From the NCBI GenBank assembly GCA_019359495.1, contig JAHHHF010000096.1, positions 1-64,000 of the forward strand: DNA of 64,000 bases, given 5' to 3'. The translations under genes were made by a program, and so were the position numbers. This document shows, in pieces, positions 1 to 64,000 of the stretch. This DNA is from Goleter apudmare HA4340-LM2 (GTDB taxonomy: Bacteria > Cyanobacteriota > Cyanobacteriia > Cyanobacteriales > Nostocaceae). The notes under the pieces are model-generated. The model saw nothing but the letters and a program-made list of their open reading frames with translations, had not been told where the DNA came from and ran no database searches. How positions within the stretch are numbered: the first letter of the stretch is position 1; each line of letters opens with the position of its first letter.

Positions 1-168
1 ATAAACTGTTCTGGTATACAATCATTTTTATTTGGGGTCATACTTCAAACTGCTGAAATTGTTGTGCAATATGCATTTTGGCAGTTTTTGACCCCTGTTT
101 CTTCAAGCTTTGTGAGAAATCCGGGTGATGCTGTCAGCCTCCAAGCAGGTGTAGGATATCGCTTCTAA
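1..168 (+). CDS. C-terminal end of a probable outer-membrane protein (partial)
   Basis: Frame 1 is open from the first base of the window to a TAA at 166-168 and gives 55 residues. The chain ends in VSLQAGVGYRF, a C-terminal phenylalanine after alternating hydrophobic residues. That is the usual last strand of an outer-membrane beta-barrel, recognised by the BAM machinery. The start lies outside the window, so family and function cannot be given. A weak hairpin follows 48 bp downstream. Confidence 0.45.
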   Translation: MNCSGIQSFLFGVILQTAEIVVQYAFWQFLTPVSSSFVRNPGDAVSLQAGVGYRF

Positions 169-215
169 ATACTAGAGACGTTGCACTGCTAATTTTATAT
201 AGGAATAGTGCGATG

Positions 216-238
216 AGGCGGGCAATTTGTCCGCCTTT
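216..238 (+). terminator. Possible rho-independent terminator
   Basis: AGGCGGGC and GTCCGCCT can pair over 8 bp (one G-T pair) around a 5-base AATTT loop. Only a short T stretch follows (TTTCGTTG). It sits just after the partial gene ending at 168 and before the gene at 361, so it could end the first transcript. Confidence 0.4.
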
Positions 239-360
239 CGTTGTGAATATAGCTAAAGTTAAGTTAAGTAAAATTTCCGGAATTTCACGTAGAGGAAATC
301 CGAAAACTCTTAAGGTTTAATTGAAGTTGAGATCAATCAAACTTACAAACCTTTCAAATT

Positions 361-843
361 ATGATTCATCATATTTCTATTGCAGCTCAAAACCCCCTAC
401 GCGTTGCTCAAGTTCTAGCAGAAATCATGAATGGTAAGGCTGTGTCCTTTTTCCCTCACCCAGGTAGCTACATGGTTTTTCCTCTCGATCAACATGGGAC
501 TGGTATTGAAGTTTATCCCTTAGAAACCAAGTTAGTACCAGGTGAAGGCGACCAGCCAAGTCAGTTTGTACTGACTGCTAATGCTATCGGTTTAACAGCT
601 ACCCATGCAGCCATCTCCGTTGCTACCAGCCAAGAAAAAATTGAGCAAATTGGTCAACGGGAAGGTTGGCGAGTGGTGCGTTGTAACCGCGATTCTTTCT
701 TTGATGTGATTGAGTTCTGGTTAGAGAATACAATAATGATCGAGTTCTTGACACCAGAAATGGCAGCACAATATTTGGCAGTGACCACACCAGAAAATCT
801 TGACAAAATGTTTTCCTCTGAGTCTGTAGCGGTAGCCGTTTGA
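361..843 (+). CDS. VOC (glyoxalase-like) superfamily protein, function unknown
   Basis: This 160-residue protein starts MIHHISIAAQNP, the usual opening beta strand of a VOC/glyoxalase fold with an early histidine. A later segment (IEFWLENTIMIEFLTPEMA) resembles a second half-module strand with a glutamate. The length fits a single VOC-type domain pair. No catalytic assignment is possible: VOC proteins include isomerases, dioxygenases and resistance proteins. No signal peptide or membrane segment is present. It stands alone between a terminator-like hairpin and a convergent amidohydrolase gene, so context gives no function. Confidence 0.7.
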   Translation: MIHHISIAAQNPLRVAQVLAEIMNGKAVSFFPHPGSYMVFPLDQHGTGIEVYPLETKLVPGEGDQPSQFVLTANAIGLTATHAAISVATSQEKIEQIGQREGWRVVRCNRDSFFDVIEFWLENTIMIEFLTPEMAAQYLAVTTPENLDKMFSSESVAVAV

Positions 844-883
844 TTTAGCAAAAATGTGAGATTCGTAGCGTAGTCAGTCAGAA

Positions 884-1999
884 TTACTTAGCATACAAAG
901 CTAGAGCGTTTTCGCGTAATATAGCCACAGCGATCGCTACTGCTTCACTGACGGTAATATCTGCATCCTCAATTGCTTGTTCTAAGGCTTCTCCCAACAA
1001 CTGGCGACCCCATTTTGCTCCTAGGTAATACAACTCTGGGATGGAGTGAGCATCAGAAGAGTACATCAGTTTACTCGTAGGAGTCAACTCCAATAATTGC
1101 CGTATGGTCTCCCGCATCCCAGAAACGCTTAAGCTGGGTATGGCTAAACCAAAATCTAAATAAACTTGGGGATAGACAGCAGCCAAATATCCAGCTTCGC
1201 GCATGTAAGGATAAGATGCATGTAGCAGTACCAAAGGTGCATGAGCATATTCGGGTGATTCTAAAAGCGATCGCAAATGCAAAGGATTGGCTAATCGTAA
1301 ATCTAGATCAGGATCACCAAAACCAGTATGCAGTTGCACTGGTAGCTGATATTTAGCTGCAATTACTAGGGCTTGTTGCAGTAAAAAATCAATCAAGGGT
1401 TTGTCATGAAGACGCACCGACTGATGAGGAAACTGTTGTTTGAGGTGTTTAAAATGAGCTGTGGCTGCTTCCAAGGTCACTGGTTGCACATTTAAGCCAG
1501 TACGGTAACAAACAATACTTTTGAAAGCCACAACTCCAGCAGGTGGCGGATCGATTGCGTTGTTAAATGTTGTGAGAAAAGTCTCAAAATCTTTGGCTTG
1601 AGGAATCAGTTGTTCTGCAAGCAACTCTAGCCGTAAAATCCTTTTAACTGGGATTAATTTTTCGTGCCATGAAATTGGCAATATATCCTCTGGTGCAAAG
1701 CCATCATCTAAATAAATTGCTGCCAAATTAGCCGCCCGGAAATACAGTTTAGTCAAATTTTCTATTCCTAAACTTTCCCGATGTGCCACAATTGCAGCTT
1801 CTTCGGGTTCACATTCTAATAAAGCTGCTATTTCTCGCAGACTACGACGATAAAATAAGGTGTGACGGACGTGATGATTGATAATTTCTGGATGATATGC
1901 TTCGGTGAAGCCAGCAGCATAAGGATAACGGGCGGCTACTTCTGGCTTTAACAAGTTATGGGCATGTTGGTCAATTAAGGGAATATCATTCAGATTCAT
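884..1999 (-). CDS. Amidohydrolase family protein (FluG N-domain-like)
   Basis: A 371-residue TIM-barrel amidohydrolase (amidohydrolase 2 family). Metal-binding motifs are visible: HAH at residues 12-14, HTGFGD in the middle, LLHASYPYMRE, and the late SSDAHSIPE with the conserved Asp and His. It lies downstream of, and on the same strand as, a glutamine-synthetase-like gene (2278-3627), with 278 bp of repeat-containing DNA between. In fungal FluG and its plant relatives these two domains are fused in the same pathway. Here they are separate genes. The substrate is unknown; hydrolysis of a gamma-glutamyl or related amide is a guess from the pairing. Confidence 0.85.
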   Translation of the reverse strand: MNLNDIPLIDQHAHNLLKPEVAARYPYAAGFTEAYHPEIINHHVRHTLFYRRSLREIAALLECEPEEAAIVAHRESLGIENLTKLYFRAANLAAIYLDDGFAPEDILPISWHEKLIPVKRILRLELLAEQLIPQAKDFETFLTTFNNAIDPPPAGVVAFKSIVCYRTGLNVQPVTLEAATAHFKHLKQQFPHQSVRLHDKPLIDFLLQQALVIAAKYQLPVQLHTGFGDPDLDLRLANPLHLRSLLESPEYAHAPLVLLHASYPYMREAGYLAAVYPQVYLDFGLAIPSLSVSGMRETIRQLLELTPTSKLMYSSDAHSIPELYYLGAKWGRQLLGEALEQAIEDADITVSEAVAIAVAILRENALALYAK

Positions 2000-2203
2000 G
2001 AGACTTCACGACTTTAGATTTAGTTGACTAAGTAGGTGGGTGAAAGAATTTATCGTTGGAATAAGGCAGGAGGCAGGAGGGAAGAGGGTTTTAGCCTCAT
2101 TTGTTTTTCTTTACATAGTTGGGTTTATTTATGCCTACCTACTTATGCAAAATTCAAATCGGATTACTATTTTTTGCGAAACGTCAATACATTTCAAACC
2201 CTT

Positions 2204-2230
2204 ACAAATAACAAATAACAAATAACAAAC
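2204..2230. repeat. STRR heptamer repeat (CAAATAA)
   Basis: Three to four tandem copies of the heptamer ACAAATA/CAAATAA lie between the amidohydrolase and the glutamine-synthetase-like gene. Short tandem heptamers of this kind are widespread in intergenic DNA of heterocystous cyanobacteria. Similar tracts occur here at 5363-5387, 37291-37326, 47164-47197 and 47890-47912. Confidence 0.8.
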
Positions 2231-2277
2231 CCCACCAGTTAGCCTTATTTACGTCGCCCTACTTATGAACTACTTTT

Positions 2278-3627
2278 TTAATACCGCTCTAACAAGAGCT
2301 TAACTTCTGCTGCTAAGTCCCAATCTTTCATTGCTTGCCACTCAGTTTGTCGCACTGCTAAAAAAGCCTGTGCTAGTTGTGGATTTAAGGCATTGAGCAG
2401 CACATCATTATATTGGAGTTGGATTAAAGCTTCTCCCAGATTTGCTGGTAAAGGGTCAATACGATCAGCCGTGCGCTGTGTAACTGGTAAGTATCCAGGG
2501 TCTTCGTCTACAGGGGTTCCTGGTTCTAAACCTCTTTGCACCCCATCCAGTCCCGCAGCAATGATTGCACCTAAAGCCAGGTAAGGGTTGGCGGATGCAT
2601 CCACAGTTTTCAACTCAAAGTGAGTCGAACCACCCAATCCTGGATCACTGGGTACTCTCACGGCTGCTTCGCGGTTGTCTAATCCCCAACAGCGAAAAGC
2701 TCCGCTCCACGTATGCGGTTGGATGCGGCGGTATGAATTAGGACTGGGGGTGGTTATGGACATTAATGCTGGCAGGTGATACAGTATACCTGCAATAAAT
2801 GCTCTCCCTATCTGAGAAAGACCGCAGACACCTTGGTTATCAGGTAGCAGGTTTTTCCCATCACGCCAAAGGCTGAGGTGGATGTGGCAACCGCTACTAG
2901 CAGCATCTGAGAAGATTTTCGGTAAAAAAGAGGCTGTGAGATGATGACGGTAAGCGATCGCTCTGACTGTCTCTCTAAAAGCAATTTGCCAGTTAGCTGC
3001 ACTCAAAGCATCAGTATATCGTATGGAAATTTCATGCTGACCAGGGCCTGATTCTGGGTAATACTGCTCTACAGGTATTCCTTGGCTAATCAGTGTATCG
3101 GTGATGGCATCAATAACCCCATGATTGATATCTATTGCCTGAGTGGCGGCAAAAACCGTGGAGTCTGTGGGGATAATGCCCTCAGATGTTTGTCGTAACA
3201 AATAAAATTCATTTTCAAATGCTGCTTGAATTTCCAAGCCCTCACCTTTAGCGGCTGCAATCATCCGTGCCAGGAAATTCCGGGGACATAAAGGCCAAGG
3301 TTGCCCAGCCAGGATCATGTTTCCCATGACACGCACATGACCAGGAGCATAAGGTAAAGGTATCAGACTATCCCAATCAGGTACTAGGCGGATTTCCCCC
3401 ACTGGTTTCAGACCACTTTCCGGAGCGATCGCATCATACATCACAGGTACTCCCTGTTCACCAGCAGATATGCCTACACCATGTTCAAAATAGTGCGGTA
3501 ACATCTCCAAATGCACAGCTTTGCCACGAATAATGTTGGCGTTATCGCACCAGACAATACGCACAAAGCGCACACCTGCTTCTTGCAGAGATTTTGTGAT
3601 TTTTTTCAATGATTTGTGTTCTGTCAT
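2278..3627 (-). CDS. Glutamine-synthetase-like ligase (FluG C-domain type)
   Basis: This 449-residue protein carries the glutamine-synthetase fold: an N-terminal beta-grasp part (about 1-110) and a catalytic part. Motifs are FENEFYLL (metal-binding glutamates), SGPGQHEISI, SGCHIHLSL (the ammonia/ATP-site histidine loop), NREAAVRVPS and DASANPYLALGA. The family's late EVRF-type arginine position reads ELKTVD here. True cyanobacterial GlnA and GlnN have different lengths and signatures, so this is more likely a gamma-glutamyl ligase of the GS-I/FluG group than the main nitrogen-assimilating enzyme. It is upstream of the amidohydrolase at 884-1999 on the same strand, suggesting linked functions. 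Confidence 0.85.
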   Translation of the reverse strand: MTEHKSLKKITKSLQEAGVRFVRIVWCDNANIIRGKAVHLEMLPHYFEHGVGISAGEQGVPVMYDAIAPESGLKPVGEIRLVPDWDSLIPLPYAPGHVRVMGNMILAGQPWPLCPRNFLARMIAAAKGEGLEIQAAFENEFYLLRQTSEGIIPTDSTVFAATQAIDINHGVIDAITDTLISQGIPVEQYYPESGPGQHEISIRYTDALSAANWQIAFRETVRAIAYRHHLTASFLPKIFSDAASSGCHIHLSLWRDGKNLLPDNQGVCGLSQIGRAFIAGILYHLPALMSITTPSPNSYRRIQPHTWSGAFRCWGLDNREAAVRVPSDPGLGGSTHFELKTVDASANPYLALGAIIAAGLDGVQRGLEPGTPVDEDPGYLPVTQRTADRIDPLPANLGEALIQLQYNDVLLNALNPQLAQAFLAVRQTEWQAMKDWDLAAEVKLLLERY

Positions 3628-3744
3628 CGCTCATACCATCCAGTGGTTGAGTAGATAAAATCATTCTCCCACGCTGTTCAACGTTTCAGTTGAAAATTGA
3701 CATGGGAGACTGTATGCAGAAGTTTATGGGAGGAGAGTAAACAA

Positions 3745-4392
3745 GTGAGTATTTATCTTGACTCGGCACTTGTTGCGGAAGCCCAAGCCGCGAAAGCATT
3801 GGGCTGGGTAAAAGGTATCACAACTAACCCCACTCTGTTGGCAAAGACCGATCTACCAGTGGAGACTACTCTGAAGCAACTGGCAGAGTTGACTACAGGC
3901 CCTGTGTTTTACCAGTTGATGTCCTCTGATTTTTCAGAAATGCTGGCAGAAGGGCGGGCAACCTTGCAAATTATTGGACACCAAACTGTACTGAAAATTC
4001 CGGCATCCTTAGTGGGTTTTCAGGTGGTTGCTGAACTAGCACCAGAGATTTCCTGTGCAGTCACAGGAATATACAGTGCAGCCCAAGCAGCTGTAGCTAG
4101 AGAAGCAGGAGCAAAATATGCGATCGCCTATGTGAATCGCGCTACTAGACTTTTAGGTGATGGAGTGGCTTTACTGCGGGACATGGCAAGTGTGGTGGTG
4201 GGTAGTAAAACAGAGATTATGGCTGCTAGCATCAAATCTCCAGAAGAGGCTGTAGCATCTCTGCAAGCTGGGGCCCAGCACCTCACCTTACCTTTGGCAA
4301 TGTTGCAGGCGATGACTACTCATGAATTCTCACTGCAAACTATTGATGAATTTGCCAAAAACGGACGTGGGCTTTTACTACCCATTGCTTAA
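3745..4392 (+). CDS. Transaldolase-like / fructose-6-phosphate aldolase family protein
   Basis: About 215 residues of a single-domain class I aldolase of the transaldolase family (Fsa/TalC/MipB group). Visible are LDSALVAEAQ at the start, KGITTNPTLLAK (the substrate-phosphate/NPT loop) and VLKIPAS, whose Lys matches the Schiff-base residue. The frame is open upstream to a TTG at 3697, but GTG at 3745 is preceded by GGGAGGAGAG at good spacing and gives the usual family length, so I chose it. The C-terminal FAKNGRGL fits the family tail. The gene is divergent from the glutamine-synthetase-like gene and ends before a strong terminator. Whether the activity is Fsa or transaldolase is not certain. 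Confidence 0.85.
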   Translation: MSIYLDSALVAEAQAAKALGWVKGITTNPTLLAKTDLPVETTLKQLAELTTGPVFYQLMSSDFSEMLAEGRATLQIIGHQTVLKIPASLVGFQVVAELAPEISCAVTGIYSAAQAAVAREAGAKYAIAYVNRATRLLGDGVALLRDMASVVVGSKTEIMAASIKSPEEAVASLQAGAQHLTLPLAMLQAMTTHEFSLQTIDEFAKNGRGLLLPIA

Positions 4393-4528
4393 GCGACGCC
4401 AGAAAAGGCCAGTAGGTAATAGGAGGTATAAATTATTAACCTATCACCTTTAAATCTTGACCCAAATATCTATACCAGTTGCACAAGTCCTAAAAAGATG
4501 TGTTATCTTTGACCCGTCTTTGATCCGC

Positions 4529-4569
4529 ACCCCATCTCCACACCTTTTGGCTGGAGGTGGGGTCTTTTT
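4529..4569 (+). terminator. Rho-independent terminator of the aldolase-like gene
   Basis: ACCCCATCTCCA at 4529-4540 pairs perfectly over 12 bp with TGGAGGTGGGGT at 4552-4563, followed by CTTTTT. It lies about 140 bp after the stop of the transaldolase-like gene. Confidence 0.85.
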
Positions 4570-4662
4570 ATGATGTGCGATCTTCGCAGGAGGAGAGGCT
4601 GAGGCTCCAGTATGTAACCACCACCAACTTAGGCTATTATATAGAGCGCTTTTTGAAAAAAA

Positions 4663-4869
4663 ATGGTAGAAAAAATAGCAGCTGTATTTGATGGCAAAGT
4701 GTTCTATCCTACAGAACCGATCGCATTGCCGGCTCTTACTCGTGTCCGAATCAGTGTAGAAATCTTACCACCTGATCAACAAGAAGGTGTATCGTTTCTG
4801 ATGGCAGCGCGATCGCTCAAACTACAAGGGCCACCTGATTGGTCTACCAATATCGACAAATATTTGTAA
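4663..4869 (+). CDS. Antitoxin of the DUF104/AF2212-like family
   Basis: This 68-residue protein has the DUF104/AF2212-like opening (a KIAAVFDGKVFYPTEPIALP-type segment in which the gene reads as 'value wanted for the protein'), followed by a short strand and a C-terminal tail that would contact the toxin. It is 16 bp upstream of a PIN-domain gene on the same strand, the normal order for an antitoxin-toxin pair. No clear Shine-Dalgarno is seen. A TATTAT box at 4635-4640 would give a leader of only about 16 bases. Confidence 0.8.
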   Translation: MVEKIAAVFDGKVFYPTEPIALPALTRVRISVEILPPDQQEGVSFLMAARSLKLQGPPDWSTNIDKYL

Positions 4870-4885
4870 GGTCTGGAAATTCAGC

Positions 4886-5308
4886 ATGAGGTCTGAAGTC
4901 TTTCTTGATACATCTTTCGCTATTGCTCTGTCTGCACCAGATGATTACTTACATCAACGGGCTACCCATTGGGCTGAACTTTTAGAAACCGCAGGAACAC
5001 GCTTGGTGACAACACAAGCGGTGATGTTAGAAATTGGTAATGCTTTATCTAAACAACCCCATCGTCAAGGAGCTGTTATCTTATTAAATGCTCTGTCCTC
5101 TGACTCTCAAGTGGAAATTGTCCCTCTATCACAAGAACTTTACAACAGAGCTTTCCAACTCTATTGTGAAAGACCAGAGAAAGAATGGAATTTCATAGAT
5201 TGCGTGTCTTTTATTGTTATGGAATGTAGTGGAATTACTGAAGCCCTGTCAGCTAATGAGCATTTTCAGCAAGCAGGATTTCGCGCCTTGTTGCGAGAAG
5301 ATCAGTAA
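4886..5308 (+). CDS. PIN-domain toxin (VapC-like)
   Basis: A 140-residue PIN-domain ribonuclease-type protein. It has the first catalytic aspartate in FLDTS (D8), a glutamate in MLEIGNALS and a third acidic residue in FIDCVSF (about D105). The last acidic position, usually Asp in the ALT(T/N)D-HF-QAGF signature, reads N124 in ALSANEHFQQAGF. This fourth residue is variable in the family, so activity may be kept. It follows its putative antitoxin by 16 bp. Such pairs usually cleave tRNA or rRNA and are held inactive by the antitoxin, which also represses the operon; that is family knowledge, not shown here. Confidence 0.85.
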   Translation: MRSEVFLDTSFAIALSAPDDYLHQRATHWAELLETAGTRLVTTQAVMLEIGNALSKQPHRQGAVILLNALSSDSQVEIVPLSQELYNRAFQLYCERPEKEWNFIDCVSFIVMECSGITEALSANEHFQQAGFRALLREDQ

Positions 5309-5362
5309 TTAGGCGAGAATGAACCAAGCCATATTACAAAACTTAAACACACCTAAAACCCT

Positions 5363-5387
5363 CACAAATAACAAATAACAAATGACA
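5363..5387. repeat. STRR heptamer repeat (CAAATAA)
   Basis: Tandem ACAAATA heptamers ending in CAAATGA, just downstream of the PIN toxin gene and next to the convergent small membrane protein gene. Confidence 0.7.
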
Positions 5388-5396
5388 TTAATAGGC

Positions 5397-5591
5397 TTAT
5401 TTTCTTCGCTGAGATTTAGATAAAATATTCAGTAATACACTGAAGAACATTAAAATATAACTACCAAAAATTGCAATAGTTACAGTAGCAAATACAGGTA
5501 TATTAAATGCTTGAACTAGAGCTTTAATTAAGATTACAGCCCCAATACTAAAAATTAAACTACCAACAAATGCTACTAAGTTTATAGCCAA
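5397..5591 (-). CDS. Small two-helix membrane protein, unknown function
   Basis: This 64-residue protein has two strongly hydrophobic stretches (about residues 3-27 and 31-55) and a basic C-terminus SKSQRRK. It would therefore be a helical hairpin with a cytoplasmic basic tail. Translation starts at TTG, with GGAG a few bases upstream on the minus strand supporting the start. I do not recognise a family. It is between a toxin-antitoxin pair and the NAD(P)HX repair gene, without clear operon links. Confidence 0.55.
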   Translation of the reverse strand: MAINLVAFVGSLIFSIGAVILIKALVQAFNIPVFATVTIAIFGSYILMFFSVLLNILSKSQRRK

Positions 5592-5725
5592 AATATCTCC
5601 CTATTGCTTAACTATTAGACTTAGTTCATTAATAGATTATTTGTTGATTACAATACTGTAAAAGGCGTTACGAATAACTCTAATAGTCAAATGATGAGGA
5701 TTTATTTCATTGAATTTACCACTGT

Positions 5726-7267
5726 CTAAATCAGAACTTTCAGCAAATATTGTGTGAGCGTAAACGCATCTACCCCCAACTCAGTCCGCTCTTTGACTGC
5801 TAAAATACCTGCTTGGGAATGCCACCAAGCAGCAGTAGCCACAATATCCTCAACAGGGATACTTCGATTTATACTTGATGCTAACAATCCACCGAGTAAC
5901 CCAGTTAGCACATCACCACTACCACCACGCGCCAAAGCTGGAGTACTTTCCGGATTAATCCAAACTGCACCTTGAGGGTTGGAGATCGCAGTTCTCGCCC
6001 CCTTTAACAAGACTATCGCCCCAGTTTGGAACGCCGCCGTTTGCACAGCTTTGATTCTATCTTGATTGGCATCGGCAAGATCAGGGAATAAGCGTTTAAA
6101 TTCACCCGTGTGGGGTGTCAGTATCGTTGCAGATTGACGTTTTTGTAAAGTGGGGATAGTGTCCATCTGTGCCAAGATATTCAACCCATCAGCATCCAGA
6201 ATCAAAGGGCGATCGCTGTCTATTACTTGTTGGACAATGGGAGTAGCATCTAGAGTTAAACCAGGGCCACAAGCGATCGCATCAAAGGAACTTAAATCAG
6301 TCCTCTCTGGTAATTTTAGCTGGGCGATCGCTCCTGAATCTGTTTCTGGACAGCCAATAACTAAAGCTTCTGGCAAATGTGACACTAAAAGCGGTTTCAA
6401 AGATTCTGGAACTACGATGGAAAGCATCCCCACCCCACTACCACGCGCCCCTAAAGCTGTGAGAATTGCACCGCCAGCATAGCGCCGCGAACCACAAATT
6501 AACAGTAAATGTCCTTCTTTATATTTGTGGGTAACAGGTGGACGGGGTAAGGGTAAAGTTGCAAGTGCTGTGGCTTGAGTAATCCGTCGAATTCTGGGCG
6601 CATCCCCTAGTACTGCTTGCACATCAGCCACAGGAATATCAAAATCGATTAGTTCTGCTTTGCCAATATAATCCAGTGCTTGATCCTGCAAAATCCCCAG
6701 CTTCCACAAACCCAAACAAAATGTATGGGTAGCACGAATCGCAGTTCCTAATACCTCGCCTGTATCAGTGTGTAAACCCGAAGGCAAATCAATACTTACA
6801 ATCGGCTGCGGCCATTCATTGAGCTGATTAATCGCTGTGGCAATTGGATCAGTGAGGTTTCTTTCTAAGCCAAATCCAAACAACCCATCAACTAATAAAT
6901 CGCAATCTGGCAATTGCTCCACAGCTTGATAACAGGTAATACCCAGACTTTCAGCATACTGTAAATGCTGGGAAGTTAATTCTTTGAGCTTAGAGAAAGG
7001 ACTATAAATGCAAACCTCATAGCCGCGAAAATGCAACTCACGGGCGACAACCAAAGCATCACCCCCGTTATGGCCAGGGCCAACCAGAATTCCCACACGA
7101 GAATTCACCTGAGAAAACATCTGCTGAATGCGCCTGGCAATGAGTCCTGCTACCTTTTCCATTAAAGCCGCTACAGGCATAGCGGCAGAGAAGATTCGCC
7201 CTTCAATATCCCGCATTTGCCTAGCGGTGACTACCACTTGGGAAATTTGTTCTTGCCTGTTCTGCAT
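5726..7267 (-). CDS. nnrDE: Bifunctional NAD(P)H-hydrate epimerase / ADP-dependent dehydratase
   Basis: About 513 residues with two domains. The N-terminal YjeF_N epimerase interconverts R and S forms of hydrated NAD(P)H (GPGHNGGDALVVARELHFRG, then DLLVDGLFGFG and VSIDLPSGL). The C-terminal ribokinase-like dehydratase restores NAD(P)H (KEGHLLLICGS, ACGPGL, ILTPHTGEF, GGSGDVLTGLLGG). All hallmark motifs are intact. The frame stays open to an ATG at 7315, but the usual bacterial start is the methionine of MQNRQEQ at 7267; neither has a strong ribosome-binding site. This is a housekeeping metabolite-repair enzyme of the cytoplasm. Confidence 0.95.
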   Translation of the reverse strand: MQNRQEQISQVVVTARQMRDIEGRIFSAAMPVAALMEKVAGLIARRIQQMFSQVNSRVGILVGPGHNGGDALVVARELHFRGYEVCIYSPFSKLKELTSQHLQYAESLGITCYQAVEQLPDCDLLVDGLFGFGLERNLTDPIATAINQLNEWPQPIVSIDLPSGLHTDTGEVLGTAIRATHTFCLGLWKLGILQDQALDYIGKAELIDFDIPVADVQAVLGDAPRIRRITQATALATLPLPRPPVTHKYKEGHLLLICGSRRYAGGAILTALGARGSGVGMLSIVVPESLKPLLVSHLPEALVIGCPETDSGAIAQLKLPERTDLSSFDAIACGPGLTLDATPIVQQVIDSDRPLILDADGLNILAQMDTIPTLQKRQSATILTPHTGEFKRLFPDLADANQDRIKAVQTAAFQTGAIVLLKGARTAISNPQGAVWINPESTPALARGGSGDVLTGLLGGLLASSINRSIPVEDIVATAAWWHSQAGILAVKERTELGVDAFTLTQYLLKVLI

Positions 7268-7406
7268 CAGTTTTACATTAACTGTCCATACTTTACAGAA
7301 TAGACCAGGAACCATGAGAGCATGGCAGCAAAACCCTAAAAATATTTTGGGATTTCAGGGTGTTACATTCTCACTCAGACTAATCAATTTTCTTATTGGG
7401 GTTGGT

Positions 7407-8228
7407 TTACTTGCCGTAATAAACTCTGGCGTCGCCAAATCCCATTTGTCGCAAATATTTATTCCATTCCTCTGCATCTGAACGTTGAGGAAAAGGCCCC
7501 ACTGCTACATGTGGCCCTTTTGGTTGTTGTCTTTCTAGTACGATGTCATATCGTCCTATTTTCTGCCGAATTTGATTAGCAATTGGATTTAACTGTTCTG
7601 ACTTAGCAGGAATTGTTACATAGTAAGAGTTAGCGTTAGCCTTTCCCTGTTGCCTGGGGTTGCCATTGCTATTATTGCTGGCTGTAGGGTTAGCATAGGC
7701 TATTGCCTGCCCATTAGTGGCGCTGACAATTTGTGCCCCACGAATACCATTAGACTCTAATTCTCTTACCCTTTGTTGGGCATTAGAAGCTTTACTAAAA
7801 GAACCTGACTGGATTACAGAACGTCCGTTGTGCGATCGCACATAAGCAGTGGGTTCAATCTGGCGTACTCTTTGCAACTGCTGGGAACTATCAACGTACA
7901 CTAAGTAACGTTCAGAATTTTGGGTATACAAGCTCGATTGTACGGGTTGTTGATTAGGCGTCACGTTAGATACACCCCACTCAAATGTTTGAGCCTGCTG
8001 CACCTGTGGTATGACTATAGGCTGGGAATTCTGGGGAATTGGTGAGAGGTTTGGTGGTGGTGGTAAAGCTTCAAATACTTTTCTCTGAGCCAGTAAAGCC
8101 CCACTGCTGTGAATTTGTGCTTGGGCTGGAATAGAGTAAGAGAACAGGGTTAAACATCCTCCTAAGAGTAGAGACACCATCTGATATGTGGTTAATTGAC
8201 CTGATATTTGACTCAACATAGTATTCAC
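7407..8228 (-). CDS. Secreted SPOR-domain-like protein
   Basis: A 273-residue protein with an N-terminal signal peptide (hydrophobic MVSLLLGGCLTLFSYSIPAQAQ), then a Pro/Gln-rich linker and two SPOR-like halves: about 108-165 (RYLVYVDSS..., with SKASNAQQRVRELESNGI) and about 195-273 (YYVTIPAKSEQL..., with GPFPQRSDAEEWNKYLRQMGF). SPOR domains bind denuded peptidoglycan glycan strands at division sites; that role is inferred from family only. Convergent gene neighbours do not suggest an operon. Confidence 0.75.
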   Translation of the reverse strand: MNTMLSQISGQLTTYQMVSLLLGGCLTLFSYSIPAQAQIHSSGALLAQRKVFEALPPPPNLSPIPQNSQPIVIPQVQQAQTFEWGVSNVTPNQQPVQSSLYTQNSERYLVYVDSSQQLQRVRQIEPTAYVRSHNGRSVIQSGSFSKASNAQQRVRELESNGIRGAQIVSATNGQAIAYANPTASNNSNGNPRQQGKANANSYYVTIPAKSEQLNPIANQIRQKIGRYDIVLERQQPKGPHVAVGPFPQRSDAEEWNKYLRQMGFGDARVYYGK

Positions 8229-8319
8229 AAGATTTATAGAGAATTTTCTAGAGCAACTCAGTTGCGTGACGCTACTGCTAACACATATGACAAAAATAGC
8301 AGGAGATTAAATTTACATT

Positions 8320-8466
8320 CCTAATAAGGCGTTGCTGAATAATGGGATGATTTTTGTCTCACGCATTCGCCGCTAGGCGTTCCGCTTGAGGTAGGCGCAA
8401 AGAATTGACCTTTAGCCTTGGTGGAAAATCTGAATTCATCCCGCAACTATGCAACGCCCCTAATAA
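8320..8466. mobile_element. MITE-like element with 8-bp target-site duplication
   Basis: A 131-bp element at 8328-8458 begins GGCGTTGC and ends GCAACGCC. A second matched block (GGGATGA near the left end, TCATCCC near the right) extends the terminal inverted repeats to about 21 bp with a divergent centre. It is flanked on both sides by CCTAATAA (8320-8327 and 8459-8466), a perfect 8-bp direct repeat. It contains no ORF of note, so a transposase must act in trans. It lies in the spacer between the SPOR gene and mnmA. Confidence 0.8.
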
Positions 8467-8627
8467 GTTGCTCATCGTTGCAACTACACAGTGCTATTTT
8501 AAAGTTGCTTCATCTGGGTGGCAATAGATACATTTTCTAGAGCATTTGACTCTCTAGTAATAGCAACTCTCTAATAGTGCATATCTTATGATGAAGTGCT
8601 CTCCTAGCAAGGCTTTTAAGAATTGTG

Positions 8628-8636
8628 TGTTACAAT
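8628..8636 (+). promoter_or_regulatory. Extended -10 promoter of the candidate RNA
   Basis: TGTTACAAT is an extended -10 element (TG-N-TACAAT at 8631-8636). No good -35 is seen. It would start a transcript near 8643, just before the structured region. Confidence 0.4.
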
Positions 8637-8642
8637 CGAACA

Positions 8643-8832
8643 ATCCAGAAGCTGCCATGTTGTGCTTGTTGTAGATAGCTTTTACTCACAGTCGAGTATA
8701 CGGCTGTTGTTACCAATGCAAGACAGGGGCAAGTAAGTTCAGGATATGGGTTACCTTGCTCGCCAAAAACTCACAGATAGTAACATGGCAGAGAGTTTAG
8801 GTTTTGCCATCAGGCTGTATGGCATGGGTTTT
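8643..8832 (+). ncRNA. Candidate structured RNA (6S-like shape) upstream of mnmA
   Basis: This spacer holds a 10-base segment CTGCCATGTT (8652-8661) that pairs perfectly with AACATGGCAG (8782-8791) across about 120 nt. That would close a long rod near both ends of the transcript. A second hairpin TGCCAT/ATGGCA (8805-8824) followed by TGGGTTTT could end it. An extended -10 box precedes it. Total size of about 190 nt and terminal pairing resemble 6S RNA, but the central bubble could not be confirmed. It could equally be a long mnmA leader. No protein frame fits. Confidence 0.35.
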
Positions 8833-8876
8833 AATCCTTGTCGGGAGCAGCCACTAGCCTAGCAAAATTTAGGGAT

Positions 8877-9926
8877 ATGAAAAAAGTCGTTGTTGGTCTT
8901 TCTGGTGGTGTCGATAGTTCCACTGCTGCTGCTATTCTGCACCATCAGGGTTATGAAGTTATTGGTTTGACCCTTTGGCTGATGAAAGGCAAAGGCCAAT
9001 GCTGCTCTGAAGGGATGATCGACGCGGCTAGTATCTGCGAACAATTGGGCATTCCTCATCAGGTGGTAGATATACGGGATGTCTTTCAAACAAATATTGT
9101 TGATTATTTAGTGTCTGGTTATAGTGCAGGGATCACGCCTTTGCCTTGTTCACAGTGCAATAAAACTGTGAAATTTGGGCCAATGGTGCAATATGCTCGT
9201 GAACAACTAGGGTGCGATCGCATTGCTACGGGTCATTATGCCCAAATTAACTATGACGCAGCTACTGGACGTTACCAGTTATTCAGGGCAGTTGATCGTA
9301 ATAAAGACCAATCATATTTTCTCTACGACTTGTCTCAAGATTTACTAGCGGCTACCCTATTTCCCCTAGGACAACTGCAAAAATCTGATACCCGCCGCAT
9401 CGCTGCTGAGTATGGACTAGCAACGGCCGATAAGCCAGAAAGCCAAGACTTGTGCTTGGTAGAAAGTAATGGCTCCATGCGGGCATTTCTCGATCAGTAT
9501 CTCGCCCCCAAACCAGGCGATATTGTAGACACAAGCGGCAAAGTATTGGGGCAACATGATGGTGTCCATCACTACACAATTGGACAACGTAAAGGCTTGG
9601 GGATTGCGGCTCCTGAGCCGTTATATGTGATTGCCTTGGATGCAATTAATAATAAAGTGGTCGTAGGCGATCGCACAAAAGCCACGGAAGCAGAATGTAG
9701 TGTAAATCGTGTCAATTGGGTTTCTATTGCCGAACCTACTACCCCTATCCGTGCAAAAGTGCAAATTCGCTACCGTTCAACCCCTGAACCAGTGACCGTA
9801 ATTCCTCTAGAAAATTCCCGTGTTCGTTTGGTGTTTGATCAACCCCAATTCAGTATTACTCCGGGACAAGCTGCTGTCTGGTATGACGGAGAAAAAGTAT
9901 TGGGTGGTGGGATTATTGAACAGTAA
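8877..9926 (+). CDS. mnmA: tRNA-specific 2-thiouridylase MnmA
   Basis: About 349 residues. MnmA activates U34 of tRNAs for Lys, Glu and Gln with ATP and inserts sulfur. The PP-loop is at the start ([12 protein letters not shown]). The two catalytic cysteines are visible in [13 protein letters not shown] and [15 protein letters not shown] and DQSYFLYDL are also family signatures. I chose the ATG at 8877 ([11 protein letters not shown]) because it matches the family start; the frame remains open to a TTG at 8838. The gene follows a structured spacer and has no close partner. Confidence 0.97.
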
Positions 9927-10134
9927 TAGTGATGTTTGTTACCAAACTCCGCTACTACTTCAGAAAGAAGGGCTTTAAAGAGATTGTAAATTATCAAATT
10001 TAATCCTGTAAAGCTCCTTTACAGACCTAGACAGAGTAAATCAGAATAATAACTTAGTCGTAGGAAAACCTTCCTGAATTGAGTTAGTTACAGCTGTCAT
10101 AGGTAAAAGTCATGAGTAGAGGAGAAGTAACGCG

Positions 10135-11202
10135 ATGAGGGATTCTTATCTGTTGGCAGCAAGCTTGTTAACAGGATTGGCAATACCAGTATCGGCTATT
10201 CCACAACTGTCGATGCTTCTGTCTACAGATTCTAACTTCCAATGGGATGCACAACAAGGTTCGCAGCCAACACCAGATGAAAGAAATATCCCTAGTGTGG
10301 ATATTTCTTTACCAGAATTCAGTAACCAAGCTTTGCAACCTCTAGGGAATTCGTACCCAACATTAGACAAAAAAATTATTCCCAGCCTGGACATCTCCGT
10401 ACCATCATTCAGCAACCAGGAATTACCCCAACCTCAAGAATCATCATTTAACCCCAATTTTCCCAGAGTTAGCCGCACAGTCACATCTGGTAGTCAACTC
10501 TACCAACAAAGATTAGCAGCTCTGAAAACTGGTCAGATTTCTCAACGCTTAGATAAAGGTAGCTTGCAATCATTGTGGGAGTCCGGTAAGAAACAGCAAC
10601 TAACTTATGAGGACTGGAAAAGTTTATTAGCATTAGAAGCCAAAGCGATCGCTCAAGGTCAAGGCGCAAATCGTCTTAACATCTTAGTGGGTGATTCTTT
10701 AAGCTTGTGGTTTCCCCAAGACAAACTGCCTGCTGGCAAATTGTGGTTAAATCAGGGCATCTCTGGCGATACCTCCGGTGGCATTTTAAAAAGATTACCA
10801 GCATTTTCCAATACTCGACCAGATGTGATTTACGTCATGGCAGGGATTAACGACTTGCGAAAAGGCCTGAGTGATGAGGTCATCTTGCGTAATCATCGCC
10901 TGATTATGCGCCACTTACGACAAACTCACCCCAAAGCACAGATTATTGTCCAATCAATTTTGCCTACTCGCCTCGATAAAATTCCCAATACACGTGTTCG
11001 TAACCTCAACACGCAACTGGCCCGGATTGCCAAACAAGAAAAAGCTAATTATCTCAATATATATAGTTGGTTCACAGACTTTGAGGGCAATTTGCGTTTT
11101 GATTTGACTACGGATGGGTTACATTTATCACCAGATGGTTATGATGTTTGGCGTGCAGTTATACAGCAGATAGAATTCAAGCTTACTCAACGCGATCATT
11201 GA
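10135..11202 (+). CDS. Exported SGNH/GDSL-family hydrolase
   Basis: A 355-residue protein with an N-terminal hydrophobic segment (about 5-22, signal peptide or anchor). A Pro/Ser-rich stalk holds two copies of a PS(V/L)DIS(L/V)P-FSNQ unit (about 53-66 and 83-96). A C-terminal SGNH hydrolase domain (about 180-350) follows. Catalytic blocks are ILVGDSLSLWF (Ser188), NQGISGDTSGG (Gly), MAGINDLRKG (Asn) and TDGLHLSPDGYDVW (Asp and His). The family contains esterases, lipases and peptidoglycan or polysaccharide O-deacetylases. The envelope location suggests cell-wall or exopolysaccharide ester removal, which is inference. ATG is preceded by GAGGAGAAGTAACGCG. Confidence 0.88.
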   Translation: MRDSYLLAASLLTGLAIPVSAIPQLSMLLSTDSNFQWDAQQGSQPTPDERNIPSVDISLPEFSNQALQPLGNSYPTLDKKIIPSLDISVPSFSNQELPQPQESSFNPNFPRVSRTVTSGSQLYQQRLAALKTGQISQRLDKGSLQSLWESGKKQQLTYEDWKSLLALEAKAIAQGQGANRLNILVGDSLSLWFPQDKLPAGKLWLNQGISGDTSGGILKRLPAFSNTRPDVIYVMAGINDLRKGLSDEVILRNHRLIMRHLRQTHPKAQIIVQSILPTRLDKIPNTRVRNLNTQLARIAKQEKANYLNIYSWFTDFEGNLRFDLTTDGLHLSPDGYDVWRAVIQQIEFKLTQRDH

Positions 11203-11222
11203 GTCGCCACAATTTTAAACTT

Positions 11223-11585
11223 ATGGATGTCACTGATAGCGATGCGATCGCCATCCGTTATGTAACTGAACACCAACTGACAGCTTTTCTGAAGGACGAT
11301 CAGATAAGTGCCTTTGCCTGCGCTAGTCCGGGAATTCAAGAACAGTTTCGCACCCCGGAAAATTTTATGCAGATGGTGAAGTTGAGCTACCCAGCTGTGT
11401 ACCGTCCTCGTTCTGTATTATTTGAGAATCTCACAACTATTCAGGGAATTATTACTCAACCAGTATTACTACTAGGGCCTGATGGAGTTCCCGTAAGAGC
11501 TTTATATTTAATGGAAAAACAGCTTGATACTACCTGGCGGATCAATGGCTGCTTTGTAGTGCCAGTGGAGGCAGAGATTATATAA
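11223..11585 (+). CDS. DUF4864-like protein
   Basis: A 120-residue protein if started at ATG 11223 (MDVTDSDAIA). The frame is open to 11148, but that would overlap the hydrolase gene. The sequence matches the DUF4864 pattern: an opening helix with VTEHQLTAFLKDD, an F-(x)-MVKLSYPAVYRP segment, and a C-terminal strand WRINGCFVV. DUF4864 has a cystatin/NTF2-like fold with no established function. It lies 20 bp after the SGNH hydrolase stop on the same strand and may be cotranscribed with it. Confidence 0.75.
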   Translation: MDVTDSDAIAIRYVTEHQLTAFLKDDQISAFACASPGIQEQFRTPENFMQMVKLSYPAVYRPRSVLFENLTTIQGIITQPVLLLGPDGVPVRALYLMEKQLDTTWRINGCFVVPVEAEII

Positions 11586-11916
11586 ATTAAGGCATGGGTA
11601 ATAAATAGGCAATAGTAATTTACCAATAACCCTTGCTCGGCTTTGCTGATTGATGCGATCAACTATACCTCACGCAGAAGACATTTGTGTGGGCGGCTTT
11701 GCAGGCTTGTAGATGCCTTTGTCCTCTACTCTTAAGAGAACACTTACCTACGGGAAGAGCTTTACTGTAAACAACTTGTCTTTATCCTGGTAGTTTTCTA
11801 GAAATTTTCATCCAACTATAACAAACAGCTATATGTTATCTAATATACCCTTGAGTAAAGAAAAAAACCAGTACAATATACATCGCTTTTAGCAGGAAAA
11901 CACAATCAAAAAACAC
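11586..11916. other. Intergenic spacer, no gene seen
   Basis: 330 bp. I see an imperfect inverted repeat GGGTAAT...AATAACCC near 11596-11632 and a palindrome CTCTTAAGAG near 11731-11740, but no ORF, tRNA or clear promoter for the FkbM-like gene. Confidence 0.4.
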
Positions 11917-12702
11917 ATGTTTTTACTCAGGGAATACGTGGGTCACGTCTTGATTGGTACACCTTTGGAACGCCCTACTCGTGTACTGCGAGATTTAACA
12001 GGGATATGGCAGCAATTGTCACATCCTGAACTCAAGGAGCTATATGTAGAGTCATGGCGAATGGAACAGGTGATCAGACAAGCAGTGAAAGATCCCATGA
12101 ATTGTATTGATGTTGGCTCTCACCTTGGTAGCATGATCAGCATCATGAAGCAAATGTCGCCAAATGGAAAACATATTGCTGTAGAACCTATTCCTTACAA
12201 AGCCAATTGGTTGAAGCGAAGATACCCAGAAGTAGAAGTTTTGCAAATTGCCCTGAGCGATCAAGAGGGCGAAGGAGAATTCTTTTTCCAAGACGATATG
12301 TCTGCGCGTGGGGGATTGCTTCCACATGCTTCAAATAAAAAAGAAGCCAAGCGTATCAAAGTCAAATCTATGCGAATTGATGACATAGTGCCACAAAATC
12401 GCCCCATAGGCTTCATGAAAGTTGTTGCCGTGGGGGCAGAATTAGCAATACTTCGTGGTAGTGAACAAGTGATTCAGCGCGATCATCCGATCATATTATT
12501 TGATTGCATCTTGATGGAATTGGAGAATTTTGGGGTTGATCCCAAAGACTTTTATGACTTTCTAGTGCAAAAGCATTCTTACTCGGTGTTTCTGCTCAAA
12601 GACTGGCTCGTTAATAAAGAACCGATTTCATTTGAAGTTTTTGAAAAAGCAATGCAGTACCCATTCCAAGCCTATAGATTTGTTGCTGCTTACAACGGGT
12701 AA
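11917..12702 (+). CDS. FkbM-type methyltransferase-like protein, hallmark acidic residues changed
   Basis: A 261-residue protein with the FkbM methyltransferase fold: the SAM-binding strand NCIDVGSHLGSMISI, then HIAVEPIPYKANWLKRRYP and ALSDQEGEGEFF. The signature usually reading (F)-(I/M)-K-I-D-V-E-G-A-E is FMKVVAVGAE here, so the conserved Asp and Glu are V170 and V172. The rest (GAELAILRGSE, ILFDCILMELEN) is well kept and the frame is intact. FkbM enzymes O-methylate sugars or lipids. This copy may be altered in activity or be a binding protein. No glycosyltransferase genes lie nearby. Confidence 0.8.
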   Translation: MFLLREYVGHVLIGTPLERPTRVLRDLTGIWQQLSHPELKELYVESWRMEQVIRQAVKDPMNCIDVGSHLGSMISIMKQMSPNGKHIAVEPIPYKANWLKRRYPEVEVLQIALSDQEGEGEFFFQDDMSARGGLLPHASNKKEAKRIKVKSMRIDDIVPQNRPIGFMKVVAVGAELAILRGSEQVIQRDHPIILFDCILMELENFGVDPKDFYDFLVQKHSYSVFLLKDWLVNKEPISFEVFEKAMQYPFQAYRFVAAYNG

Positions 12703-12759
12703 AATTGTCAATTACAAAAACATTAGGTTTATTGAGTATTGCTGAATAGAGAAAATGAA

Positions 12760-13590
12760 TTATGCTTTAACATCCAAATGTTCTCGGCTTAAAACTTGAT
12801 TTAACTTACCGCTACGATAACCTTCTAAATCTAGGGTGACGTAGATAAAGCCAAATTCTTGAAAAGCTGCAACTATTTGTTGTAAATCTGTCATCAAGAC
12901 AAACTCTTTGATTTGTGCTGGTGGTAATTCTATGCGTGCTGTCTCACCTTCAGAACGCACGCGTAAGTTCTGTAAACCCAGCTTTCGCAAGTAAATTTCT
13001 GCTCTCCCAACTCGCTGTAACTTGGCGATCGTTATCTCTTCTCCGTAGGGAAAGCGGGAACTTAAACAAGGTTGAGCAGGTTTATCCCACCAAGGTAAAC
13101 CGAGTTGTTGTGATAGTTGGCGGACTTCCAATTTAGTGACACCAACTTCTGCTAAAGGCGATCGCGCACCTCTTTCTTTAGCTGCCTGAATTCCTGGGCG
13201 ATAATCGTGTAAATCATCAGCATTCACCCCATCCACTACATAGGGATAACCCAATTCTCTAGCCAAAGGTTTCAGAGTGTCGTGCAATTCACTTTTACAG
13301 AAATAGCAGCGATTGATAGGGTTGGCAGTGTAATTGGGATTGTCCATTTCGTGCGTCTGGACAATTTTATGGGTAATGCCAATAGTTGCTGCTTGTATTT
13401 TCGCATCTTCCAGTTCTTCTGGCAGCAGCGAGGGAGAAACAGCTGTTACAGCTAAAGCGCGATCGCCCAATACATCATAAGCAATCTTAGCAACTAAAGT
13501 ACTATCAACACCCCCAGAGTAGGCAATTAACGCCTGCTCCATTTCTTTAAACAAAGCTTCTAGTTGCTCAAGTTTCGCTGTCAGCATCAT
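12760..13590 (-). CDS. larE: LarE-type ATP-dependent sacrificial sulfur transferase
   Basis: A 276-residue PP-loop protein with SGGVDS at 25-30, CYFCKSEL at about 95-102 and PCLSSRFPYGE at about 174-184. In LarE of lactobacilli the Cys of PCxSSR donates its sulfur to make the nickel-pincer nucleotide cofactor of lactate racemase. That Cys (C175) is present here, so the sacrificial chemistry is plausible. No larB, larC or lactate racemase lies nearby, so the target enzyme may be elsewhere or different. Start could be the first or second Met of MMLTAK. Confidence 0.88.
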   Translation of the reverse strand: MMLTAKLEQLEALFKEMEQALIAYSGGVDSTLVAKIAYDVLGDRALAVTAVSPSLLPEELEDAKIQAATIGITHKIVQTHEMDNPNYTANPINRCYFCKSELHDTLKPLARELGYPYVVDGVNADDLHDYRPGIQAAKERGARSPLAEVGVTKLEVRQLSQQLGLPWWDKPAQPCLSSRFPYGEEITIAKLQRVGRAEIYLRKLGLQNLRVRSEGETARIELPPAQIKEFVLMTDLQQIVAAFQEFGFIYVTLDLEGYRSGKLNQVLSREHLDVKA

Positions 13591-13639
13591 TCTCTAATTC
13601 CTGCCAAAATCCCATAGCACCCGACAGATACTATTGTAG

Positions 13640-13819
13640 TCATTTATTGTTAATAGGACTTACAGCCAGTTCCCATCTTGTGAAATACAGTTGACAAATC
13701 TCTCTATCTTTATTCCAAAATTGGGTAAGGGTATACTTCACTCCGGGGTATTTTTTAACCCATTTAAATGGGTTTAAGCTTGCAGCCGGAAATTGATTCC
13801 ACGGCTCTTGTGTTGCCAT
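13640..13819 (-). CDS. Small hypothetical protein
   Basis: 59 residues from ATG at 13819 (MATQEPWNQFPAAS); the frame is also open to 13852. It is rich in Trp, Phe and Lys (FKWVKKYPGVKYTLTQFW) with no signal peptide. I do not recognise a family. It lies between larE and the TonB-like gene on the same strand. No clear ribosome-binding site, so it could be spurious. Confidence 0.4.
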   Translation of the reverse strand: MATQEPWNQFPAASLNPFKWVKKYPGVKYTLTQFWNKDREICQLYFTRWELAVSPINNK

Positions 13820-13891
13820 GAACGAAAGAGGATGAATAATCCCATATATCATTCATCCTGCTTAATTTTTAGCTACCATCGCTAAATGATT

Positions 13892-15514
13892 TTATTTTTC
13901 TTGTTGAGAGCTTTCTTTTTTTTCCCTCAACTGCCGTAGTTGCTGTATTAGCTGATTGTTCGGTTCTACAACAGTTACAGGTGCATTTTTGTTGTCATCA
14001 CCTACCAATGACGGCTTTTCTGTAGCAGATGGGATGGCTAGAGGCTGCTTCTGACTCCCCACTGGATTGGGCAATGGTTTTTCCGTGGCAGATGGGATAA
14101 CTAGAGGCTGCTTCTGACTCCCCACTGGATTGGGCAATGGTTTTTCCGTGGCAGATGGGATAACTAGAGGCTGCTTCTGATTCACCACCGGATTGGGCAA
14201 TGGTTTTTCCGTGGCAGATGGGATAACTAGAGGCTGCTTCTGACTCCCCACCGGATTGGGCAATGGTTTTTCCGTAGCTGTCGGTATCGGTAAAACAGGC
14301 TGCTTCTGATTCACCACCGGATTGGGCAATGGTTTTTCCGTGGCTGCTGGTGTAGTTACAGGCTCTTGAGTAGCTCCAGCATTTTTACTGCCATTGTTTT
14401 GGAACTCTAGGCTAAATGGATAATAGCTGGTTTTACTATGACCTTTGGGCGGATTAGCAACGAAATATTCCCTAGCTTTTAGGAGCAGATCACGAGACAC
14501 TGATTTGTCTTGGAACTTAATTTCTAAAACTTTGCCATCGGGATCTATTACTAATCCACCTAATACTGTACCTGCTAGTCCTGGTTTATCTGTAGGAACT
14601 GTATCACGGATAACAGCTTTCTCTTCAGCATTCGGGTATTCCTGCCGGACTGCTTTTCTGAGGTCTTCGTAGGAATTGACTTGTGCGATCGCTTGTTGTG
14701 TGATGTTGACAGGCAATTGATTTGGTGTCTTGGCTACAGACTCCTGCTGCCATTGCGGTAAACTTTCCCCTGCAAAAGATAAGCGATCGCCAACTTGTGG
14801 AGTTTTGCCAATCTGAGCTACTAGCTCTTCATTTTGCGGCGCTGTCGATGTATTGTTTCCAGGTTCAGTTGTTTGCGGGGTAGTATTTCCTTCTATTGCA
14901 GAGGGGTTAGCCGCCGAGTAATTCGGTAGCCCATCAGGTAATTTCGCCCCTGGCAATGTCGGCAGTTTGTCTACAGGTAAAGGCTTGGCTTCCCCTAATT
15001 TTATGTCTGTGTTGTTAAAAGGCGGTACTGATGGGGAGAATTTTTTATTGGCATTAAAACCAGACGTATCAAATCTAAAATCTCCCCGAGGAATTATCTG
15101 CAAAGACTGTCCTTGGGGTAAGGAAGAAACACGATATTGATCAACAGACGTGGGGATAGGTGGCAATATCAGTTGGCTAGAATCAGGCGGTGGTGGTAGT
15201 GGCGGTAAGTCCGTTCCCTGACTACCCAGATAAAAAGGAGGAACTGGGGCCGGCTGGGGAAATTGTGATTCTATGGGTAGTTGTTGTTGAGATGCGTTTG
15301 GAGTTTGTGGCAAGCGACTTTGGTCAGCTTGACTTAATTCCATCACTCCCACAGCTTTTGTCGATGCTGATTCTTTGGTTTTGTTAGAGTCTACGGGCAT
15401 CAATGGCACAATCAACGCAATAGCACTGTGGATGCCAAGAGAGGCCATAGCTGCTATCCCAGTTGGCTGGCCTAAGATTTCTGGTATGTTTTTCAACAGG
15501 GAGACGTAAGACAT
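13892..15514 (-). CDS. TonB-like energy-transducer protein with C-terminal tandem repeats
   Basis: 540 residues: an N-terminal membrane segment (about 18-40, GIAAMASLGIHSAIALIVPL), a long Pro/Gln-rich periplasmic region, and a TonB-C-like module at about 285-375 (YEDLRKAVRQEYPNAEEK, GGLVIDPDGKVLEIKF). A tail of five near-identical 21-22 residue units (ATEKPLPNPV-x-x-QKQP-x-x-IPS) and a partial sixth follows. TonB proteins pass proton-motive force from ExbB/ExbD to outer-membrane receptors; no exbBD lie nearby. The repeat tail after the TonB-C-like module is unusual because that module is normally C-terminal. Confidence 0.7.
   Translation of the reverse strand: MSYVSLLKNIPEILGQPTGIAAMASLGIHSAIALIVPLMPVDSNKTKESASTKAVGVMELSQADQSRLPQTPNASQQQLPIESQFPQPAPVPPFYLGSQGTDLPPLPPPPDSSQLILPPIPTSVDQYRVSSLPQGQSLQIIPRGDFRFDTSGFNANKKFSPSVPPFNNTDIKLGEAKPLPVDKLPTLPGAKLPDGLPNYSAANPSAIEGNTTPQTTEPGNNTSTAPQNEELVAQIGKTPQVGDRLSFAGESLPQWQQESVAKTPNQLPVNITQQAIAQVNSYEDLRKAVRQEYPNAEEKAVIRDTVPTDKPGLAGTVLGGLVIDPDGKVLEIKFQDKSVSRDLLLKAREYFVANPPKGHSKTSYYPFSLEFQNNGSKNAGATQEPVTTPAATEKPLPNPVVNQKQPVLPIPTATEKPLPNPVGSQKQPLVIPSATEKPLPNPVVNQKQPLVIPSATEKPLPNPVGSQKQPLVIPSATEKPLPNPVGSQKQPLAIPSATEKPSLVGDDNKNAPVTVVEPNNQLIQQLRQLREKKESSQQEK
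14021..14346 (-). repeat. Coding tandem repeat, about 63 bp x 5
   Basis: Five copies of a 63-66 bp unit, four of them nearly identical at the base level, encode the repeated ATEKPLPNPV units in the TonB-like protein. Near identity of neighbouring copies points to recent expansion by slippage or recombination. Confidence 0.9.
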
Positions 15515-16050
15515 AGCTGTTATCGTTCACTCGGCTCGGTTGCAATTGAGTAGCAATATGTTTTTTCTGGCTACTATGACAAGAGATGCTTCCCTTTCAA
15601 AAATAATAGCTTCCTCTACCAGACTCAAAACGGCAAAATAGCCATTTTTTCCAGTTTTTACTTTTTTAATGACGCGGCACTACACTCTAAAGTTGTAATC
15701 AATGACTAAAATTTTGAAAAAATTCATACTTTTAGTCACTTATGAATTGCTAAATTCATCCTAAAACTCATGGTAGTTGCAAGTTTGAGCGATCACGTCG
15801 GTCTGAATACATAGAAGTATCTGATCAAGTTACTTGCTTTACTAACCATTTTGCAGTTACTTACATGTAGTTAGGTTGAATGTCAAGCGTGATATTACAA
15901 GTAACTAAGCCCATTTTATCCTAGCATGTCGGTTTCTTATCAAAACACTGCCAATTTTTTGTCTGGAACTGTGCTCAACCCCTTTCCCCGACGCAGCATC
16001 TGACTCCTAGCGTCTGCTCAACCCTATATTTCTCGCAGCCTACATCCCAA
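15515..16050. other. Intergenic spacer, no gene seen
   Basis: 536 bp of mostly A+T-rich DNA upstream of the TonB-like gene (its promoter should be here) and before the hydrolase remnant. No ORF, tRNA or clear hairpin with a T tract was seen. Confidence 0.4.
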
Positions 16051-16248
16051 ATGCCCTTACCTACAGTGATTTTGCCTGGATATTTAGAAAGTGCGATCGC
16101 TTACCGTCAATTAGAGCAGTCTTTGCAAGAGTTAGGGTTTCCCGCAATTACAGTCCCACTGCGAAAGCGTGACTGTTTCCCTACTCTGGCTGGCAGACCC
16201 GTAACGTCACCAGAAATTTTGCCAAATTGGATACAGTATTTAGCTTAA
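16051..16248 (+). pseudogene. 5' remnant of an alpha/beta hydrolase (lipase-like) gene
   Basis: The 65-residue frame begins MPLPTVILPGYLESAIAY, the usual N-terminus of a cyanobacterial alpha/beta-hydrolase (the LPG-(Y/F)-x-(E/A)-S opening strand and lid). It continues through an RKRDCFPTLAGRPVT segment, then diverges and stops. The nucleophile-elbow GHSAGG and the Asp/His of the triad are all missing, since the family is normally well over 200 residues. The break lies about 90 bp before the cytochrome-b6-like gene, so an insertion or deletion at that point probably removed the rest. Confidence 0.65.
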
Positions 16249-16336
16249 GCTCAAGAAATATAGTATATCTTAATATTTCTTAGTTAAGATTGTAATATAA
16301 CTACAATTTTTTAAATTAAGGAAAGAGAGGCCAGCC

Positions 16337-16972
16337 ATGCAAAGCACCCAGTTAGATCGGATTTTGCGGCGACTAGCAACGATATTATCAGTCGTGATCC
16401 TGACTCTGTGCCTAATGAATGTCACCACTGGAGTTCTGTTGTCGTTTTATTACGCACCAACAGCAGGTGGTGCTTTTAGGTCATTGCAAATGATTAGTAC
16501 AGAAGTACCCTACGGTTGGTTGTTCCACACTGCCCACGATCTTGCAGGTAATGCTGTAATTGCGATCGCTCTGATGCAAATTGTGGTGATGTTCTTAGGT
16601 CGGCAGTTTCGTCAGAGTTGGCTGACCGCCTGGATTAGCGGCATTTTGTTCACCTTAAGTGCCATCGGGCTAGATTGGACAGAGATGATTCTCGGTTGGG
16701 ATCAAAAAGGGTACTGGCGGTTTAACATTGAGTTAGGCACTATCGAAGCGATTCCTTTCATCGGTTCGCAACTGAGAGATATCCTCACTGGCGGTGGTGC
16801 AATTAGCACGATCACAGTGGAACACCTCTACGCCATACACAATTACATTATTGCTGTCGCTGCCATCATCCTTGCCTGCGTACATTTGTCGGCTCTAATA
16901 TGGCAAGAACAAGAAATGTACGCAAAAGCTTCAGATACTCAACCACCAGGAGCTTCACTAGCAGAAAGTTGA
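16337..16972 (+). CDS. Cytochrome-b6-like membrane protein with incomplete haem ligands
   Basis: 211 residues aligned by eye with the four-helix N-terminal half of cytochrome b (PetB). Landmarks are SFYYAPT, EVPYGWLFHTAH, GWDQKGYW and EAIPFIGSQLRDILTGG. Of the four haem-ligating histidines, those equivalent to PetB H86, H187 and H202 are present (H67, H168, H183), but the H100 position is Q81. The PetB Cys35 that binds haem c is L24, with a Cys one residue later. Thus one haem b pair is complete and the other is not. There is no petD or petC nearby. It is not the core b6f subunit; a role in another electron-transfer complex is inference. The 3' end overlaps the convergent antiporter gene by 34 bp. 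Confidence 0.75.
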   Translation: MQSTQLDRILRRLATILSVVILTLCLMNVTTGVLLSFYYAPTAGGAFRSLQMISTEVPYGWLFHTAHDLAGNAVIAIALMQIVVMFLGRQFRQSWLTAWISGILFTLSAIGLDWTEMILGWDQKGYWRFNIELGTIEAIPFIGSQLRDILTGGGAISTITVEHLYAIHNYIIAVAAIILACVHLSALIWQEQEMYAKASDTQPPGASLAES

Positions 16973-18858
16973 GCTTCTTTTGCCAGAGGGACTTGTTCTA
17001 CCTCTGGTAACTTTTCTAGAGAGAGGCGAGTAGATTGGGTAGCACCAGATAAGCGTTTTAACAGATTCGGTCTGGGGTCGTACAACAAGTAAATAATGCG
17101 ATCGCCTACTTCCCAATCTTGATTGGCTGGCATAATCTGTAGGCGTTCCTTTCTCTCTAGCAATAAGGGTAGGAGCACCCCAGTCCTGATCTTTTCTTGT
17201 ATGTGTTCCTGTTGACTGCCAAATTCTGACTCATTGAGCGTTGTTGTTCCTAATTTCACTCGTCCATTATTCAAATACTCATTCCATGTCTTGACGCCCA
17301 AATCTGGGATAAAGGCTTGGTTCACTTTACTATTAGCGCTCAAGTTAGCTTGGGGATCACGGGGAAAAACCGCCAATACACGTGGCGGATTAAACTCCTC
17401 AGCAGCCCGTTGCGCCAAGACAAAATTTACCTCACCATTACTAGTCATCGCCAAAAAAGTGCCCACAGAGGCTAACCCCGCCTCTTCCAAAACAGCCGCA
17501 TCCAGGGCAGTGCTGGCAATAACTCTGATGTTTTGAGCTTCAGCTTGGGGAAAATATGCTGGATCTGTGTCTATGATCACTACATTTTCTCCACGCTCTT
17601 GAAAGAACCTAGCGATTAGTAAACTCAGGGAGTTGCAACCCACAATCACTGCTCCAGTTGCTTCCTTAGAAGTGATTTGTAGCAACTTAGCCACCCAACC
17701 AGCCGTTAATCCTTGACAGACAACTGTCATAATAATTGTCAAGAAGACTAGGGCTTTAATCGCATCCCCTCCGTTGATACCGCGCTGTGTGAGCAAAATC
17801 GCAAACAGAGAGGCTACAGAAGCCGAAACAATTCCTCTAGGAGCCACCCAGCTTAAAAAAAGTTTCTGTCGCCAATTGAGGTCACTGTTCCAGGTACAGA
17901 ACAGGATGTTAATCGGGCGAACGACGAACATCAGTACTAAAACAGTAAATAAGCTCCCCCAACCTAAAGCGAATACACTAGCGATCGATAGGTCAGCTGC
18001 TAGCAAGATAAACAATACAGAAACGCTGAGAATTGTTAGTTGACCTTTAAAGCTGCGTAAAAGCCTTTCCTCTGGAACAGAAGAGTTGGCAAATACTGCT
18101 CCAGCAACTACAGTGGTCATGACTCCTGATTCACTGCGGATGGTCTGGGCTAAAGTAAACAAGCCCCATAGCACCGCCAAGACTACCAAGTTTTTCAACT
18201 CGAATGAGAGAAAATTGGCACGTTTAAAAATCAAGCTCATCAAGTAACCGCCAACGCCACCAATCGCGCCACCAATTGCCAGACGCATGAGTAACCCGAC
18301 AATGGCGTTGATCGGGTCAGTATCACCGTTGACAATCGTGTCCAAGACCACGAAGGCCAAAATCGCTCCCACAGGATCGATTAAAACCCCTTCTCCTTCC
18401 AAAAGTGTTGCCACTTGGCGATCCACGTTGATTTGCTTAAGTAGGGGACTAATGACAGTCGGCCCGGTCACCACAACTATTGAAGCGTAGAGAAAAGCAA
18501 TATTCCAAGGAAATTCACCCAACCAGTGAGCCGCCATGCTACCGCCAAGTAGGGTAATTAGCGTTCCTTGGGTGACGAGTAATTGTAGGCTTACTGAAAC
18601 TCTACCCAACTCTCGCAGATCTAGGTTGAGTCCGCCTTCAAATAAAATTATTGCCGTTGCTAAGGCGACAATAACTTCTAGTCCCGTGCCTAACAAATGG
18701 GGGTGTAATAGACCAACGCCATCAGATCCTAGCAAAATGCCCAAAAGCAATAACAAAACAATACTGGGCACTCGCAAGTATGCAGCCAGTACTTGAGCAC
18801 TAATGCCTGCAAAGACAGCGATCACCATCTGTAGGGTGATTTCAAAAGATGCTTCCAT
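16939..18858 (-). CDS. Cation/proton antiporter (CPA1, NhaP type) with TrkA-N-like domain
   Basis: 639 residues: an N-terminal Na+/H+ exchanger domain (about 1-395) with many membrane helices and motifs such as ILFEGGLNLDLREL, VVVTGPTVISPLL and EGEGVLIDPVGA (the ion-binding Asp region). A Rossmann TrkA-N-like domain follows at about 400-520 (GAVIVGCNSLSLLIARFFQE, DTDPAYFPQAEAQNIRVI), and then a TrkA-C-like tail. Such antiporters exchange Na+ or K+ for protons across the plasma or thylakoid membrane; the nucleotide-binding domain may gate transport. Convergent overlap with the cytochrome-b6-like gene. Confidence 0.9.
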   Translation of the reverse strand: MEASFEITLQMVIAVFAGISAQVLAAYLRVPSIVLLLLLGILLGSDGVGLLHPHLLGTGLEVIVALATAIILFEGGLNLDLRELGRVSVSLQLLVTQGTLITLLGGSMAAHWLGEFPWNIAFLYASIVVVTGPTVISPLLKQINVDRQVATLLEGEGVLIDPVGAILAFVVLDTIVNGDTDPINAIVGLLMRLAIGGAIGGVGGYLMSLIFKRANFLSFELKNLVVLAVLWGLFTLAQTIRSESGVMTTVVAGAVFANSSVPEERLLRSFKGQLTILSVSVLFILLAADLSIASVFALGWGSLFTVLVLMFVVRPINILFCTWNSDLNWRQKLFLSWVAPRGIVSASVASLFAILLTQRGINGGDAIKALVFLTIIMTVVCQGLTAGWVAKLLQITSKEATGAVIVGCNSLSLLIARFFQERGENVVIIDTDPAYFPQAEAQNIRVIASTALDAAVLEEAGLASVGTFLAMTSNGEVNFVLAQRAAEEFNPPRVLAVFPRDPQANLSANSKVNQAFIPDLGVKTWNEYLNNGRVKLGTTTLNESEFGSQQEHIQEKIRTGVLLPLLLERKERLQIMPANQDWEVGDRIIYLLYDPRPNLLKRLSGATQSTRLSLEKLPEVEQVPLAKEAQLSASEAPGG

Positions 18859-19233
18859 GTTGTAGATTTTGAGCGATTTATTTCAAAATCTCTTGTAAAG
18901 AATAGTAAATACTAACTCTACAGGGTACAACATCATACCCTTTATCCTGGGCTGAATTTTGCAGTTGTTTCATACTCAGTACTCTAAGATCCTCATTTTT
19001 CGCCTATTTGCCAAACAAAAATAAATCATACTAGAGCCTAAATTTTTAGTGTGCTTGATGATGCCAAAAATAGCAAAAAAGCAATCTTTTAGCATACCAT
19101 TGCTACAAGGTTTATTAGCCAAAGATATTTATTTTGTCTCGTTCCTCAGGGAATTTTAAGCAGGCATCTGCTATGAGGTAACGCATTCACCTTCAACCAA
19201 TTTAGCCTCTACAATTTTTTTTTGCAAAAGCTG

Positions 19234-19262
19234 TTGACATAAACGAGGAAATTCGCTAATTT
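19234..19262 (+). promoter_or_regulatory. Promoter of tRNA-Glu
   Basis: TTGACA at 19234-19239 and TAATTT at 19257-19262 with a 17-bp spacer. A start near 19270 would give a short leader before the tRNA at 19283. Confidence 0.6.
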
Positions 19263-19282
19263 ATAGAAGGTCTGATTCCTGC

Positions 19283-19355
19283 GCCCCCATCGTCTAGAGG
19301 CCTAGGACACCTCCCTTTCACGGAGGTAACGGGGATTCGAATTCCCCTGGGGGTA
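19283..19355 (+). tRNA. trnE: tRNA-Glu (TTC)
   Basis: 73 nt folding as a cloverleaf. The acceptor GCCCCCA pairs with TGGGGGT (first pair G-T), the D arm is GTCTAGAGGCC, the anticodon arm CTCCC-TTTCA-GGAG type has anticodon TTC, and the T arm is GGGGA-TTCGAAT-TCCCC. CCA is not encoded. In cyanobacteria this tRNA also feeds tetrapyrrole synthesis through glutamyl-tRNA reductase. Confidence 0.95.
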
Positions 19356-19447
19356 CTAAAAAAGTAAAAGATGTTTTCTATTTTGGTCTTTTACCTTCTC
19401 AAACAATCCTAAGAATTACTTGTTAATCTACGAGTGCTTGTCTTAAC

Positions 19448-20065
19448 TTAGACGTTGTAAAACTGCACTACACGCTCATGAATTGCCAACAGGTTTAACT
19501 GCATATCATTGGTGAGGCGGGATTCAATGATTTTTAGTGGCATAGTGAGCTTAGGCCAAACCTGAATTGTGTAGCACAGATGAGTTCCCATAAATTCACC
19601 AAGGGAATAAGGCTTTAAACACCAGCTCCCAGAAAAACCCTTGAAATCCCCTTCCACCATGCGGAAATTGATTTCTTTGGGAAAACATTCTTCCAAATCC
19701 AAAACTACACGCGCACAAAAGTTGAAATTTAGTAAGCGTTGAGATCCTATTTGTTCTAATCGAATACCACCATCAGGATGCTCTAGCAGCCGACTCTTAG
19801 CAAGATTAGGGATGAAATCAGCTAAGGATTCATAATCTGTCAGCACCTGCCAAATTTTCTCCACAGGGTGAGGGATTTGGATGGTAGCACTGATTTGTCG
19901 CTGTCGTTCGGCTAATTTCTCGATTTGAACTGCCACGGTCGGTAAGGTGACCGGAGCAGCGTCAAAATTAGTTTCGAGGTTGGTGTCTTTACTAGCGGGA
20001 TTAGCATTCAAATCCGCCGTGTTGTAATGTTTTTCAGTCACTTTCGGAATATGGTTGGCTTTCAT
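19448..20065 (-). CDS. SRPBCC/START-like protein (polyketide cyclase/dehydrase family)
   Basis: 205 residues. After a variable first 50 residues comes a SRPBCC domain: ISATIQIPHPVEKIWQVLTDYESLADFIPNL, a signature shared with cyclase/dehydrase and COQ10-type proteins. It ends in a long helix (SRLTNDMQLNLLAIHERV). These helix-grip folds bind hydrophobic ligands such as lipids, quinones or pigments; the ligand is unknown. The first 32 bp overlap the end of the sensor-kinase gene, so the two are probably translated from one mRNA, and the protein may act with the sensor. Confidence 0.8.
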   Translation of the reverse strand: MKANHIPKVTEKHYNTADLNANPASKDTNLETNFDAAPVTLPTVAVQIEKLAERQRQISATIQIPHPVEKIWQVLTDYESLADFIPNLAKSRLLEHPDGGIRLEQIGSQRLLNFNFCARVVLDLEECFPKEINFRMVEGDFKGFSGSWCLKPYSLGEFMGTHLCYTIQVWPKLTMPLKIIESRLTNDMQLNLLAIHERVVQFYNV

Positions 20066-22067
20066 CGGAAAACTGGGGGAGGGTGAGGGTAAAGCAAATT
20101 TCGCTCAGATCGGAGTCTGAGATTTGCTGACTCTCAACAGCGATCGCCCCATTCAAATGCTGCACGAGGGATTTAGCCAGAGCAAGACCTAAGCCAGTCC
20201 CCGGAGTCCAGCGCCCTCTACCGCGACGGAATTTGTCGAAGATATAGGTCGCTTCTTCTTCGGAGATGCCGCGTCCTGTGTTCGTCACCTTAATAATAAC
20301 TTGATCAACGAGTTGATTAACCTCGTGGGAGGCCTGCAAATGCACGACAGTGCTTTGCTCTGAGTATTTACAGGCATTAGTTAATAACTCTTGCAGAATG
20401 CGGTCAAAACTCTCGATTTCGGTTTGGAGTTTTAACGGCTCCTCTGGTAGAGATATGGTAATGCTTAATCCTTTATCGGCTAGCTTTTGCTCCAAAGCTG
20501 CGCCCAAATCTTGAATTCTGGTATTTAAATCAATGGTTTGAAACTGCGGGGTTTCTTGATGGGACTCTAATTTTTGCAGTGTGAGTAAGTCATTGATCAA
20601 GTTGATTTCTTTGGTACATTCTTGTTCGAGAATGTCCAGATATCTAGTCTGACGTTCCGGATTGATCCCTGGTAGACGCAAATTACGGATTGACATCAGC
20701 ATATTTGTCAGAGGATAGCGCAAGCGATCGCTCATGTTGCTCAAGAATTCATCTTTGAGCTCGTTGAGTTCTCGTAACTGCTCAACGTATTGCCGTGTTC
20801 TCTCATGTAATTTTGCTTGTAGTTCTAAACTACTCTGTAGTTTCGCTGTGCGCTCATCTACCAAATTCTGAACTTGTCGCAAAGTCTGGGACTGAATAAT
20901 GGCATTGCTGACTTGAGCGCTCACCATTTCCACCAGATTTATTTCTGCTAGTTGCCAACTGCGGGCAACTGCTTGTTGTAGTACCAAAAATCCTAGAACT
21001 TTACCTTGACTTTCTAACGGCATTAACAGTGCCGCAGGCAGCATTTCCGTTGCAAACAATGGAGCGGCTGTCAAAATATCTTGTTGGTCTGTAAAGTCAT
21101 TAATGATGACTGGTTTTCCGGGATCTGCAAATACACGCTGGCACAAACCACACTCAGAAATAGCAAAGGACTGTTCATCTTTAGAGTCTGGTGGAGTTGT
21201 GTAGTAACTCTCAATGTCCCTAGTCCATTCTGCCTTGACAGTGGCTTTGGCCTTGGGAATTTGTTTTTTCGGACGAGTTCTAAATAAAGGATCTGTATAT
21301 TTGAGCAAGATCAGCAGACCTCTGTCTGCTTGTAGAGAATCGGCGGTAGAGGCGATCACCAATTGGAGCATTTGGGTTAGCTCCAGATTGCTACGACTGA
21401 GGATAGTTAATTGCTTGATCAGGCTTTGATGTTGATTGCTTTTTTGTAAATACTGTTGTTGTGATGCAATCAACTGTGATTGTGCTACTTGAGAAAAAGC
21501 GATCGCGCAGGATGACTCAATTGCTTTGAGCAGTTGTTTTTCTGACTGACTCCAATCATAGGGTTGAAATTTAATTAGGTTAATCACCCCATTATTCTTA
21601 CCACTAAACCGGGTAGGGATTGCTAAGACAGCTTTTATAGGTAGTGGCAAAGATTGACACCCAGTTACCAGACTTTTGTGAATAGTGGAAATATCTTCAA
21701 TCGTCAATGGTTCAGCCGCACATTGTACTACAGGCGAGTCCATGAGCAACTGTTCTATCGAGAAGATATCGTCTAATTGCGGCAATCCGAGATACTCCTC
21801 AGCACACCAATTAGCAGCCGTTGCTTCACTAGATACCTCACTTGCAACTGTAACTGAGCAGCAATCTACCTTGAAGGCATCTCCTAGCAACTGGGCCAGT
21901 TCTTGCAGCATCAATGTCGTCGCCGATTTGTTAGCGATGATTTGGTTAATCTTTTGTACTAACTGGAGGGCTGGTTCTTCCTGATGCTGCATCAGCTTGA
22001 TTTGGTATGGTTGTAGGCGATCTACATCATCTGGGCACTGTGACGGTGACGATAAACGATTTTTCAT
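20034..22067 (-). CDS. GAF-domain sensor histidine-kinase-like protein, phospho-acceptor His replaced by Asp
   Basis: 677 residues: two GAF-type regions (about 30-200 and 215-395), a coiled helical link, a HisKA-like region and a HATPase domain. The ATPase motifs are intact: LLTNACKYSE (N box), VTNTGRGISEE (G1), FDKFRRGRGRWTPGTGLGLALAKSL (F and G2). The H box, normally SH(E/D)LRTPL, reads MSDRLRYPL, with D447 where the His belongs. The codon lies inside a GCGATCGC site. Without the His it cannot autophosphorylate in the normal way. It may be an ATP-binding scaffold or partner of another kinase. It overlaps the SRPBCC gene by 32 bp. Confidence 0.85.
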   Translation of the reverse strand: MKNRLSSPSQCPDDVDRLQPYQIKLMQHQEEPALQLVQKINQIIANKSATTLMLQELAQLLGDAFKVDCCSVTVASEVSSEATAANWCAEEYLGLPQLDDIFSIEQLLMDSPVVQCAAEPLTIEDISTIHKSLVTGCQSLPLPIKAVLAIPTRFSGKNNGVINLIKFQPYDWSQSEKQLLKAIESSCAIAFSQVAQSQLIASQQQYLQKSNQHQSLIKQLTILSRSNLELTQMLQLVIASTADSLQADRGLLILLKYTDPLFRTRPKKQIPKAKATVKAEWTRDIESYYTTPPDSKDEQSFAISECGLCQRVFADPGKPVIINDFTDQQDILTAAPLFATEMLPAALLMPLESQGKVLGFLVLQQAVARSWQLAEINLVEMVSAQVSNAIIQSQTLRQVQNLVDERTAKLQSSLELQAKLHERTRQYVEQLRELNELKDEFLSNMSDRLRYPLTNMLMSIRNLRLPGINPERQTRYLDILEQECTKEINLINDLLTLQKLESHQETPQFQTIDLNTRIQDLGAALEQKLADKGLSITISLPEEPLKLQTEIESFDRILQELLTNACKYSEQSTVVHLQASHEVNQLVDQVIIKVTNTGRGISEEEATYIFDKFRRGRGRWTPGTGLGLALAKSLVQHLNGAIAVESQQISDSDLSEICFTLTLPQFSDESQPYSESD

Positions 22068-23058
22068 TCCTGGTACGCTCTTAAAATAACGACCCTATTT
22101 TCTTGGCACCCAACTGCTTGGTTGATTTTTCACTTTGTGGTCTTTGTCAAAGCACCCTGACGAATTGCAGATCTGATATTAATATTTTCTCTCACCTGTT
22201 ATAGCCCTTTTCTAGTGCTGATGACTAACTTTTCGGTGTATTAAACACATCTCTACATAAAATAATTGAGATGACAGGAATGTGCTAAAACGCCTTAGCT
22301 AAATAGCTTTTTGCTTGTCTGTCCTGAGTTTATTTACTAACTTTGACTTAGAATATCCTGTCTGTAACTATACATAAACCGTAATTTCTCTAGAATCACA
22401 GCAAAAACTCCACAAATTTTATCCGCGTAAGCACGTAAATTTGCAGTAAAAAACGTAATATTTTTTTCACAATTGGTTACTTAGTACAGCCCAACCACTA
22501 TTTTGCTGGCTCTCAGTAAAATTTGGTTTAAGTAGAGTTCATAAATTCTGGTGATAGACACCAAAGCTGGACGTTAAAGGATTTATGGATTAGCCTTATT
22601 TAGCTCCTTATTGTTGATAATCATTTACTTAATATGCGGATGCGTCTTGCCTGTCAAGGGATGTTTAACCCCCTGTAGCTGGAATGATCAACATTTTGGT
22701 GAAGATTGGCTTTGTTGAAGGGATTTTTGTCGAATTTATGTGATTGAATATATAACTTCTTGTATATAAAACTATATTTACCATAAAAAATAACTTAAGG
22801 TGAGTTCGATGCCACATCAGACCAACTATTTATCCGAATGACATCCCGCCCGGAATTACAAGCTCATAATTTAAGTCTGTTTTTCACGAACTAATTGAGT
22901 TCAACTTGTTTTAAGAGGTTTTAGCTTCGGTTCCGGCAAATTATTTCCCAGCTAATGACTATCGAACTCATATTAAACTCACATTCAAAATCCATAAGGC
23001 GACATGCAGCCCTGTACGGATTTAAGAAAACATGGCTGCATGTCAGGTGAAGCTAAGA
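22068..23058. other. Long intergenic region (991 bp)
   Basis: No convincing ORF. The region is A+T-rich. A strong inverted repeat lies near its right end: GACATGCAGCC at 23001-23011 pairs perfectly with GGCTGCATGTC at 23034-23044, with a 22-base loop. It is just after the stop of the minus-strand RHH gene and could stabilise or end that mRNA, although no T tract follows. The promoter of the sensor-kinase gene should be at the left end. Confidence 0.5.
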
Positions 23059-23394
23059 CTATCCGGCTAAACTCTCGATACTGAGAGGAACCATATCGCC
23101 ATTCCTGGTTAATCCCAATAACATTGGTTGTTGTGCCTGAATGAGTTGACCTGTGAGTACGCAACGTTCTTCTTGTTGAGCTGTAGCGGCTATGCTAGCT
23201 CGAATGTCGGTTTGGGAAAATCGGGGTTTCCATTCACCTGATTTTTGCTGCACATAATTCCAGAGGATATCGCGGATTAAGGCTTGATATCCTTGGTTGC
23301 CAGCGATGTCTTTGAGTTTATCTTTCAGTTCCCGCTCTAGTCGAATGCTAGTAACTTCCATATCAGTAGTTGGGGTGCGAGCGATCGTATGCAT
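23059..23394 (-). CDS. Ribbon-helix-helix-like protein
   Basis: A 111-residue protein. Residues about 12-55 (MEVTSIRLERELKDKLKDIA, then YQALIRDILWNYVQ) fit a CopG/Arc-type ribbon-helix-helix DNA-binding unit. The rest (ERCVLTGQLIQAQQPMLLGL, then NGDMVPLS) resembles no domain I know. A regulatory role is likely but unproved. It is divergent from a small gene at 23481. Confidence 0.6.
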   Translation of the reverse strand: MHTIARTPTTDMEVTSIRLERELKDKLKDIAGNQGYQALIRDILWNYVQQKSGEWKPRFSQTDIRASIAATAQQEERCVLTGQLIQAQQPMLLGLTRNGDMVPLSIESLAG

Positions 23395-23480
23395 GACTTT
23401 TTCTCCTTCAAGGTATGGACAGGATAGTAATACAAGTGTAGTATGTTTAAAGAAATGTTCAACAGGTGAGATTTTCTGTG

Positions 23481-23714
23481 ATGTCCATTCGCCCCATCTC
23501 TACTTCTTTAAGCGCTATCGACTCTCGATCCGGTCGGGAATTAGCAGCTGCGGCAGTGGAGTATTTTTTTATGGGCAATGGTAGCCAAAAGCACGAGCAC
23601 ATCACAGAGGGTAATGATGATTTTAGATATTTGGGTATTAGTGGGCTGAATGCCAAAGCACAACTAGAAATCGCAAGCGGGAGGTACAGACTCAAGAATA
23701 CTGTACCGACATAG
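23481..23714 (+). CDS. Small hypothetical protein
   Basis: 77 residues from ATG 23481 (MSIRPISTSLSAIDSR); the frame is open from 23466. It contains RELAAAAVEYFFMGN followed by a charged stretch with KHEHITEGNDDF. No family was recognised. A strong terminator follows at 23742, which supports a real transcript here. The opposite strand also has an open frame, but it has no matching signals. Confidence 0.5.
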   Translation: MSIRPISTSLSAIDSRSGRELAAAAVEYFFMGNGSQKHEHITEGNDDFRYLGISGLNAKAQLEIASGRYRLKNTVPT

Positions 23715-23741
23715 ACCAGAAGACATAATGGTCGATTTTTC

Positions 23742-23779
23742 ACCCCCGCTTCAACCAAACAGGAAGCGGGGGTTTTTTT
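23742..23779 (+). terminator. Strong rho-independent terminator
   Basis: ACCCCCGCTTC (23742-23752) pairs over 11 bp with GAAGCGGGGGT, loop of 10 bases, followed by seven T. It separates the small gene at 23481 from the HNH remnant. Confidence 0.92.
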
Positions 23780-23794
23780 ATAAGGAGTCAAGCT

Positions 23795-24087
23795 GTGACG
23801 AGTGCCATGCAATTGTTAGAGCAATCAGTGGTGGTGTTTTCTCAAAATTACTTGCCACTGTGTCGAGTCAATATCAAGCGGGCGATGCTTGCTGCGGGCG
23901 TAGCCAACGCGCTACTAGTAACCAATAAGGCGGAACCATTAAGTTTTTCTACAGCAGGCGGATGGCGAATCCACTCACCCAGCTTGGTATGGGTATGCAA
24001 CTGCGTACCAAGCCAAAAGCACCAGTTCATCCGGTGATTTCTTTTGCAAAACAATTTTGGATCAATGTGCAAGCAAACCTGGAGTAA
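23795..24087 (+). pseudogene. HNH endonuclease gene with its catalytic core deleted
   Basis: The start is well made: AAGGAG at 23783-23787 and GTG at 23795. The first part reads as the N-terminus of a common cyanobacterial HNH endonuclease (MQLLEQSVVVFSQNYLP, then LVTNKAEPL and WRIHSPSLV). Near 23985 the frame shifts, and the DNA continues in another frame as the usual C-terminus (MQLRTKPKAPVHPVISFAKQ to the TAA at 24085). The segment between, which should hold the CxxC pairs and the H-N-H residues, is gone. About 9 extra residues (LAAGVANA-type) also interrupt the N-terminal part and look like a small inserted repeat (GCGGGCGTAGCCAACGCG). Confidence 0.8.
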
Positions 24088-24103
24088 CAGGAGAGCATAA
24101 GGA

Positions 24104-24535
24104 ATGCTGAAATTAACTTACACCGAAAGGAGCTTTTATTTAGAGTGTCTGACTCTATCGCTGGAAGAATGGGTAGCACAGCGAGCGATTTTGGCATTGC
24201 GAGTCGGTCAATCTTTAAGCATTGAACCTAGCACCGCTTCCTTCTTGCTTCCTGTGGATTTACCAGGAGTAGAGAGGCTAAAGGCTGAGGTGCAATGCCA
24301 TGACAGTAAAATCATTGCACTGTCTCCTTGTGATGTCGAATATATAGAAGTCACTCTCCAGGGTTCATGGTTATCAAACGGTTCTGAGGAGGCTGTGGGT
24401 GTGTTTGTCACGGCGATGAGCGATTCACCCAAAGGCGACAGCTACAGGGCTACGTCTAACGCTTCCAGCACTGAGTTCTTTTTACATAAACTTTGGCAGG
24501 AGGCGCAGGCTTGCGCCTCTGTGACGAGCGAATAA
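24104..24535 (+). CDS. Conserved cyanobacterial hypothetical protein
   Basis: A 143-residue soluble protein, start ATG 24104 with AGGAG at 24089-24093. It opens MLKLTYTERSFYLECL and has the pattern SLEEWVAQRAILALRVG, SFLLPVDLPGVE and TEFFLHKLWQEA. It resembles small Nostoc proteins often found after an HNH gene, but I know no function. A segment at about 106-120 (SPKGDSYRATSNASS) is low in similarity to the rest; its DNA (GGCTACGTCTAACGC) looks like an in-frame small repeat insertion. It follows the HNH remnant by 16 bp and may have been cotranslated with it. Confidence 0.6.
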   Translation: MLKLTYTERSFYLECLTLSLEEWVAQRAILALRVGQSLSIEPSTASFLLPVDLPGVERLKAEVQCHDSKIIALSPCDVEYIEVTLQGSWLSNGSEEAVGVFVTAMSDSPKGDSYRATSNASSTEFFLHKLWQEAQACASVTSE

Positions 24536-24680
24536 TTCCCCACAGTTGTTAATTTGATGTGAGTTCGACAGACTTGCAAGAACCGCTCTCCAAACTTCTC
24601 CCTGCAACGGGGAGAGGCTTATTCAAGTTGTAGATTTTTTTTGCCTTTCCCCTACAAGAGAAAGGATTGGATTCCCAATT

Positions 24681-25946
24681 TTAAAATCGCCCATTCCCCT
24701 GGATAATATGCTTGACCGTAGTCAAAGACTCTAGGCTAATAAATCCCCGTCGATGACCTTTTTGATTGGACATTCCCATAAATACCGAATCTCCCCGCGA
24801 CGGGTTGCGGGAAAAACGGGGAGAAGTGTTGATGTAGGTTGAGGCGCTATTGACTCCCAAGGCAAACTGGCGGCTTTCCTGGTAAGATTCAGTCACAATG
24901 CAGTCGGCATGACCACTGCTATGCTGATTTATCCAGGCGATCGCAGCTTCTAAACTATCTACTAATTTAAAGGCTACTGTCTTGGTTAAATAAGGGCTAC
25001 CCCATTCTCCTTCTTTAGCCAGATGCAATTGGGGAAAGGCTTCTACAAGTTCTACATCCCCTTTAACTTCAAAGCCTTTTTCCTTTAAGCTGTTCCACAG
25101 CACTGCTAAGGATGATGGCAGGGCTTGCCGATGAATCAGGACTTTTTCAATAGCATTTACCGGATCTGGGTCGCTCTCATGGCTATCGATAATCATCCAG
25201 CGCACCATCTCTAAGCTACTATTGAGCGACCAATAGAGGTAACAGTTGCCCATAGCCGATTTTAAAACCGGGCAAGTTGCTTGGCGCACTACTTGCTGTA
25301 CTAAGCTAGAACGTCCGTAGGGGATGACTAAATTCAAGTACTGGTCTTGAACAACTAAATCCCGAATCGAAGCACCGTGCTCTGCTGTGATCAATTCTAT
25401 ACAACCTGGTGGCAGCCCAACTTCTGTAATGGCGGTTTGCATGACATCAGCGATCGCGGCATTAGAATGGCTGGCCTCTGTACTACCTTTGAGAATAATA
25501 CTATTACCCGTTTTGATACATAAACCCGCAGCGATCGCTCCTAAATCAGGAAATGCTTCATAAATAAACCCAATCACTCCCAAAGGCATTAACTGAGAAT
25601 AGCTTTGGGAGTCTTCTTGTTGATACTCAGCGTTTCTGATTCGTCGCAATGGATCTGATAATTCCCCCAATCTTTGCAAAATCTCCACGGTTGTGGCTAG
25701 CCGTTTGGGAGTTAGCTTGAGCCAATCTAAAATCAACTCTGGCACTGCCATTTCCCGACTTGCTTCTAGATCTAAGGTGTTGGCTTCTAGAATGTCGTCA
25801 GATGAGCGCTCAAGGGCTTTTGCCATCGCTAACACAGCGCGACTACGGTCTGCTCCTTTGGCAGTTCCCAACTTCAGGGAGGCTTGAAAAGCGCGTTTGG
25901 CGCTGTTCATTGGTTCAGGGCAATCATCAAAAACTTCAACGGTCAT
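24681..25946 (-). CDS. Gamma-glutamyl phosphate reductase (ProA)-like protein lacking the catalytic Cys
   Basis: 421 residues aligned over the whole length with ProA, which reduces gamma-glutamyl phosphate to the semialdehyde in proline synthesis. Landmarks are GVIGFIYEAFPD, LKGSTEASHSN, VIPYGRSSLVQQV, VNTS-type NTSPRFSRNPSRG and FISLESLTTVKHIIQG. In ProA the nucleophile lies in CN-(A/T)-x-E-x-LL-(V/I). Here the segment reads DPVNAIEKVLIH, so V263 replaces Cys. The frame is intact. It may be a non-catalytic paralogue or use another chemistry; a second proA would be expected elsewhere. It is 4 bp downstream of the zinc-ribbon membrane protein gene. Confidence 0.85.
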   Translation of the reverse strand: MTVEVFDDCPEPMNSAKRAFQASLKLGTAKGADRSRAVLAMAKALERSSDDILEANTLDLEASREMAVPELILDWLKLTPKRLATTVEILQRLGELSDPLRRIRNAEYQQEDSQSYSQLMPLGVIGFIYEAFPDLGAIAAGLCIKTGNSIILKGSTEASHSNAAIADVMQTAITEVGLPPGCIELITAEHGASIRDLVVQDQYLNLVIPYGRSSLVQQVVRQATCPVLKSAMGNCYLYWSLNSSLEMVRWMIIDSHESDPDPVNAIEKVLIHRQALPSSLAVLWNSLKEKGFEVKGDVELVEAFPQLHLAKEGEWGSPYLTKTVAFKLVDSLEAAIAWINQHSSGHADCIVTESYQESRQFALGVNSASTYINTSPRFSRNPSRGDSVFMGMSNQKGHRRGFISLESLTTVKHIIQGNGRF

Positions 25947-25950
25947 TGAG

Positions 25951-26358
25951 TTAACGTCTGTAGGTAAGCCAGACCATTAGCGCTGGCAGGATAGCCAACA
26001 GCACTGCCACCATTGCCCAAGCAATAATGCTGGAACCATTTGCCAATCGCAGTGCTAATGGTAACCATATGATCACTAGCACGAAAATAATGCCCAGTGC
26101 TATTGGCAGATAGCTTTCTCCCAGCCGTGGATGGACAACATGCCAACTACTTCCCGTCCAGCGCCAGGCGCGCTTGTAGGGGTAGGTGGTGGAAAGTTGC
26201 TCTAGGACATATCCATTATCTTCCACCACAAATATTTGTTGACAGCGATCGCAGCCAAAGGCGTCTGTCAAGGTAATGGGAATCAATCGTCCCCGGCGAC
26301 GGCAGGGACAGGGGTATTCCGCGTTAAAGTCGATTTTTTCTGGTTTTTGAGATTGCAC
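25951..26358 (-). CDS. Zinc-ribbon membrane protein, unknown function
   Basis: 135 residues. Two cysteine pairs at the N-terminus (CPC at about 17-19, CDRC at about 36-39) suggest a zinc ribbon. Two hydrophobic helices follow (about 86-105 and 111-131). Between them lies a Trp-rich stretch (KRAWRWTGSSWHVVHP). It is a conserved-looking cyanobacterial protein without known role. Its stop is 4 bp from the ProA-like start, so the two genes form an operon. Confidence 0.65.
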   Translation of the reverse strand: MQSQKPEKIDFNAEYPCPCRRRGRLIPITLTDAFGCDRCQQIFVVEDNGYVLEQLSTTYPYKRAWRWTGSSWHVVHPRLGESYLPIALGIIFVLVIIWLPLALRLANGSSIIAWAMVAVLLAILPALMVWLTYRR

Positions 26359-26567
26359 AAGCGTTCTAAAAACTTGAGCGTGTTTTCATGATCTGCGAAA
26401 ATAGCATCCTTTCTTTAAAGCTTCGGGTGCTGGTTTCTCTTTTGTCAACTTTTGTATATAAATAACGAAGTCAAGCAAAAGCTGCCATATTTCCCAACCA
26501 TGTCAGATGAAGCCTAGTCAGGGTGCCGTAACTGGCGCTTTTGAGTGCAAATCTTGAGGCAGAGGAT

Positions 26568-26885
26568 ATGATCTGGTCTCTTTTTTGGGAGTTGGCAATC
26601 TTGTTTAAGAATTTATTTTTGTCCATTTACAGCTTAAAGGGTAACGTGGTTGCGTTTTTTAGGCATTTATTGCATCCGTATATCTGGTGGTACAGTTTTC
26701 AGTTTACGTGGCGACATCTCCGAAAACAACTTGTTTGGAAAGTTACGTTTAAAAGCAACCAGTACCAGCAAATCAATTATTTAACTTTCAATAGCGCCCA
26801 AGGTTTTTCCAGGGGGAACCATCTTCTTTCTCCAGTCAACAAAATTTGGCTGGGATTACTCTCTGTTATTTGCGGACAAGTTTGA
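26568..26885 (+). CDS. Possible small hypothetical protein
   Basis: 105 residues from ATG 26568, preceded by GAGGCAGAGG. The sequence is rich in Trp and Phe with a hydrophobic start (MIWSLFWELAILFKNLFLSI) and a basic middle (RHLRKQLVWKVTFK). No family was recognised. It may be spurious. Confidence 0.3.
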   Translation: MIWSLFWELAILFKNLFLSIYSLKGNVVAFFRHLLHPYIWWYSFQFTWRHLRKQLVWKVTFKSNQYQQINYLTFNSAQGFSRGNHLLSPVNKIWLGLLSVICGQV

Positions 26886-27220
26886 GTATTCCTGCTCAAC
26901 TCCGACTTTGGAAAACATCAGCGAGTTTCTCTGACTCTTGCCCCTAGACAAATTTTGGCTAAACTACGCTGCCAAAATTTATTTTGCACCCAACAACATA
27001 GCTATTCATCCAGCCAGTCTTAATCCAGTTTAGTACACTGCACAAGAATGATTCTGTTACGCCTTGTAAAGATTAGCTTAAGGTGATACGTTCTGGACTG
27101 ACAGCAAGCTTGCTGTCGCTACGCCTATCCGCTAAAACCTAAATTAAGATAGCGACTCTAACACTTACCCTCAACCTCAGTCTACCTCACGGATTTCGGG
27201 GTAACTAACCAAATCTTCAA
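26886..27220. other. Intergenic spacer with a perfect 18-bp palindrome
   Basis: No gene seen. GACAGCAAGCTTGCTGTC at 27100-27117 is a perfect palindrome, followed by CGCTACGCCTATCCGC. This has the form of the small dispersed repeats common in Nostoc genomes. Confidence 0.5.
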
Positions 27221-27292
27221 AGCGGGTAACGCGATTCGAACGCGCGACATTCACCTTGGCAAGGTGACGCTCTACCACTGAGCTATACCCGC
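27221..27292 (-). tRNA. trnG: tRNA-Gly (GCC)
   Basis: 72 nt on the minus strand. The acceptor GCGGGTA pairs with TACCCGC, the D arm is AGCTCAGTGGTAGAGC, the anticodon loop TTGCCAA gives anticodon GCC, and the T loop TTCGAAT is in a GCGCG/CGCGT-type stem. CCA is not encoded; the discriminator is T. Confidence 0.95.
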
Positions 27293-27348
27293 AATCACCA
27301 CTGTCTATTACCTTCTCACATATATTTTGATTTGTCAAGTCCTTAATT

Positions 27349-27398
27349 TGTCAGTTGTCAGTTGCCAGTTATTTCCCACTGACTACCGACTACTGACT
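27349..27398. repeat. STRR-type repeat (TCAGTTG / ACTGACT)
   Basis: Tandem heptamer-like TCAGTTG units on the left and GACTACC/GACTACT units on the right form an imperfect inverted repeat between tRNA-Gly and the ribH stop. This fits a cyanobacterial STRR and could fold at the 3' end of the ribH mRNA. Confidence 0.6.
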
Positions 27399-27410
27399 AA
27401 ACTAATGCAC

Positions 27411-27989
27411 TTAGCTCAGTTCTTCTGATTCCGCAGAAAGAGTGCCGAGGCTGGCACTGGGAAAAGAGGCTGGCAAAGATTGGGAATTATGAGCATATGG
27501 CTCTGTGAGGTTAGAGCGTAACTGCCGCATGAGGCTAGCCATTTCCAAGGCATTCATGGCATAGTCCCAGCCATGATTAGCTTTTATTCCTGCCCTTTCT
27601 AGAGCTTGCTGCATTGTATCCACTGTCAAAATCCCAAAAATCACGGGCACACCAGTTTGAAAGCTAGCGGCGGCGATACCTTTGGCAACTTCAGAAGAGA
27701 CGTAATCAAAATGAGGTGTTTGTCCCCGGATAACTGCTCCTAGGCAAATGACAGCATCATAGCGATGAGAAAGTGCTAATTGACGAGCTACTAAAGGTAC
27801 TTCAAAACTTCCCGGTACCCAAACGTAGTCTACCTGATTACCCTGGGGATTGGGGTCTACACCGTGGCGTTTCAAGCAATCTTGACACCCCTCTAGCAGC
27901 TTGACGGTAACCAGGTCATTGAATCGACCAATCACCACTGCGAACCGTAAAGGTTCTGTTTGAGTAAAAGTTCCCTCAAAAACTGCCAT
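27411..27989 (-). CDS. ribH: 6,7-dimethyl-8-ribityllumazine synthase
   Basis: 192 residues. RibH condenses the ribityl-uracil precursor with dihydroxybutanone phosphate in riboflavin synthesis. Motifs: [47 protein letters not shown] (the His is the proton carrier), and [17 protein letters not shown]. The family core ends near residue 155. The last 35 residues (Ser/Pro-rich, [20 protein letters not shown]) are an extension without known role. It neighbours psbZ on the same strand, a pairing often seen in cyanobacteria. Confidence 0.97.
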
Positions 27990-28154
27990 GACGGCCTCTT
28001 AGTCAACTATAGTTCTTAGCCAATATACATTTCTTATGGAAATGTATAAGAGCAGAAGAGCACAATCAGATAAAAACAACTAGGAAATTAGCTATCCTGA
28101 ATTATTTTTTTTAAATTTTGGCTCTTCTGCCCCTATGGCACTTATGCTACTTGC

Positions 28155-28343
28155 CTAAACTACAAAAAAGTTTAATATACCAACTAAAATCACCAAGATA
28201 GCCCATGCACCTGAGCCAATCCACAATAATCTTTTAGATTCAATCCAGTTTTGTGGAGTGGCATAGGCAACAGGTACGCCAATCACCAGGGCAAAAGATA
28301 GCAGAACTAAAGATAACAAAGCAATTTGGAATAGTATGGTCAT
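28155..28343 (-). CDS. psbZ: Photosystem II protein PsbZ (Ycf9)
   Basis: 62 residues with two membrane helices (about 3-25 and 38-60), starting [17 protein letters not shown] and with [11 protein letters not shown] between the helices, the PsbZ signature. GGGAG lies 8-12 bases upstream of ATG 28343; the frame runs on to 28358 but the inner ATG is the standard start. PsbZ is a thylakoid subunit at the edge of the PSII core that supports dimers and photoprotection. It is followed by ribH at 165 bp. Confidence 0.96.
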
Positions 28344-28358
28344 TTTTGCTTCTCCCAA

Positions 28359-28794
28359 GATAGCTAAATACTAAAGATAGAATATCGTGAAGTAACCACC
28401 ACTGATGCTTTCCTTCAGAACACTACTGCGGATGCACACAGTGGGAATTTCCTGTCTCACTCGCCGTTGCTCTGTTTCCATAGCTGGATACCCGAAACTA
28501 AATTCGGTCTGAGACTTACACGGCATTTAGTGCCTTACGACCTTGATCCGATCAAGCCGGAATCCAGGCAAGATATTGATTTTTGTTTTCAAGGTTTACC
28601 ATGATTATCTAGAATCAGTGGGCAATCCTACCGCTACTAACCTGTGGTATGGCGCGGAAATTCTGGCGGAATTTTGTTAAAGGGCTACACTAAAGGTTTT
28701 TCCCTATTTGTAAGCTAGCAGAAATTGCGTCACTATATTCAATAGTCGCAAGTCCAAACATTTACTTTTGACTTTCGACTCTCGACTCTTGACT
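28359..28794. other. Intergenic region between divergent psbZ and the CCA-adding-type gene
   Basis: 436 bp without a convincing ORF. Promoters of both genes must lie here but none is obvious. At the right end, heptamer-like units TTGACTTTCGACTCTCGACTC (shifted copies of GACTCTT) run up to the start codon at 28795. Confidence 0.4.
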
Positions 28795-31533
28795 ATGGAC
28801 TTGATTCTTTGCCACACAACAGCTGATTTTGATGCATTGGGAGCCGCAGTAGGGCTAACGTGCTTACTGCCGGGGAGTAAGATTGTGCTGACTGGGGGTG
28901 CTCATCCACCAGTCAGAGACTTTCTTGCTTTGCATCGAGATGAGTATCCCCTGATTGAAAGACGTGCAGTCAATCGAGAAACGATTCGTTCCCTAACGGT
29001 GGTGGATACACAACAGCGCGATCGCTTGGGTAAAGCTGCCGAGTGGTTAGACTTAGCCCATATTGAAGAGATCATAGTGTATGACCATCACCTAGGACAA
29101 GACCGAGACATTCCTGCTACGCAATTGTATGTTTCCGCAGTGGGAGCTACAACCACTTTAATCGTCGAACAATTGCAACAACAGCAATTATCCCTCACCC
29201 CATCTCAGTCTACAGTGATGGCTTTAGGTATCCACGTTGACACTGGTTCCCTCACATTTGACCAATCGACACCACGGGATGCTTTAGCTTTGGCTTGGTT
29301 AATGGCACAAGGAGCCAGTTTATCGGTGATTTCTACCTACCGTGATCCTGGTTTGTCTGTGGAATTGCAGCGACTCTTGACTGATGCACTGGAAAACTTA
29401 AATTATCTCTGTTTACATGGATATACGATCGCCTGGATAACTATGAAAACAGATGGTTTTGTACCAGGATTATCAAGTTTGGCTTCCCAATTGATGGAGT
29501 TAAGCGAAATAGATGCTTTATTATTGGCAAATGAATATCCTTTGGGAGATGATGATTCTCGCCTGACAGTGATTGGGCGATCGCAAATTCCTGGTGTCAA
29601 TCTCAATCAATTATTCCAACCTTTGGGTGGTGGTGGTCATTCTCAAGCAACCTCCCTCAATCTCCGAGGTGTAGACTCCCAAGCCATATTAAATCAACTT
29701 CTGGACGGTATTCAAGCGACTATTCCCCATCCCCCCACAGCCAGGGATTTAATGTCCTCCCCAGTCCGCACTATCCGCCCAGACACGACAATCACTGAAG
29801 CACAGCGCATCTTACTACGCTACGGACACTCTGGTTTATCTGTGGTTAATACCCAAGGACAACTGGTAGGGATTATTTCTAGAAGGGATATTGATATCGC
29901 CCTACATCATGGCTTTAGCCATGCACCAGTCAAAGGCTATATGACTACCAGTGTCAAGACAATCACACCAGATACGACATTGCCACAAATTGAGTCGTTG
30001 ATGGTGACGTATGATATTGGGCGCTTACCCGTCTTAGACCAAGAACATTTAGTGGGCATTGTCACTCGGACTGATGTGTTGCGAGAACTACATCAAAACA
30101 GTGCAGAGTGCCCGGTGCTGAGTTCTGAGAGAGAATTTAGACTCAGCACTGGGCACTCACAACTGAGTACTGAATTACAATCTCGACTGACTCCCCAACT
30201 TTGGCAATTACTCACCACAGCATCACAGGAAGCAGAAAAACGGGGTTGGCATCTTTATCTTGTGGGTGGTGCTGTGCGGGATTTACTTTTAGCTGAAGCA
30301 GCTACAGGTACGTTGATGATTACAGATATTGACCTTGTGGTTGATGGCTTTCACAAAGCCGCAGATGTGGGTGCTGGTGTAGAACTTGCCAAGGCATTGC
30401 AAAAAGTTTACCCAGAAGCCCGCTTAGAAATTCATGGCGCTTTTCAAACGGCTGCCTTGCTATGGCACAAAGATCCGGTATTAGACTCTTTGTGGGTAGA
30501 TATCGCCACCGCTAGAACCGAATTCTATCCCTACCCGGCAGCAAATCCCGAAGTAGAAGCGAGTTCTATTCGTCAAGACCTATATCGTCGAGATTTTACC
30601 ATCAACGCCATGGCATTGCGACTAACTGCACCTAGGGCGGGGGAATTGCTCGACTTTTTTGGTGGTTTACTAGATTTACAAGCTAAACAAATTCGGACTT
30701 TACACCCCAACAGTTTTATTGAAGACCCTACTCGGATTTATCGCGGTGTGCGTTTTGCTGTACGCCTGGGATTTCAAATCGAACCGCAAACAGAAGGCTA
30801 TATTCGTTATGCCATTAACAGTGGGATTTACGATCGCACCGCCCAAAAAAATAGCAGAACTCCCGCCTTACAAACTCGCCTGAAAGCAGAATTAAAACAT
30901 ATCTTAGAAGCACCCTACTGGCAAAAAGCTTTGCAGTTACTCGATAATTTGAGTGCATTGCAGTGCATTCACCCCACCCTCAGTCTCAATGCCGAACTGC
31001 TGCGACAATTAAGTTTGCTAGAACGCTGTTTACGTCGTTTTGACCCCCAACAAAGCCTTATGCATTGGCAAATGTGCTTAGAAGCCTTGATTGCTCACCT
31101 CGCACCTGAATATCGAGGGAACGTCGCTATCAATTTGCAATTACCAGAGGATAGTATCACCAGGCTGAAAAACTTGACTCAGGTACAAGCTGAGGTGATG
31201 TCATCATTACCGAGTTGTGAGCGCCCCAGTCAATTAGTGCAATTGCTCAAAGAGTACAACTTGCCAATGCTGATTTTAATAGCTGTGCAAAGTCCGCGAT
31301 GTCTGACGACAAGCCGCTGCGCGTCTACGCTCAGGCGTCAAATTTGGCAATATTTTACCCATTGGGCTAATGTACAGCCATTGTTGAACGGTAACGACTT
31401 AAAACAATTGGGCTACAAACCAGGACCACAGTATCGTCAAATTCTCGATGAATTGCTAGTGGCAACTTTGGATGGTGTGATTAAAACTAAAGCAGAAGCA
31501 GAAGAATTTTTATCCCAGTCTTATCCTCAGTAA
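28795..31533 (+). CDS. DHH/CBS/tRNA nucleotidyltransferase (CCA-adding or poly(A)-polymerase type) fusion
   Basis: 912 residues from ATG 28795 (MDLILCHTTADFDALG). Order: DHH phosphoesterase (about 1-320; CHTTADFDA, VVDTQQRD, YDHHLG, GGGGHSQATSL), two CBS domains (about 320-440; ARDLMSSPVRTI and VKGYMTTSVKTI), then a class II nucleotidyltransferase head (LVGGAVRDLLL, DIDLVVDG, RDFTINAMA, DPTRIYRGVRFAVRLGF) and C-terminal RNA-binding helices. It repairs tRNA 3' CCA ends or adds A tails; the DHH part could hydrolyse small nucleotides. Two insertions stand out: a 17-bp inverted repeat in the CBS-to-polymerase linker and a repeat-like insertion near residue 840. Confidence 0.9.
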   Translation: MDLILCHTTADFDALGAAVGLTCLLPGSKIVLTGGAHPPVRDFLALHRDEYPLIERRAVNRETIRSLTVVDTQQRDRLGKAAEWLDLAHIEEIIVYDHHLGQDRDIPATQLYVSAVGATTTLIVEQLQQQQLSLTPSQSTVMALGIHVDTGSLTFDQSTPRDALALAWLMAQGASLSVISTYRDPGLSVELQRLLTDALENLNYLCLHGYTIAWITMKTDGFVPGLSSLASQLMELSEIDALLLANEYPLGDDDSRLTVIGRSQIPGVNLNQLFQPLGGGGHSQATSLNLRGVDSQAILNQLLDGIQATIPHPPTARDLMSSPVRTIRPDTTITEAQRILLRYGHSGLSVVNTQGQLVGIISRRDIDIALHHGFSHAPVKGYMTTSVKTITPDTTLPQIESLMVTYDIGRLPVLDQEHLVGIVTRTDVLRELHQNSAECPVLSSEREFRLSTGHSQLSTELQSRLTPQLWQLLTTASQEAEKRGWHLYLVGGAVRDLLLAEAATGTLMITDIDLVVDGFHKAADVGAGVELAKALQKVYPEARLEIHGAFQTAALLWHKDPVLDSLWVDIATARTEFYPYPAANPEVEASSIRQDLYRRDFTINAMALRLTAPRAGELLDFFGGLLDLQAKQIRTLHPNSFIEDPTRIYRGVRFAVRLGFQIEPQTEGYIRYAINSGIYDRTAQKNSRTPALQTRLKAELKHILEAPYWQKALQLLDNLSALQCIHPTLSLNAELLRQLSLLERCLRRFDPQQSLMHWQMCLEALIAHLAPEYRGNVAINLQLPEDSITRLKNLTQVQAEVMSSLPSCERPSQLVQLLKEYNLPMLILIAVQSPRCLTTSRCASTLRRQIWQYFTHWANVQPLLNGNDLKQLGYKPGPQYRQILDELLVATLDGVIKTKAEAEEFLSQSYPQ
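30107..30157. repeat. Inverted repeat inside coding sequence
   Basis: AGTGCCCGGTGCTGAGT (30107-30123) and ACTCAGCACTGGGCACT (30141-30157) pair over 17 bp with one mismatch. The insert stays in frame and codes for the linker between the CBS domains and the nucleotidyltransferase. Confidence 0.85.
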
Positions 31534-31560
31534 TTGCAAAATTTTAATTAGGTAGTGATT

Positions 31561-32145
31561 ATGCAAATTCAAACATCAAAAAAATACTACACTCCCGAAA
31601 AATATTTACAACTAGAGGAAATATCAGAACTTAAAAATGAATATCGGGATGGAGAAATAACTCCTACGGCTGGTGGCACAACTAATCACAATGAAATTGC
31701 AGGCAATTTTTACGCTAATTTCAAATTTAACATGCGCGGTAAAAATTACAAAATCTACATGGGTGATGTCAAATTGTGGATATCGCGCTATCGGATCTAC
31801 ACCTATCCTGATGTCATGGTTATTCATGGAGAACCAATATATGAGGGTATTGGCATCACTACAGTTACCAATCCTATAATGATTGCGGAAGTTTTATCTA
31901 AATCGACAGAGAATTATGATAAAAGTAATAAATTTAGATTTTATCGTTCTATTGCGACACTTCAAGAATATGTTTTAATTAATCAATATGAATTCGTTAT
32001 TGAGCAGTTTAATAAAAATGCTGAAGGTCAATGGGTATTAACTGAATACGAATCGGTAGATGATGTATTATCACTCAAGTCAATAGAGTTCCAAATTCCC
32101 TCCAGTAATATTTATGAAGGAGTTAATTTTGAAATAGAAGCATAA
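31561..32145 (+). CDS. Uma2-family (DUF820) restriction-endonuclease-like protein
   Basis: 194 residues from ATG 31561 (MQIQTSKKYYTPEKY). Uma2 proteins have a PD-(D/E)xK nuclease core: EYRDGEI, YPDVMVI (the Asp), MIAEVLSKST (E-x-L). All key positions are present. They are very numerous in Nostocales, often near mobile DNA, and their biological role is unknown. It follows the CCA-adding-type gene by 27 bp, on the same strand. Confidence 0.88.
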   Translation: MQIQTSKKYYTPEKYLQLEEISELKNEYRDGEITPTAGGTTNHNEIAGNFYANFKFNMRGKNYKIYMGDVKLWISRYRIYTYPDVMVIHGEPIYEGIGITTVTNPIMIAEVLSKSTENYDKSNKFRFYRSIATLQEYVLINQYEFVIEQFNKNAEGQWVLTEYESVDDVLSLKSIEFQIPSSNIYEGVNFEIEA

Positions 32146-32209
32146 TTCTTAGTCTATAAGGTGCGATTTGAACGGTAATTTATAGTAAGTTAATGCTTGA
32201 TAAAAATAG

Positions 32210-32261
32210 GCGATCGCTCTTTTTGAGGCTTGAGTATGATGAGTGCGATCGCTCTTTTTTA
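32210..32261. repeat. Direct repeat copy 1 flanking a toxin-antitoxin pair
   Basis: 52 bp made of two GCGATCGCTCTTTTT units joined by a spacer. Copy 2 at 33025-33076 differs at only about 6 positions. Its right end supplies the stop codon of the DUF5615-like toxin. Confidence 0.8.
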
Positions 32262-32621
32262 TGGTAAGGGTAAATACACTATTCTGTCTTGATATTCATT
32301 GTCTTCTGAAGCCAACGCCGCTAATATTAATTCTTCTATATTGTCACCAGCACTTAAATTTGGATTCAGAATAAAAATTCCTGGTATGTGGCGATTAGTA
32401 GCAATATGTTCAGTTAAATGGACTGGCATAGAAGTTCTGTTATTTGTCACCAGTATAAAATTATTTTCCTCACACCAACACAAAATTTCAGGGTCAAGTG
32501 TACTTTTTGGTGGAGTTTCTGATTCTCCTACTACTTTGATGACGATATCCGGCTCTCGTAGCCTAATTTGATTTGGATATATAGGATTGACATTCTCATC
32601 AATCAAATATTTCAGTGTCAT
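32259..32621 (-). CDS. DUF5615 PIN-like toxin
   Basis: 120 residues with the DUF5615/Mut7-C-like PIN fold: MTLKYLIDENVNP (the acidic pair D-E-N), then ILCWCEENNFILVTNNRTS (second acid/asn region) and GIFILNP. It overlaps the DUF433 gene upstream by 4 bp (ATGA), the usual layout for this toxin-antitoxin type. RNase activity is assumed from the fold. Confidence 0.82.
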   Translation of the reverse strand: MTLKYLIDENVNPIYPNQIRLREPDIVIKVVGESETPPKSTLDPEILCWCEENNFILVTNNRTSMPVHLTEHIATNRHIPGIFILNPNLSAGDNIEELILAALASEDNEYQDRIVYLPLP

Positions 32622-32956
32622 GCTTGCTTTTTAGCTTTTCTAGCAATTCGGAGTTGACGTAGTTTTTCTGACACTGGAGGGGGATTAAGCCGCTGTTGTT
32701 CTCTCATTTTATGACCGTGTTCTATCCAGTTTTTCATGTAATTACTAACAGCTTCTTGGTTTTGTAGATAATAAAGAATCGTTGCATATACTTGCTCTAA
32801 CGAGATAGTTGGATAAATTTGGGCAATTTCTTCTGGAGAGCGTCCACAATCAATGTATTCATAAAGAATCGTTTCGATTCCCATTCTAGAGTTTTGCAAT
32901 CGAATGTCTTCGGGAGATAGAAAGTTGAAATATTCTGTAATGTGTTTGCTAGACAT
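32618..32956 (-). CDS. DUF433 antitoxin
   Basis: 112 residues. DUF433 core: IETILYEYIDCGRSPEEIAQIYPTISLEQVYATILYYLQN, a winged-helix-like fold that binds operator DNA. The C-terminal helix (KLRQLRIARKAKK) is basic. The pair with the DUF5615 toxin overlaps by 4 bp, so they are translationally coupled. Likely autoregulated, by analogy with other such pairs. Confidence 0.85.
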   Translation of the reverse strand: MSSKHITEYFNFLSPEDIRLQNSRMGIETILYEYIDCGRSPEEIAQIYPTISLEQVYATILYYLQNQEAVSNYMKNWIEHGHKMREQQRLNPPPVSEKLRQLRIARKAKKQA

Positions 32957-33024
32957 AGGTTTAACCTATATGATTTTTATAATTCCAGACAGTATTAAGT
33001 GGTTATAGGTTAATTTTATCGTTA

Positions 33025-33076
33025 GCGATCGCTCTTTTTGAAGCTTGATTGTGGTGGGTGCGATCGCTCTTATTTA
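33025..33076. repeat. Direct repeat copy 2 flanking a toxin-antitoxin pair
   Basis: Second copy of the 52-bp repeat, same orientation as 32210-32261 and about 815 bp away. Its right end holds the stop codon of the Ser/Thr-kinase gene. Confidence 0.8.
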
Positions 33077-34956
33077 CTATCGTAATTTTGATGTACTGGT
33101 GTGGGTGATAAAGGATTATACTTAATTATTTTTGGGACAACCTTGAGTAAACTTACTCCTGTCACAAAACAAGTTAAAATAATAAATATTGTAATTAAAA
33201 TATTCCTATTTATTTGCTTCTTCGGAACCAGAATAGCAAAAATATTATACCAAGACAAAGATTTATTAGTATTTTTTACTTGATTCAGGCGTTCCAGGTC
33301 CCATATAACTTCCCTAACTGTCTGATATCTTTGTATAAAGTTATAACAAACCATTTTATCTAAAATAATTGCTAATTCGTCACTAATCTGTGCCTGTTTA
33401 TGCCACACAACTTCATCTGTTTCAGGCAGTTGTGTAATTTCAAGAGGCAACAAGCCGGTGAGTGCTTGAATACCAATAATACCTACTGCATAAATATCAC
33501 TACAAAAATTTGGTCTACCAACCAGTTGCTCAGGAGGTGTGTAGCCAAAAGTACCAATATTAATAGTGGAATCTACGAAATGGCTATTGATTTCTTTAAC
33601 AGCACCAAAATCAATCAAAACTAACTTTTGGTCTCGATATCGTCTTATTATATTTGAGGGCTTAATATCGCGGTGGATTACATTATTTTGGTGGACAAAC
33701 TCTAATATTTTCAATACATCCAGCAAAAGTACAACGACTTCACTTTCACTGAACTGTTTACCTGGTAAGATTTCTTGATTCAAATCATGACCATCAACAA
33801 ACTCTTGAATTAAATAAAATTCTTGATTTTCTTCAAAATAAGCCAGCAGTTGTGGAATTTGATTATGCTCCGTTCCTAACATTTCTAGAACTTGAGCTTC
33901 ACTTGCAAATAAACGCCTCACCACCTCTACATAATATGGCTCAAAAGATAGTGTTCTGAGTTTTTTGACAACGCACACAGGATTTCCAGGACGTTGCATA
34001 TCTTCAGCTAAAAAGGTAGTACTAAACCCTCCACTTCCCAAATGTCTGAGTATTTTATAGCGTCCGCCTAAGATACTGTCAACTCCCTGATAAGTGATCC
34101 CTTGATTTTCATGGCTACTATTTGTCTGATTAAGTTTTTGATTGCTAACAGGGGTAGCAGTTGGTTTAGTCTGATAAGTCAGGGGATTATAACAAGCCTC
34201 ACACTGTACATTACTTTCAGGATTAGGATGATTACAATTTGGACAAATAATCGACCCTGAATGTGGTTCTGAACTTACTAGAGGTGCTATTTCTGCTGAG
34301 ATATCATCAGGAACAGATAAAGGAGTATAACACTCTTCACACTGTATATTGCTTTCAGGATTGACATGATTACAATTTGGACAAATAATCAATCCTGAAT
34401 GTGGCTCCGAACTTATTAAAGATGCTATTTCTACGAGTTCATTGGGAATGACAGGTGTAGCAGTGATAGCAAGAATAGGTATTTCAGTATCAGGTAATTG
34501 TTCTATAATAGAAGTGGAAAAATCAAAACCACAATTATTGCAAAACTTAGACGTAGAAGGATTAACAACTCCACAAATTTGACAATCATTTACCAACGGT
34601 AAAACTACATTTGACGATAAACGCGCCTTTTCTATAACAATTTCCTTACTTTGAATCTTAGTTTCTGAATTACCACTTACTGACTGTTTCTGCTGCAATT
34701 CTTCATCAATTGTGATTCCCTGAATCTGTTGCCATGTTAGTGGTACTGCTGCTGAATTCTGGAAAATTATTGGCAACCAAGTAGCGCCAGGAAATTTATT
34801 TTCTAAATAGGTTATGCCTTCTCTCGCTCTTCGTACAGCACGATTTAAAGGTTTACCTTGAACAAATTCTTCCAAAAAACAACGTAAGAACTTCTGTGCT
34901 ACTTCATCTGGCACAGGTTCTCGCATCACTATAATATTAGGAACTGCTTGCAGCAC
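33070..34956 (-). CDS. CHAT-remnant/zinc-ribbon/Ser-Thr protein kinase
   Basis: 628 residues. Residues about 3-80 (AVPNIIVMREPVPDEVAQKF, then PGATWLPIIFQNSAAVPLTW) match only the C-terminal end of a CHAT peptidase domain. Then come three CxxC-type zinc ribbons (CQICG...CNNCG and two near-identical CPNCNH...C-x-x-C copies), and a Hanks-type kinase (LGSGGFSTTFLA, VVKKL, HRDIKPSNII, DFGAVKE, GTFGYTPPEQL). One C-terminal membrane helix lies near residue 595. GTG 34956 directly abuts GGAG, so the start is poor. It overlaps the N-terminal CHAT fragment by 20 bp in another frame: probably one broken gene whose kinase may still be made. Confidence 0.75.
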   Translation of the reverse strand: MLQAVPNIIVMREPVPDEVAQKFLRCFLEEFVQGKPLNRAVRRAREGITYLENKFPGATWLPIIFQNSAAVPLTWQQIQGITIDEELQQKQSVSGNSETKIQSKEIVIEKARLSSNVVLPLVNDCQICGVVNPSTSKFCNNCGFDFSTSIIEQLPDTEIPILAITATPVIPNELVEIASLISSEPHSGLIICPNCNHVNPESNIQCEECYTPLSVPDDISAEIAPLVSSEPHSGSIICPNCNHPNPESNVQCEACYNPLTYQTKPTATPVSNQKLNQTNSSHENQGITYQGVDSILGGRYKILRHLGSGGFSTTFLAEDMQRPGNPVCVVKKLRTLSFEPYYVEVVRRLFASEAQVLEMLGTEHNQIPQLLAYFEENQEFYLIQEFVDGHDLNQEILPGKQFSESEVVVLLLDVLKILEFVHQNNVIHRDIKPSNIIRRYRDQKLVLIDFGAVKEINSHFVDSTINIGTFGYTPPEQLVGRPNFCSDIYAVGIIGIQALTGLLPLEITQLPETDEVVWHKQAQISDELAIILDKMVCYNFIQRYQTVREVIWDLERLNQVKNTNKSLSWYNIFAILVPKKQINRNILITIFIILTCFVTGVSLLKVVPKIIKYNPLSPTPVHQNYDSK

Positions 34957-35173
34957 CTCCTTCAGCGCTGATCCTCGGATTTAGTCTCAACACATAGCTA
35001 CTATAGGGAGACTGCCATTTAAGATATTTCTCATGTATATCTTTGGCTGGAGGCAGTGTTCCTTTCGTAGAAGCAATTCTTTGTTGGCTATCTCCTTCTG
35101 TAAAAATCTGCAAGCGGAAAGTCAAACTGTTATCAAAATTCTCGTCTATGAAGATTAGAACTAACTTGCTCAT
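34937..35173 (-). pseudogene. N-terminal fragment of a CHAT-domain protein
   Basis: 78 residues starting MSKLVLIFIDENF and continuing FTEGDSQQRIASTKGTLPPA and YLKWQSPYSSY. This is the usual N-terminus of cyanobacterial CHAT-domain proteins. It breaks off after about 65 residues into RISAEGGAASSS and stops. The catalytic His and Cys of the CHAT protease are missing from both fragments. The next frame resumes at the far end of the domain, so an internal deletion of several hundred codons plus a frameshift is the simplest reading. It lies 20 bp after the DUF1822-like gene. Confidence 0.7.
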
Positions 35174-35193
35174 TATTGTTACCTTACAGAAGG

Positions 35194-36555
35194 TTAAATT
35201 ACAAAATTTCTGATTGTCGTAGAATCTCCAAACTCAATTTTTAACTTAAAATACTCTGCCATTCTGCCATTAATATCCAGGTGAATCCATCGTTCAGGTT
35301 TTTCTGTTTGAATTTGTTTAATAACTTGTTCAGACATATCCAGTACCAAGCATTTAAGATTCGGTGGCAGAGTGGTATTACCAATTGGATACAATTCCAG
35401 GCTAATCTTTCTATTGTTATTGGTTTGTGGCTGTATGGCGACAGTCAAGGCTAATGAGGTAGCTGTTTGCTCGGTTTCTAAATCAATTCGTTGTGCCCGT
35501 ATAATTCCTTCACTACCAACAGCACTTCTAGCAACAACTAATTTGTTGGTTTCTGTACCCAACACTTCTTCTACTGTCTGCCAACCAGTGTCAATAACAT
35601 TTTGTAGCCATTGGCTTAAATTCACTACTATCTCGCTAAATGAAACATCAGAGTCTACACTTTGTACAGGAATGTCTAATATTTCTTTCAATTCTCCAGA
35701 TTTGAAAAGAGCATCAAGTTTTTTCAGACTTTTTTCAGAACCATCAAAATATAGTTCCATAGAACCTTCCTCAATTCTTCGTAGTTTTATTGAACTATCA
35801 CCCAAAAGTTTCTGGAGATGCTGCTCTATTGCCTCTAAACGTGCTGCATCTAATTTTTCTATATCGAACTCTAGTTTGACTCTCCGTCTGGCTTCAGATG
35901 AGTGTAAAGGCTTCTCTAAATCTGGGATTTTTGATTGATTTTCTGCTAATTTATTATTAATATTGACTAATACTTTTAATTGAATAATATCTCTTAATCC
36001 AGGGTTATGATTGATTTCTGCTGCAAAGTTATCGCACAATTTTTTAAATAAATTTGCCTTTACCTTTACTGCATAACATTGTGGTACAAAGTCATCTTTC
36101 AGTGCTGTGGTGATGAGCTTTTCTTTAACTAATAACTCACCTTCTGGTGTGAGTAATGATACGATTTCTTCTGTAGATTGCAATAGTATATCAACATGTT
36201 TTAAACGCTTGACTTGCTTAATATCTTTAATAAGCTGCTTTAGCTTCCAGTCTAGCCATTGTAAGTCTTCTTGATGTTCCGGTGGATAGATAGTTACTCC
36301 TCGATAACGCTGTACAATAGATAAACCAATCAGTTCTTTATGAGATTCTCTAACTATAGTTTGTAGGGCTGATAAAAAACAAAGGTTGAGTGCTTTTTCT
36401 AACTCTTGACTGCTATGCTTATCTTTTTGTTTGAGGTTATTAACAACATTCTCAAGAAGAGGAGCGATTATAATTGCATCTAATCTGTTAACTAATAGTC
36501 CTTGTAACAGTTGGTTATTGAATATTCCTAGTAATAGTTGTATTAAAATTTCCAT
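35194..36555 (-). CDS. DUF1822-like protein paired with the CHAT/kinase gene
   Basis: 453 residues. The N-terminal third is helical with a hydrophobic start (MEILIQLLLGIFNNQLLQGL). The middle (about 220-300) is a compact alpha/beta module (FDIEKLDAARLEAIEQHLQK, then EGSMELYFDG and LDALFKSGELKEILDIPV) also seen in other cyanobacterial CHAT/NACHT-linked proteins. The C-terminal 150 residues (LSQWLQNVIDTGWQTVEEVL, GSEGIIRAQRIDL, LKIEFGDSTTIRNFVI) match the DUF1822 pattern. Stop and next start are 20 bp apart, so it and the CHAT fragment form one operon. It may be a sensor or adaptor for the CHAT effector, which is inference. Confidence 0.65.
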   Translation of the reverse strand: MEILIQLLLGIFNNQLLQGLLVNRLDAIIIAPLLENVVNNLKQKDKHSSQELEKALNLCFLSALQTIVRESHKELIGLSIVQRYRGVTIYPPEHQEDLQWLDWKLKQLIKDIKQVKRLKHVDILLQSTEEIVSLLTPEGELLVKEKLITTALKDDFVPQCYAVKVKANLFKKLCDNFAAEINHNPGLRDIIQLKVLVNINNKLAENQSKIPDLEKPLHSSEARRRVKLEFDIEKLDAARLEAIEQHLQKLLGDSSIKLRRIEEGSMELYFDGSEKSLKKLDALFKSGELKEILDIPVQSVDSDVSFSEIVVNLSQWLQNVIDTGWQTVEEVLGTETNKLVVARSAVGSEGIIRAQRIDLETEQTATSLALTVAIQPQTNNNRKISLELYPIGNTTLPPNLKCLVLDMSEQVIKQIQTEKPERWIHLDINGRMAEYFKLKIEFGDSTTIRNFVI

Positions 36556-36907
36556 AAAAATAAATGACAGGTATACATATGCGGTCTAGTAGTCTTAAAT
36601 AATGTAGGCAATGCCCACCGTATCCGGATTGTGGTGGATATTGCCGAACCCACGTTCAAAAATCAAGCAGAATTCCTATCTTTAAGTGTATACACTAAGG
36701 AAATGAATAATTTTGATGAATTATTAAGCTAAATTTGCGTGTTTTCTACATTATAGTTGTGGTTGCGCTTGTATCCGCAGGTCGTCAGGATGGAAGTAGT
36801 CGCCCTAAACTGCAAATTTGCCATCTCAAATCTTTAGCTCCACAGTGGAAGCCGCAAAGCATACGGGCAAGTTATAATTCTTTTGCGGAGCAACGTAACA
36901 AAAATTT
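36556..36907. other. Divergent promoter region with a hairpin
   Basis: 352 bp between the DUF1822-like gene and the 36908 gene. An inverted repeat GGCAAT-x-x-CCACC (36607-36619) with GGTGG-x-x-ATTGCC (36633-36645) is about 50 bp from the minus-strand start and could be an operator or a leader stem. No ORF was recognised. Confidence 0.5.
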
Positions 36908-37234
36908 ATGAGCAATCCCCTTGTGCAAGCCTTTTTTGTCGGCAGAGCCGTCGCTGAAGTTCTCAACGAACGTCTAGAAGTAGCTTTAACAGATGCTTTG
37001 AGTGAAATAGGCAAGTTTGATGCTGAAGCGAGAGAGCAACTACGTCAGTTTACAGATGAAGTCATAGAGCGGGCAAATCGAGCGACAGAAGCTGCTAATG
37101 CTGGTCAATCGACCACAAGCGGTGGAGAACCTGGTTTTGGGTCAATTGACTTGCAAGCGGAAATTGATGAACTACGAGCCGAAATCGCTCTATTGCGAAC
37201 TGAGTTACAGAAATATCGCAGTAGTTCAGTATAA
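36908..37234 (+). CDS. Conserved cyanobacterial coiled-coil protein (DUF6825-like)
   Basis: 108 residues: the start MSNPLVQAFFVGRAVAEVLNERLE and a long helical region (residues 20-60) fit a small conserved cyanobacterial and plastid protein family. A Gly/Ser-rich linker and a C-terminal coiled coil (AEIDELRAEIALLRTELQKY) follow. Its role is not established; it may self-assemble through the coil. Confidence 0.7.
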   Translation: MSNPLVQAFFVGRAVAEVLNERLEVALTDALSEIGKFDAEAREQLRQFTDEVIERANRATEAANAGQSTTSGGEPGFGSIDLQAEIDELRAEIALLRTELQKYRSSSV

Positions 37235-37290
37235 ATTGTAGAGACGCGATTCATCGCGTCTGTGCAGGAGTCAAGGGTCAAGAGTCAAGA

Positions 37291-37326
37291 AACAAATGAC
37301 AAATGACAAACGACAAATGACAAAAT
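37291..37326. repeat. STRR heptamer repeat (CAAATGA)
   Basis: Four to five tandem copies of ACAAATG/CAAATGA with one variant (CAAACGA), directly upstream of the UbiB-type gene. Confidence 0.8.
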
Positions 37327-37348
37327 CAAAAACAGTTTAGGAACTGAA

Positions 37349-39085
37349 GTGTCTTTTCTTCCTGGTGATTCGGCAAAAAACCAACGGTACGCAAAGCATA
37401 TGGAAAAAGGTTATTCGGATAAAGCATACCGTTGGAATCGGGAAAACTATTCCAGTAGACGGCGCTTTGTAGACATTTGGTCTTTTGTCTTGACTTTGAT
37501 GTTCAAGATTTGGCTGTATAACAAATCTTGGAGTTACCCTGGTGGTGTTACAGAGTCGAAGCAAGCTGCAAGACGCAAAGCGCAAGCTGTCTGGATTCGC
37601 AATACTCTGCTCGACTTGGGACCAACTTTTATTAAAGTCGGGCAGCTGTTTTCTACTCGTGCTGATATCTTTCCTGGAGAATATGTAGAAGAACTAGCCA
37701 AGCTACAAGATAAAGTACCAGCTTTTAGTTATGAGCAAGTTGAAGGGATTATTCAACAAGAATTAGGTAAGAAAATTCCGGAACTCTTTGAGACTTTTGA
37801 ACCTATTCCTTTAGCTGCGGCTAGTTTGGGACAGGTACACAAGGCTGTGTTGCATTCTGGTGAAGCGGTTGTCGTCAAAGTGCAACGTCCGGGATTGAAA
37901 AAGTTATTTGAAATAGATTTACAAATTCTCAAGGGAATTGCTCGCTATTTTCAAAACCATCCTAAATGGGGGCGGGGGCGAGATTGGATGGGGATTTACG
38001 AAGAATGTTGTCGCATTCTTTGGGAAGAAATTGATTATCTCAATGAAGGTCGAAATGCGGATACTTTTCGGCGGAATTTTCGCAGCTATGAGTGGGTAAA
38101 AGTTCCGAGAGTTTATTGGCGTTACACTTCTTCTCGCGTGCTGACTTTGGAGTATGTGCCGGGAATTAAAATTAGTCAATATGAAGCATTGGAAGCAGCA
38201 GGTATAGACCGCAAGACTGTCGCTCGTCAAGGGGCGCAAGCATACCTGCATCAGTTATTGAATAATGGCTTTTTCCATGCCGATCCGCACCCTGGTAATA
38301 TTGCTGTTAGTCCTGATGGTGGTTTGATATTCTACGATTTTGGGATGATGGGGCGGGTAAAGTCGAATATCCGCGATGGGCTGATGGAAACGCTGTTTGG
38401 TATTGCCCAAAAAGATGGCGATCGCGTAGTCCAATCTTTAATCGATTTAGGAGCGATCGCACCAGTAGACGACATGGGGCCAGTGCGGCGTTCTGTTCAG
38501 TACATGCTGGATAATTTTATGGATAAGCCCTTTGAAAACCAATCTGTGGCGGCTATTAGTGACGACTTATACGAAATAGCGTATAATCAGCCATTTAGAT
38601 TTCCTGCAACTTTTACTTTTGTGATGCGAGCTTTTTCCACTCTTGAGGGAGTAGGCAAGGGGCTAGATCCAGAATTTAATTTTATGGAAGTTGCCAAACC
38701 ATACGCGATGCAGCTTATGACGAATTCAAATGGCTCCCAAAGCAATAGCTTCCTCAATGAATTGAGTCGCCAAGCAGTTCAAGTCAGTACTACTGCTTTT
38801 GCATTACCACGTAGACTAGAAGACACATTAGAAAAACTAGAGCGGGGAGACATGCGCCTGCGGGTTCGTTCAATCGAAACAGAACGGCTGCTGCGGCGGC
38901 AGAGCAATATTCAACTAGGAATCAGCTATGCTCTGATTATCAGTGGATTTACTCTTTCAGCTACGATTTTATTAGTGTTTCATTATCTATGGCTGGCAGT
39001 ACTGGCTGGTTTAATTGCCGCATCTGTCTCAGTTATACTCATCCGACTGATCTTGCGCCTCGACCGTTATGACCGTATGTATTAA
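37349..39085 (+). CDS. ABC1/AarF/UbiB-family atypical kinase
   Basis: 578 residues, GTG start with AGGA upstream. Motifs: [16 protein letters not shown] (the KxGQ nucleotide lid), [13 protein letters not shown] (A-rich loop in place of the P-loop), VVVKVQRPG (Lys), [11 protein letters not shown] and YDFGMMG (metal-binding Asp). Two C-terminal membrane helices (about 520-568). UbiB-like proteins act on membranes to support quinone synthesis or lipid homeostasis as ATPases or kinases. In cyanobacteria they link to plastoquinone and tocopherol metabolism by analogy with plastid ABC1K. The PP2C gene follows at 17 bp. Confidence 0.93.
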
Positions 39086-39102
39086 TTGTTGCAATAAACT
39101 TT

Positions 39103-39837
39103 ATGAAACTTAACTTCACCGGCATCACTGATCCGGGGCTTATTCGTTCTAATAACCAGGACGCCTATTATATCGATCCAGAAGGTAGATTTTTTGTAGT
39201 TGCCGATGGTATGGGTGGTCATGCGGGAGGTGAAGAAGCCAGTCGCATTGCCACTCAAGAAATCAGGGCGTACTTAGAGGAAAATTGGCAATCCCCTCAG
39301 TTACCCAAGGACTTGTTAATGCAAGCTTTGTCGAGAGCGAATGAAGCCATATTGCAAGACCAGCAAAGTCATCCCGAACGTGCTGACATGGGTACAACGG
39401 TGGTGGTGGTACTGTTTAGATCCCCTGATATCACTTGGTGCGCCCATGTGGGCGATTCTAGACTTTACCGCCTTCGTAAATCACATTTAGAACAGGTGAC
39501 AGAAGATCACACTTGGGTAGCAAGGGCAATCAAATTAGGTGATATCACCGCAGAGGAAGCCCGCTCGCATCCCTTTCGGCATGTGTTGTCACGTTGTTTA
39601 GGGCGGGAAGACTTGAATCAGATTGATGTACAACCACTAGATGTGCAAGTTGGCGATCGCTTATTATTATGCAGTGATGGTTTGACAGAAGAACTTGTCG
39701 AACAGAAAATTAATGACTGTCTTAAAGACAATCCCTTGCTCAAACAAGCTGCTAGTTCCCTAGTGGAGGCTGCTAAAGAGCAAGGTGGACACGATAACAT
39801 CACAGTCGTTATCGTGTCCGCTGAGAAGAATTCTTAA
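39103..39837 (+). CDS. PP2C-type Ser/Thr protein phosphatase
   Basis: 244 residues, Stp1/PphA size class. All PPM metal-binding motifs are present: [54 protein letters not shown] and [11 protein letters not shown]. Cyanobacterial PphA dephosphorylates signalling proteins such as PII; whether this is PphA or a paralogue is not certain. It follows the UbiB-type kinase gene by 17 bp and is probably cotranscribed. Confidence 0.92.
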
Positions 39838-40283
39838 GTTAGTCAAAATTTAGTCAACAACAACCAATCACCAGACCTTTGGTTAACCCTTCTCGTAGGC
39901 ATCTTAGCGCCTCCAAACAGCAATAAATCGCTGACTACGAGCAAAATATAATGCCAGTTGGGTGAGATCTGACTCGCAAATATATTCTTTGGTAGATATA
40001 CTCATTAATTTGTTCAGCCTGAGCTTTTTTCCTATTTACAACTTGATACAAATACTCTTAGCTTCCAAAATTTACCTTTGGAGGCTAAATTTACACAATT
40101 TGGTAAATTGACTTCTTGCACTATATGCGGTATAGGGAATATAATTCACGCTTACTATCTTTCATTCCCAGATTCTTATATGAGTTTCTCCTTTTGGGAG
40201 AGGTGCAAATATTTAGGGAAGGATGAGTAAGGGTCTTATCCCTACTTAGGGTTCATAAGTAGTGAATCTTCTGGAAAGCTGCC

Positions 40284-40314
40284 TTGACAGACTGGAATTT
40301 TATATCAGTAGAGT
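40284..40314 (+). promoter_or_regulatory. Possible nblA promoter
   Basis: TTGACA at 40284-40289 with TAGAGT at 40309-40314, spacer 19 bp, a little long. A transcript from here would include the leader frame at 40404 and have a 5' leader of about 170 nt. Confidence 0.35.
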
Positions 40315-40403
40315 TAAGTGCGAGATATCCGAACCAAAAAATACCCTTTAGGGTATGGGCATTTAGTCAAACAATTGTTATCTTTCTTAATACGGAGGAA
40401 CAA

Positions 40404-40433
40404 ATGGGAGACAGATACAAGTCCAAGTATTAA
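40404..40433 (+). CDS. Possible nine-residue leader peptide upstream of nblA
   Basis: ATGGGAGACAGATACAAGTC begins a 9-codon frame (MGDRYKSKY) ending in TAA at 40431. The sequence GGAGG at 40394-40398, 5 bases before ATG, is the best ribosome-binding site in the region. A 6-bp stem (AAGTCC 40419-40424 with GGACTT 40441-40446) overlaps the end of the frame, so ribosome position could affect folding. It could be a leader peptide or a chance frame; nothing confirms translation. Confidence 0.4.
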   Translation: MGDRYKSKY

Positions 40434-40493
40434 CCCTTTGGGACTTCTGTAAGCGATATAACCATTACGCGTTGTTTTCTTTCGGAGTTAATT

Positions 40494-40691
40494 ATGAGTC
40501 AACCCATCGAACTGTCTTTGGAACAACAATTCAATATCCACTCATTTGCCACTCAGGTGCAACACATGAGCCATGAACAAGCTAAAGACTTTTTAGTCAA
40601 GCTTTATGAGCAAATGGTAGTAAGGGAGGCAACTTATAAAGAGCTACTCAAGCACCAGTGGGGCTTAGATTCTGGTTCCACTATGGCATAG
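40494..40691 (+). CDS. nblA: Phycobilisome degradation protein NblA
   Basis: 65 residues with the NblA signature: LSLEQQFNIHSFATQVQHM then AKDFLVKLYEQMVVRE and YKELLKHQWGL. NblA is an adaptor that binds phycobiliproteins and the ClpC chaperone to direct phycobilisomes to Clp proteolysis when nitrogen is short. GGAG lies 7-10 bases before ATG. A long leader precedes it and a hairpin follows. Confidence 0.96.
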   Translation: MSQPIELSLEQQFNIHSFATQVQHMSHEQAKDFLVKLYEQMVVREATYKELLKHQWGLDSGSTMA

Positions 40692-41114
40692 AGTAGTTCT
40701 AGTGTCGCAGTGGGCGACCTCCTTCTCTTGCTCGGTTCCAAGGAGGAAAGGAGCTGGGGATGCTGGGGCGTCACCTCCGATTTAGCGAAACTCAAAAATG
40801 ACAAATGGAGAGGTTTACCTAAGACCTAGTAGATCCGTTGGCTGTCTACAGAATTTATAGACTTACTGCTGTGTGATCCGGGTAACAGTAGAGATTTTTG
40901 ACTGTCGCTAGTCACAATAGCTGAGAACAGTGACACGGCTTGCCACAAGCGGTGAATCTGAGGAGTTCGTTGTACAAGTTGACTAGTGCAGGTGACATTG
41001 TTACCGATTATATTTTTTATAAAAAAAACTTACAACTCTATAGAGACTTTTGTTTATAAAAGTTTACAATTCACTTGATTTAACAAAAAATACACATAAT
41101 CTCATAAACTCAAA
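40692..41114. other. nblA 3' region and spacer
   Basis: 423 bp without a gene. CCTCCTT (40718-40724) pairs with AAGGAGG (40740-40746) 27 bp after the nblA stop, a possible mRNA-3' hairpin without a clear T tract. The rest is A+T-rich and reaches the kinase stop of the opposite strand. Confidence 0.45.
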
Positions 41115-42710
41115 CTAGCCTGAGAGGTCGTAAGAGGAATCTGTATTCATCGCTTCTAACTTGGCTAAAATCGAGGGCTTAATTTTTTCATACTCATTCT
41201 TGAGCAAGTTCTTACTCATTTGGGGTTCAGCCGAAGACACTATGACTTGACTACTGTTGACCCATTGTTGCAATCTTTGGCGTTGGGCGGGGGCAATACT
41301 AGAAAGTAGTATGTGAGAACATCGCTCTGGTTTCTCTCTAGGGAAGAATAATAGACGGTAATAACCTGTGCGTGCCAGTAAGTGGGTGATTTCCTGACCA
41401 AGACTGGTTTTCAGATCGAGGTAGTAAGGTAACCATTTAGGGCCATGCTTGCGATTGTAGATCACAGTAATCCATAGCAGCATGGGATGGGGAACGGTGA
41501 TGAACAAAAATTGATTGTAGCGAGTACAGCCTAAGCGGTTTTGAATTTCCTGTTGCGGTAGCATTACCCACAGGGCTGGAGAAACTTCACCAGTATGATC
41601 AATAGGTTGGGGAAAAACTATATCCGCAATCGGTTTATTTTGAGGCCAAGAATAGATAGAGGTAATTTCGCTTGGCGAGGCGGATTTCTGCACAACTGAT
41701 GAGGGCAAATCAGCTTTTGCTTTCTGTGCGATGACAGGTTTAGCTGTAGCAGCCAAAGTCAGCAGATGATTTTCTTGGCGAATTGAGGGCGTTTGGCAAT
41801 GTTGTTCTATAGACGCTAAAACATTGAGAATTTCATTAATGCTTTGGGGGCGATCGCTTGCTGCTTTAGCTAGACAACCCATCACCAAATTTTCTACCTC
41901 CTTGGGTAATTGCAATTTGGGGGACGCCTCAGCAAAGGAGCGTGGTGCTTGATCACGATGTGTTTTATACCATGCTCCAAAAGAAGAAGTAGCTGCGACT
42001 AGTGGCATTTTACCTGTCAGCATCTCAAACATCATCACACCCAAACTATAAATATCTGAGCGTTTATCTAGTTCTTTTCCTTCCATCTGTTCCGGAGAAG
42101 AATAAGCTAAAGTCCCTAAATAGTAGTTAGTCACATTGCTATCTGACTGGAGTAACTTAGCAATACCAAAGTCTAAAACCTTGACTAACTCGCCAAAACT
42201 TGCGTCTTGAATCACCAGCATGTTGCTGGGTTTAATATCACGATGGATAATTGGGCAAATAGTACCGTCTACTAAAATGCCATCATGGGCACACTGTAAT
42301 CCCAAGCTGATCTGACGCACCATACTTAAAAATCTTGCTAAAGACAAATTTTCTTGGCGAATCACAGTGCTGAGGCTTTGTCCTTGCAAATATTCCATAA
42401 CATAAAATGGCGTATTCTTCTCATCTACGCCATAATCCATCACTCGGACAATGTGGATGCTTTTTTGTCCTAGTAATGCACAGGTTTTGGCTTCTCGCTC
42501 AAAACGGTCTTGCAATCGCATTTTTTCATTTTGAATGGAGAGGGCGAGAAACTTAACAGCCACAGGTACACCCCCCAACAAAATATCCTTGGCACGATAA
42601 ACTCGACCCATTGCTCCAGTACCAATTAACTCTTGGATCTGGTACCGTTTACTGAGTAAGCGACCAATGTTGGGGTCTGACATAGAAAACTCGACTCCAA
42701 TGTTCGACAA
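41115..42710 (-). CDS. Hanks-type Ser/Thr protein kinase with unknown C-terminal region
   Basis: 531 residues; the kinase domain spans about 22-300: LIGTGAMGRVYRAKD, VAVKFL (ATP Lys), IIHRDIKPSNML (catalytic loop), KVLDFGIAKLL, GTLAYSSPEQM and SDIYSLGVMMFEML. A linker and a C-terminal region (about 375-530; QIDHTGEVSPALWV-type start, NRLGCTRYNQFLFI, ITHLLARTGYYRLLFFP) follow that I do not recognise and that has no membrane helix. It is soluble, in contrast to many PASTA kinases. An ATG 8 codons downstream could be an alternative start. Confidence 0.9.
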   Translation of the reverse strand: MSNIGVEFSMSDPNIGRLLSKRYQIQELIGTGAMGRVYRAKDILLGGVPVAVKFLALSIQNEKMRLQDRFEREAKTCALLGQKSIHIVRVMDYGVDEKNTPFYVMEYLQGQSLSTVIRQENLSLARFLSMVRQISLGLQCAHDGILVDGTICPIIHRDIKPSNMLVIQDASFGELVKVLDFGIAKLLQSDSNVTNYYLGTLAYSSPEQMEGKELDKRSDIYSLGVMMFEMLTGKMPLVAATSSFGAWYKTHRDQAPRSFAEASPKLQLPKEVENLVMGCLAKAASDRPQSINEILNVLASIEQHCQTPSIRQENHLLTLAATAKPVIAQKAKADLPSSVVQKSASPSEITSIYSWPQNKPIADIVFPQPIDHTGEVSPALWVMLPQQEIQNRLGCTRYNQFLFITVPHPMLLWITVIYNRKHGPKWLPYYLDLKTSLGQEITHLLARTGYYRLLFFPREKPERCSHILLSSIAPAQRQRLQQWVNSSQVIVSSAEPQMSKNLLKNEYEKIKPSILAKLEAMNTDSSYDLSG

Positions 42711-42888
42711 TCGTGTATAACTTCTGCCCTGTAGACAGGTTGTAAGTGTTGAAATTTAAAAGTTAGTTCAGCTGCACAGAATTGGTAGAATTACACTATT
42801 TTGATTCTGAATTTAGTGTGCCCAATTTTGACCAAATAGTTATTGGTCAATAATCTGGAGGCAAAAATAACTATTTAATGATTGGTTT

Positions 42889-43335
42889 TTATGTTGGCTG
42901 ACGTTCTAGGCTGGCTTCTATTGTACTGTTTAAAAAATGGCCAACAAGAATACCACTACTTAAATAATATGTATCATCTGATAGCCTATATAGGGTTTCA
43001 AAGCCACTACGGCGTTGACGATCGCCTAGTACCCAATAGCGCTGCACTATTGTAGAAACGCCAATCCAGCCTTCGCCTTCTATCTGACCCAGGATATTAT
43101 GCTGGAGTAAAAATGTATACTGACGTTCTCCACCATGTAAATATCCTTTATACTGCAAAGAGATTTCTGAGCGATCGCTACCGGGAAAGATTAACTTTGT
43201 CGCCATTGTGAACCAGTTATCTCGATTCCAAGCTACCAAAGTCATACCCTTGACGCTGATTGGCATACCATCTCGTTCCAGCCAACTTCCTTGTATTATC
43301 CAGCGTCCTGGTTGCATTAAAAAAGTGTGAGCCAC
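42889..43335 (-). CDS. Conserved hypothetical protein, lipocalin-like pattern
   Basis: 148 residues with strongly alternating strands: GRWIIQGSWLERDGMPISV, MTLVAWNRDNWFTMATKLIF, GEGWIGVSTIVQRYWVLGD and YYLSSGILVGH. The strand-rich, Trp-rich form suggests a small beta barrel. No signal peptide. I do not recognise a named family. It is convergent with nothing and not in an operon with the kinase or anmK. Confidence 0.6.
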   Translation of the reverse strand: MAHTFLMQPGRWIIQGSWLERDGMPISVKGMTLVAWNRDNWFTMATKLIFPGSDRSEISLQYKGYLHGGERQYTFLLQHNILGQIEGEGWIGVSTIVQRYWVLGDRQRRSGFETLYRLSDDTYYLSSGILVGHFLNSTIEASLERQPT

Positions 43336-43446
43336 TTTGTATGTTCCTTGTCTTGATCAAGTGCCGCCAAGACCGTAAATTTATTGATGAAACAAGAAGA
43401 TATCAGGCGGCAAATGAGTACAGTATAGCCTTCAAAAGCCTGGAGT

Positions 43447-44616
43447 TTAGAGTTTTCCAGGGTGTACTTCGCCTAAAAGCACTGCTTGAGGTGCTCCAGT
43501 AGCTGCGGGGAGATTACCAGGAAGATTTAGTTGTCGCCAATGGGCTAAAACTGCAAAGGCGATCGCTTCTTTAAAATCTGCATTTAAGCCCACTGCATCT
43601 GTAGTTACGACTGGTATTGACGGCAACAACACCTGTAACCGTTGTTGCAAATACAGATTGCGGCTACCGCCACCACATATTAGTACCTGTTGGGGCATTT
43701 CTGGTAAAAAAGTGCGATAACTATGAGCAATGGAAGCCGCAGTCAGTTCTGTCAGAGTCGCCAAAAAGTCTGGTGAACTGAGTTTATATGCTTCGGCATC
43801 TTGTAAACACTGTTGTAGATAAGTGACACCGAATAACTCTCTACCAGTAGATTTGGGGGGCGGTAAATGAAAGTAGTCTTGGTTGAGCCATTGTTCCACC
43901 AACGTAGCGCAAGGAGTACCACTAGCTGCCCATTTACCATCTTGATCATAAGTCTGAGCGCCAGCCGTTAAATGGTGGACGGCTAGATCCAAAAGGCTAT
44001 TTCCTGGGCCAGTATCCCAAGCACGAATTTTAGTGAGCCAGTCACCATGACGAGGGGGAATATAGGCAACGTTACCAATACCGCCAATGTTTTGCACACA
44101 GCGCCCCTCTTGGGGATGACTGAGCAAAAAGGCATCTACTCTGGGTACAAGCGGCGCACCGTGCCCACCAATAGCGATATCAGCAGCCCGAAAGTTACTG
44201 ATAGTGGTAATTCCGGTGAGATGAGCAATCAAAGCACCGCCACCAAGTTGCAGACTGTAACCCAGGGGAGTGCTTCTTCCTTGAGGTGGTCGATGGTAAA
44301 CTGTTTGACCGTGGGAACCAATCAAAGTTGCTGGCTGCTGACCATTTTGAATGTTATGGGCTGCTTGGGCAAAAGCAAGAGCGATCGCATCATCTAGTTC
44401 TGCCAATTCTGCCATTGAGATCGCCGTACCTGCACAAACTGCCAAGATTCTTTCCCTGAGTTCTGGGGGGTAGGGATAGGTGGCTCCTGCAACTAACTCA
44501 ATTTTGAGATCAAAATCTGTACCAGAAATGTCTACCAAAGCAGCGTCTATACCGTCTACAGAGGTGCCACTAATTAAACCGATGACGCGAGTGATACTTT
44601 TTTCAGTCGGAGGCAT
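43447..44616 (-). CDS. anmK: Anhydro-N-acetylmuramic acid kinase
   Basis: 389 residues. AnmK opens the anhydro ring of recycled murein muramic acid and phosphorylates it to MurNAc-6-phosphate. Motifs: [74 protein letters not shown] and [10 protein letters not shown]. All are intact. It serves peptidoglycan recycling in the cytoplasm. Confidence 0.95.
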
Positions 44617-45070
44617 TGACAGAGATAGTTTTTGTATGCATGGGGTAGTTTAGTATATGAAACTTCTTCTGTCAAAAAACGTCAGCTATCAGTAATCCTG
44701 GTTATTTGAGTTCATACCTTAAGTTAAAAGAGTAATTGTCTGTTTTTTGTGAACTTGGCATGTGAAATAAAAGCTCTAATAACTCTTAAGTCTTTATCAG
44801 TCTTTCAAAACAAGTCATAGCAGAGAACAATTTCTTTATCTAAAGGATGTTATTTTATGACTTCTTGATGATTTAGCTGACTTGCAAATATTTGCTTTAC
44901 ATTTTACGGGCGTAAAAACACTATTTTTTATCAAAGCTAAGTATAAAATTACACTAAAAATCATAATTCCTAAGCAAATCAAAATCCGGTAATCTTATCC
45001 TGTTGTTTAGCTATGAGCAGCTTGCATAATGGCAACAAGAACACACACACGACACCAAAGGAACTGAATC
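44617..45070. other. Intergenic region before the PEP-CTERM gene
   Basis: 454 bp, A+T-rich, divergent promoters expected. Only the ribosome-binding site AAAGGAACTG before ATG 45071 is clear. No ORF, tRNA or terminator is evident. Confidence 0.4.
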
Positions 45071-45904
45071 ATGTCTCTCAAAAAACTTGCTTGCGTTGCT
45101 GCTCTTTCTACATCTGCGATCGCTTCACTGACTTTTGCTGGTTCTGCTCATGCGATCGGCTTTAGCTACACCCCTGGCGTTTTCCGTACACCAGGTGTCA
45201 CAAATGAAGGTGCTTTTTCTGCCAATGTTAACGACAGCAACTATGTAACCATTGATTTTAATAGCAAAGATGCAAATGGTAACACAGTAAAAGATAATGG
45301 CTTATTCAAGGGTAACAATCTAGTAGAGTATACCTTTTCTAAAGGTAGCTATGCCACCAGCGTAACTGGTAATCAAACTGGTATTATTAGTGACAAATGG
45401 GCACCTTCTGGCGTTAATGGAGAAGACAATAAAAGCAATTATCTAGCAGTTTTTAGTGATAGCTCTGTCAGCATTAAAGCTAAAAATGGCGGTGTATTTA
45501 ACTATTTTGGTATTGACCTTGGTGCTTTAAGTACTGGTAACACCTTTGAGTTACTCAAGGGAGGCAAAGCGGTTACAGCAGTATTTGAGGGTGTAACATA
45601 CGAAAAATTGACATTTGATGTCATGAACAAGATTGCCAAAGTTGCTAATACAGCTCAGGGAGGACAAAAGAATGGCTTCTTTGAGTTCTTCTCGGAAGGT
45701 TTTAATGATAACTTCGATGAGATTAAGCTTTCTCAAGTTGGAGGTGGTGGTTTTGAAAGCGATAACCACACATTCAAAATTGCTAGTGGAGCATATAATC
45801 CCAAGTCTGTCCCCGAACCCACAGCTGTTGTTGGTTTGATCGCTGTTGGCGGTGGTATGTTCCTGCAAAAGCGCAAGAACAAAAAGTTTGTCAATCTCGG
45901 CTAA
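45071..45904 (+). CDS. PEP-CTERM sorted exported protein
   Basis: 277 residues: signal peptide (KKLACVAALSTSAIASLTFAGSAHA), a beta-rich body with many Asn/Asp/Gly, and a C-terminal PEP-CTERM signal (SVPEPTAVVGLIAVGGGMFLQKRKNKK: VPEP, membrane helix, basic end). Such proteins are cut by an exosortase and placed in the cell envelope or released with exopolysaccharide. No exosortase lies nearby. The body segment (ISDKWAPSGVNGEDNKSNYLA, then NYFGIDLGAL) is similar to a class of secreted sandwich-fold cyanobacterial proteins. Confidence 0.85.
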   Translation: MSLKKLACVAALSTSAIASLTFAGSAHAIGFSYTPGVFRTPGVTNEGAFSANVNDSNYVTIDFNSKDANGNTVKDNGLFKGNNLVEYTFSKGSYATSVTGNQTGIISDKWAPSGVNGEDNKSNYLAVFSDSSVSIKAKNGGVFNYFGIDLGALSTGNTFELLKGGKAVTAVFEGVTYEKLTFDVMNKIAKVANTAQGGQKNGFFEFFSEGFNDNFDEIKLSQVGGGGFESDNHTFKIASGAYNPKSVPEPTAVVGLIAVGGGMFLQKRKNKKFVNLG

Positions 45905-46063
45905 TTTAGCTGTAATTGAGAATTTGCATTGAGAGCAGGGTGGGTATCATAGTTTTGTTGTGAAAAAGTCTATCACCATTAACTTGAATAGAGAATTTGT
46001 GATTTTGAGTGCAGAGAAGAGTCCTAGTATACTTCTCTGCACTTTTAAATTTAAGATATACAA

Positions 46064-47149
46064 TCAGATCCTGGATGAGGCGGTTTTTTCGCTGGCGATG
46101 ATATGTAAATCGACGTTTTTGAGTAAGCGCACTAGTCTTTGCGTTAAAGATCCTTTGAGGAACATTTGCCAGCGAGAACGCTGACTTTCACCGATGACAA
46201 TTTGGGTGATATGGTATTTTTGGGCGACTTCGGCAATCGCTTTGGCGATATTACTGTTAGTTTCTCGAATAAAAGTCCCAGCAAATTCTTTACACAGCTT
46301 CTCGCAAGTGTGGATGTGTAGACTTTCCTCCTTGGTGAGGAAGCGTTCCGGATCAGCGACAAACAAAACATAAAGAGGTGCATTCATATAACTAGCCAGC
46401 CGCGCACCCCGGCGTAACAACTGTACTGAGTTGGGATAGGTAGAGACACACACCAAAACCCGCTCGTGAATGTTACAAAATTCACCATTAGGGCTAGAAG
46501 CGATCGCATCTTCTTCAACGTTGTCTGCAACTTCCCTTAAAGCCAATTCTCGCAAAGCAATCAGGTTGCGGCGTTGGAAAAAGTTATCTAGGGATTGTTG
46601 GATTTTTTCTGGTGCGTAAATCTTGCCTTCCAGCAACCGCTCTTGTAGGGTTTCTGGTGTCACATCAATCACCACTACTTCATCTGCATCTTCTAAAATG
46701 CGGTCAGGAACACGTTCACGCACTACAACGCCTGTAATTCTTGCTACTAAATCATTGAGGCTTTCCAGATGCTGAATATTCATAGTGGAGTAGACATCTA
46801 TGCCTGCTGCTAAAATGAGTTCTACATCTTCGTAGCGCTTTTCCCGTGGTGAACCAGGGACGTTGGTATGAGCTAGTTCATCGATTAACACTAATTGAGG
46901 TAATCTTTGTAAAATTGCCTCCGTATCCATTTCAGTCAATGTCAAACCACCCCGCAGAATTTGCTGACGAGGCACCATTTCCAGTCCCTCTGCTTTTTCC
47001 TGGGTTTCCTTCCGTCCGTGGGTTTCTAGCAAGCCGACAACGACATCAATCCCTTCCTGTTTAAGTGCATGTCCTTCTTCCAGCATCCGAAAGGTTTTGC
47101 CTACACCAGGAGCCATGCCAATAAAGATTTTATGTTTACCTCGTCGCAT
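46064..47149 (-). CDS. kdpD: Truncated KdpD (sensor N-domain and USP domain only)
   Basis: 361 residues: the KdpD N-domain (GKHKIFIGMAPGVGKTFRML with a Walker A, GLLETHGRKETQ, LVLIDELAHTNVPGS) and a USP-like domain at about 230-350 (ERVLVCVSTYPNSVQLLRRGARLAS, VIGESQRSRWQMFLKGSLTQRL). It stops there, with no membrane helices or kinase domain. Short KdpD proteins of this form are known in cyanobacteria. It lies 108 bp after kdpC in the same direction. Confidence 0.93.
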   Translation of the reverse strand: MRRGKHKIFIGMAPGVGKTFRMLEEGHALKQEGIDVVVGLLETHGRKETQEKAEGLEMVPRQQILRGGLTLTEMDTEAILQRLPQLVLIDELAHTNVPGSPREKRYEDVELILAAGIDVYSTMNIQHLESLNDLVARITGVVVRERVPDRILEDADEVVVIDVTPETLQERLLEGKIYAPEKIQQSLDNFFQRRNLIALRELALREVADNVEEDAIASSPNGEFCNIHERVLVCVSTYPNSVQLLRRGARLASYMNAPLYVLFVADPERFLTKEESLHIHTCEKLCKEFAGTFIRETNSNIAKAIAEVAQKYHITQIVIGESQRSRWQMFLKGSLTQRLVRLLKNVDLHIIASEKTASSRI

Positions 47150-47163
47150 AAGATAGAGGGAAT

Positions 47164-47197
47164 AATTTGTTATTTGACATTTGTTATTTGTTATTGG
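47164..47197. repeat. STRR heptamer repeat (TTATTTG)
   Basis: Tandem TTATTTG/TTATTTGACA-type heptamers lie between kdpC and kdpD. The repeats do not break the operon order. Confidence 0.7.
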
Positions 47198-47257
47198 TCA
47201 ATAGTCCAAGGTCAAAGCTTGATTCCCATCATCCCTGCTCCTATTCCTTATTTAAAT

Positions 47258-47860
47258 TTACTGGGTTTGTTTACGGTTAATATCTTGCAAATCAAGAGCG
47301 TAGTTTAATCGTAAAACATTCACTCCTGGCTCACCAAAAATCCATAAAGTTCTCTCATCTGTATACTTATTAATTAAAGGGAATATCTCATCCTCTTGCA
47401 CACCTCTGGCGCGAGCAACTCTTACCAATTGCTGTCTAGCTGCTCTCACAGAAATATGAGGGTCTAAACCAGAGCCTGAGGTGTAAAGTAAATCAGCCGT
47501 GGGTTGAATATTCTCGTCTCGGAATTGATTTGCTTCTTCAACAACTCGGTTCATTAATGCGGGATTACTAGGAGCGAGATTGCTAGCACCAGATACACCA
47601 GTTGGTCTACCTCTTCTCCCTTGAGAATATCTAACTTCACTGGGGCGACTATGGAAATATCGCTCAGATGTGAAGGTTTGACCAATTAAGGATGAACCAA
47701 TCGCTTGATTCTCTATATTCACCATGATGCTGCCGTTTGCCTGTGCAGGAACAAATACTTGACCTACTACAAGAATCATTAGGGGATAAATAATTGCCGT
47801 TATTAACCAAAGAACTAAAATTATGCGAATTGCTTTGATAATTTCTCTAATAATAGACAT
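47258..47860 (-). CDS. kdpC: K+-transporting ATPase subunit C
   Basis: 200 residues: one N-terminal membrane helix (about 10-33) and a periplasmic domain with SLIGQTFTSERYFHSRPS, SGASNLAPSNP, DLLYTSGSGLDPHIS and LRLNYALDLQD. KdpC stabilises the KdpABC complex and increases its affinity for ATP. It follows kdpB by 86 bp that contain a heptamer repeat. Confidence 0.96.
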   Translation of the reverse strand: MSIIREIIKAIRIILVLWLITAIIYPLMILVVGQVFVPAQANGSIMVNIENQAIGSSLIGQTFTSERYFHSRPSEVRYSQGRRGRPTGVSGASNLAPSNPALMNRVVEEANQFRDENIQPTADLLYTSGSGLDPHISVRAARQQLVRVARARGVQEDEIFPLINKYTDERTLWIFGEPGVNVLRLNYALDLQDINRKQTQ

Positions 47861-47889
47861 AAAAATTTTTTGACTTTCTCTGAAAATTT

Positions 47890-47912
47890 TTATTTGTTAT
47901 TTGTTATTTGTC
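47890..47912. repeat. STRR heptamer repeat (TTATTTG)
   Basis: Three tandem TTATTTG copies in the 86-bp kdpB-kdpC gap. No kdpG-like frame is present in this gap, unlike the kdpABGCD order reported for an Anabaena strain. Confidence 0.7.
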
Positions 47913-47946
47913 AAAGGTTATTTTTCCTATTACCTAGTCCCATTAA

Positions 47947-50052
47947 TTAAGTTAAACCCAAAATTGTCACCAGCATATCGATTAATTTAATAGCGATAAA
48001 TGGCACGATCAGCCCACCTAAGCCATAAATTAAAATATTGCGTTGCAGCAATTGATTAGCTGTGAGGGGACGAAACTGTACACCCTTCAAAGCCAGAGGA
48101 ATTAGAGCCGGAATAATCAAAGCATTGTAAATCAGTGCCGATAATACGGCAGAATTGGTGCTACTTAACTGCATAATATTGAGGTTTTGCAGGTTAGCAG
48201 CAGCAAAAATCACGGGAATAATGGCAAAGTATTTCGCAATATCATTAGCGATAGAAAATGTAGTCAAAGCACCGCGAGTCATCAGTAATTGTTTACCAAT
48301 ACCGACGATATCAATGAGTTTTGTGGGGTCTGAGTCTAAGTCCACCATGTTAGCGGCTTCTTTAGCGGCTTGAGTACCAGTATTCATAGCAACTCCGACA
48401 TTTGCCTGTGCCAATGCTGGAGCATCATTAGTGCCATCTCCTGTCATTGCTACTAATCTGCCTGCGGCTTGTTCTCGCTGAATGACGTTGATTTTATCTT
48501 CTGGGGTGGCTTCAGCAATAAAGTCATCTACTCCAGCTTCTTTGGCAATAACGGCAGCAGTGATCCGATTGTCTCCAGTCAACATGATAGTCCGCACTCC
48601 CATGCGCCGCAACTGGTCAAAACGTTCGCGGATGCCTGGTTTCACAATGTCTTTGAGATAGATGACGCCATAAATTTCGTGTTCTACGCAAACTGCTAGG
48701 GGTGTACCTCCCAGATGGGAAACTCGCTCATAGGCTGCATCTAATTCGGGTGTATCGTATCCATTACGAGAGCGGACAAACCCTCTAATTGCGTCTACTG
48801 CTCCTTTCCGCACCTCCCTTCCGCCTGGCAAGTTGGTGCCACTCATGCGGGTTTTGGCAGAAAATTCCACCCCTTGCGCTTGATTGTAGTCTAGATCAAC
48901 TCTTGCGCCTAACTTTTGGGCTAGTCGGATAATAGATTTACCTTCAGGCGTATCATCAAAAACACTGGCTATCCAAGCTACGTTAGCAACTTCTTCCAGT
49001 GAATGACCGTTAATGGGGATAAACTCTTCAGCAAGGCGATTACCAAGGGTAATTGTCCCTGTCTTATCAAGAACTAGGGTGTTGATATCCCCACAGGCTT
49101 CAACTGCTCGTCCTGAAGTGGCAATGACATTAAATTGAGCAACTCGATCCATCCCTGCAATGCCAATAGCACTTAGTAACCCGCCAATAGTTGTGGGGAT
49201 CAGTGCTACCAATAGGGCAATCAAAATGGGGACACTGACTGGACTTTTGACATAATAGGCCATTGCAGGCAGTGTTGCCACAACCAACAAAAAAACTAAA
49301 CTCAGAACGGCTAGTAAGACTGTGAGGGCAATTTCATTCGGCGTTTTAGTACGTTCTGCGCCTTCCACTAGGGCAATCATCCGGTCGATAAAGCCTTTTC
49401 CTGGGTCAGCAGTGATACGGATAATTAGTTCATCGGAGATAATTTTAGTGCCACCTGTGACGGAACTGGCAACATCCGAGCCTGATTCCTTGAGGACTGG
49501 TGCAGATTCGCCTGTAATTGCCGATTCATCCACCGAAGCCACACCCATCATTACTTCCCCATCGGCGGGAATGGTATCACCAACAACTACATAAACAGTA
49601 TCACCCTGTCTGAGGCTGGTAGAGGATACTTCAGTAATTGTGCCATCAGCAGCAAGTTTTTTAGCGATCGCCTCGGATCTTGTAGCGCGTAAAGCATCGG
49701 CTTGGGCTTTACCCCGTCCTTCAGCTACAGCTTCTGCAAAATTGGCAAACCAGACGGTAAAGAACAAAGTCCCTGTGATCAAGCCGTTGAATAGTTGGGG
49801 ATTCTCCTGGGGGGACGCGCCGAACAGGTTGGGATCAATTGTCACCGCTAGGGTAATGATTGTGCCCATCCACACCAAAAACATCACCGGGTTTTTGATG
49901 GCATCTTTGGGATTGAGCTTGACAAAAGCATCCTTGATAGCTCTCAAGTAGAGCCACCTAGTGTTGATTCTCGCTTTTTTACGTGCTTGTCGGCGATCGC
50001 TAGCACGAGAACGTGAGGATCTGGATTTGGGGGTAGTTGCAACTTGGTTCAT
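47947..50052 (-). CDS. kdpB: K+-transporting ATPase subunit B (P-type ATPase)
   Basis: 701 residues. P-type ATPase motifs: [23 protein letters not shown] (phosphorylated Asp), TPEDKINVI and [22 protein letters not shown] basic N-terminal extension ([19 protein letters not shown]) is seen. KdpB couples ATP hydrolysis to K+ movement through KdpA and KdpB. The start ATG is 50052 with GGAGG upstream. Confidence 0.97.
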
Positions 50053-50129
50053 AAATGGGAGGTGAGTGAGGAGATTGGGAAGTGGGGAGATTGGGGTTTT
50101 TAATTCACTTCATTACCCCATTGGCTTTT

Positions 50130-51830
50130 CTAGTTACCAGAGGCTAGTTTAAAACCTTCAGCGATCGGCCCTAACGCCAAAACAGGGAAGAAGGTTAGCA
50201 CACCCAAAATCACAATCACCACAGATGTCACACTCGTAAACAGTAGCGAATCGGTTTTGAGAGTACCAGGAGTTTCGGGTATTGTTGGTTTACCGGACAT
50301 GCTTTCAGCTAAGAGTAAGATGGCGATAATTGGGATGTAACGTCCTGTCAACAGGCTAAAACAGGTGCTTAAATTCCACCATTGCGTGTTATCTTGCAAC
50401 CCTTCTAAGCCAGAACCATTGTTAGCCGCAGCTGAAGCATATTCATAAACCACTTGAGCGAGTCCGTGAAATTCAGGATTGGTAATTCCAGATAAGGTAA
50501 AGGGGTAAGCCAAGGCGATCGCACTGGGAATTAAAACAGCGATGGGATGAATGAGCAGGATAACACTGGCGAGAATAATCTCCCGCTTTTCAATTTTGCG
50601 TCCTAAAAACTCTGGGGTGCGTCCCACCATTAATCCTGTGAGGAAAACCGTGATAATTAGATAAACAAATAGGTATGCAGTCCCCGTCCCTTGACCTCCC
50701 CAGATAATCTGGATAAATAAGTTAAATAAAGTCGAAAATAATCCTGCTGGCATTAAAGAATCATGCGTACCATTCACAGCACCAGTCATGGTGGCGGTAG
50801 TCATCACAGACCACAATGCTGTTTGTGCCCAACCAAATCGGACTTCTTTACCTTCTAAATTGGGCTGTTCAGATCCCAAAATGGCATTCACCAGGGGATT
50901 ACCTTGCAGTTCGCCTATGGCTGTGATCCCAACCAGAAATACAAAGATTACAAACACCATCCAGAAAAGCAACCAAGCCTGTTTGATATTGTTGGCAAAG
51001 ATGCCGTAGGTGTAAATCAAGGCTGCGGGAATGGAAATCATGGCGATCGCTTCTATTAAATTAGAAGCGCCATTGGGATTTTCAAAAGGGTGAGCAGAGT
51101 TAGCCTCGAAAAAGCCGCCGCCATTTTCTCCCAGCATCTTGATCATCTCAAAGGATGCCACTGGGCCTCTAGCAATATACTGTGTCCCGCCTTCCAGGGT
51201 TTTCACCACCAACGTTCCAGCTAATGTTTGCGGTACACCCGATAATAGTAATGCGATCGCCCCAATTATCGAAATAGGTAACAATATCCGCGTAATCCCA
51301 CGGGTGAGGTCAACATAAAAGTTACCTAATGGTCTACCTGTTAACCCGCGAATAAAGGCAATTCCTACCGCTAACCCAGTAGCAGCAGAGGTAAACATCA
51401 AAAATCCCAAAGCCGCTACCTGGCTAAAATAACTCAAGGTTGTCTCCCCTGAGTAATGCTGCTGGTTTGTATTCGTCACAAATGAAACGGCAGTGTGCAA
51501 CAATGTATCCCATGTAGGCGCACCCAATCCATTGGGATTCCAGGGTAAACCTCTCTGAAAATATATGAGCAAATACACTACAATGCCCATAATCAAGTTG
51601 GTGGTTAGTATCGCCCTGATATACTGCCAAGCCTCCATGTTATCAGTAGTGCGGACACCCGCTAATATATAGATACTCCGCTCTATAGGGTTCATGAGAG
51701 GATCAAGCAGTGTTCTTTCTCCCATGAAAATACGTGCTATGTATTTTCCCAATATGGGTGTAATTAATATGACAATACATAGGGTTAACCCAATCTGTAA
51801 AAAACCTTGTCCCATATATTTTGTACTCAA
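50130..51830 (-). CDS. kdpA: K+-transporting ATPase subunit A
   Basis: 566 residues with about ten membrane helices and the four selectivity-filter-like loops typical of KdpA (for example [53 protein letters not shown], and [16 protein letters not shown]). KdpA forms the K+ channel part. First gene of the operon kdpA-kdpB-kdpC-kdpD. No kdpF was identified upstream of it; such a tiny gene could be missed. Confidence 0.97.
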
Positions 51831-52820
51831 TTATCTTTAAGTAATAAACAGCCAACTCTTAAAACGAATACATGAATTGCTTGGCAATTTGTGAATTTGA
51901 GTGACTTGGTGATATCTCTTAATAATCTCAATTGACCCATCTGGATTGACTTTTATCAGTTGCCACTATTATCCAGATATTTCTTGAAGTTTCCATCAAG
52001 AACATTTAAATTTTATTCTTTGTCATCTATCTCGCTTGCTGATACTACTTGTTTATACAATAGATTTTTGAAAGCTGCTACTTTCATTTACATATCAGTG
52101 CATAGTTTTTTAATTACATAATATACTGTGCCAAAAGTATAAGATTACACCTTTTTTTTACTTAAATCTTAGCGAAACAGAAGTTAGCAAAGATTATATT
52201 GTATGTTTAACATTTTTTGAAAAAATAATTTTTTCCAAGTAATACCAATTCTAATAATGTTTACAACACATAAATTATTCATAGGGAATAATATTGTGTA
52301 TCTGCCCATCTATCAGATTATTTTTTACAATTGGTATAAATTGCAAGGGATAAATTTAAGTGGATCATTTTATTAATCACTTGATAAGTTCCTAGCAATT
52401 ATCTTCCCTTCTATATCTCTAAGAATAAGTTAGAAAATTAAATCGTACTACTACTTCAAAGATACAAGGGTAAGGTTATATTCCTCTACTTTTTTTGAAT
52501 TGGTATTATTTACTGGAAGTCCCTAATCTCAGTGTATTTCAGTAAATACACTGTTGTTTTACGTACTATCTTTGTATAAATTATTATAAATAGCTTAACT
52601 TCTAGTCAAAAAAAACTGCTCACATCAATTTCCTCTTCTGCATCAAGTTTCAAACTCTTGTTTTCAAATATTCGTGGCAGAAGTTTATTACATAACAAGT
52701 TTAACTACCAATTTAATTTGGTAATGAAAGCAAATAGCTATGTATTGGTTATCTCATTAGTTTTGTGTAATCAAAGCCAATAACATAACTATCACGGCAA
52801 AATTTTACTAAAGGACAATA
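51831..52820. other. Long A+T-rich intergenic region between kdpA and the DUF4347 gene
   Basis: 990 bp with no ORF worth calling. It holds the divergent promoters of kdp and the DUF4347 gene (ribosome-binding site AAAGGAC before ATG 52821) and a 269-bp interval bounded by 12-bp inverted repeats (52240-52508). Confidence 0.5.
52240..52508. mobile_element. Possible MITE bounded by 12-bp inverted repeats
   Basis: TAATACCAATTC at 52240-52251 and GAATTGGTATTA at 52497-52508 are perfect inverted repeats of 12 bp. A third, inner copy AATTGGTAT lies at 52329-52337, so a 96-bp version is also possible. No target duplication is seen and there is no ORF within. Confidence 0.45.
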
Positions 52821-55800
52821 ATGATGACGAAACAACCAGAAAATAATGCCCTGGAAACCCAAAATAATTCTATTAACAACTTACAAGCAGCCAAGACAAA
52901 TATTGTTTTTATCGACACATCAGTTGCAGACTATCAAAGCTTGATATCTGGCATCACTCTGGGTAATGAAGTCGTCATTCTTGATCCCACACAAGATGCG
53001 GTGGCACAAATGACCGAGTATCTTGCAGCGCGTCAACCCAAGTCGGTGCAATCAGTTCATATTGTCTCCCACGGTAGTACAGGGAGTTTGCAACTAGGGT
53101 CAACTAATCTCAATAGCTCTAATATTAATAGCTATGCGAATCAGTTACAAAATTGGGCAAGTGCTTTAACTGATGATGCTGACATTTTGCTTTACGGCTG
53201 TGATGTCGCTAGCGGGGAAGGTAAGGAATTTGTTCAGCAATTGAGCCAAATCACTGGTGCAGATGTTGCAGCTTCGACTAACAAAACAGGGAATACAGCT
53301 TTAGGTGGCGACTGGGATTTAGAGTTCAATCAAGGAATTATTGAAGCGCCTTTAGCATTTCAATCTCAAGTCTTACAGGCGTACAACTCAGTTTTAGCCA
53401 ATGCTGGTGATGTCATTATCAACGAATTTTCTCAAGGTAGTAATGGTGGAAAAGAATGGGTTGAAATTTTAGTTGTTACTGATAACCTAAATCTGCAAAA
53501 TCACAGATTAGTTGATGGTAATGGTACGCTAGATATCGTTTTGTCTGGTTCCGGCTTTAGTTCTTTAAAAGCTGGCACTTTAATAGTGCTTTATAACGGT
53601 GGTGATATCGATAGCACTATTACTCCAGACTTAACTTATAATCCAGCCAATGGAGACTATGTACTTCAAATATCATCACTCAATAACACTGGTGTTTTTG
53701 CAGTGACTCGTAACACTGGTTGGGAAGACACAACAGGTGCTTTTAACAATACTCTTGATGCAGATGTGCCCCAGTTGCGGAATGCAAGTAACACTCCAAT
53801 ACATACCTTTCCTCGCACTCCAACTCCAACTGCTAACAGCTTTAGCGCTTACACTGCTACCTCAGCTGCTGGTGCGACAGTTTCTAGTAATTGGTCAGCT
53901 AATACAGTATCTACCAGCGCTACTCCCGGTTTAGCTAATGGTGCAAACAATACAGACTGGATTCAGATTCTGCGTGGCGCTATTCCAGTCTTAACTATCC
54001 CATCTATCACAATTAATAACCCTTCACCTGCTGCTAATGAGCTATTTGGCTTTTCACTGGCGTCTGGTAATACTAACTTGTTGATTGGCGCACCCCTAGC
54101 TGATACAGGAAAAGGGGAAGCATACCGACTGAATGCTAGTGGTGTACTCCAACAAACATTTGCTAATCCATCAAGTGGAATAGGGGAGTTATTCGGTTTA
54201 TCGGTTGCTATTAATGGTACTGTTTACCTGATTGGCGCTCCAAAATTTGATGCTTCCGTTGCAGATGTAGGACGAGCCTATAGATTTAACTCGACCGGCT
54301 CACTACAACAAACTTTTGATAATTCAGTTAATAACGACGATAGTGAATTTGGCAGCGCTGTAGCGATTCTGAGTAATGGCAACTACGTCATTGGCGCACC
54401 AGAAAAAGGTAAAGCGACTGCTAATGATAATGCTGGAGAGGTAAGGCTGTTTAATAGTAGTGGATTACTACAAAATATCACTAACCCTAATCCAGGGATT
54501 ATCCAAGATGCACGCTTTGGTTTTTCAGTCGCAGCTGCTAACAATGACATTCTTATTGGAGCACCGGGGTTTAGTACTTTTACTGCCCCAAGTACTGTAA
54601 ATTTTGGTGTTGGACAAGCTTATCGATACAACTCTACGGGTACAACAATACTACAGACATTCACAAACCCAAACCCAACAGCGCTAGATTTGTTTGGGTT
54701 TTCAGTGAAGTCTAACAGTGCTGGTACACGCTTTTTGATTGGGGCACCAGGAGAGGACATCAGTGCTACTGATGCTGGGGCTGTATATTTATATGACAAC
54801 ACTACCCCAACACCTACACTTTTGAGAACCTTTGTTAATCCTGATACGACTAATCTGGGTTTCGGTTCTTCGGTCGCATTTCTCGGTAACGACATCCTAA
54901 TTGGTGCTCCTGGTGCTTTTTCGGGTACTACATTCACCTCAAATCCCGGTAGGGGTGCAGTTTATCTATACGATGGAGATGGAGCATCACCCACTTATTC
55001 ACTCGAAAAAATCTTTAGTAATCCAGGTACTGGTAACGATGCTTTTGGTGCAGCCATTACCACCATTGGCAGCAATAAAATTATCATTGGCGCTCCTTAT
55101 TACGATGCAGGAACTAGCACTGATGCTGGGATAGCTTATATTTTTGACTTGGTAACTGAATACGCAATTTCTACCAACACCCCAACTGTCATGGAAGGCA
55201 ATAGTAGCTCTCAAACTGTTGCTTTTACTATTACCCGCAGTGGCAATTTTAATACAGAAAGTACTGTAAATTATGAATTTAACCCAAATAATACAGCTAC
55301 GTTTGGTAGTGACTTTAGAAATATCTTCGTTAGAAGTGGAGAATTTGCTTCAGGAACTACATTAGGTGAATTTATTGATGCGGGATTAAATGGTACTTTA
55401 AATTTCCGAGTTGGCGAAAAGACAAAGGCAATTACTGTTGATGTTTTAGGTGATAGAGTATTTGAACGTGATGAAAATATTACTATCAAAATCAAAGATG
55501 CACCTTTAGGTGACACAATTACCAATGATAAAGCGACTGTAGTTGTCAAAAATGATGATTTACAACCTAGTATCAGGATTTCAGATACGTCGGTAACTGA
55601 AGGTAATTTTGGGCTGATAACTAATGGCAAATTTGATGTGACTCTTTCCAATCCTAGTTATCAGCAGGTGATTGTGAATTACAGCGCAGATTATGGGCAG
55701 ACTAATTCATCTGACTTTTTTCTATTCCCGATAATGAACACGCTAGTTTTTAAACCTGGAGAGACATCGAAAACTATTAGCTTTGGTGTCAGAGGTGATA

Positions 55801-55934
55801 GCACGGTTGAGTCGAATGAGAAATTTTATGTCAATCTCTTTGGGGCGACAAATACAACTATAGCCGACAGCCAAGGGATTGGTACTATCATTAATGATGA
55901 TCGTTCATCATCTTTTTCAGGGTTCTTTTTCTAA
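52821..55934 (+). CDS. DUF4347 / FG-GAP / Calx-beta secreted protein
   Basis: 1037 residues. Residues 28-195: a DUF4347 domain with HIVSHGS (H80 and H84) and LLYGCDVASGEG (C127), a His/Cys pair like that of caspase-fold proteases. Then a lamin-tail-like part (about 198-330; INEFSQGSNGGKEWVEILV), a FG-GAP beta-propeller region (about 405-790; repeated FG-(S/F)-x-(V/L) and (I/L)IGAP-units) and two Calx-beta domains (about 800-1030; EGNSSSQTVAFTITRSG, VTEGNFGLI). No classical signal peptide, as is usual for type I secreted or DUF4347 proteins. Probably a surface adhesin, with possible self-processing by DUF4347; both are inference. ATG 52821 or 52824. Confidence 0.85.
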   Translation: MMTKQPENNALETQNNSINNLQAAKTNIVFIDTSVADYQSLISGITLGNEVVILDPTQDAVAQMTEYLAARQPKSVQSVHIVSHGSTGSLQLGSTNLNSSNINSYANQLQNWASALTDDADILLYGCDVASGEGKEFVQQLSQITGADVAASTNKTGNTALGGDWDLEFNQGIIEAPLAFQSQVLQAYNSVLANAGDVIINEFSQGSNGGKEWVEILVVTDNLNLQNHRLVDGNGTLDIVLSGSGFSSLKAGTLIVLYNGGDIDSTITPDLTYNPANGDYVLQISSLNNTGVFAVTRNTGWEDTTGAFNNTLDADVPQLRNASNTPIHTFPRTPTPTANSFSAYTATSAAGATVSSNWSANTVSTSATPGLANGANNTDWIQILRGAIPVLTIPSITINNPSPAANELFGFSLASGNTNLLIGAPLADTGKGEAYRLNASGVLQQTFANPSSGIGELFGLSVAINGTVYLIGAPKFDASVADVGRAYRFNSTGSLQQTFDNSVNNDDSEFGSAVAILSNGNYVIGAPEKGKATANDNAGEVRLFNSSGLLQNITNPNPGIIQDARFGFSVAAANNDILIGAPGFSTFTAPSTVNFGVGQAYRYNSTGTTILQTFTNPNPTALDLFGFSVKSNSAGTRFLIGAPGEDISATDAGAVYLYDNTTPTPTLLRTFVNPDTTNLGFGSSVAFLGNDILIGAPGAFSGTTFTSNPGRGAVYLYDGDGASPTYSLEKIFSNPGTGNDAFGAAITTIGSNKIIIGAPYYDAGTSTDAGIAYIFDLVTEYAISTNTPTVMEGNSSSQTVAFTITRSGNFNTESTVNYEFNPNNTATFGSDFRNIFVRSGEFASGTTLGEFIDAGLNGTLNFRVGEKTKAITVDVLGDRVFERDENITIKIKDAPLGDTITNDKATVVVKNDDLQPSIRISDTSVTEGNFGLITNGKFDVTLSNPSYQQVIVNYSADYGQTNSSDFFLFPIMNTLVFKPGETSKTISFGVRGDSTVESNEKFYVNLFGATNTTIADSQGIGTIINDDRSSSFSGFFF

Positions 55935-56086
55935 GATTAAATTTACATCATCTCAGTGATAGTCAGATCCCCGATTTTTTGCAAAAAGTCGGGGATGTTT
56001 TTGTTCGCCATTCATATTCCTTTGGGAGAGGTCAAAGTATGAGCGCTACGCTATACTAGTCCGTTGGAATCACCGGATGAGGAGTG

Positions 56087-57592
56087 ATGGCTAAAGCCAG
56101 CATCAATGATATGGATACTAATACATCTGGAATTGGCAAGGAAAATAAAGATTCTCACGGAAATGTATTGATTATTGGGGGAGGCCCAGCAGGATTAGCT
56201 ACTGCATTGATGTTAGCTAAACGTGGTTGGTCTAATATTACGGTTTTAGAACAACGGGTAGCGGCTGATTATTACGAACCTGATAAGGCTTTCAATTATC
56301 TGATTGATGGTCGTGGTCAAAAATTAATTGAGTATCTAGGAATAAAGGATGAGTTGATAAAAGCTGGTGTTCCTAGTAAGGAATTATATTTAACTTTTAT
56401 TCAAGCAGATGGTAGTCGCAAAACTTTAAACCTGCCAATTATAGACCCAAATCGGAAAACGGCTTACTGGATATCCCGGAAAACATTTGTTTTGTTGCTT
56501 TATCAGGAAATTATACAGAATTGGGAAGACAAGATTACTGTATTTTTTCAAACTAAATGTACACAAATTAGTAAGAGTGATAATAATAGTTTAGAAGTTT
56601 TTGCTGAGTCAGAGAATGGCGATCGCTTCAAATTTGAGCCTGATCTTTTGGTTGGTGCTGATGGAATTCACTCTGTTGTTCGTAGCACTCTCAGAGAATG
56701 GGAAAAACCTACCTCGGACAGGTTTGACATGAAGCTGTTTCCTTCACCTAGTTCCAGTCTGCGGTATAAAGTGTTGAGTTTACCGCCTAAGTTTCCTCTG
56801 GATCATCATGCTGAGGAATATGCTGTGTCTGAGATGACATACGCTATTCGTGGGGCTTTTAGCGATCGCCGGCGTTCTATCTCTTTGGGTATTCTACCAA
56901 TTAAAAACCCAGACGAAGCCCGGACTGCCAATATCATTACACCTTTAGATCATGAAATATGGAAATTGAAAAATGGTGAGGAATTGTATCAGTTCCTGGA
57001 GGAGGCTTTTCCACAATTACCAATACGTCAAATAATTTCACCGGAGGAAGCTGAACGATTTGCTAAAAGTGAAGGTGGTTATTTTCCTATTCCTCAATAT
57101 TGTTCAGGATTCTACTGCTTGTTACAACAAGGTGATGCTGTTGGGGTAGTGCTTATAGGAGATACTATTCATTGTTTCCCTCCAGATATTGGACAAGGGG
57201 TAAATGCAGCCTTAGAGGATGTATATATTTTGAATGAGGCACTCTCTAAAAGTGATGATGATATTTCATTTGCTTTGCCTTTATATGAATCTTTGCGAAT
57301 TGATGATACAAAAGCTTTGGTACGTCTTGCTCAAACCTCTTTTCCTTGGCAGTATAATCAAGACCGTTTGCGTCAATTTTTGTGGGGTATCAACTTTTTC
57401 CTGAGATTGAAACTTAGTCGGTTATTACCATATTTGTTTAGTCCCCAGTCATTTTTCCTCATTCAGAATTATCAGCTTTCTTATCAAGAAGTTTTGGTTA
57501 AGGAACGGCGTACTACTCAGATGTTGTATTTATTTAGTCTAATGACAATTTTTGGGATTTTGGCTTTGTTTGGTATCTTGAATTATTCGTGA
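56087..57592 (+). CDS. FAD-dependent monooxygenase, kynurenine 3-monooxygenase-like
   Basis: About 501 residues. The Rossmann motif VLIIGGGPAGLATALMLAKRGW is at about 27-48, LLVGADGIHSVVRSTL (the DG motif) at about 190-205, and GDTIHCFPPDIGQGVNAALEDV (the GD motif) at about 365-386. The C-terminal hydrophobic helix (about 477-497) would anchor it in a membrane, as in kynurenine 3-monooxygenase. The substrate is not known and no kynurenine genes lie nearby. A GTG 3 bases earlier or the ATG 8 codons later (56111) could also be the start. Confidence 0.85.
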   Translation: MAKASINDMDTNTSGIGKENKDSHGNVLIIGGGPAGLATALMLAKRGWSNITVLEQRVAADYYEPDKAFNYLIDGRGQKLIEYLGIKDELIKAGVPSKELYLTFIQADGSRKTLNLPIIDPNRKTAYWISRKTFVLLLYQEIIQNWEDKITVFFQTKCTQISKSDNNSLEVFAESENGDRFKFEPDLLVGADGIHSVVRSTLREWEKPTSDRFDMKLFPSPSSSLRYKVLSLPPKFPLDHHAEEYAVSEMTYAIRGAFSDRRRSISLGILPIKNPDEARTANIITPLDHEIWKLKNGEELYQFLEEAFPQLPIRQIISPEEAERFAKSEGGYFPIPQYCSGFYCLLQQGDAVGVVLIGDTIHCFPPDIGQGVNAALEDVYILNEALSKSDDDISFALPLYESLRIDDTKALVRLAQTSFPWQYNQDRLRQFLWGINFFLRLKLSRLLPYLFSPQSFFLIQNYQLSYQEVLVKERRTTQMLYLFSLMTIFGILALFGILNYS

Positions 57593-57658
57593 TCAAAAAT
57601 CGATTGTTGGGCAGGGCGAACAAACGTTCCCCCTACAAGGAAAAATGTGAATTTGTAA

Positions 57659-60208
57659 TTACATGATATTTATCGGGTCTACATCTATTGTGAGGCTAAC
57701 GGATGGGGGACAGAGCGATCGCACATCTTCCCAATCTGGCAGTTGTGGTAATGTGTCGGGGGCGATTTTCACGAGGATTTGCCAACGATATCTGTTAGCT
57801 ACCCGTAAAATATTGGCTGGCGCTGGGCCTAATATCTCAAACCCCTCTCCTGTACCTAGGGCTGTGGCGATGATTTGAGCAGTGTTTTGGACTTGTATCG
57901 GGTCAAGACTGCTTAACCGCAGTAAAATCAAGCGTCCGTAGGGTGGATAGTTGAGGGCTTGTCTTTGTTCTAGTTCGGTTTGGGAGAAGGACTGATAATC
58001 ATGATGTCTTACGGCTGCAATGACTTCATGTTCTGGGGTGTAAGTTTGCACAATTACTCTACCTGGGTCGTCGCCTCTCCCTGCACGTCCAGCTACTTGG
58101 GTGAGGGTTTGAAATGCCCGTTCACTGGCGCGGTAATCTGATAAATTGAGCAGTCCGTCAGCCGCGACAACGCCCACCAGTATGACTTGGGGTAAGTCTA
58201 AGCCTTTGGTGAGCATTTGTGTCCCGACTAATAAATGGGCTTCTTTGTTGGCAAACTGGGTGAGGAGGGTGCGGTGTGCGCCTTTGTTGCGGGTGGTGTC
58301 GCTATCAAAGCGGATGTATTTGAGGTCGGGGAATTGTCGCGCTAGTTCTTGGGCGACTCGCTGAGTACCGCTACCAAAGAATTTCAGGTAGGGGGAACTG
58401 CATTCGGGGCAGTGTTGGGGATGGGCGCGTCCATAATTACAGTAATGGCAACGTAATAATTGGGGCGCTCCGTCTGCGGTGTGGTGATAGGCTAAGGAAA
58501 CGTCACAGTGGGGACATTCCAGCACATATCCGCAGCTACGACAAGATACAAATGTACTGTGACCCCGGCGATGAATGAATAAAATTCCCTGTTGATCTCG
58601 CTCTTGTAGTTGTTGTAATGCTTCTTGTAGCGACTTACTGAATATAGAGCGATTTCCCTGCTGCAACTCTTGTCGCATGTCTATTATTTCTACTGGGGGG
58701 AGGGGGCGGGAGTTGATGCGTTGGGGGAGGGGGAGGTAGTGGGAAGTGGTAGGGAGATGATTTCCTGCCAAATCCCCAAGACTTACCCAACTTTCCAAAG
58801 AAGGTGTGGCGGAACCGAAGATGAGGGGGCAATTTTCTAACTCGGCGCGCCATTGGGCGACGGTGCGGGCGTGGTATGTGGGGATGGGAGAGTCTTGTTT
58901 AAAGCTGCTGTCGTGTTCTTCGTCGAGGATAATTAAGCCCAGTTTTGGTAGTGGGGCGAAAATGGCACTGCGAGTACCAATAACTACTTGGGGTTCTCCC
59001 AACAGCATTTGTCGCCAGGTGTCGTAACGTTCGCCGTCGGAGAGGGCGCTGTGGTAAACGCTGACTTTGGCTGCACCAAAACGGGCCCGGAAACGGTCTG
59101 TGAGTTGTGGTGTGAGTCCAATTTCGGGAACGAGGACAAGGGCGGATTTACCTTGGTGGAGTAGGGGTGCGATCGCTTGTAAATACACCTCAGTTTTACC
59201 TGAACCTGTGACCCCATGCAATAAAACTTGAGCAAAACCATCTAGCTGCTGGATTGTTTCTAGGGCGTTGGCTTGATCAGCAGTTAAAGATTTTGGGTTA
59301 TCTCCTGCTAATGCGGGGCTTTGTTCTGTTCTTAATACTTCCCGCTCTTCGATGACAATATAGCCTTTGTCTGCCAAGGTCTTGAGGATAGAAGAGCTAG
59401 CATGACAAATTTGTAACAGTTCATTGTGCCACAGTTCACCACCACGTCGTCGCAATACTTCGATAATTTCTCGTTGGCGAGTAGTTAAATCACGGTCAAT
59501 TGTGCCTATGAGCGTCACTGCTTTTTGCAGTTTTGGGCGGGTTAATTTGGGAGGTTCTAAGTAGCTTTCTACTAAACCAAATCGCAATAACTCCCGCACT
59601 CCACGATGGGCTGATTTGACTTTTTGTTGCAGGTAGGCAAAGCTATAATCCCCCGCAGCTTGTCTTTGCAAAAGTGCCAAGATTTGCTGTGCATAGGGAG
59701 TGAGAAAATTAGCCACAGAGGTAATTTGAAGGTCAGCAGAAGTTAATGCTAAATTACCCATCTCCCCGCCTCTCCCCAGAGTAGTCAAGCGGAGGCGACG
59801 CTGCGATCGCCCCAATAAGCCTGGTGGTAAAGCCATCCGGATCACTTGAATTAATGGCGTATAGTAGTATGCTGAGACTCGATTAAGCAATTCCCAATAA
59901 CTACTTGGAAAGAACCCTACACTCACTACATCTTCGACATCCCGGATTTTTTCTGGCGTTAAATCAGTATTTGGCTGTGCTAGTAAACGAATGGCGATCG
60001 CTCCTAATTGCTGTGCGCCAAATGGTACTGTGAGAATATCTCCAGGTTTAATTTCTAACTGGGCTGGTAATCGGTAAGTAAATAAACCTGAGTTTCCTGG
60101 ACAGTCTACCAGTACTTCAACCCACCGATTAACTATTTTTTCTTGTTGGTACGATTCACCGGGTTCAGCCACAATCAAATGAAATGAATTTGTGCCGTTA
60201 ATATACAT
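57659..60208 (-). CDS. priA: Primosomal protein N' (helicase PriA)
   Basis: 849 residues. The N-terminal 3'-DNA-binding domain is followed by helicase motifs: LLHGVTGSGKTEVYLQ (Walker A), IILDEEHDSSFKQ (DEEH), GSATPSLESW, and the zinc-binding cysteines CRSCGYVLECPHCDVSLAYH and LRCHYCNYGRAHPQHCPECSS. It ends in TQVAGRAGRGDDPGRVIVQT. PriA restarts stalled forks by reloading the replicative helicase. An N-terminal extension of about 30 residues precedes the usual VEVLVDCPG start. Confidence 0.97.
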   Translation of the reverse strand: MYINGTNSFHLIVAEPGESYQQEKIVNRWVEVLVDCPGNSGLFTYRLPAQLEIKPGDILTVPFGAQQLGAIAIRLLAQPNTDLTPEKIRDVEDVVSVGFFPSSYWELLNRVSAYYYTPLIQVIRMALPPGLLGRSQRRLRLTTLGRGGEMGNLALTSADLQITSVANFLTPYAQQILALLQRQAAGDYSFAYLQQKVKSAHRGVRELLRFGLVESYLEPPKLTRPKLQKAVTLIGTIDRDLTTRQREIIEVLRRRGGELWHNELLQICHASSSILKTLADKGYIVIEEREVLRTEQSPALAGDNPKSLTADQANALETIQQLDGFAQVLLHGVTGSGKTEVYLQAIAPLLHQGKSALVLVPEIGLTPQLTDRFRARFGAAKVSVYHSALSDGERYDTWRQMLLGEPQVVIGTRSAIFAPLPKLGLIILDEEHDSSFKQDSPIPTYHARTVAQWRAELENCPLIFGSATPSLESWVSLGDLAGNHLPTTSHYLPLPQRINSRPLPPVEIIDMRQELQQGNRSIFSKSLQEALQQLQERDQQGILFIHRRGHSTFVSCRSCGYVLECPHCDVSLAYHHTADGAPQLLRCHYCNYGRAHPQHCPECSSPYLKFFGSGTQRVAQELARQFPDLKYIRFDSDTTRNKGAHRTLLTQFANKEAHLLVGTQMLTKGLDLPQVILVGVVAADGLLNLSDYRASERAFQTLTQVAGRAGRGDDPGRVIVQTYTPEHEVIAAVRHHDYQSFSQTELEQRQALNYPPYGRLILLRLSSLDPIQVQNTAQIIATALGTGEGFEILGPAPANILRVANRYRWQILVKIAPDTLPQLPDWEDVRSLCPPSVSLTIDVDPINIM

Positions 60209-60275
60209 AGTTTCTGATTTAATCGACAGGTATTTCTAGTGCTTTTACTTAGTTATTCAAAATCCACGTTTCTAG

Positions 60276-60491
60276 CTAAGATATAACTTTTTGTATTCCC
60301 AGAGATAAACTGTATTTCGCAATACTTTTATCACTCATAATACTTGATAAGTTTCCTGTTATGTAATCTCCTAGACAAATTAATCGCCACTCTACGTGCC
60401 ATAAATATTTGATGTCTGCTAGTTGCTGTAAAGTCATCTCACCTACTTTTTCTGCTCTGGAAACTGCTTCCGTATCTACTAAATAGGACAT
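60276..60491 (-). CDS. Small hypothetical protein
   Basis: 71 residues starting MSYLVDTEAVSRAEKVGEM. It has a ribosome-binding stretch AGAGAGAAAAAGG upstream and is mostly helical. No family recognised. It lies upstream of priA on the same strand, with 67 bp between the genes. Confidence 0.4.
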   Translation of the reverse strand: MSYLVDTEAVSRAEKVGEMTLQQLADIKYLWHVEWRLICLGDYITGNLSSIMSDKSIAKYSLSLGIQKVIS

Positions 60492-61012
60492 AGCCTTTTT
60501 CTCTCTACCGATAGATATTCAATCCGTTATGTCTATGAGATGCTTTTATACAAACAAGATAATTCCGAATTGTACACTGCTAATTTTGTATCATCTGTAA
60601 GATTTTATCAGGGACAATTAAACCCAGTACCAAAATTCCGATTTCTTAAAATAACTCTCGACCAATAAAGTCCAAAAAACTTTATAAAAATACATGAAAT
60701 TTTAAGGATTTGGGATAATTAGCTGGAAAATTAATATTGGTTAAGGTTGAGAAAGTTTGAGGAAATTTGACATATTTGGTGATTAAGAAAAAAATGAGGA
60801 TTATATCGGCTGGTGGACTGAGGATTAGGTTTGTGGGTGCAAAAGCCAGTAATTGTTAAAAATTGGCTCTAGCCGTAGCTAAAGAATTGACAGCTAGACA
60901 CTGAGTTTTAAGAAATGAGAAATTAACTTAGACATAAATTTTGCTGTCAAACCGGTGCATTTGTCCCTTAGGGAAAACTACCAAGCCTCAAACGAGCAGC
61001 TGTCACTAAATT
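60492..61012. other. Intergenic region upstream of the sigma-factor gene
   Basis: 521 bp of A+T-rich DNA that must hold the promoter of the sigma-factor gene. I see no ORF, hairpin or -10/-35 pair that stands out. Confidence 0.4.
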
Positions 61013-62182
61013 ATGTACCAAACCAAGCAACAATCCCTCAAGGAAACTATGAATATTGCTGAATTGGGAACAATGGAAATACTGGAGAATGCTGCTGACC
61101 ATGAAGAACAATCACTTGATAGTTTAGAACTAGTGGTAGAGGAAGACTCTCCAATTCCCGAAAATCTGGAATCAGAGGAACGAGATGGGGACGAGATGGC
61201 AGCAGCCCGACCATCGGGATACAATAAAACTGAGCATGATGATGCGGTAGGCGCGTTTTTTAAAGAAATGGCGCGTTATCCACTGCTCAAACCTGATGAA
61301 GAGGTGGAATTAGCGCGGAGAGTTAGATTTATTGAAGAAGTTAGGGATTTACAAGCTTCTTTGCATTTAGAGTTAGGACAGTATCCTACCAAGGCACAAG
61401 TTGCTGCTCAACTAGAGATGAATGAAAAGCAACTGGAAAGTCGCTTATATCAAGGTCGAGTAGCTAAACGCAAAATGATTCGCTCTAACCTCAGGTTGGT
61501 AGTATCAATTGCTAAAAGATATCTCAATCGCGGAGTGCCTTTCCTAGATTTAATTCAAGAAGGCGCAATGGGTTTAAATCGGGCGACAGAGAAGTTTGAC
61601 CCCGATAAAGGGTATAAGTTTTCGACATACGCCTATTGGTGGATTAGACAAGCAATTACAAGAGCGATCGCTAATGATGCACGCACAATTCGCTTGCCTA
61701 TTCACATTGTTGAAAAACTTAATAAACTTAAAAAAGCCCAACGAGAACTCAAGCAAAAACTTTGTCGTAACCCTTCCGAAGCCGAAATGGCAGAAGCTTT
61801 GGAGATCACCGTCCAGCAACTACGCCAATTGCAGCAACTGCGGCGTCAAGCGCTTTCCCTGAACCACCGTGTCGGTAAGGAAGAAGACACAGAACTCATG
61901 GATTTGCTAGAGGACGAAGATAACCAATCTCCCGAAGCCAAAATGAATGAAAACATGATGCGCCAGGAGATTTGGGAAGTCTTGGGTGATGTGCTAACTC
62001 CACGGGAAAAAGATGTAATATCGCTACGCTATGGATTAACTACCAGTGAACCCTGCACTCTAGAAGAAGTGGGTAATATGTTTAATTTATCCCGCGAAAG
62101 AGTGCGACAAATTCAAAGTAAAGCAATGCGAAAATTGCGGCGTCCTCATATAGCAAAACGCTTAAAGGGTTGGTTAATTTGA
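61013..62182 (+). CDS. RNA polymerase sigma-70 family factor, group 2 type (SigC-like)
   Basis: 389 residues. A variable acidic N-terminus (about 1-80) is followed by region 1.2 (GAFFKEMARYPLLKPDEEVELARR), region 2 (NLRLVVSIAKRYLNRGVPFLDLIQEG, FSTYAYWWIRQAITRAI), region 3 (RLPIHIVEKLNKLKKAQREL) and region 4 (LTPREKDVISLRYGL, TLEEVGNMFNLSRERVRQIQSKAMRKLR). It lacks the long region 1.1 of the primary SigA, which supports group 2. An internal ATG (MNIAELGTM, 61049) is an alternative start. Group 2 factors act in stress, nitrogen or light responses; which paralogue this is I cannot tell. Confidence 0.92.
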   Translation: MYQTKQQSLKETMNIAELGTMEILENAADHEEQSLDSLELVVEEDSPIPENLESEERDGDEMAAARPSGYNKTEHDDAVGAFFKEMARYPLLKPDEEVELARRVRFIEEVRDLQASLHLELGQYPTKAQVAAQLEMNEKQLESRLYQGRVAKRKMIRSNLRLVVSIAKRYLNRGVPFLDLIQEGAMGLNRATEKFDPDKGYKFSTYAYWWIRQAITRAIANDARTIRLPIHIVEKLNKLKKAQRELKQKLCRNPSEAEMAEALEITVQQLRQLQQLRRQALSLNHRVGKEEDTELMDLLEDEDNQSPEAKMNENMMRQEIWEVLGDVLTPREKDVISLRYGLTTSEPCTLEEVGNMFNLSRERVRQIQSKAMRKLRRPHIAKRLKGWLI

Positions 62183-62223
62183 AGAGTAAGTGGTCATTCG
62201 TCAGTAGTTAATAAAAAGTTGCA

Positions 62224-62268
62224 CTGTTAACTATAGACTATGGACTATAGACTCTGGACTTTTGACTA
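62224..62268. repeat. STRR-type repeat (GACTATA / GACTCTG)
   Basis: Shifted copies of TAGACTATGGACTATAGACT and GACTCTGGACTTTTGACT run directly up to the ATG of the GNAT gene. A related tract lies upstream of the gene at 28795. Confidence 0.7.
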
Positions 62269-62757
62269 ATGGATTTAACTTTGCGTTTTGCTGAACCAGC
62301 CGATTGTAGTGTGTTGTTTGACTTAATTGAGCAACTTGCAGAGTATGAAAAATTATCTCATGCTGTTACTGGTAATGTTCAAGCACTCAAAGAGCATTTG
62401 TTTGGTTCTCGAAAGTATGCTGAGGCAGTTTTAGCAGAGTATGGAGGGCAAGCCGTAGGTTTTGCCCTATTTTTTCATAATTATTCCACCTTTTTAACTA
62501 AGCCAGGAATTTATTTAGAAGATTTGTTTATCATCCCAGAATTTCGACGTCAGGGTATTGGTAAGGCTATTTTAATAAAATTGGCTCAGATTGCCATAGA
62601 GCGGGATTGTGGACGTTTAGAATGGAGTGTTTTAGATTGGAACGAGCCTGCCAAAACTTTTTATCGCAGTATGGGAGCAGATATTCTAGATGAATGGCAA
62701 ATTTGTCGCGTTACTGAAGGCGCATTGAGCCAATTAGCTGCAAAAAATAATGGATGA
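62269..62757 (+). CDS. GNAT-family N-acetyltransferase
   Basis: 162 residues. The fold is clear: LRFAEPADCSVLFDLIEQLAEYEK (spermine/spermidine-acetyltransferase-like opening), YLEDLFIIPEFRRQGIGKAIL (motif A with the acetyl-CoA pyrophosphate loop RxxGIG) and LEWSVLDWNEPAKTFYRSMGA. The whole pattern is like diamine acetyltransferases. The acceptor is unknown. Confidence 0.88.
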   Translation: MDLTLRFAEPADCSVLFDLIEQLAEYEKLSHAVTGNVQALKEHLFGSRKYAEAVLAEYGGQAVGFALFFHNYSTFLTKPGIYLEDLFIIPEFRRQGIGKAILIKLAQIAIERDCGRLEWSVLDWNEPAKTFYRSMGADILDEWQICRVTEGALSQLAAKNNG

Positions 62758-62816
62758 AATCATCACATCAAAGCCGCCAAAGCAGAAGGCAGTCCCTTTG
62801 CTCCATTTTCAATGCC

Positions 62817-62848
62817 CAAAAACCATGCCCCTCGTGGGTATGGTTTTT
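62817..62848 (+). terminator. Rho-independent terminator after the GNAT gene
   Basis: AAAAACCATGCCC and GGGTATGGTTTTT form a stem with a short CTCGT loop and a T tract (one G-T pair), about 60 bp after the stop. Confidence 0.8.
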
Positions 62849-63015
62849 CATTTGTGGAGACAGGGAACAGAGAACTTGGTTTGAATCGTTTGGCTAGCTT
62901 GTGGCAATGTTACATTTTGTAACATATAGCAGATTCACACTGTCAAGTTTCGGACAAAGTGAAACTATCAGAGAAATTAGCGATCGCTTTTCACACCCAA
63001 AATCTTTAATCCTTT

Positions 63016-63044
63016 ACCCCTGTTGCTCTGACAACAGGGGTTTT
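63016..63044 (+). terminator. Rho-independent terminator-like hairpin
   Basis: CCCCTGTTG (63017-63025) pairs perfectly with CAACAGGGG (63032-63040), followed by TTTT. No gene ends just before it, so it may end a small RNA or read-through from the GNAT gene. Confidence 0.75.
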
Positions 63045-63328
63045 CACTAGGTACTTTTTCCTACTAAAAAGGGGGTTTTTAGTGCAACAACCCCCCTAAA
63101 AACACAAAAAATCCTGAAATCTATATAAATTAATGGTTTCATCTATCCACTTCTGGCTGCTACACCTTAGAATGATTCTTTGAAAAGTCGAGCCGATGGG
63201 ATTTGCAGCCGTTTTGAGTAGAAATACTCCCAAAGGACGATTTTTGTGATCCTCATCACAGAGATTTCCGTAAAGATGCATCAGGGTGCATCTGTAGAGA
63301 ATCTCAAGTAAACCTCAAGGAGTTTGAT

Positions 63329-63622
63329 ATGAACAAAGGCGAATTGGTTGATGCTGTAGCTGAAAAAGCTAGTGTAACGAAGAAACAAGCGGATGCTGTT
63401 TTAACTGCCGCTTTGGAAACGATCATTGAGGCTGTCTCTTCTGGCGATAAAGTCACGCTAGTAGGATTTGGTTCCTTCGAGTCACGGGAACGTAAAGCTC
63501 GTGAAGGTCGTAACCCTAAAACCAATGAAAAGATGGAAATTCCCGCTACCAAGGTGCCAGCATTCTCAGCTGGGAAGCTGTTTAGAGAACGGGTAGCACC
63601 CCCAAAAGGCGAGAAAGCATAG
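63329..63622 (+). CDS. HU-family DNA-binding protein
   Basis: 97 residues of HU: MNKGELVDAVAEKASVTKKQADAVL, DKVTLVGFGSFESRERKAREGRNPKTNEKMEIPATKVPAFSAGKLFRERV, with the DNA-arm consensus GRNP intact. AAGGAG is upstream of ATG 63329. HU bends DNA and organises the nucleoid; the single cyanobacterial HU is needed for normal heterocyst differentiation in Nostoc (HanA). Confidence 0.95.
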   Translation: MNKGELVDAVAEKASVTKKQADAVLTAALETIIEAVSSGDKVTLVGFGSFESRERKAREGRNPKTNEKMEIPATKVPAFSAGKLFRERVAPPKGEKA

Positions 63623-63648
63623 GTTCTGACCTAGGGAACGTTTTTTTG

Positions 63649-64000
63649 ATGCGGCAACCTGCACACGGGGGAAATTTAGCCTGGGCAGCAGCACTGGCTG
63701 GCTGTCCCCCTGATGCTATTCTGGATTTTTCTGCCAGTATTAGCCCGTTGGGGCCACCAAATAGCGCGATCGCTGCTATTATGTCCCAATTTGGTAATCT
63801 TCAGCACTATCCAGATCCGGCTTACAGTGATCTAAGATTCGCTCTGGGTCACTTTCATAACTTGCCGCCTGAGTGGATTCTGCCGGGCAACGGCTCCGCA
63901 GAATTACTTACCTTGGCAGGTAAGGAATTATCACAATTAGCGGCAACAACGTTAATTACTCCAGCCTTTGGCGACTACTACCGAACCCTGACGGCATACA
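63649..64000 (+). CDS. CobD-like pyridoxal-phosphate aminotransferase/decarboxylase (partial)
   Basis: 117 residues from ATG 63649 to the end of the window, no stop. It reads MRQPAHGGNLAWAAALAGCP then LDFSASISPLGPP and HYPDPAYSDLR, which is the CobD/threonine-phosphate decarboxylase opening (histidinol-phosphate-aminotransferase fold). PGNGSAELL is the start of the cofactor site. CobD makes the aminopropanol linker of cobalamin. It follows the HU gene by 26 bp. The PLP lysine lies beyond the window. Confidence 0.8.
   Translation, partial: MRQPAHGGNLAWAAALAGCPPDAILDFSASISPLGPPNSAIAAIMSQFGNLQHYPDPAYSDLRFALGHFHNLPPEWILPGNGSAELLTLAGKELSQLAATTLITPAFGDYYRTLTAY

Follow-up and report, generated by a model that had tools for sequence, protein, structure and literature searches.

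The window, a 64,000-nt stretch of a contig from the cyanobacterium Goleter apudmare HA4340-LM2, carries a gene for a paralogue of ProA, the proline-biosynthesis enzyme gamma-glutamyl phosphate reductase (EC 1.2.1.41), in which valine stands at the position of the catalytic cysteine, and directly upstream of it a gene for a small zinc-ribbon membrane protein (Table 1). We call the paralogue V-type, and ProA proteins that retain the cysteine Cys-type. An intact frame, a GTA codon (with no strand given) and a zinc-ribbon membrane protein gene 4 bp before the ORF had been described previously, and all three hold: the ORF is open, GTA is read on the minus strand and the gap measures 4 nt. Membrane helices of the zinc-ribbon protein were judged by eye from its hydrophobic C-terminal half. 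Downstream of the V-type gene and facing it, a conserved cyanobacterial alr0857 family protein is encoded at 24104-24535 on the plus strand. A 921-aa ORF at 28768-31533, also on the plus strand, seems by eye to combine DHH phosphoesterase, CBS and tRNA nucleotidyltransferase domains in one chain. A scan for promoters and terminators returned 6 and 1 sites, respectively, against 6.9 and 4.6 in shuffled sequences.

Table 1. Features around the V-type gene, in window coordinates
Feature	Position	Strand	Remarks
V-type ProA paralogue (pseudo-ProA)	24681..25946	minus	421 aa; ATG start; frame intact
Codon 263 (GTA, Val), aligned with the catalytic Cys of ProA	25158..25160	minus	
Zinc-ribbon membrane protein gene, conserved partner	25951..26358	minus	135 aa; GTG start; Cys 17, 19, 36, 39
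ribH, lumazine synthase	27411..27989	minus	frequent neighbour, upstream of the zinc-ribbon gene
psbZ (Ycf9), photosystem II subunit	28155..28343	minus	frequent neighbour, upstream of the zinc-ribbon gene

The window protein is homologous to ProA over its full length (phmmer E value of 2.9e-69 to 4ghk). In alignments to solved ProA chains, Val263 falls on residue 267 of the 1o20 chain, which is native Thermotoga maritima Cys255, and both pairwise comparison and a 111-row alignment pair it with this residue, in agreement with the earlier assignment to the nucleophile. The valine is a family trait and not an oddity, since 171 of 230 distinct relatives have V, I, A, or P there (V in 163, C in 57, I in 4, and A, P, and G in 2 each). 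The nucleophile Cys is thus absent from 173 sequences, counting two very divergent ones with Gly, and among the 171 non-Cys-type sequences, the set to which the residue counts below refer, the orthologues keep Val in 163. The two Gly sequences (loci L243 and L244, 1480-2793 on the minus strand, from f10 genomes), which are left out of those 171, are ProA-like, have the zinc-ribbon gene upstream and form a long branch beside the V-type clade in a quick tree of 98 rows; they are likely members of the V-type family.

All 145 genomes of the class that were searched gave a ProA-type match. From these, 110 ORFs were fetched. The Cys is present in 24 of them; the 86 that lack it come from as many genomes and have V in 80 cases, I in 4 and P in 2. 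In a collection of named genomes, 526 stretches encoded a relative of the V-type profile, and the best 80, which their titles, where informative, place in Nostocales, read V in 79 cases and A in one at the Cys column. In a plasmid collection, 93 records held a ProA with less than 60% identity. Outside the class, 13 ProA sequences were obtained from members of the phylum, and every one carries the Cys. The V-type is not found in every cyanobacterium: 13 f7 genomes, one of them (G090) presumably Prochlorococcus MIT 9301, and seven of eight f22 genomes have a single match at the score level of the Cys-type, the eighth f22 genome (G074) has a single TIGR00407 match above the cut-off, and genome G123 has the Cys copy only. 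The genome of the window (G000) itself holds a second ProA with the Cys on another contig (L094, 554 bits, above the TIGR00407 cut-off), which answers the question, raised in the preliminary description, of a second proA in the same genome.

The same description presented the exchange as a single substitution in an otherwise well-kept ProA, and this framing could not be maintained, given that far more residues of the site have changed and that the cofactor and substrate end is poorly kept. ProA proper (TIGR00407; 1o20, 4ghk, and 8zok) is homologous to the V-type over the whole length, with 1o20 nearest to the predicted fold, but has the catalytic Cys and R67, R124, R202, H228, K248, E310, D372, and E381. 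These eight are invariant in 57 of 57 Cys-type sequences and replaced in the non-Cys set, so that, with the Cys, nine such invariant residues have been exchanged. The replacements are themselves well defined: R67 is W in 170 of the 171 sequences (one gap), R124 is F, L, or I, R202 is Y in 165 and H in 6, H228 is Y in 166 (H is retained in one), K248 is mostly H (151), E310 is P, A, or S, D372 is R in 170 and H in 1, and E381 is F in 113, A in 45, or another residue. Nearly fixed across the non-Cys set are W75 (170), Y210 (165), Y236 (166), and R380 (170), and every one of 49 V-type rows has R212; beside V263, N264 is retained in 164 sequences and E267 in 169. In 47 Cys-type sequences, 77 columns have a residue conserved to 90% or better; across 49 V-type sequences, this residue still reaches 90% in 26 of the columns and does not exceed 10% in 17. 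The NADPH-site motifs, described earlier as well kept, are kept in part: the KTGN...LKG..EA..SN stretch is present in the window protein, while other invariants, R202 and E310 among them, have been lost. We take E310 to be the counterpart of the cofactor-binding Glu399 of other aldehyde dehydrogenases (ALDHs). As for E381, T. maritima Glu381 lies within 9 Å of Cys255 and matters for activity according to the accessible text of two sources (PMC4271523, PMC6941894), and for its E. coli equivalent, Glu383, the available part of the former gives a 190- to 2,100-fold loss of activity upon change to Ala (PMC4271523).

Two cysteines were considered as substitutes for the nucleophile and judged improbable, as neither lies at its position and neither is newly gained. 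C235 (T. maritima Cys227) occurs in 96.5% of the 171 non-Cys-type sequences and in 100% of Cys-type ProA, and C143 in 93.6% and 33%, respectively. In the segments that bear the pocket, the novel residues hardly vary instead of drifting; together with the part of the dinucleotide stretch that is kept, this could also mean that the ProA fold has given rise to a new enzyme, with a non-covalent reaction on another substrate and the zinc-ribbon protein as anchor or helper. We consider this unlikely, if worth bearing in mind, as no catalytic group could be identified, E310 and R202 are gone and the neighbouring genes suggest no substrate.

Family models disagree on these proteins. The window protein and those of loci L054 and L241 fall below the TIGR00407 cut-off of 317.45 bits (288.6, 252.7, and 282.3 bits, respectively) and pass the NF001221 cut-off of 289 bits (336, 307.4, and 327.3). 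NF001221 labels V-type proteins glutamate-5-semialdehyde dehydrogenase and TIGR00407 does not, a discrepancy that is a likely source of wrong labels. We did not file the V-type as ProA because the ProA fold is present but the residues that define the enzyme fail. An AlphaFold2 model built from 13 sequences (mean pLDDT 73.3, pTM 0.53; poor at residues 375 to 420 and at 258 to 261, just before the Val) had 1o20 as its best VIA-align match (Z of 34.0, rmsd of 13.4, 363 residues aligned), which supports a retained ProA-type ALDH fold; such a model speaks for fold and not for function.

The V-type gene is under strong purifying selection after the loss of the Cys. Nei-Gojobori omega values between V-type pairs were 0.024 to 0.064, which are rough values, as synonymous distances mostly approach or exceed 1. 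Four genome pairs were tried for both copies, with one side saturated in two of them; in the two computable pairs, omega was 0.055 and 0.058 for the V-type, and the Cys copy gave 0.099 and 0.154. With an ALDH fold from which the Cys has been lost and selection that continued after the loss, the V-type looks like an ALDH-superfamily pseudoenzyme. A Cys copy elsewhere in the genome of the window might have left its paralogue free to decay, or the valine might be a sequencing error; these explanations can practically be dismissed, as the same loss is found in 173 of the 230 distinct sequences, the frame is open, omega is low and new residues have become fixed. The earlier opinion that the change was not simple decay is borne out.

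The zinc-ribbon gene, noted at the outset only as a neighbour, turned out to be a conserved partner. When a single V-type locus was taken from each of 68 genomes, its cluster was present in 57, always on the same strand, and the next commonest neighbour in 26. Counting all non-Cys loci whose upstream flank reaches 700 nt (186, with some genomes counted more than once), the gene lies directly upstream in 181, 178 by profile search and three recovered as misses of that search. In L036, L045, and L096, it is present and overlaps an over-extended frame, and it was not found in the fetched flank of L043, L047, L054, L055, and L058. Cys 17, 36, and 39 are present in 57 of 57 copies and Cys 19 in 51. 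The window zinc-ribbon protein had no Pfam family match and no relative among solved structures; a homologue reaches 22 bits against DUF2396, whose cut-off is 21, and others match only below the cut-off. Among Cys-type loci with flanking sequence, the gene was upstream of proA in eight of 39, namely seven of the eight loci that we call Gloeobacter-like (L084 to L088 and L091 to L093) and L098. At L098 (3569-5284), from an f22 genome, 33 nt separate it from a downstream ProA of the common Cys-type, as if the partner had been exchanged; it is absent from L099, L100, and L266, other loci of the same ProA family. psbZ and ribH each occur beside 24 of 62 V-type loci and none of the eight Gloeobacter-like ones, and probably lie outside the module formed by the V-type and zinc-ribbon genes.

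In a tree of 78 rows, which omits the two divergent rows from f10, V_L097, and another 17 rows of the V-type and whose root is not fixed, V-type sequences formed a single clade (100/100, bootstrap/SH-aLRT), which together with the Gloeobacter-like rows split from all others (99/90). The common cyanobacterial Cys ProA formed a clade of its own (100/99), joined by three ProAs of non-photosynthetic members of the phylum (96/60) and by these together with a haloarchaeal one (100/100). In the 98-row tree, which includes the omitted rows, the Gloeobacter-like sequences stood beside the V-type and f10 rows. An origin of the V-type from the common cyanobacterial Cys ProA was rejected when this grouping was imposed (p-AU of 0.0065, log-likelihood lower by 65.35).

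The Gloeobacter-like ProAs, two of whose genomes (G013 and G047) we take to be Gloeobacter violaceus and G. kilaueensis, are the relevant comparison. As with the V-type, whose nearest clade they form, the same zinc-ribbon gene lies upstream, in seven of the eight; unlike the V-type, they keep the Cys and the other ProA residues, are the sole ProA match in their genomes and, in the one case tested (L087, 458.7 bits), pass TIGR00407. At all 17 columns lost from the V-type, the eight proteins have the residue of the Cys set, except for one V-to-I exchange in one row, and, judged by their residues, they would be active ProAs. Because the zinc-ribbon gene is upstream in both and the trees join both, the simplest history seems to be that the V-type is the Gloeobacter-type ProA after the loss of catalysis. 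Catalysis would have disappeared in the lineage that gave rise to most other cyanobacteria, with a second ProA at hand, and the pairing with the zinc-ribbon gene, presumably older than the loss, would have stayed. The second ProA may have been a later gain, or the Gloeobacter-like genomes may have lost it.

Two genomes complicate this picture. G143, a single contig (L264, L241), and G066 (L265, L240) have ProB and ProC and only a V-type ProA, and no Cys-bearing ProA was found in either. G494, a congener of G143, carries both copies, and no stretch collinear with the 40 kb around its Cys proA was found in 360 kb of G143. A TIGR00300 protein, a possible alternative proline route, is present in G066 and in neither G143 nor G001. 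These organisms may obtain proline in another way, their assemblies may lack the gene, or the V-type may do more than thought; given these two genomes, it may have residual or new activity. They speak for the view that the V-type is still a ProA, forming glutamate semialdehyde by Cys-independent chemistry or via C143 or C235, both of which are kept, and the passing of the NF001221 cut-off points the same way. We nevertheless judge this improbable: eight invariant residues besides the Cys are lost, Glu381 among them, G494 and the genome of the window keep a Cys copy, the Cys gene may simply be missing from an assembly, and C235 is also present in Cys-type ProA. G143 and G066 bear likewise on the idea of an inactive structural subunit that fills mixed ProA oligomers and has no ligand or membrane role, since they lack a Cys ProA to join. 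Although the fold is kept and ProA forms oligomers, according to PDB titles, this idea leaves the fixed new residues and the zinc-ribbon partner unexplained, and we give it little credence.

The reading that we favour, with a chance of about one half in our estimation, is that the window protein is a cyanobacterial ProA pseudoenzyme, a regulatory or anchoring subunit that binds a ligand and has the zinc-ribbon protein as its partner. The regulatory or structural role proposed in the preliminary description is likewise putative. The parts of the favoured reading are not equally firm. The V-type is very probably not a ProA reductase, and it probably works together with the zinc-ribbon protein; that it acts on the proline/glutamate branch, a pathway suggested by ancestry and, weakly, by L098, is a tentative proposal, somewhat short of an even chance. 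Mechanistically, the loss of the Cys would preclude the thioacyl intermediate and with it ProA activity, and the rebuilt pocket would hold another small ligand with no covalent chemistry. The zinc-ribbon protein would hold the V-type at a membrane, and the pair would be a sensor or anchor, most likely for glutamate-to-proline (carbon/nitrogen) metabolism, docking perhaps on ProB or the Cys-type ProA. A more specific version seems rather unlikely to us as a whole: a membrane-tethered metabolite sensor in which the ProA with its remodelled pocket is the ligand-binding half beside the zinc-ribbon protein and steers glutamate between proline and other carbon/nitrogen sinks, and which, where a Cys ProA is lacking, may supply the missing step by new chemistry.

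Comparable cases exist in the same superfamily. Human ALDH16A1, an ALDH pseudoenzyme of another subfamily that we liken to the V-type by description, also lacks catalytic residues and is thought to act by binding, according to the text available (PMC10650815). The GPR domain of P5CS (ALDH18A1) is homologous to the V-type but fused to a kinase domain, and the consulted portion of a Drosophila study names Cys598 as its catalytic residue (PMC8963878). In the literature searched, which covered few subscription journals and no supplements, we found no paper on a Cys-less ProA. A survey of ProA and ProB reports, in its accessible part, one gene each for 27 cyanobacterial species (PMC11061531). For Synechocystis, two proA genes, sll0461 and sll0373, are both read as converting glutamate to proline in the accessible text of one study (PMC12386471), and sll0461 disruption raises PHB according to the available passages of reviews (PMC3766872, PMC3859321). 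The study that assigns both genes this one function would need to be re-read if sll0461 or sll0373 is V-type.

Since NF001221 accepts the three V-type proteins tested and the genome collection holds 526 stretches related to the V-type profile, the label "glutamate-5-semialdehyde dehydrogenase" is probably wrong for one such protein in many cyanobacterial genomes. In many cyanobacteria, the V-type ProA beside a small zinc-ribbon membrane protein is probably an ancient copy and not the enzyme of its database label. It offers a natural case in which catalysis was lost and an older operon partner stayed, with the Cys-bearing counterpart still extant for comparison.
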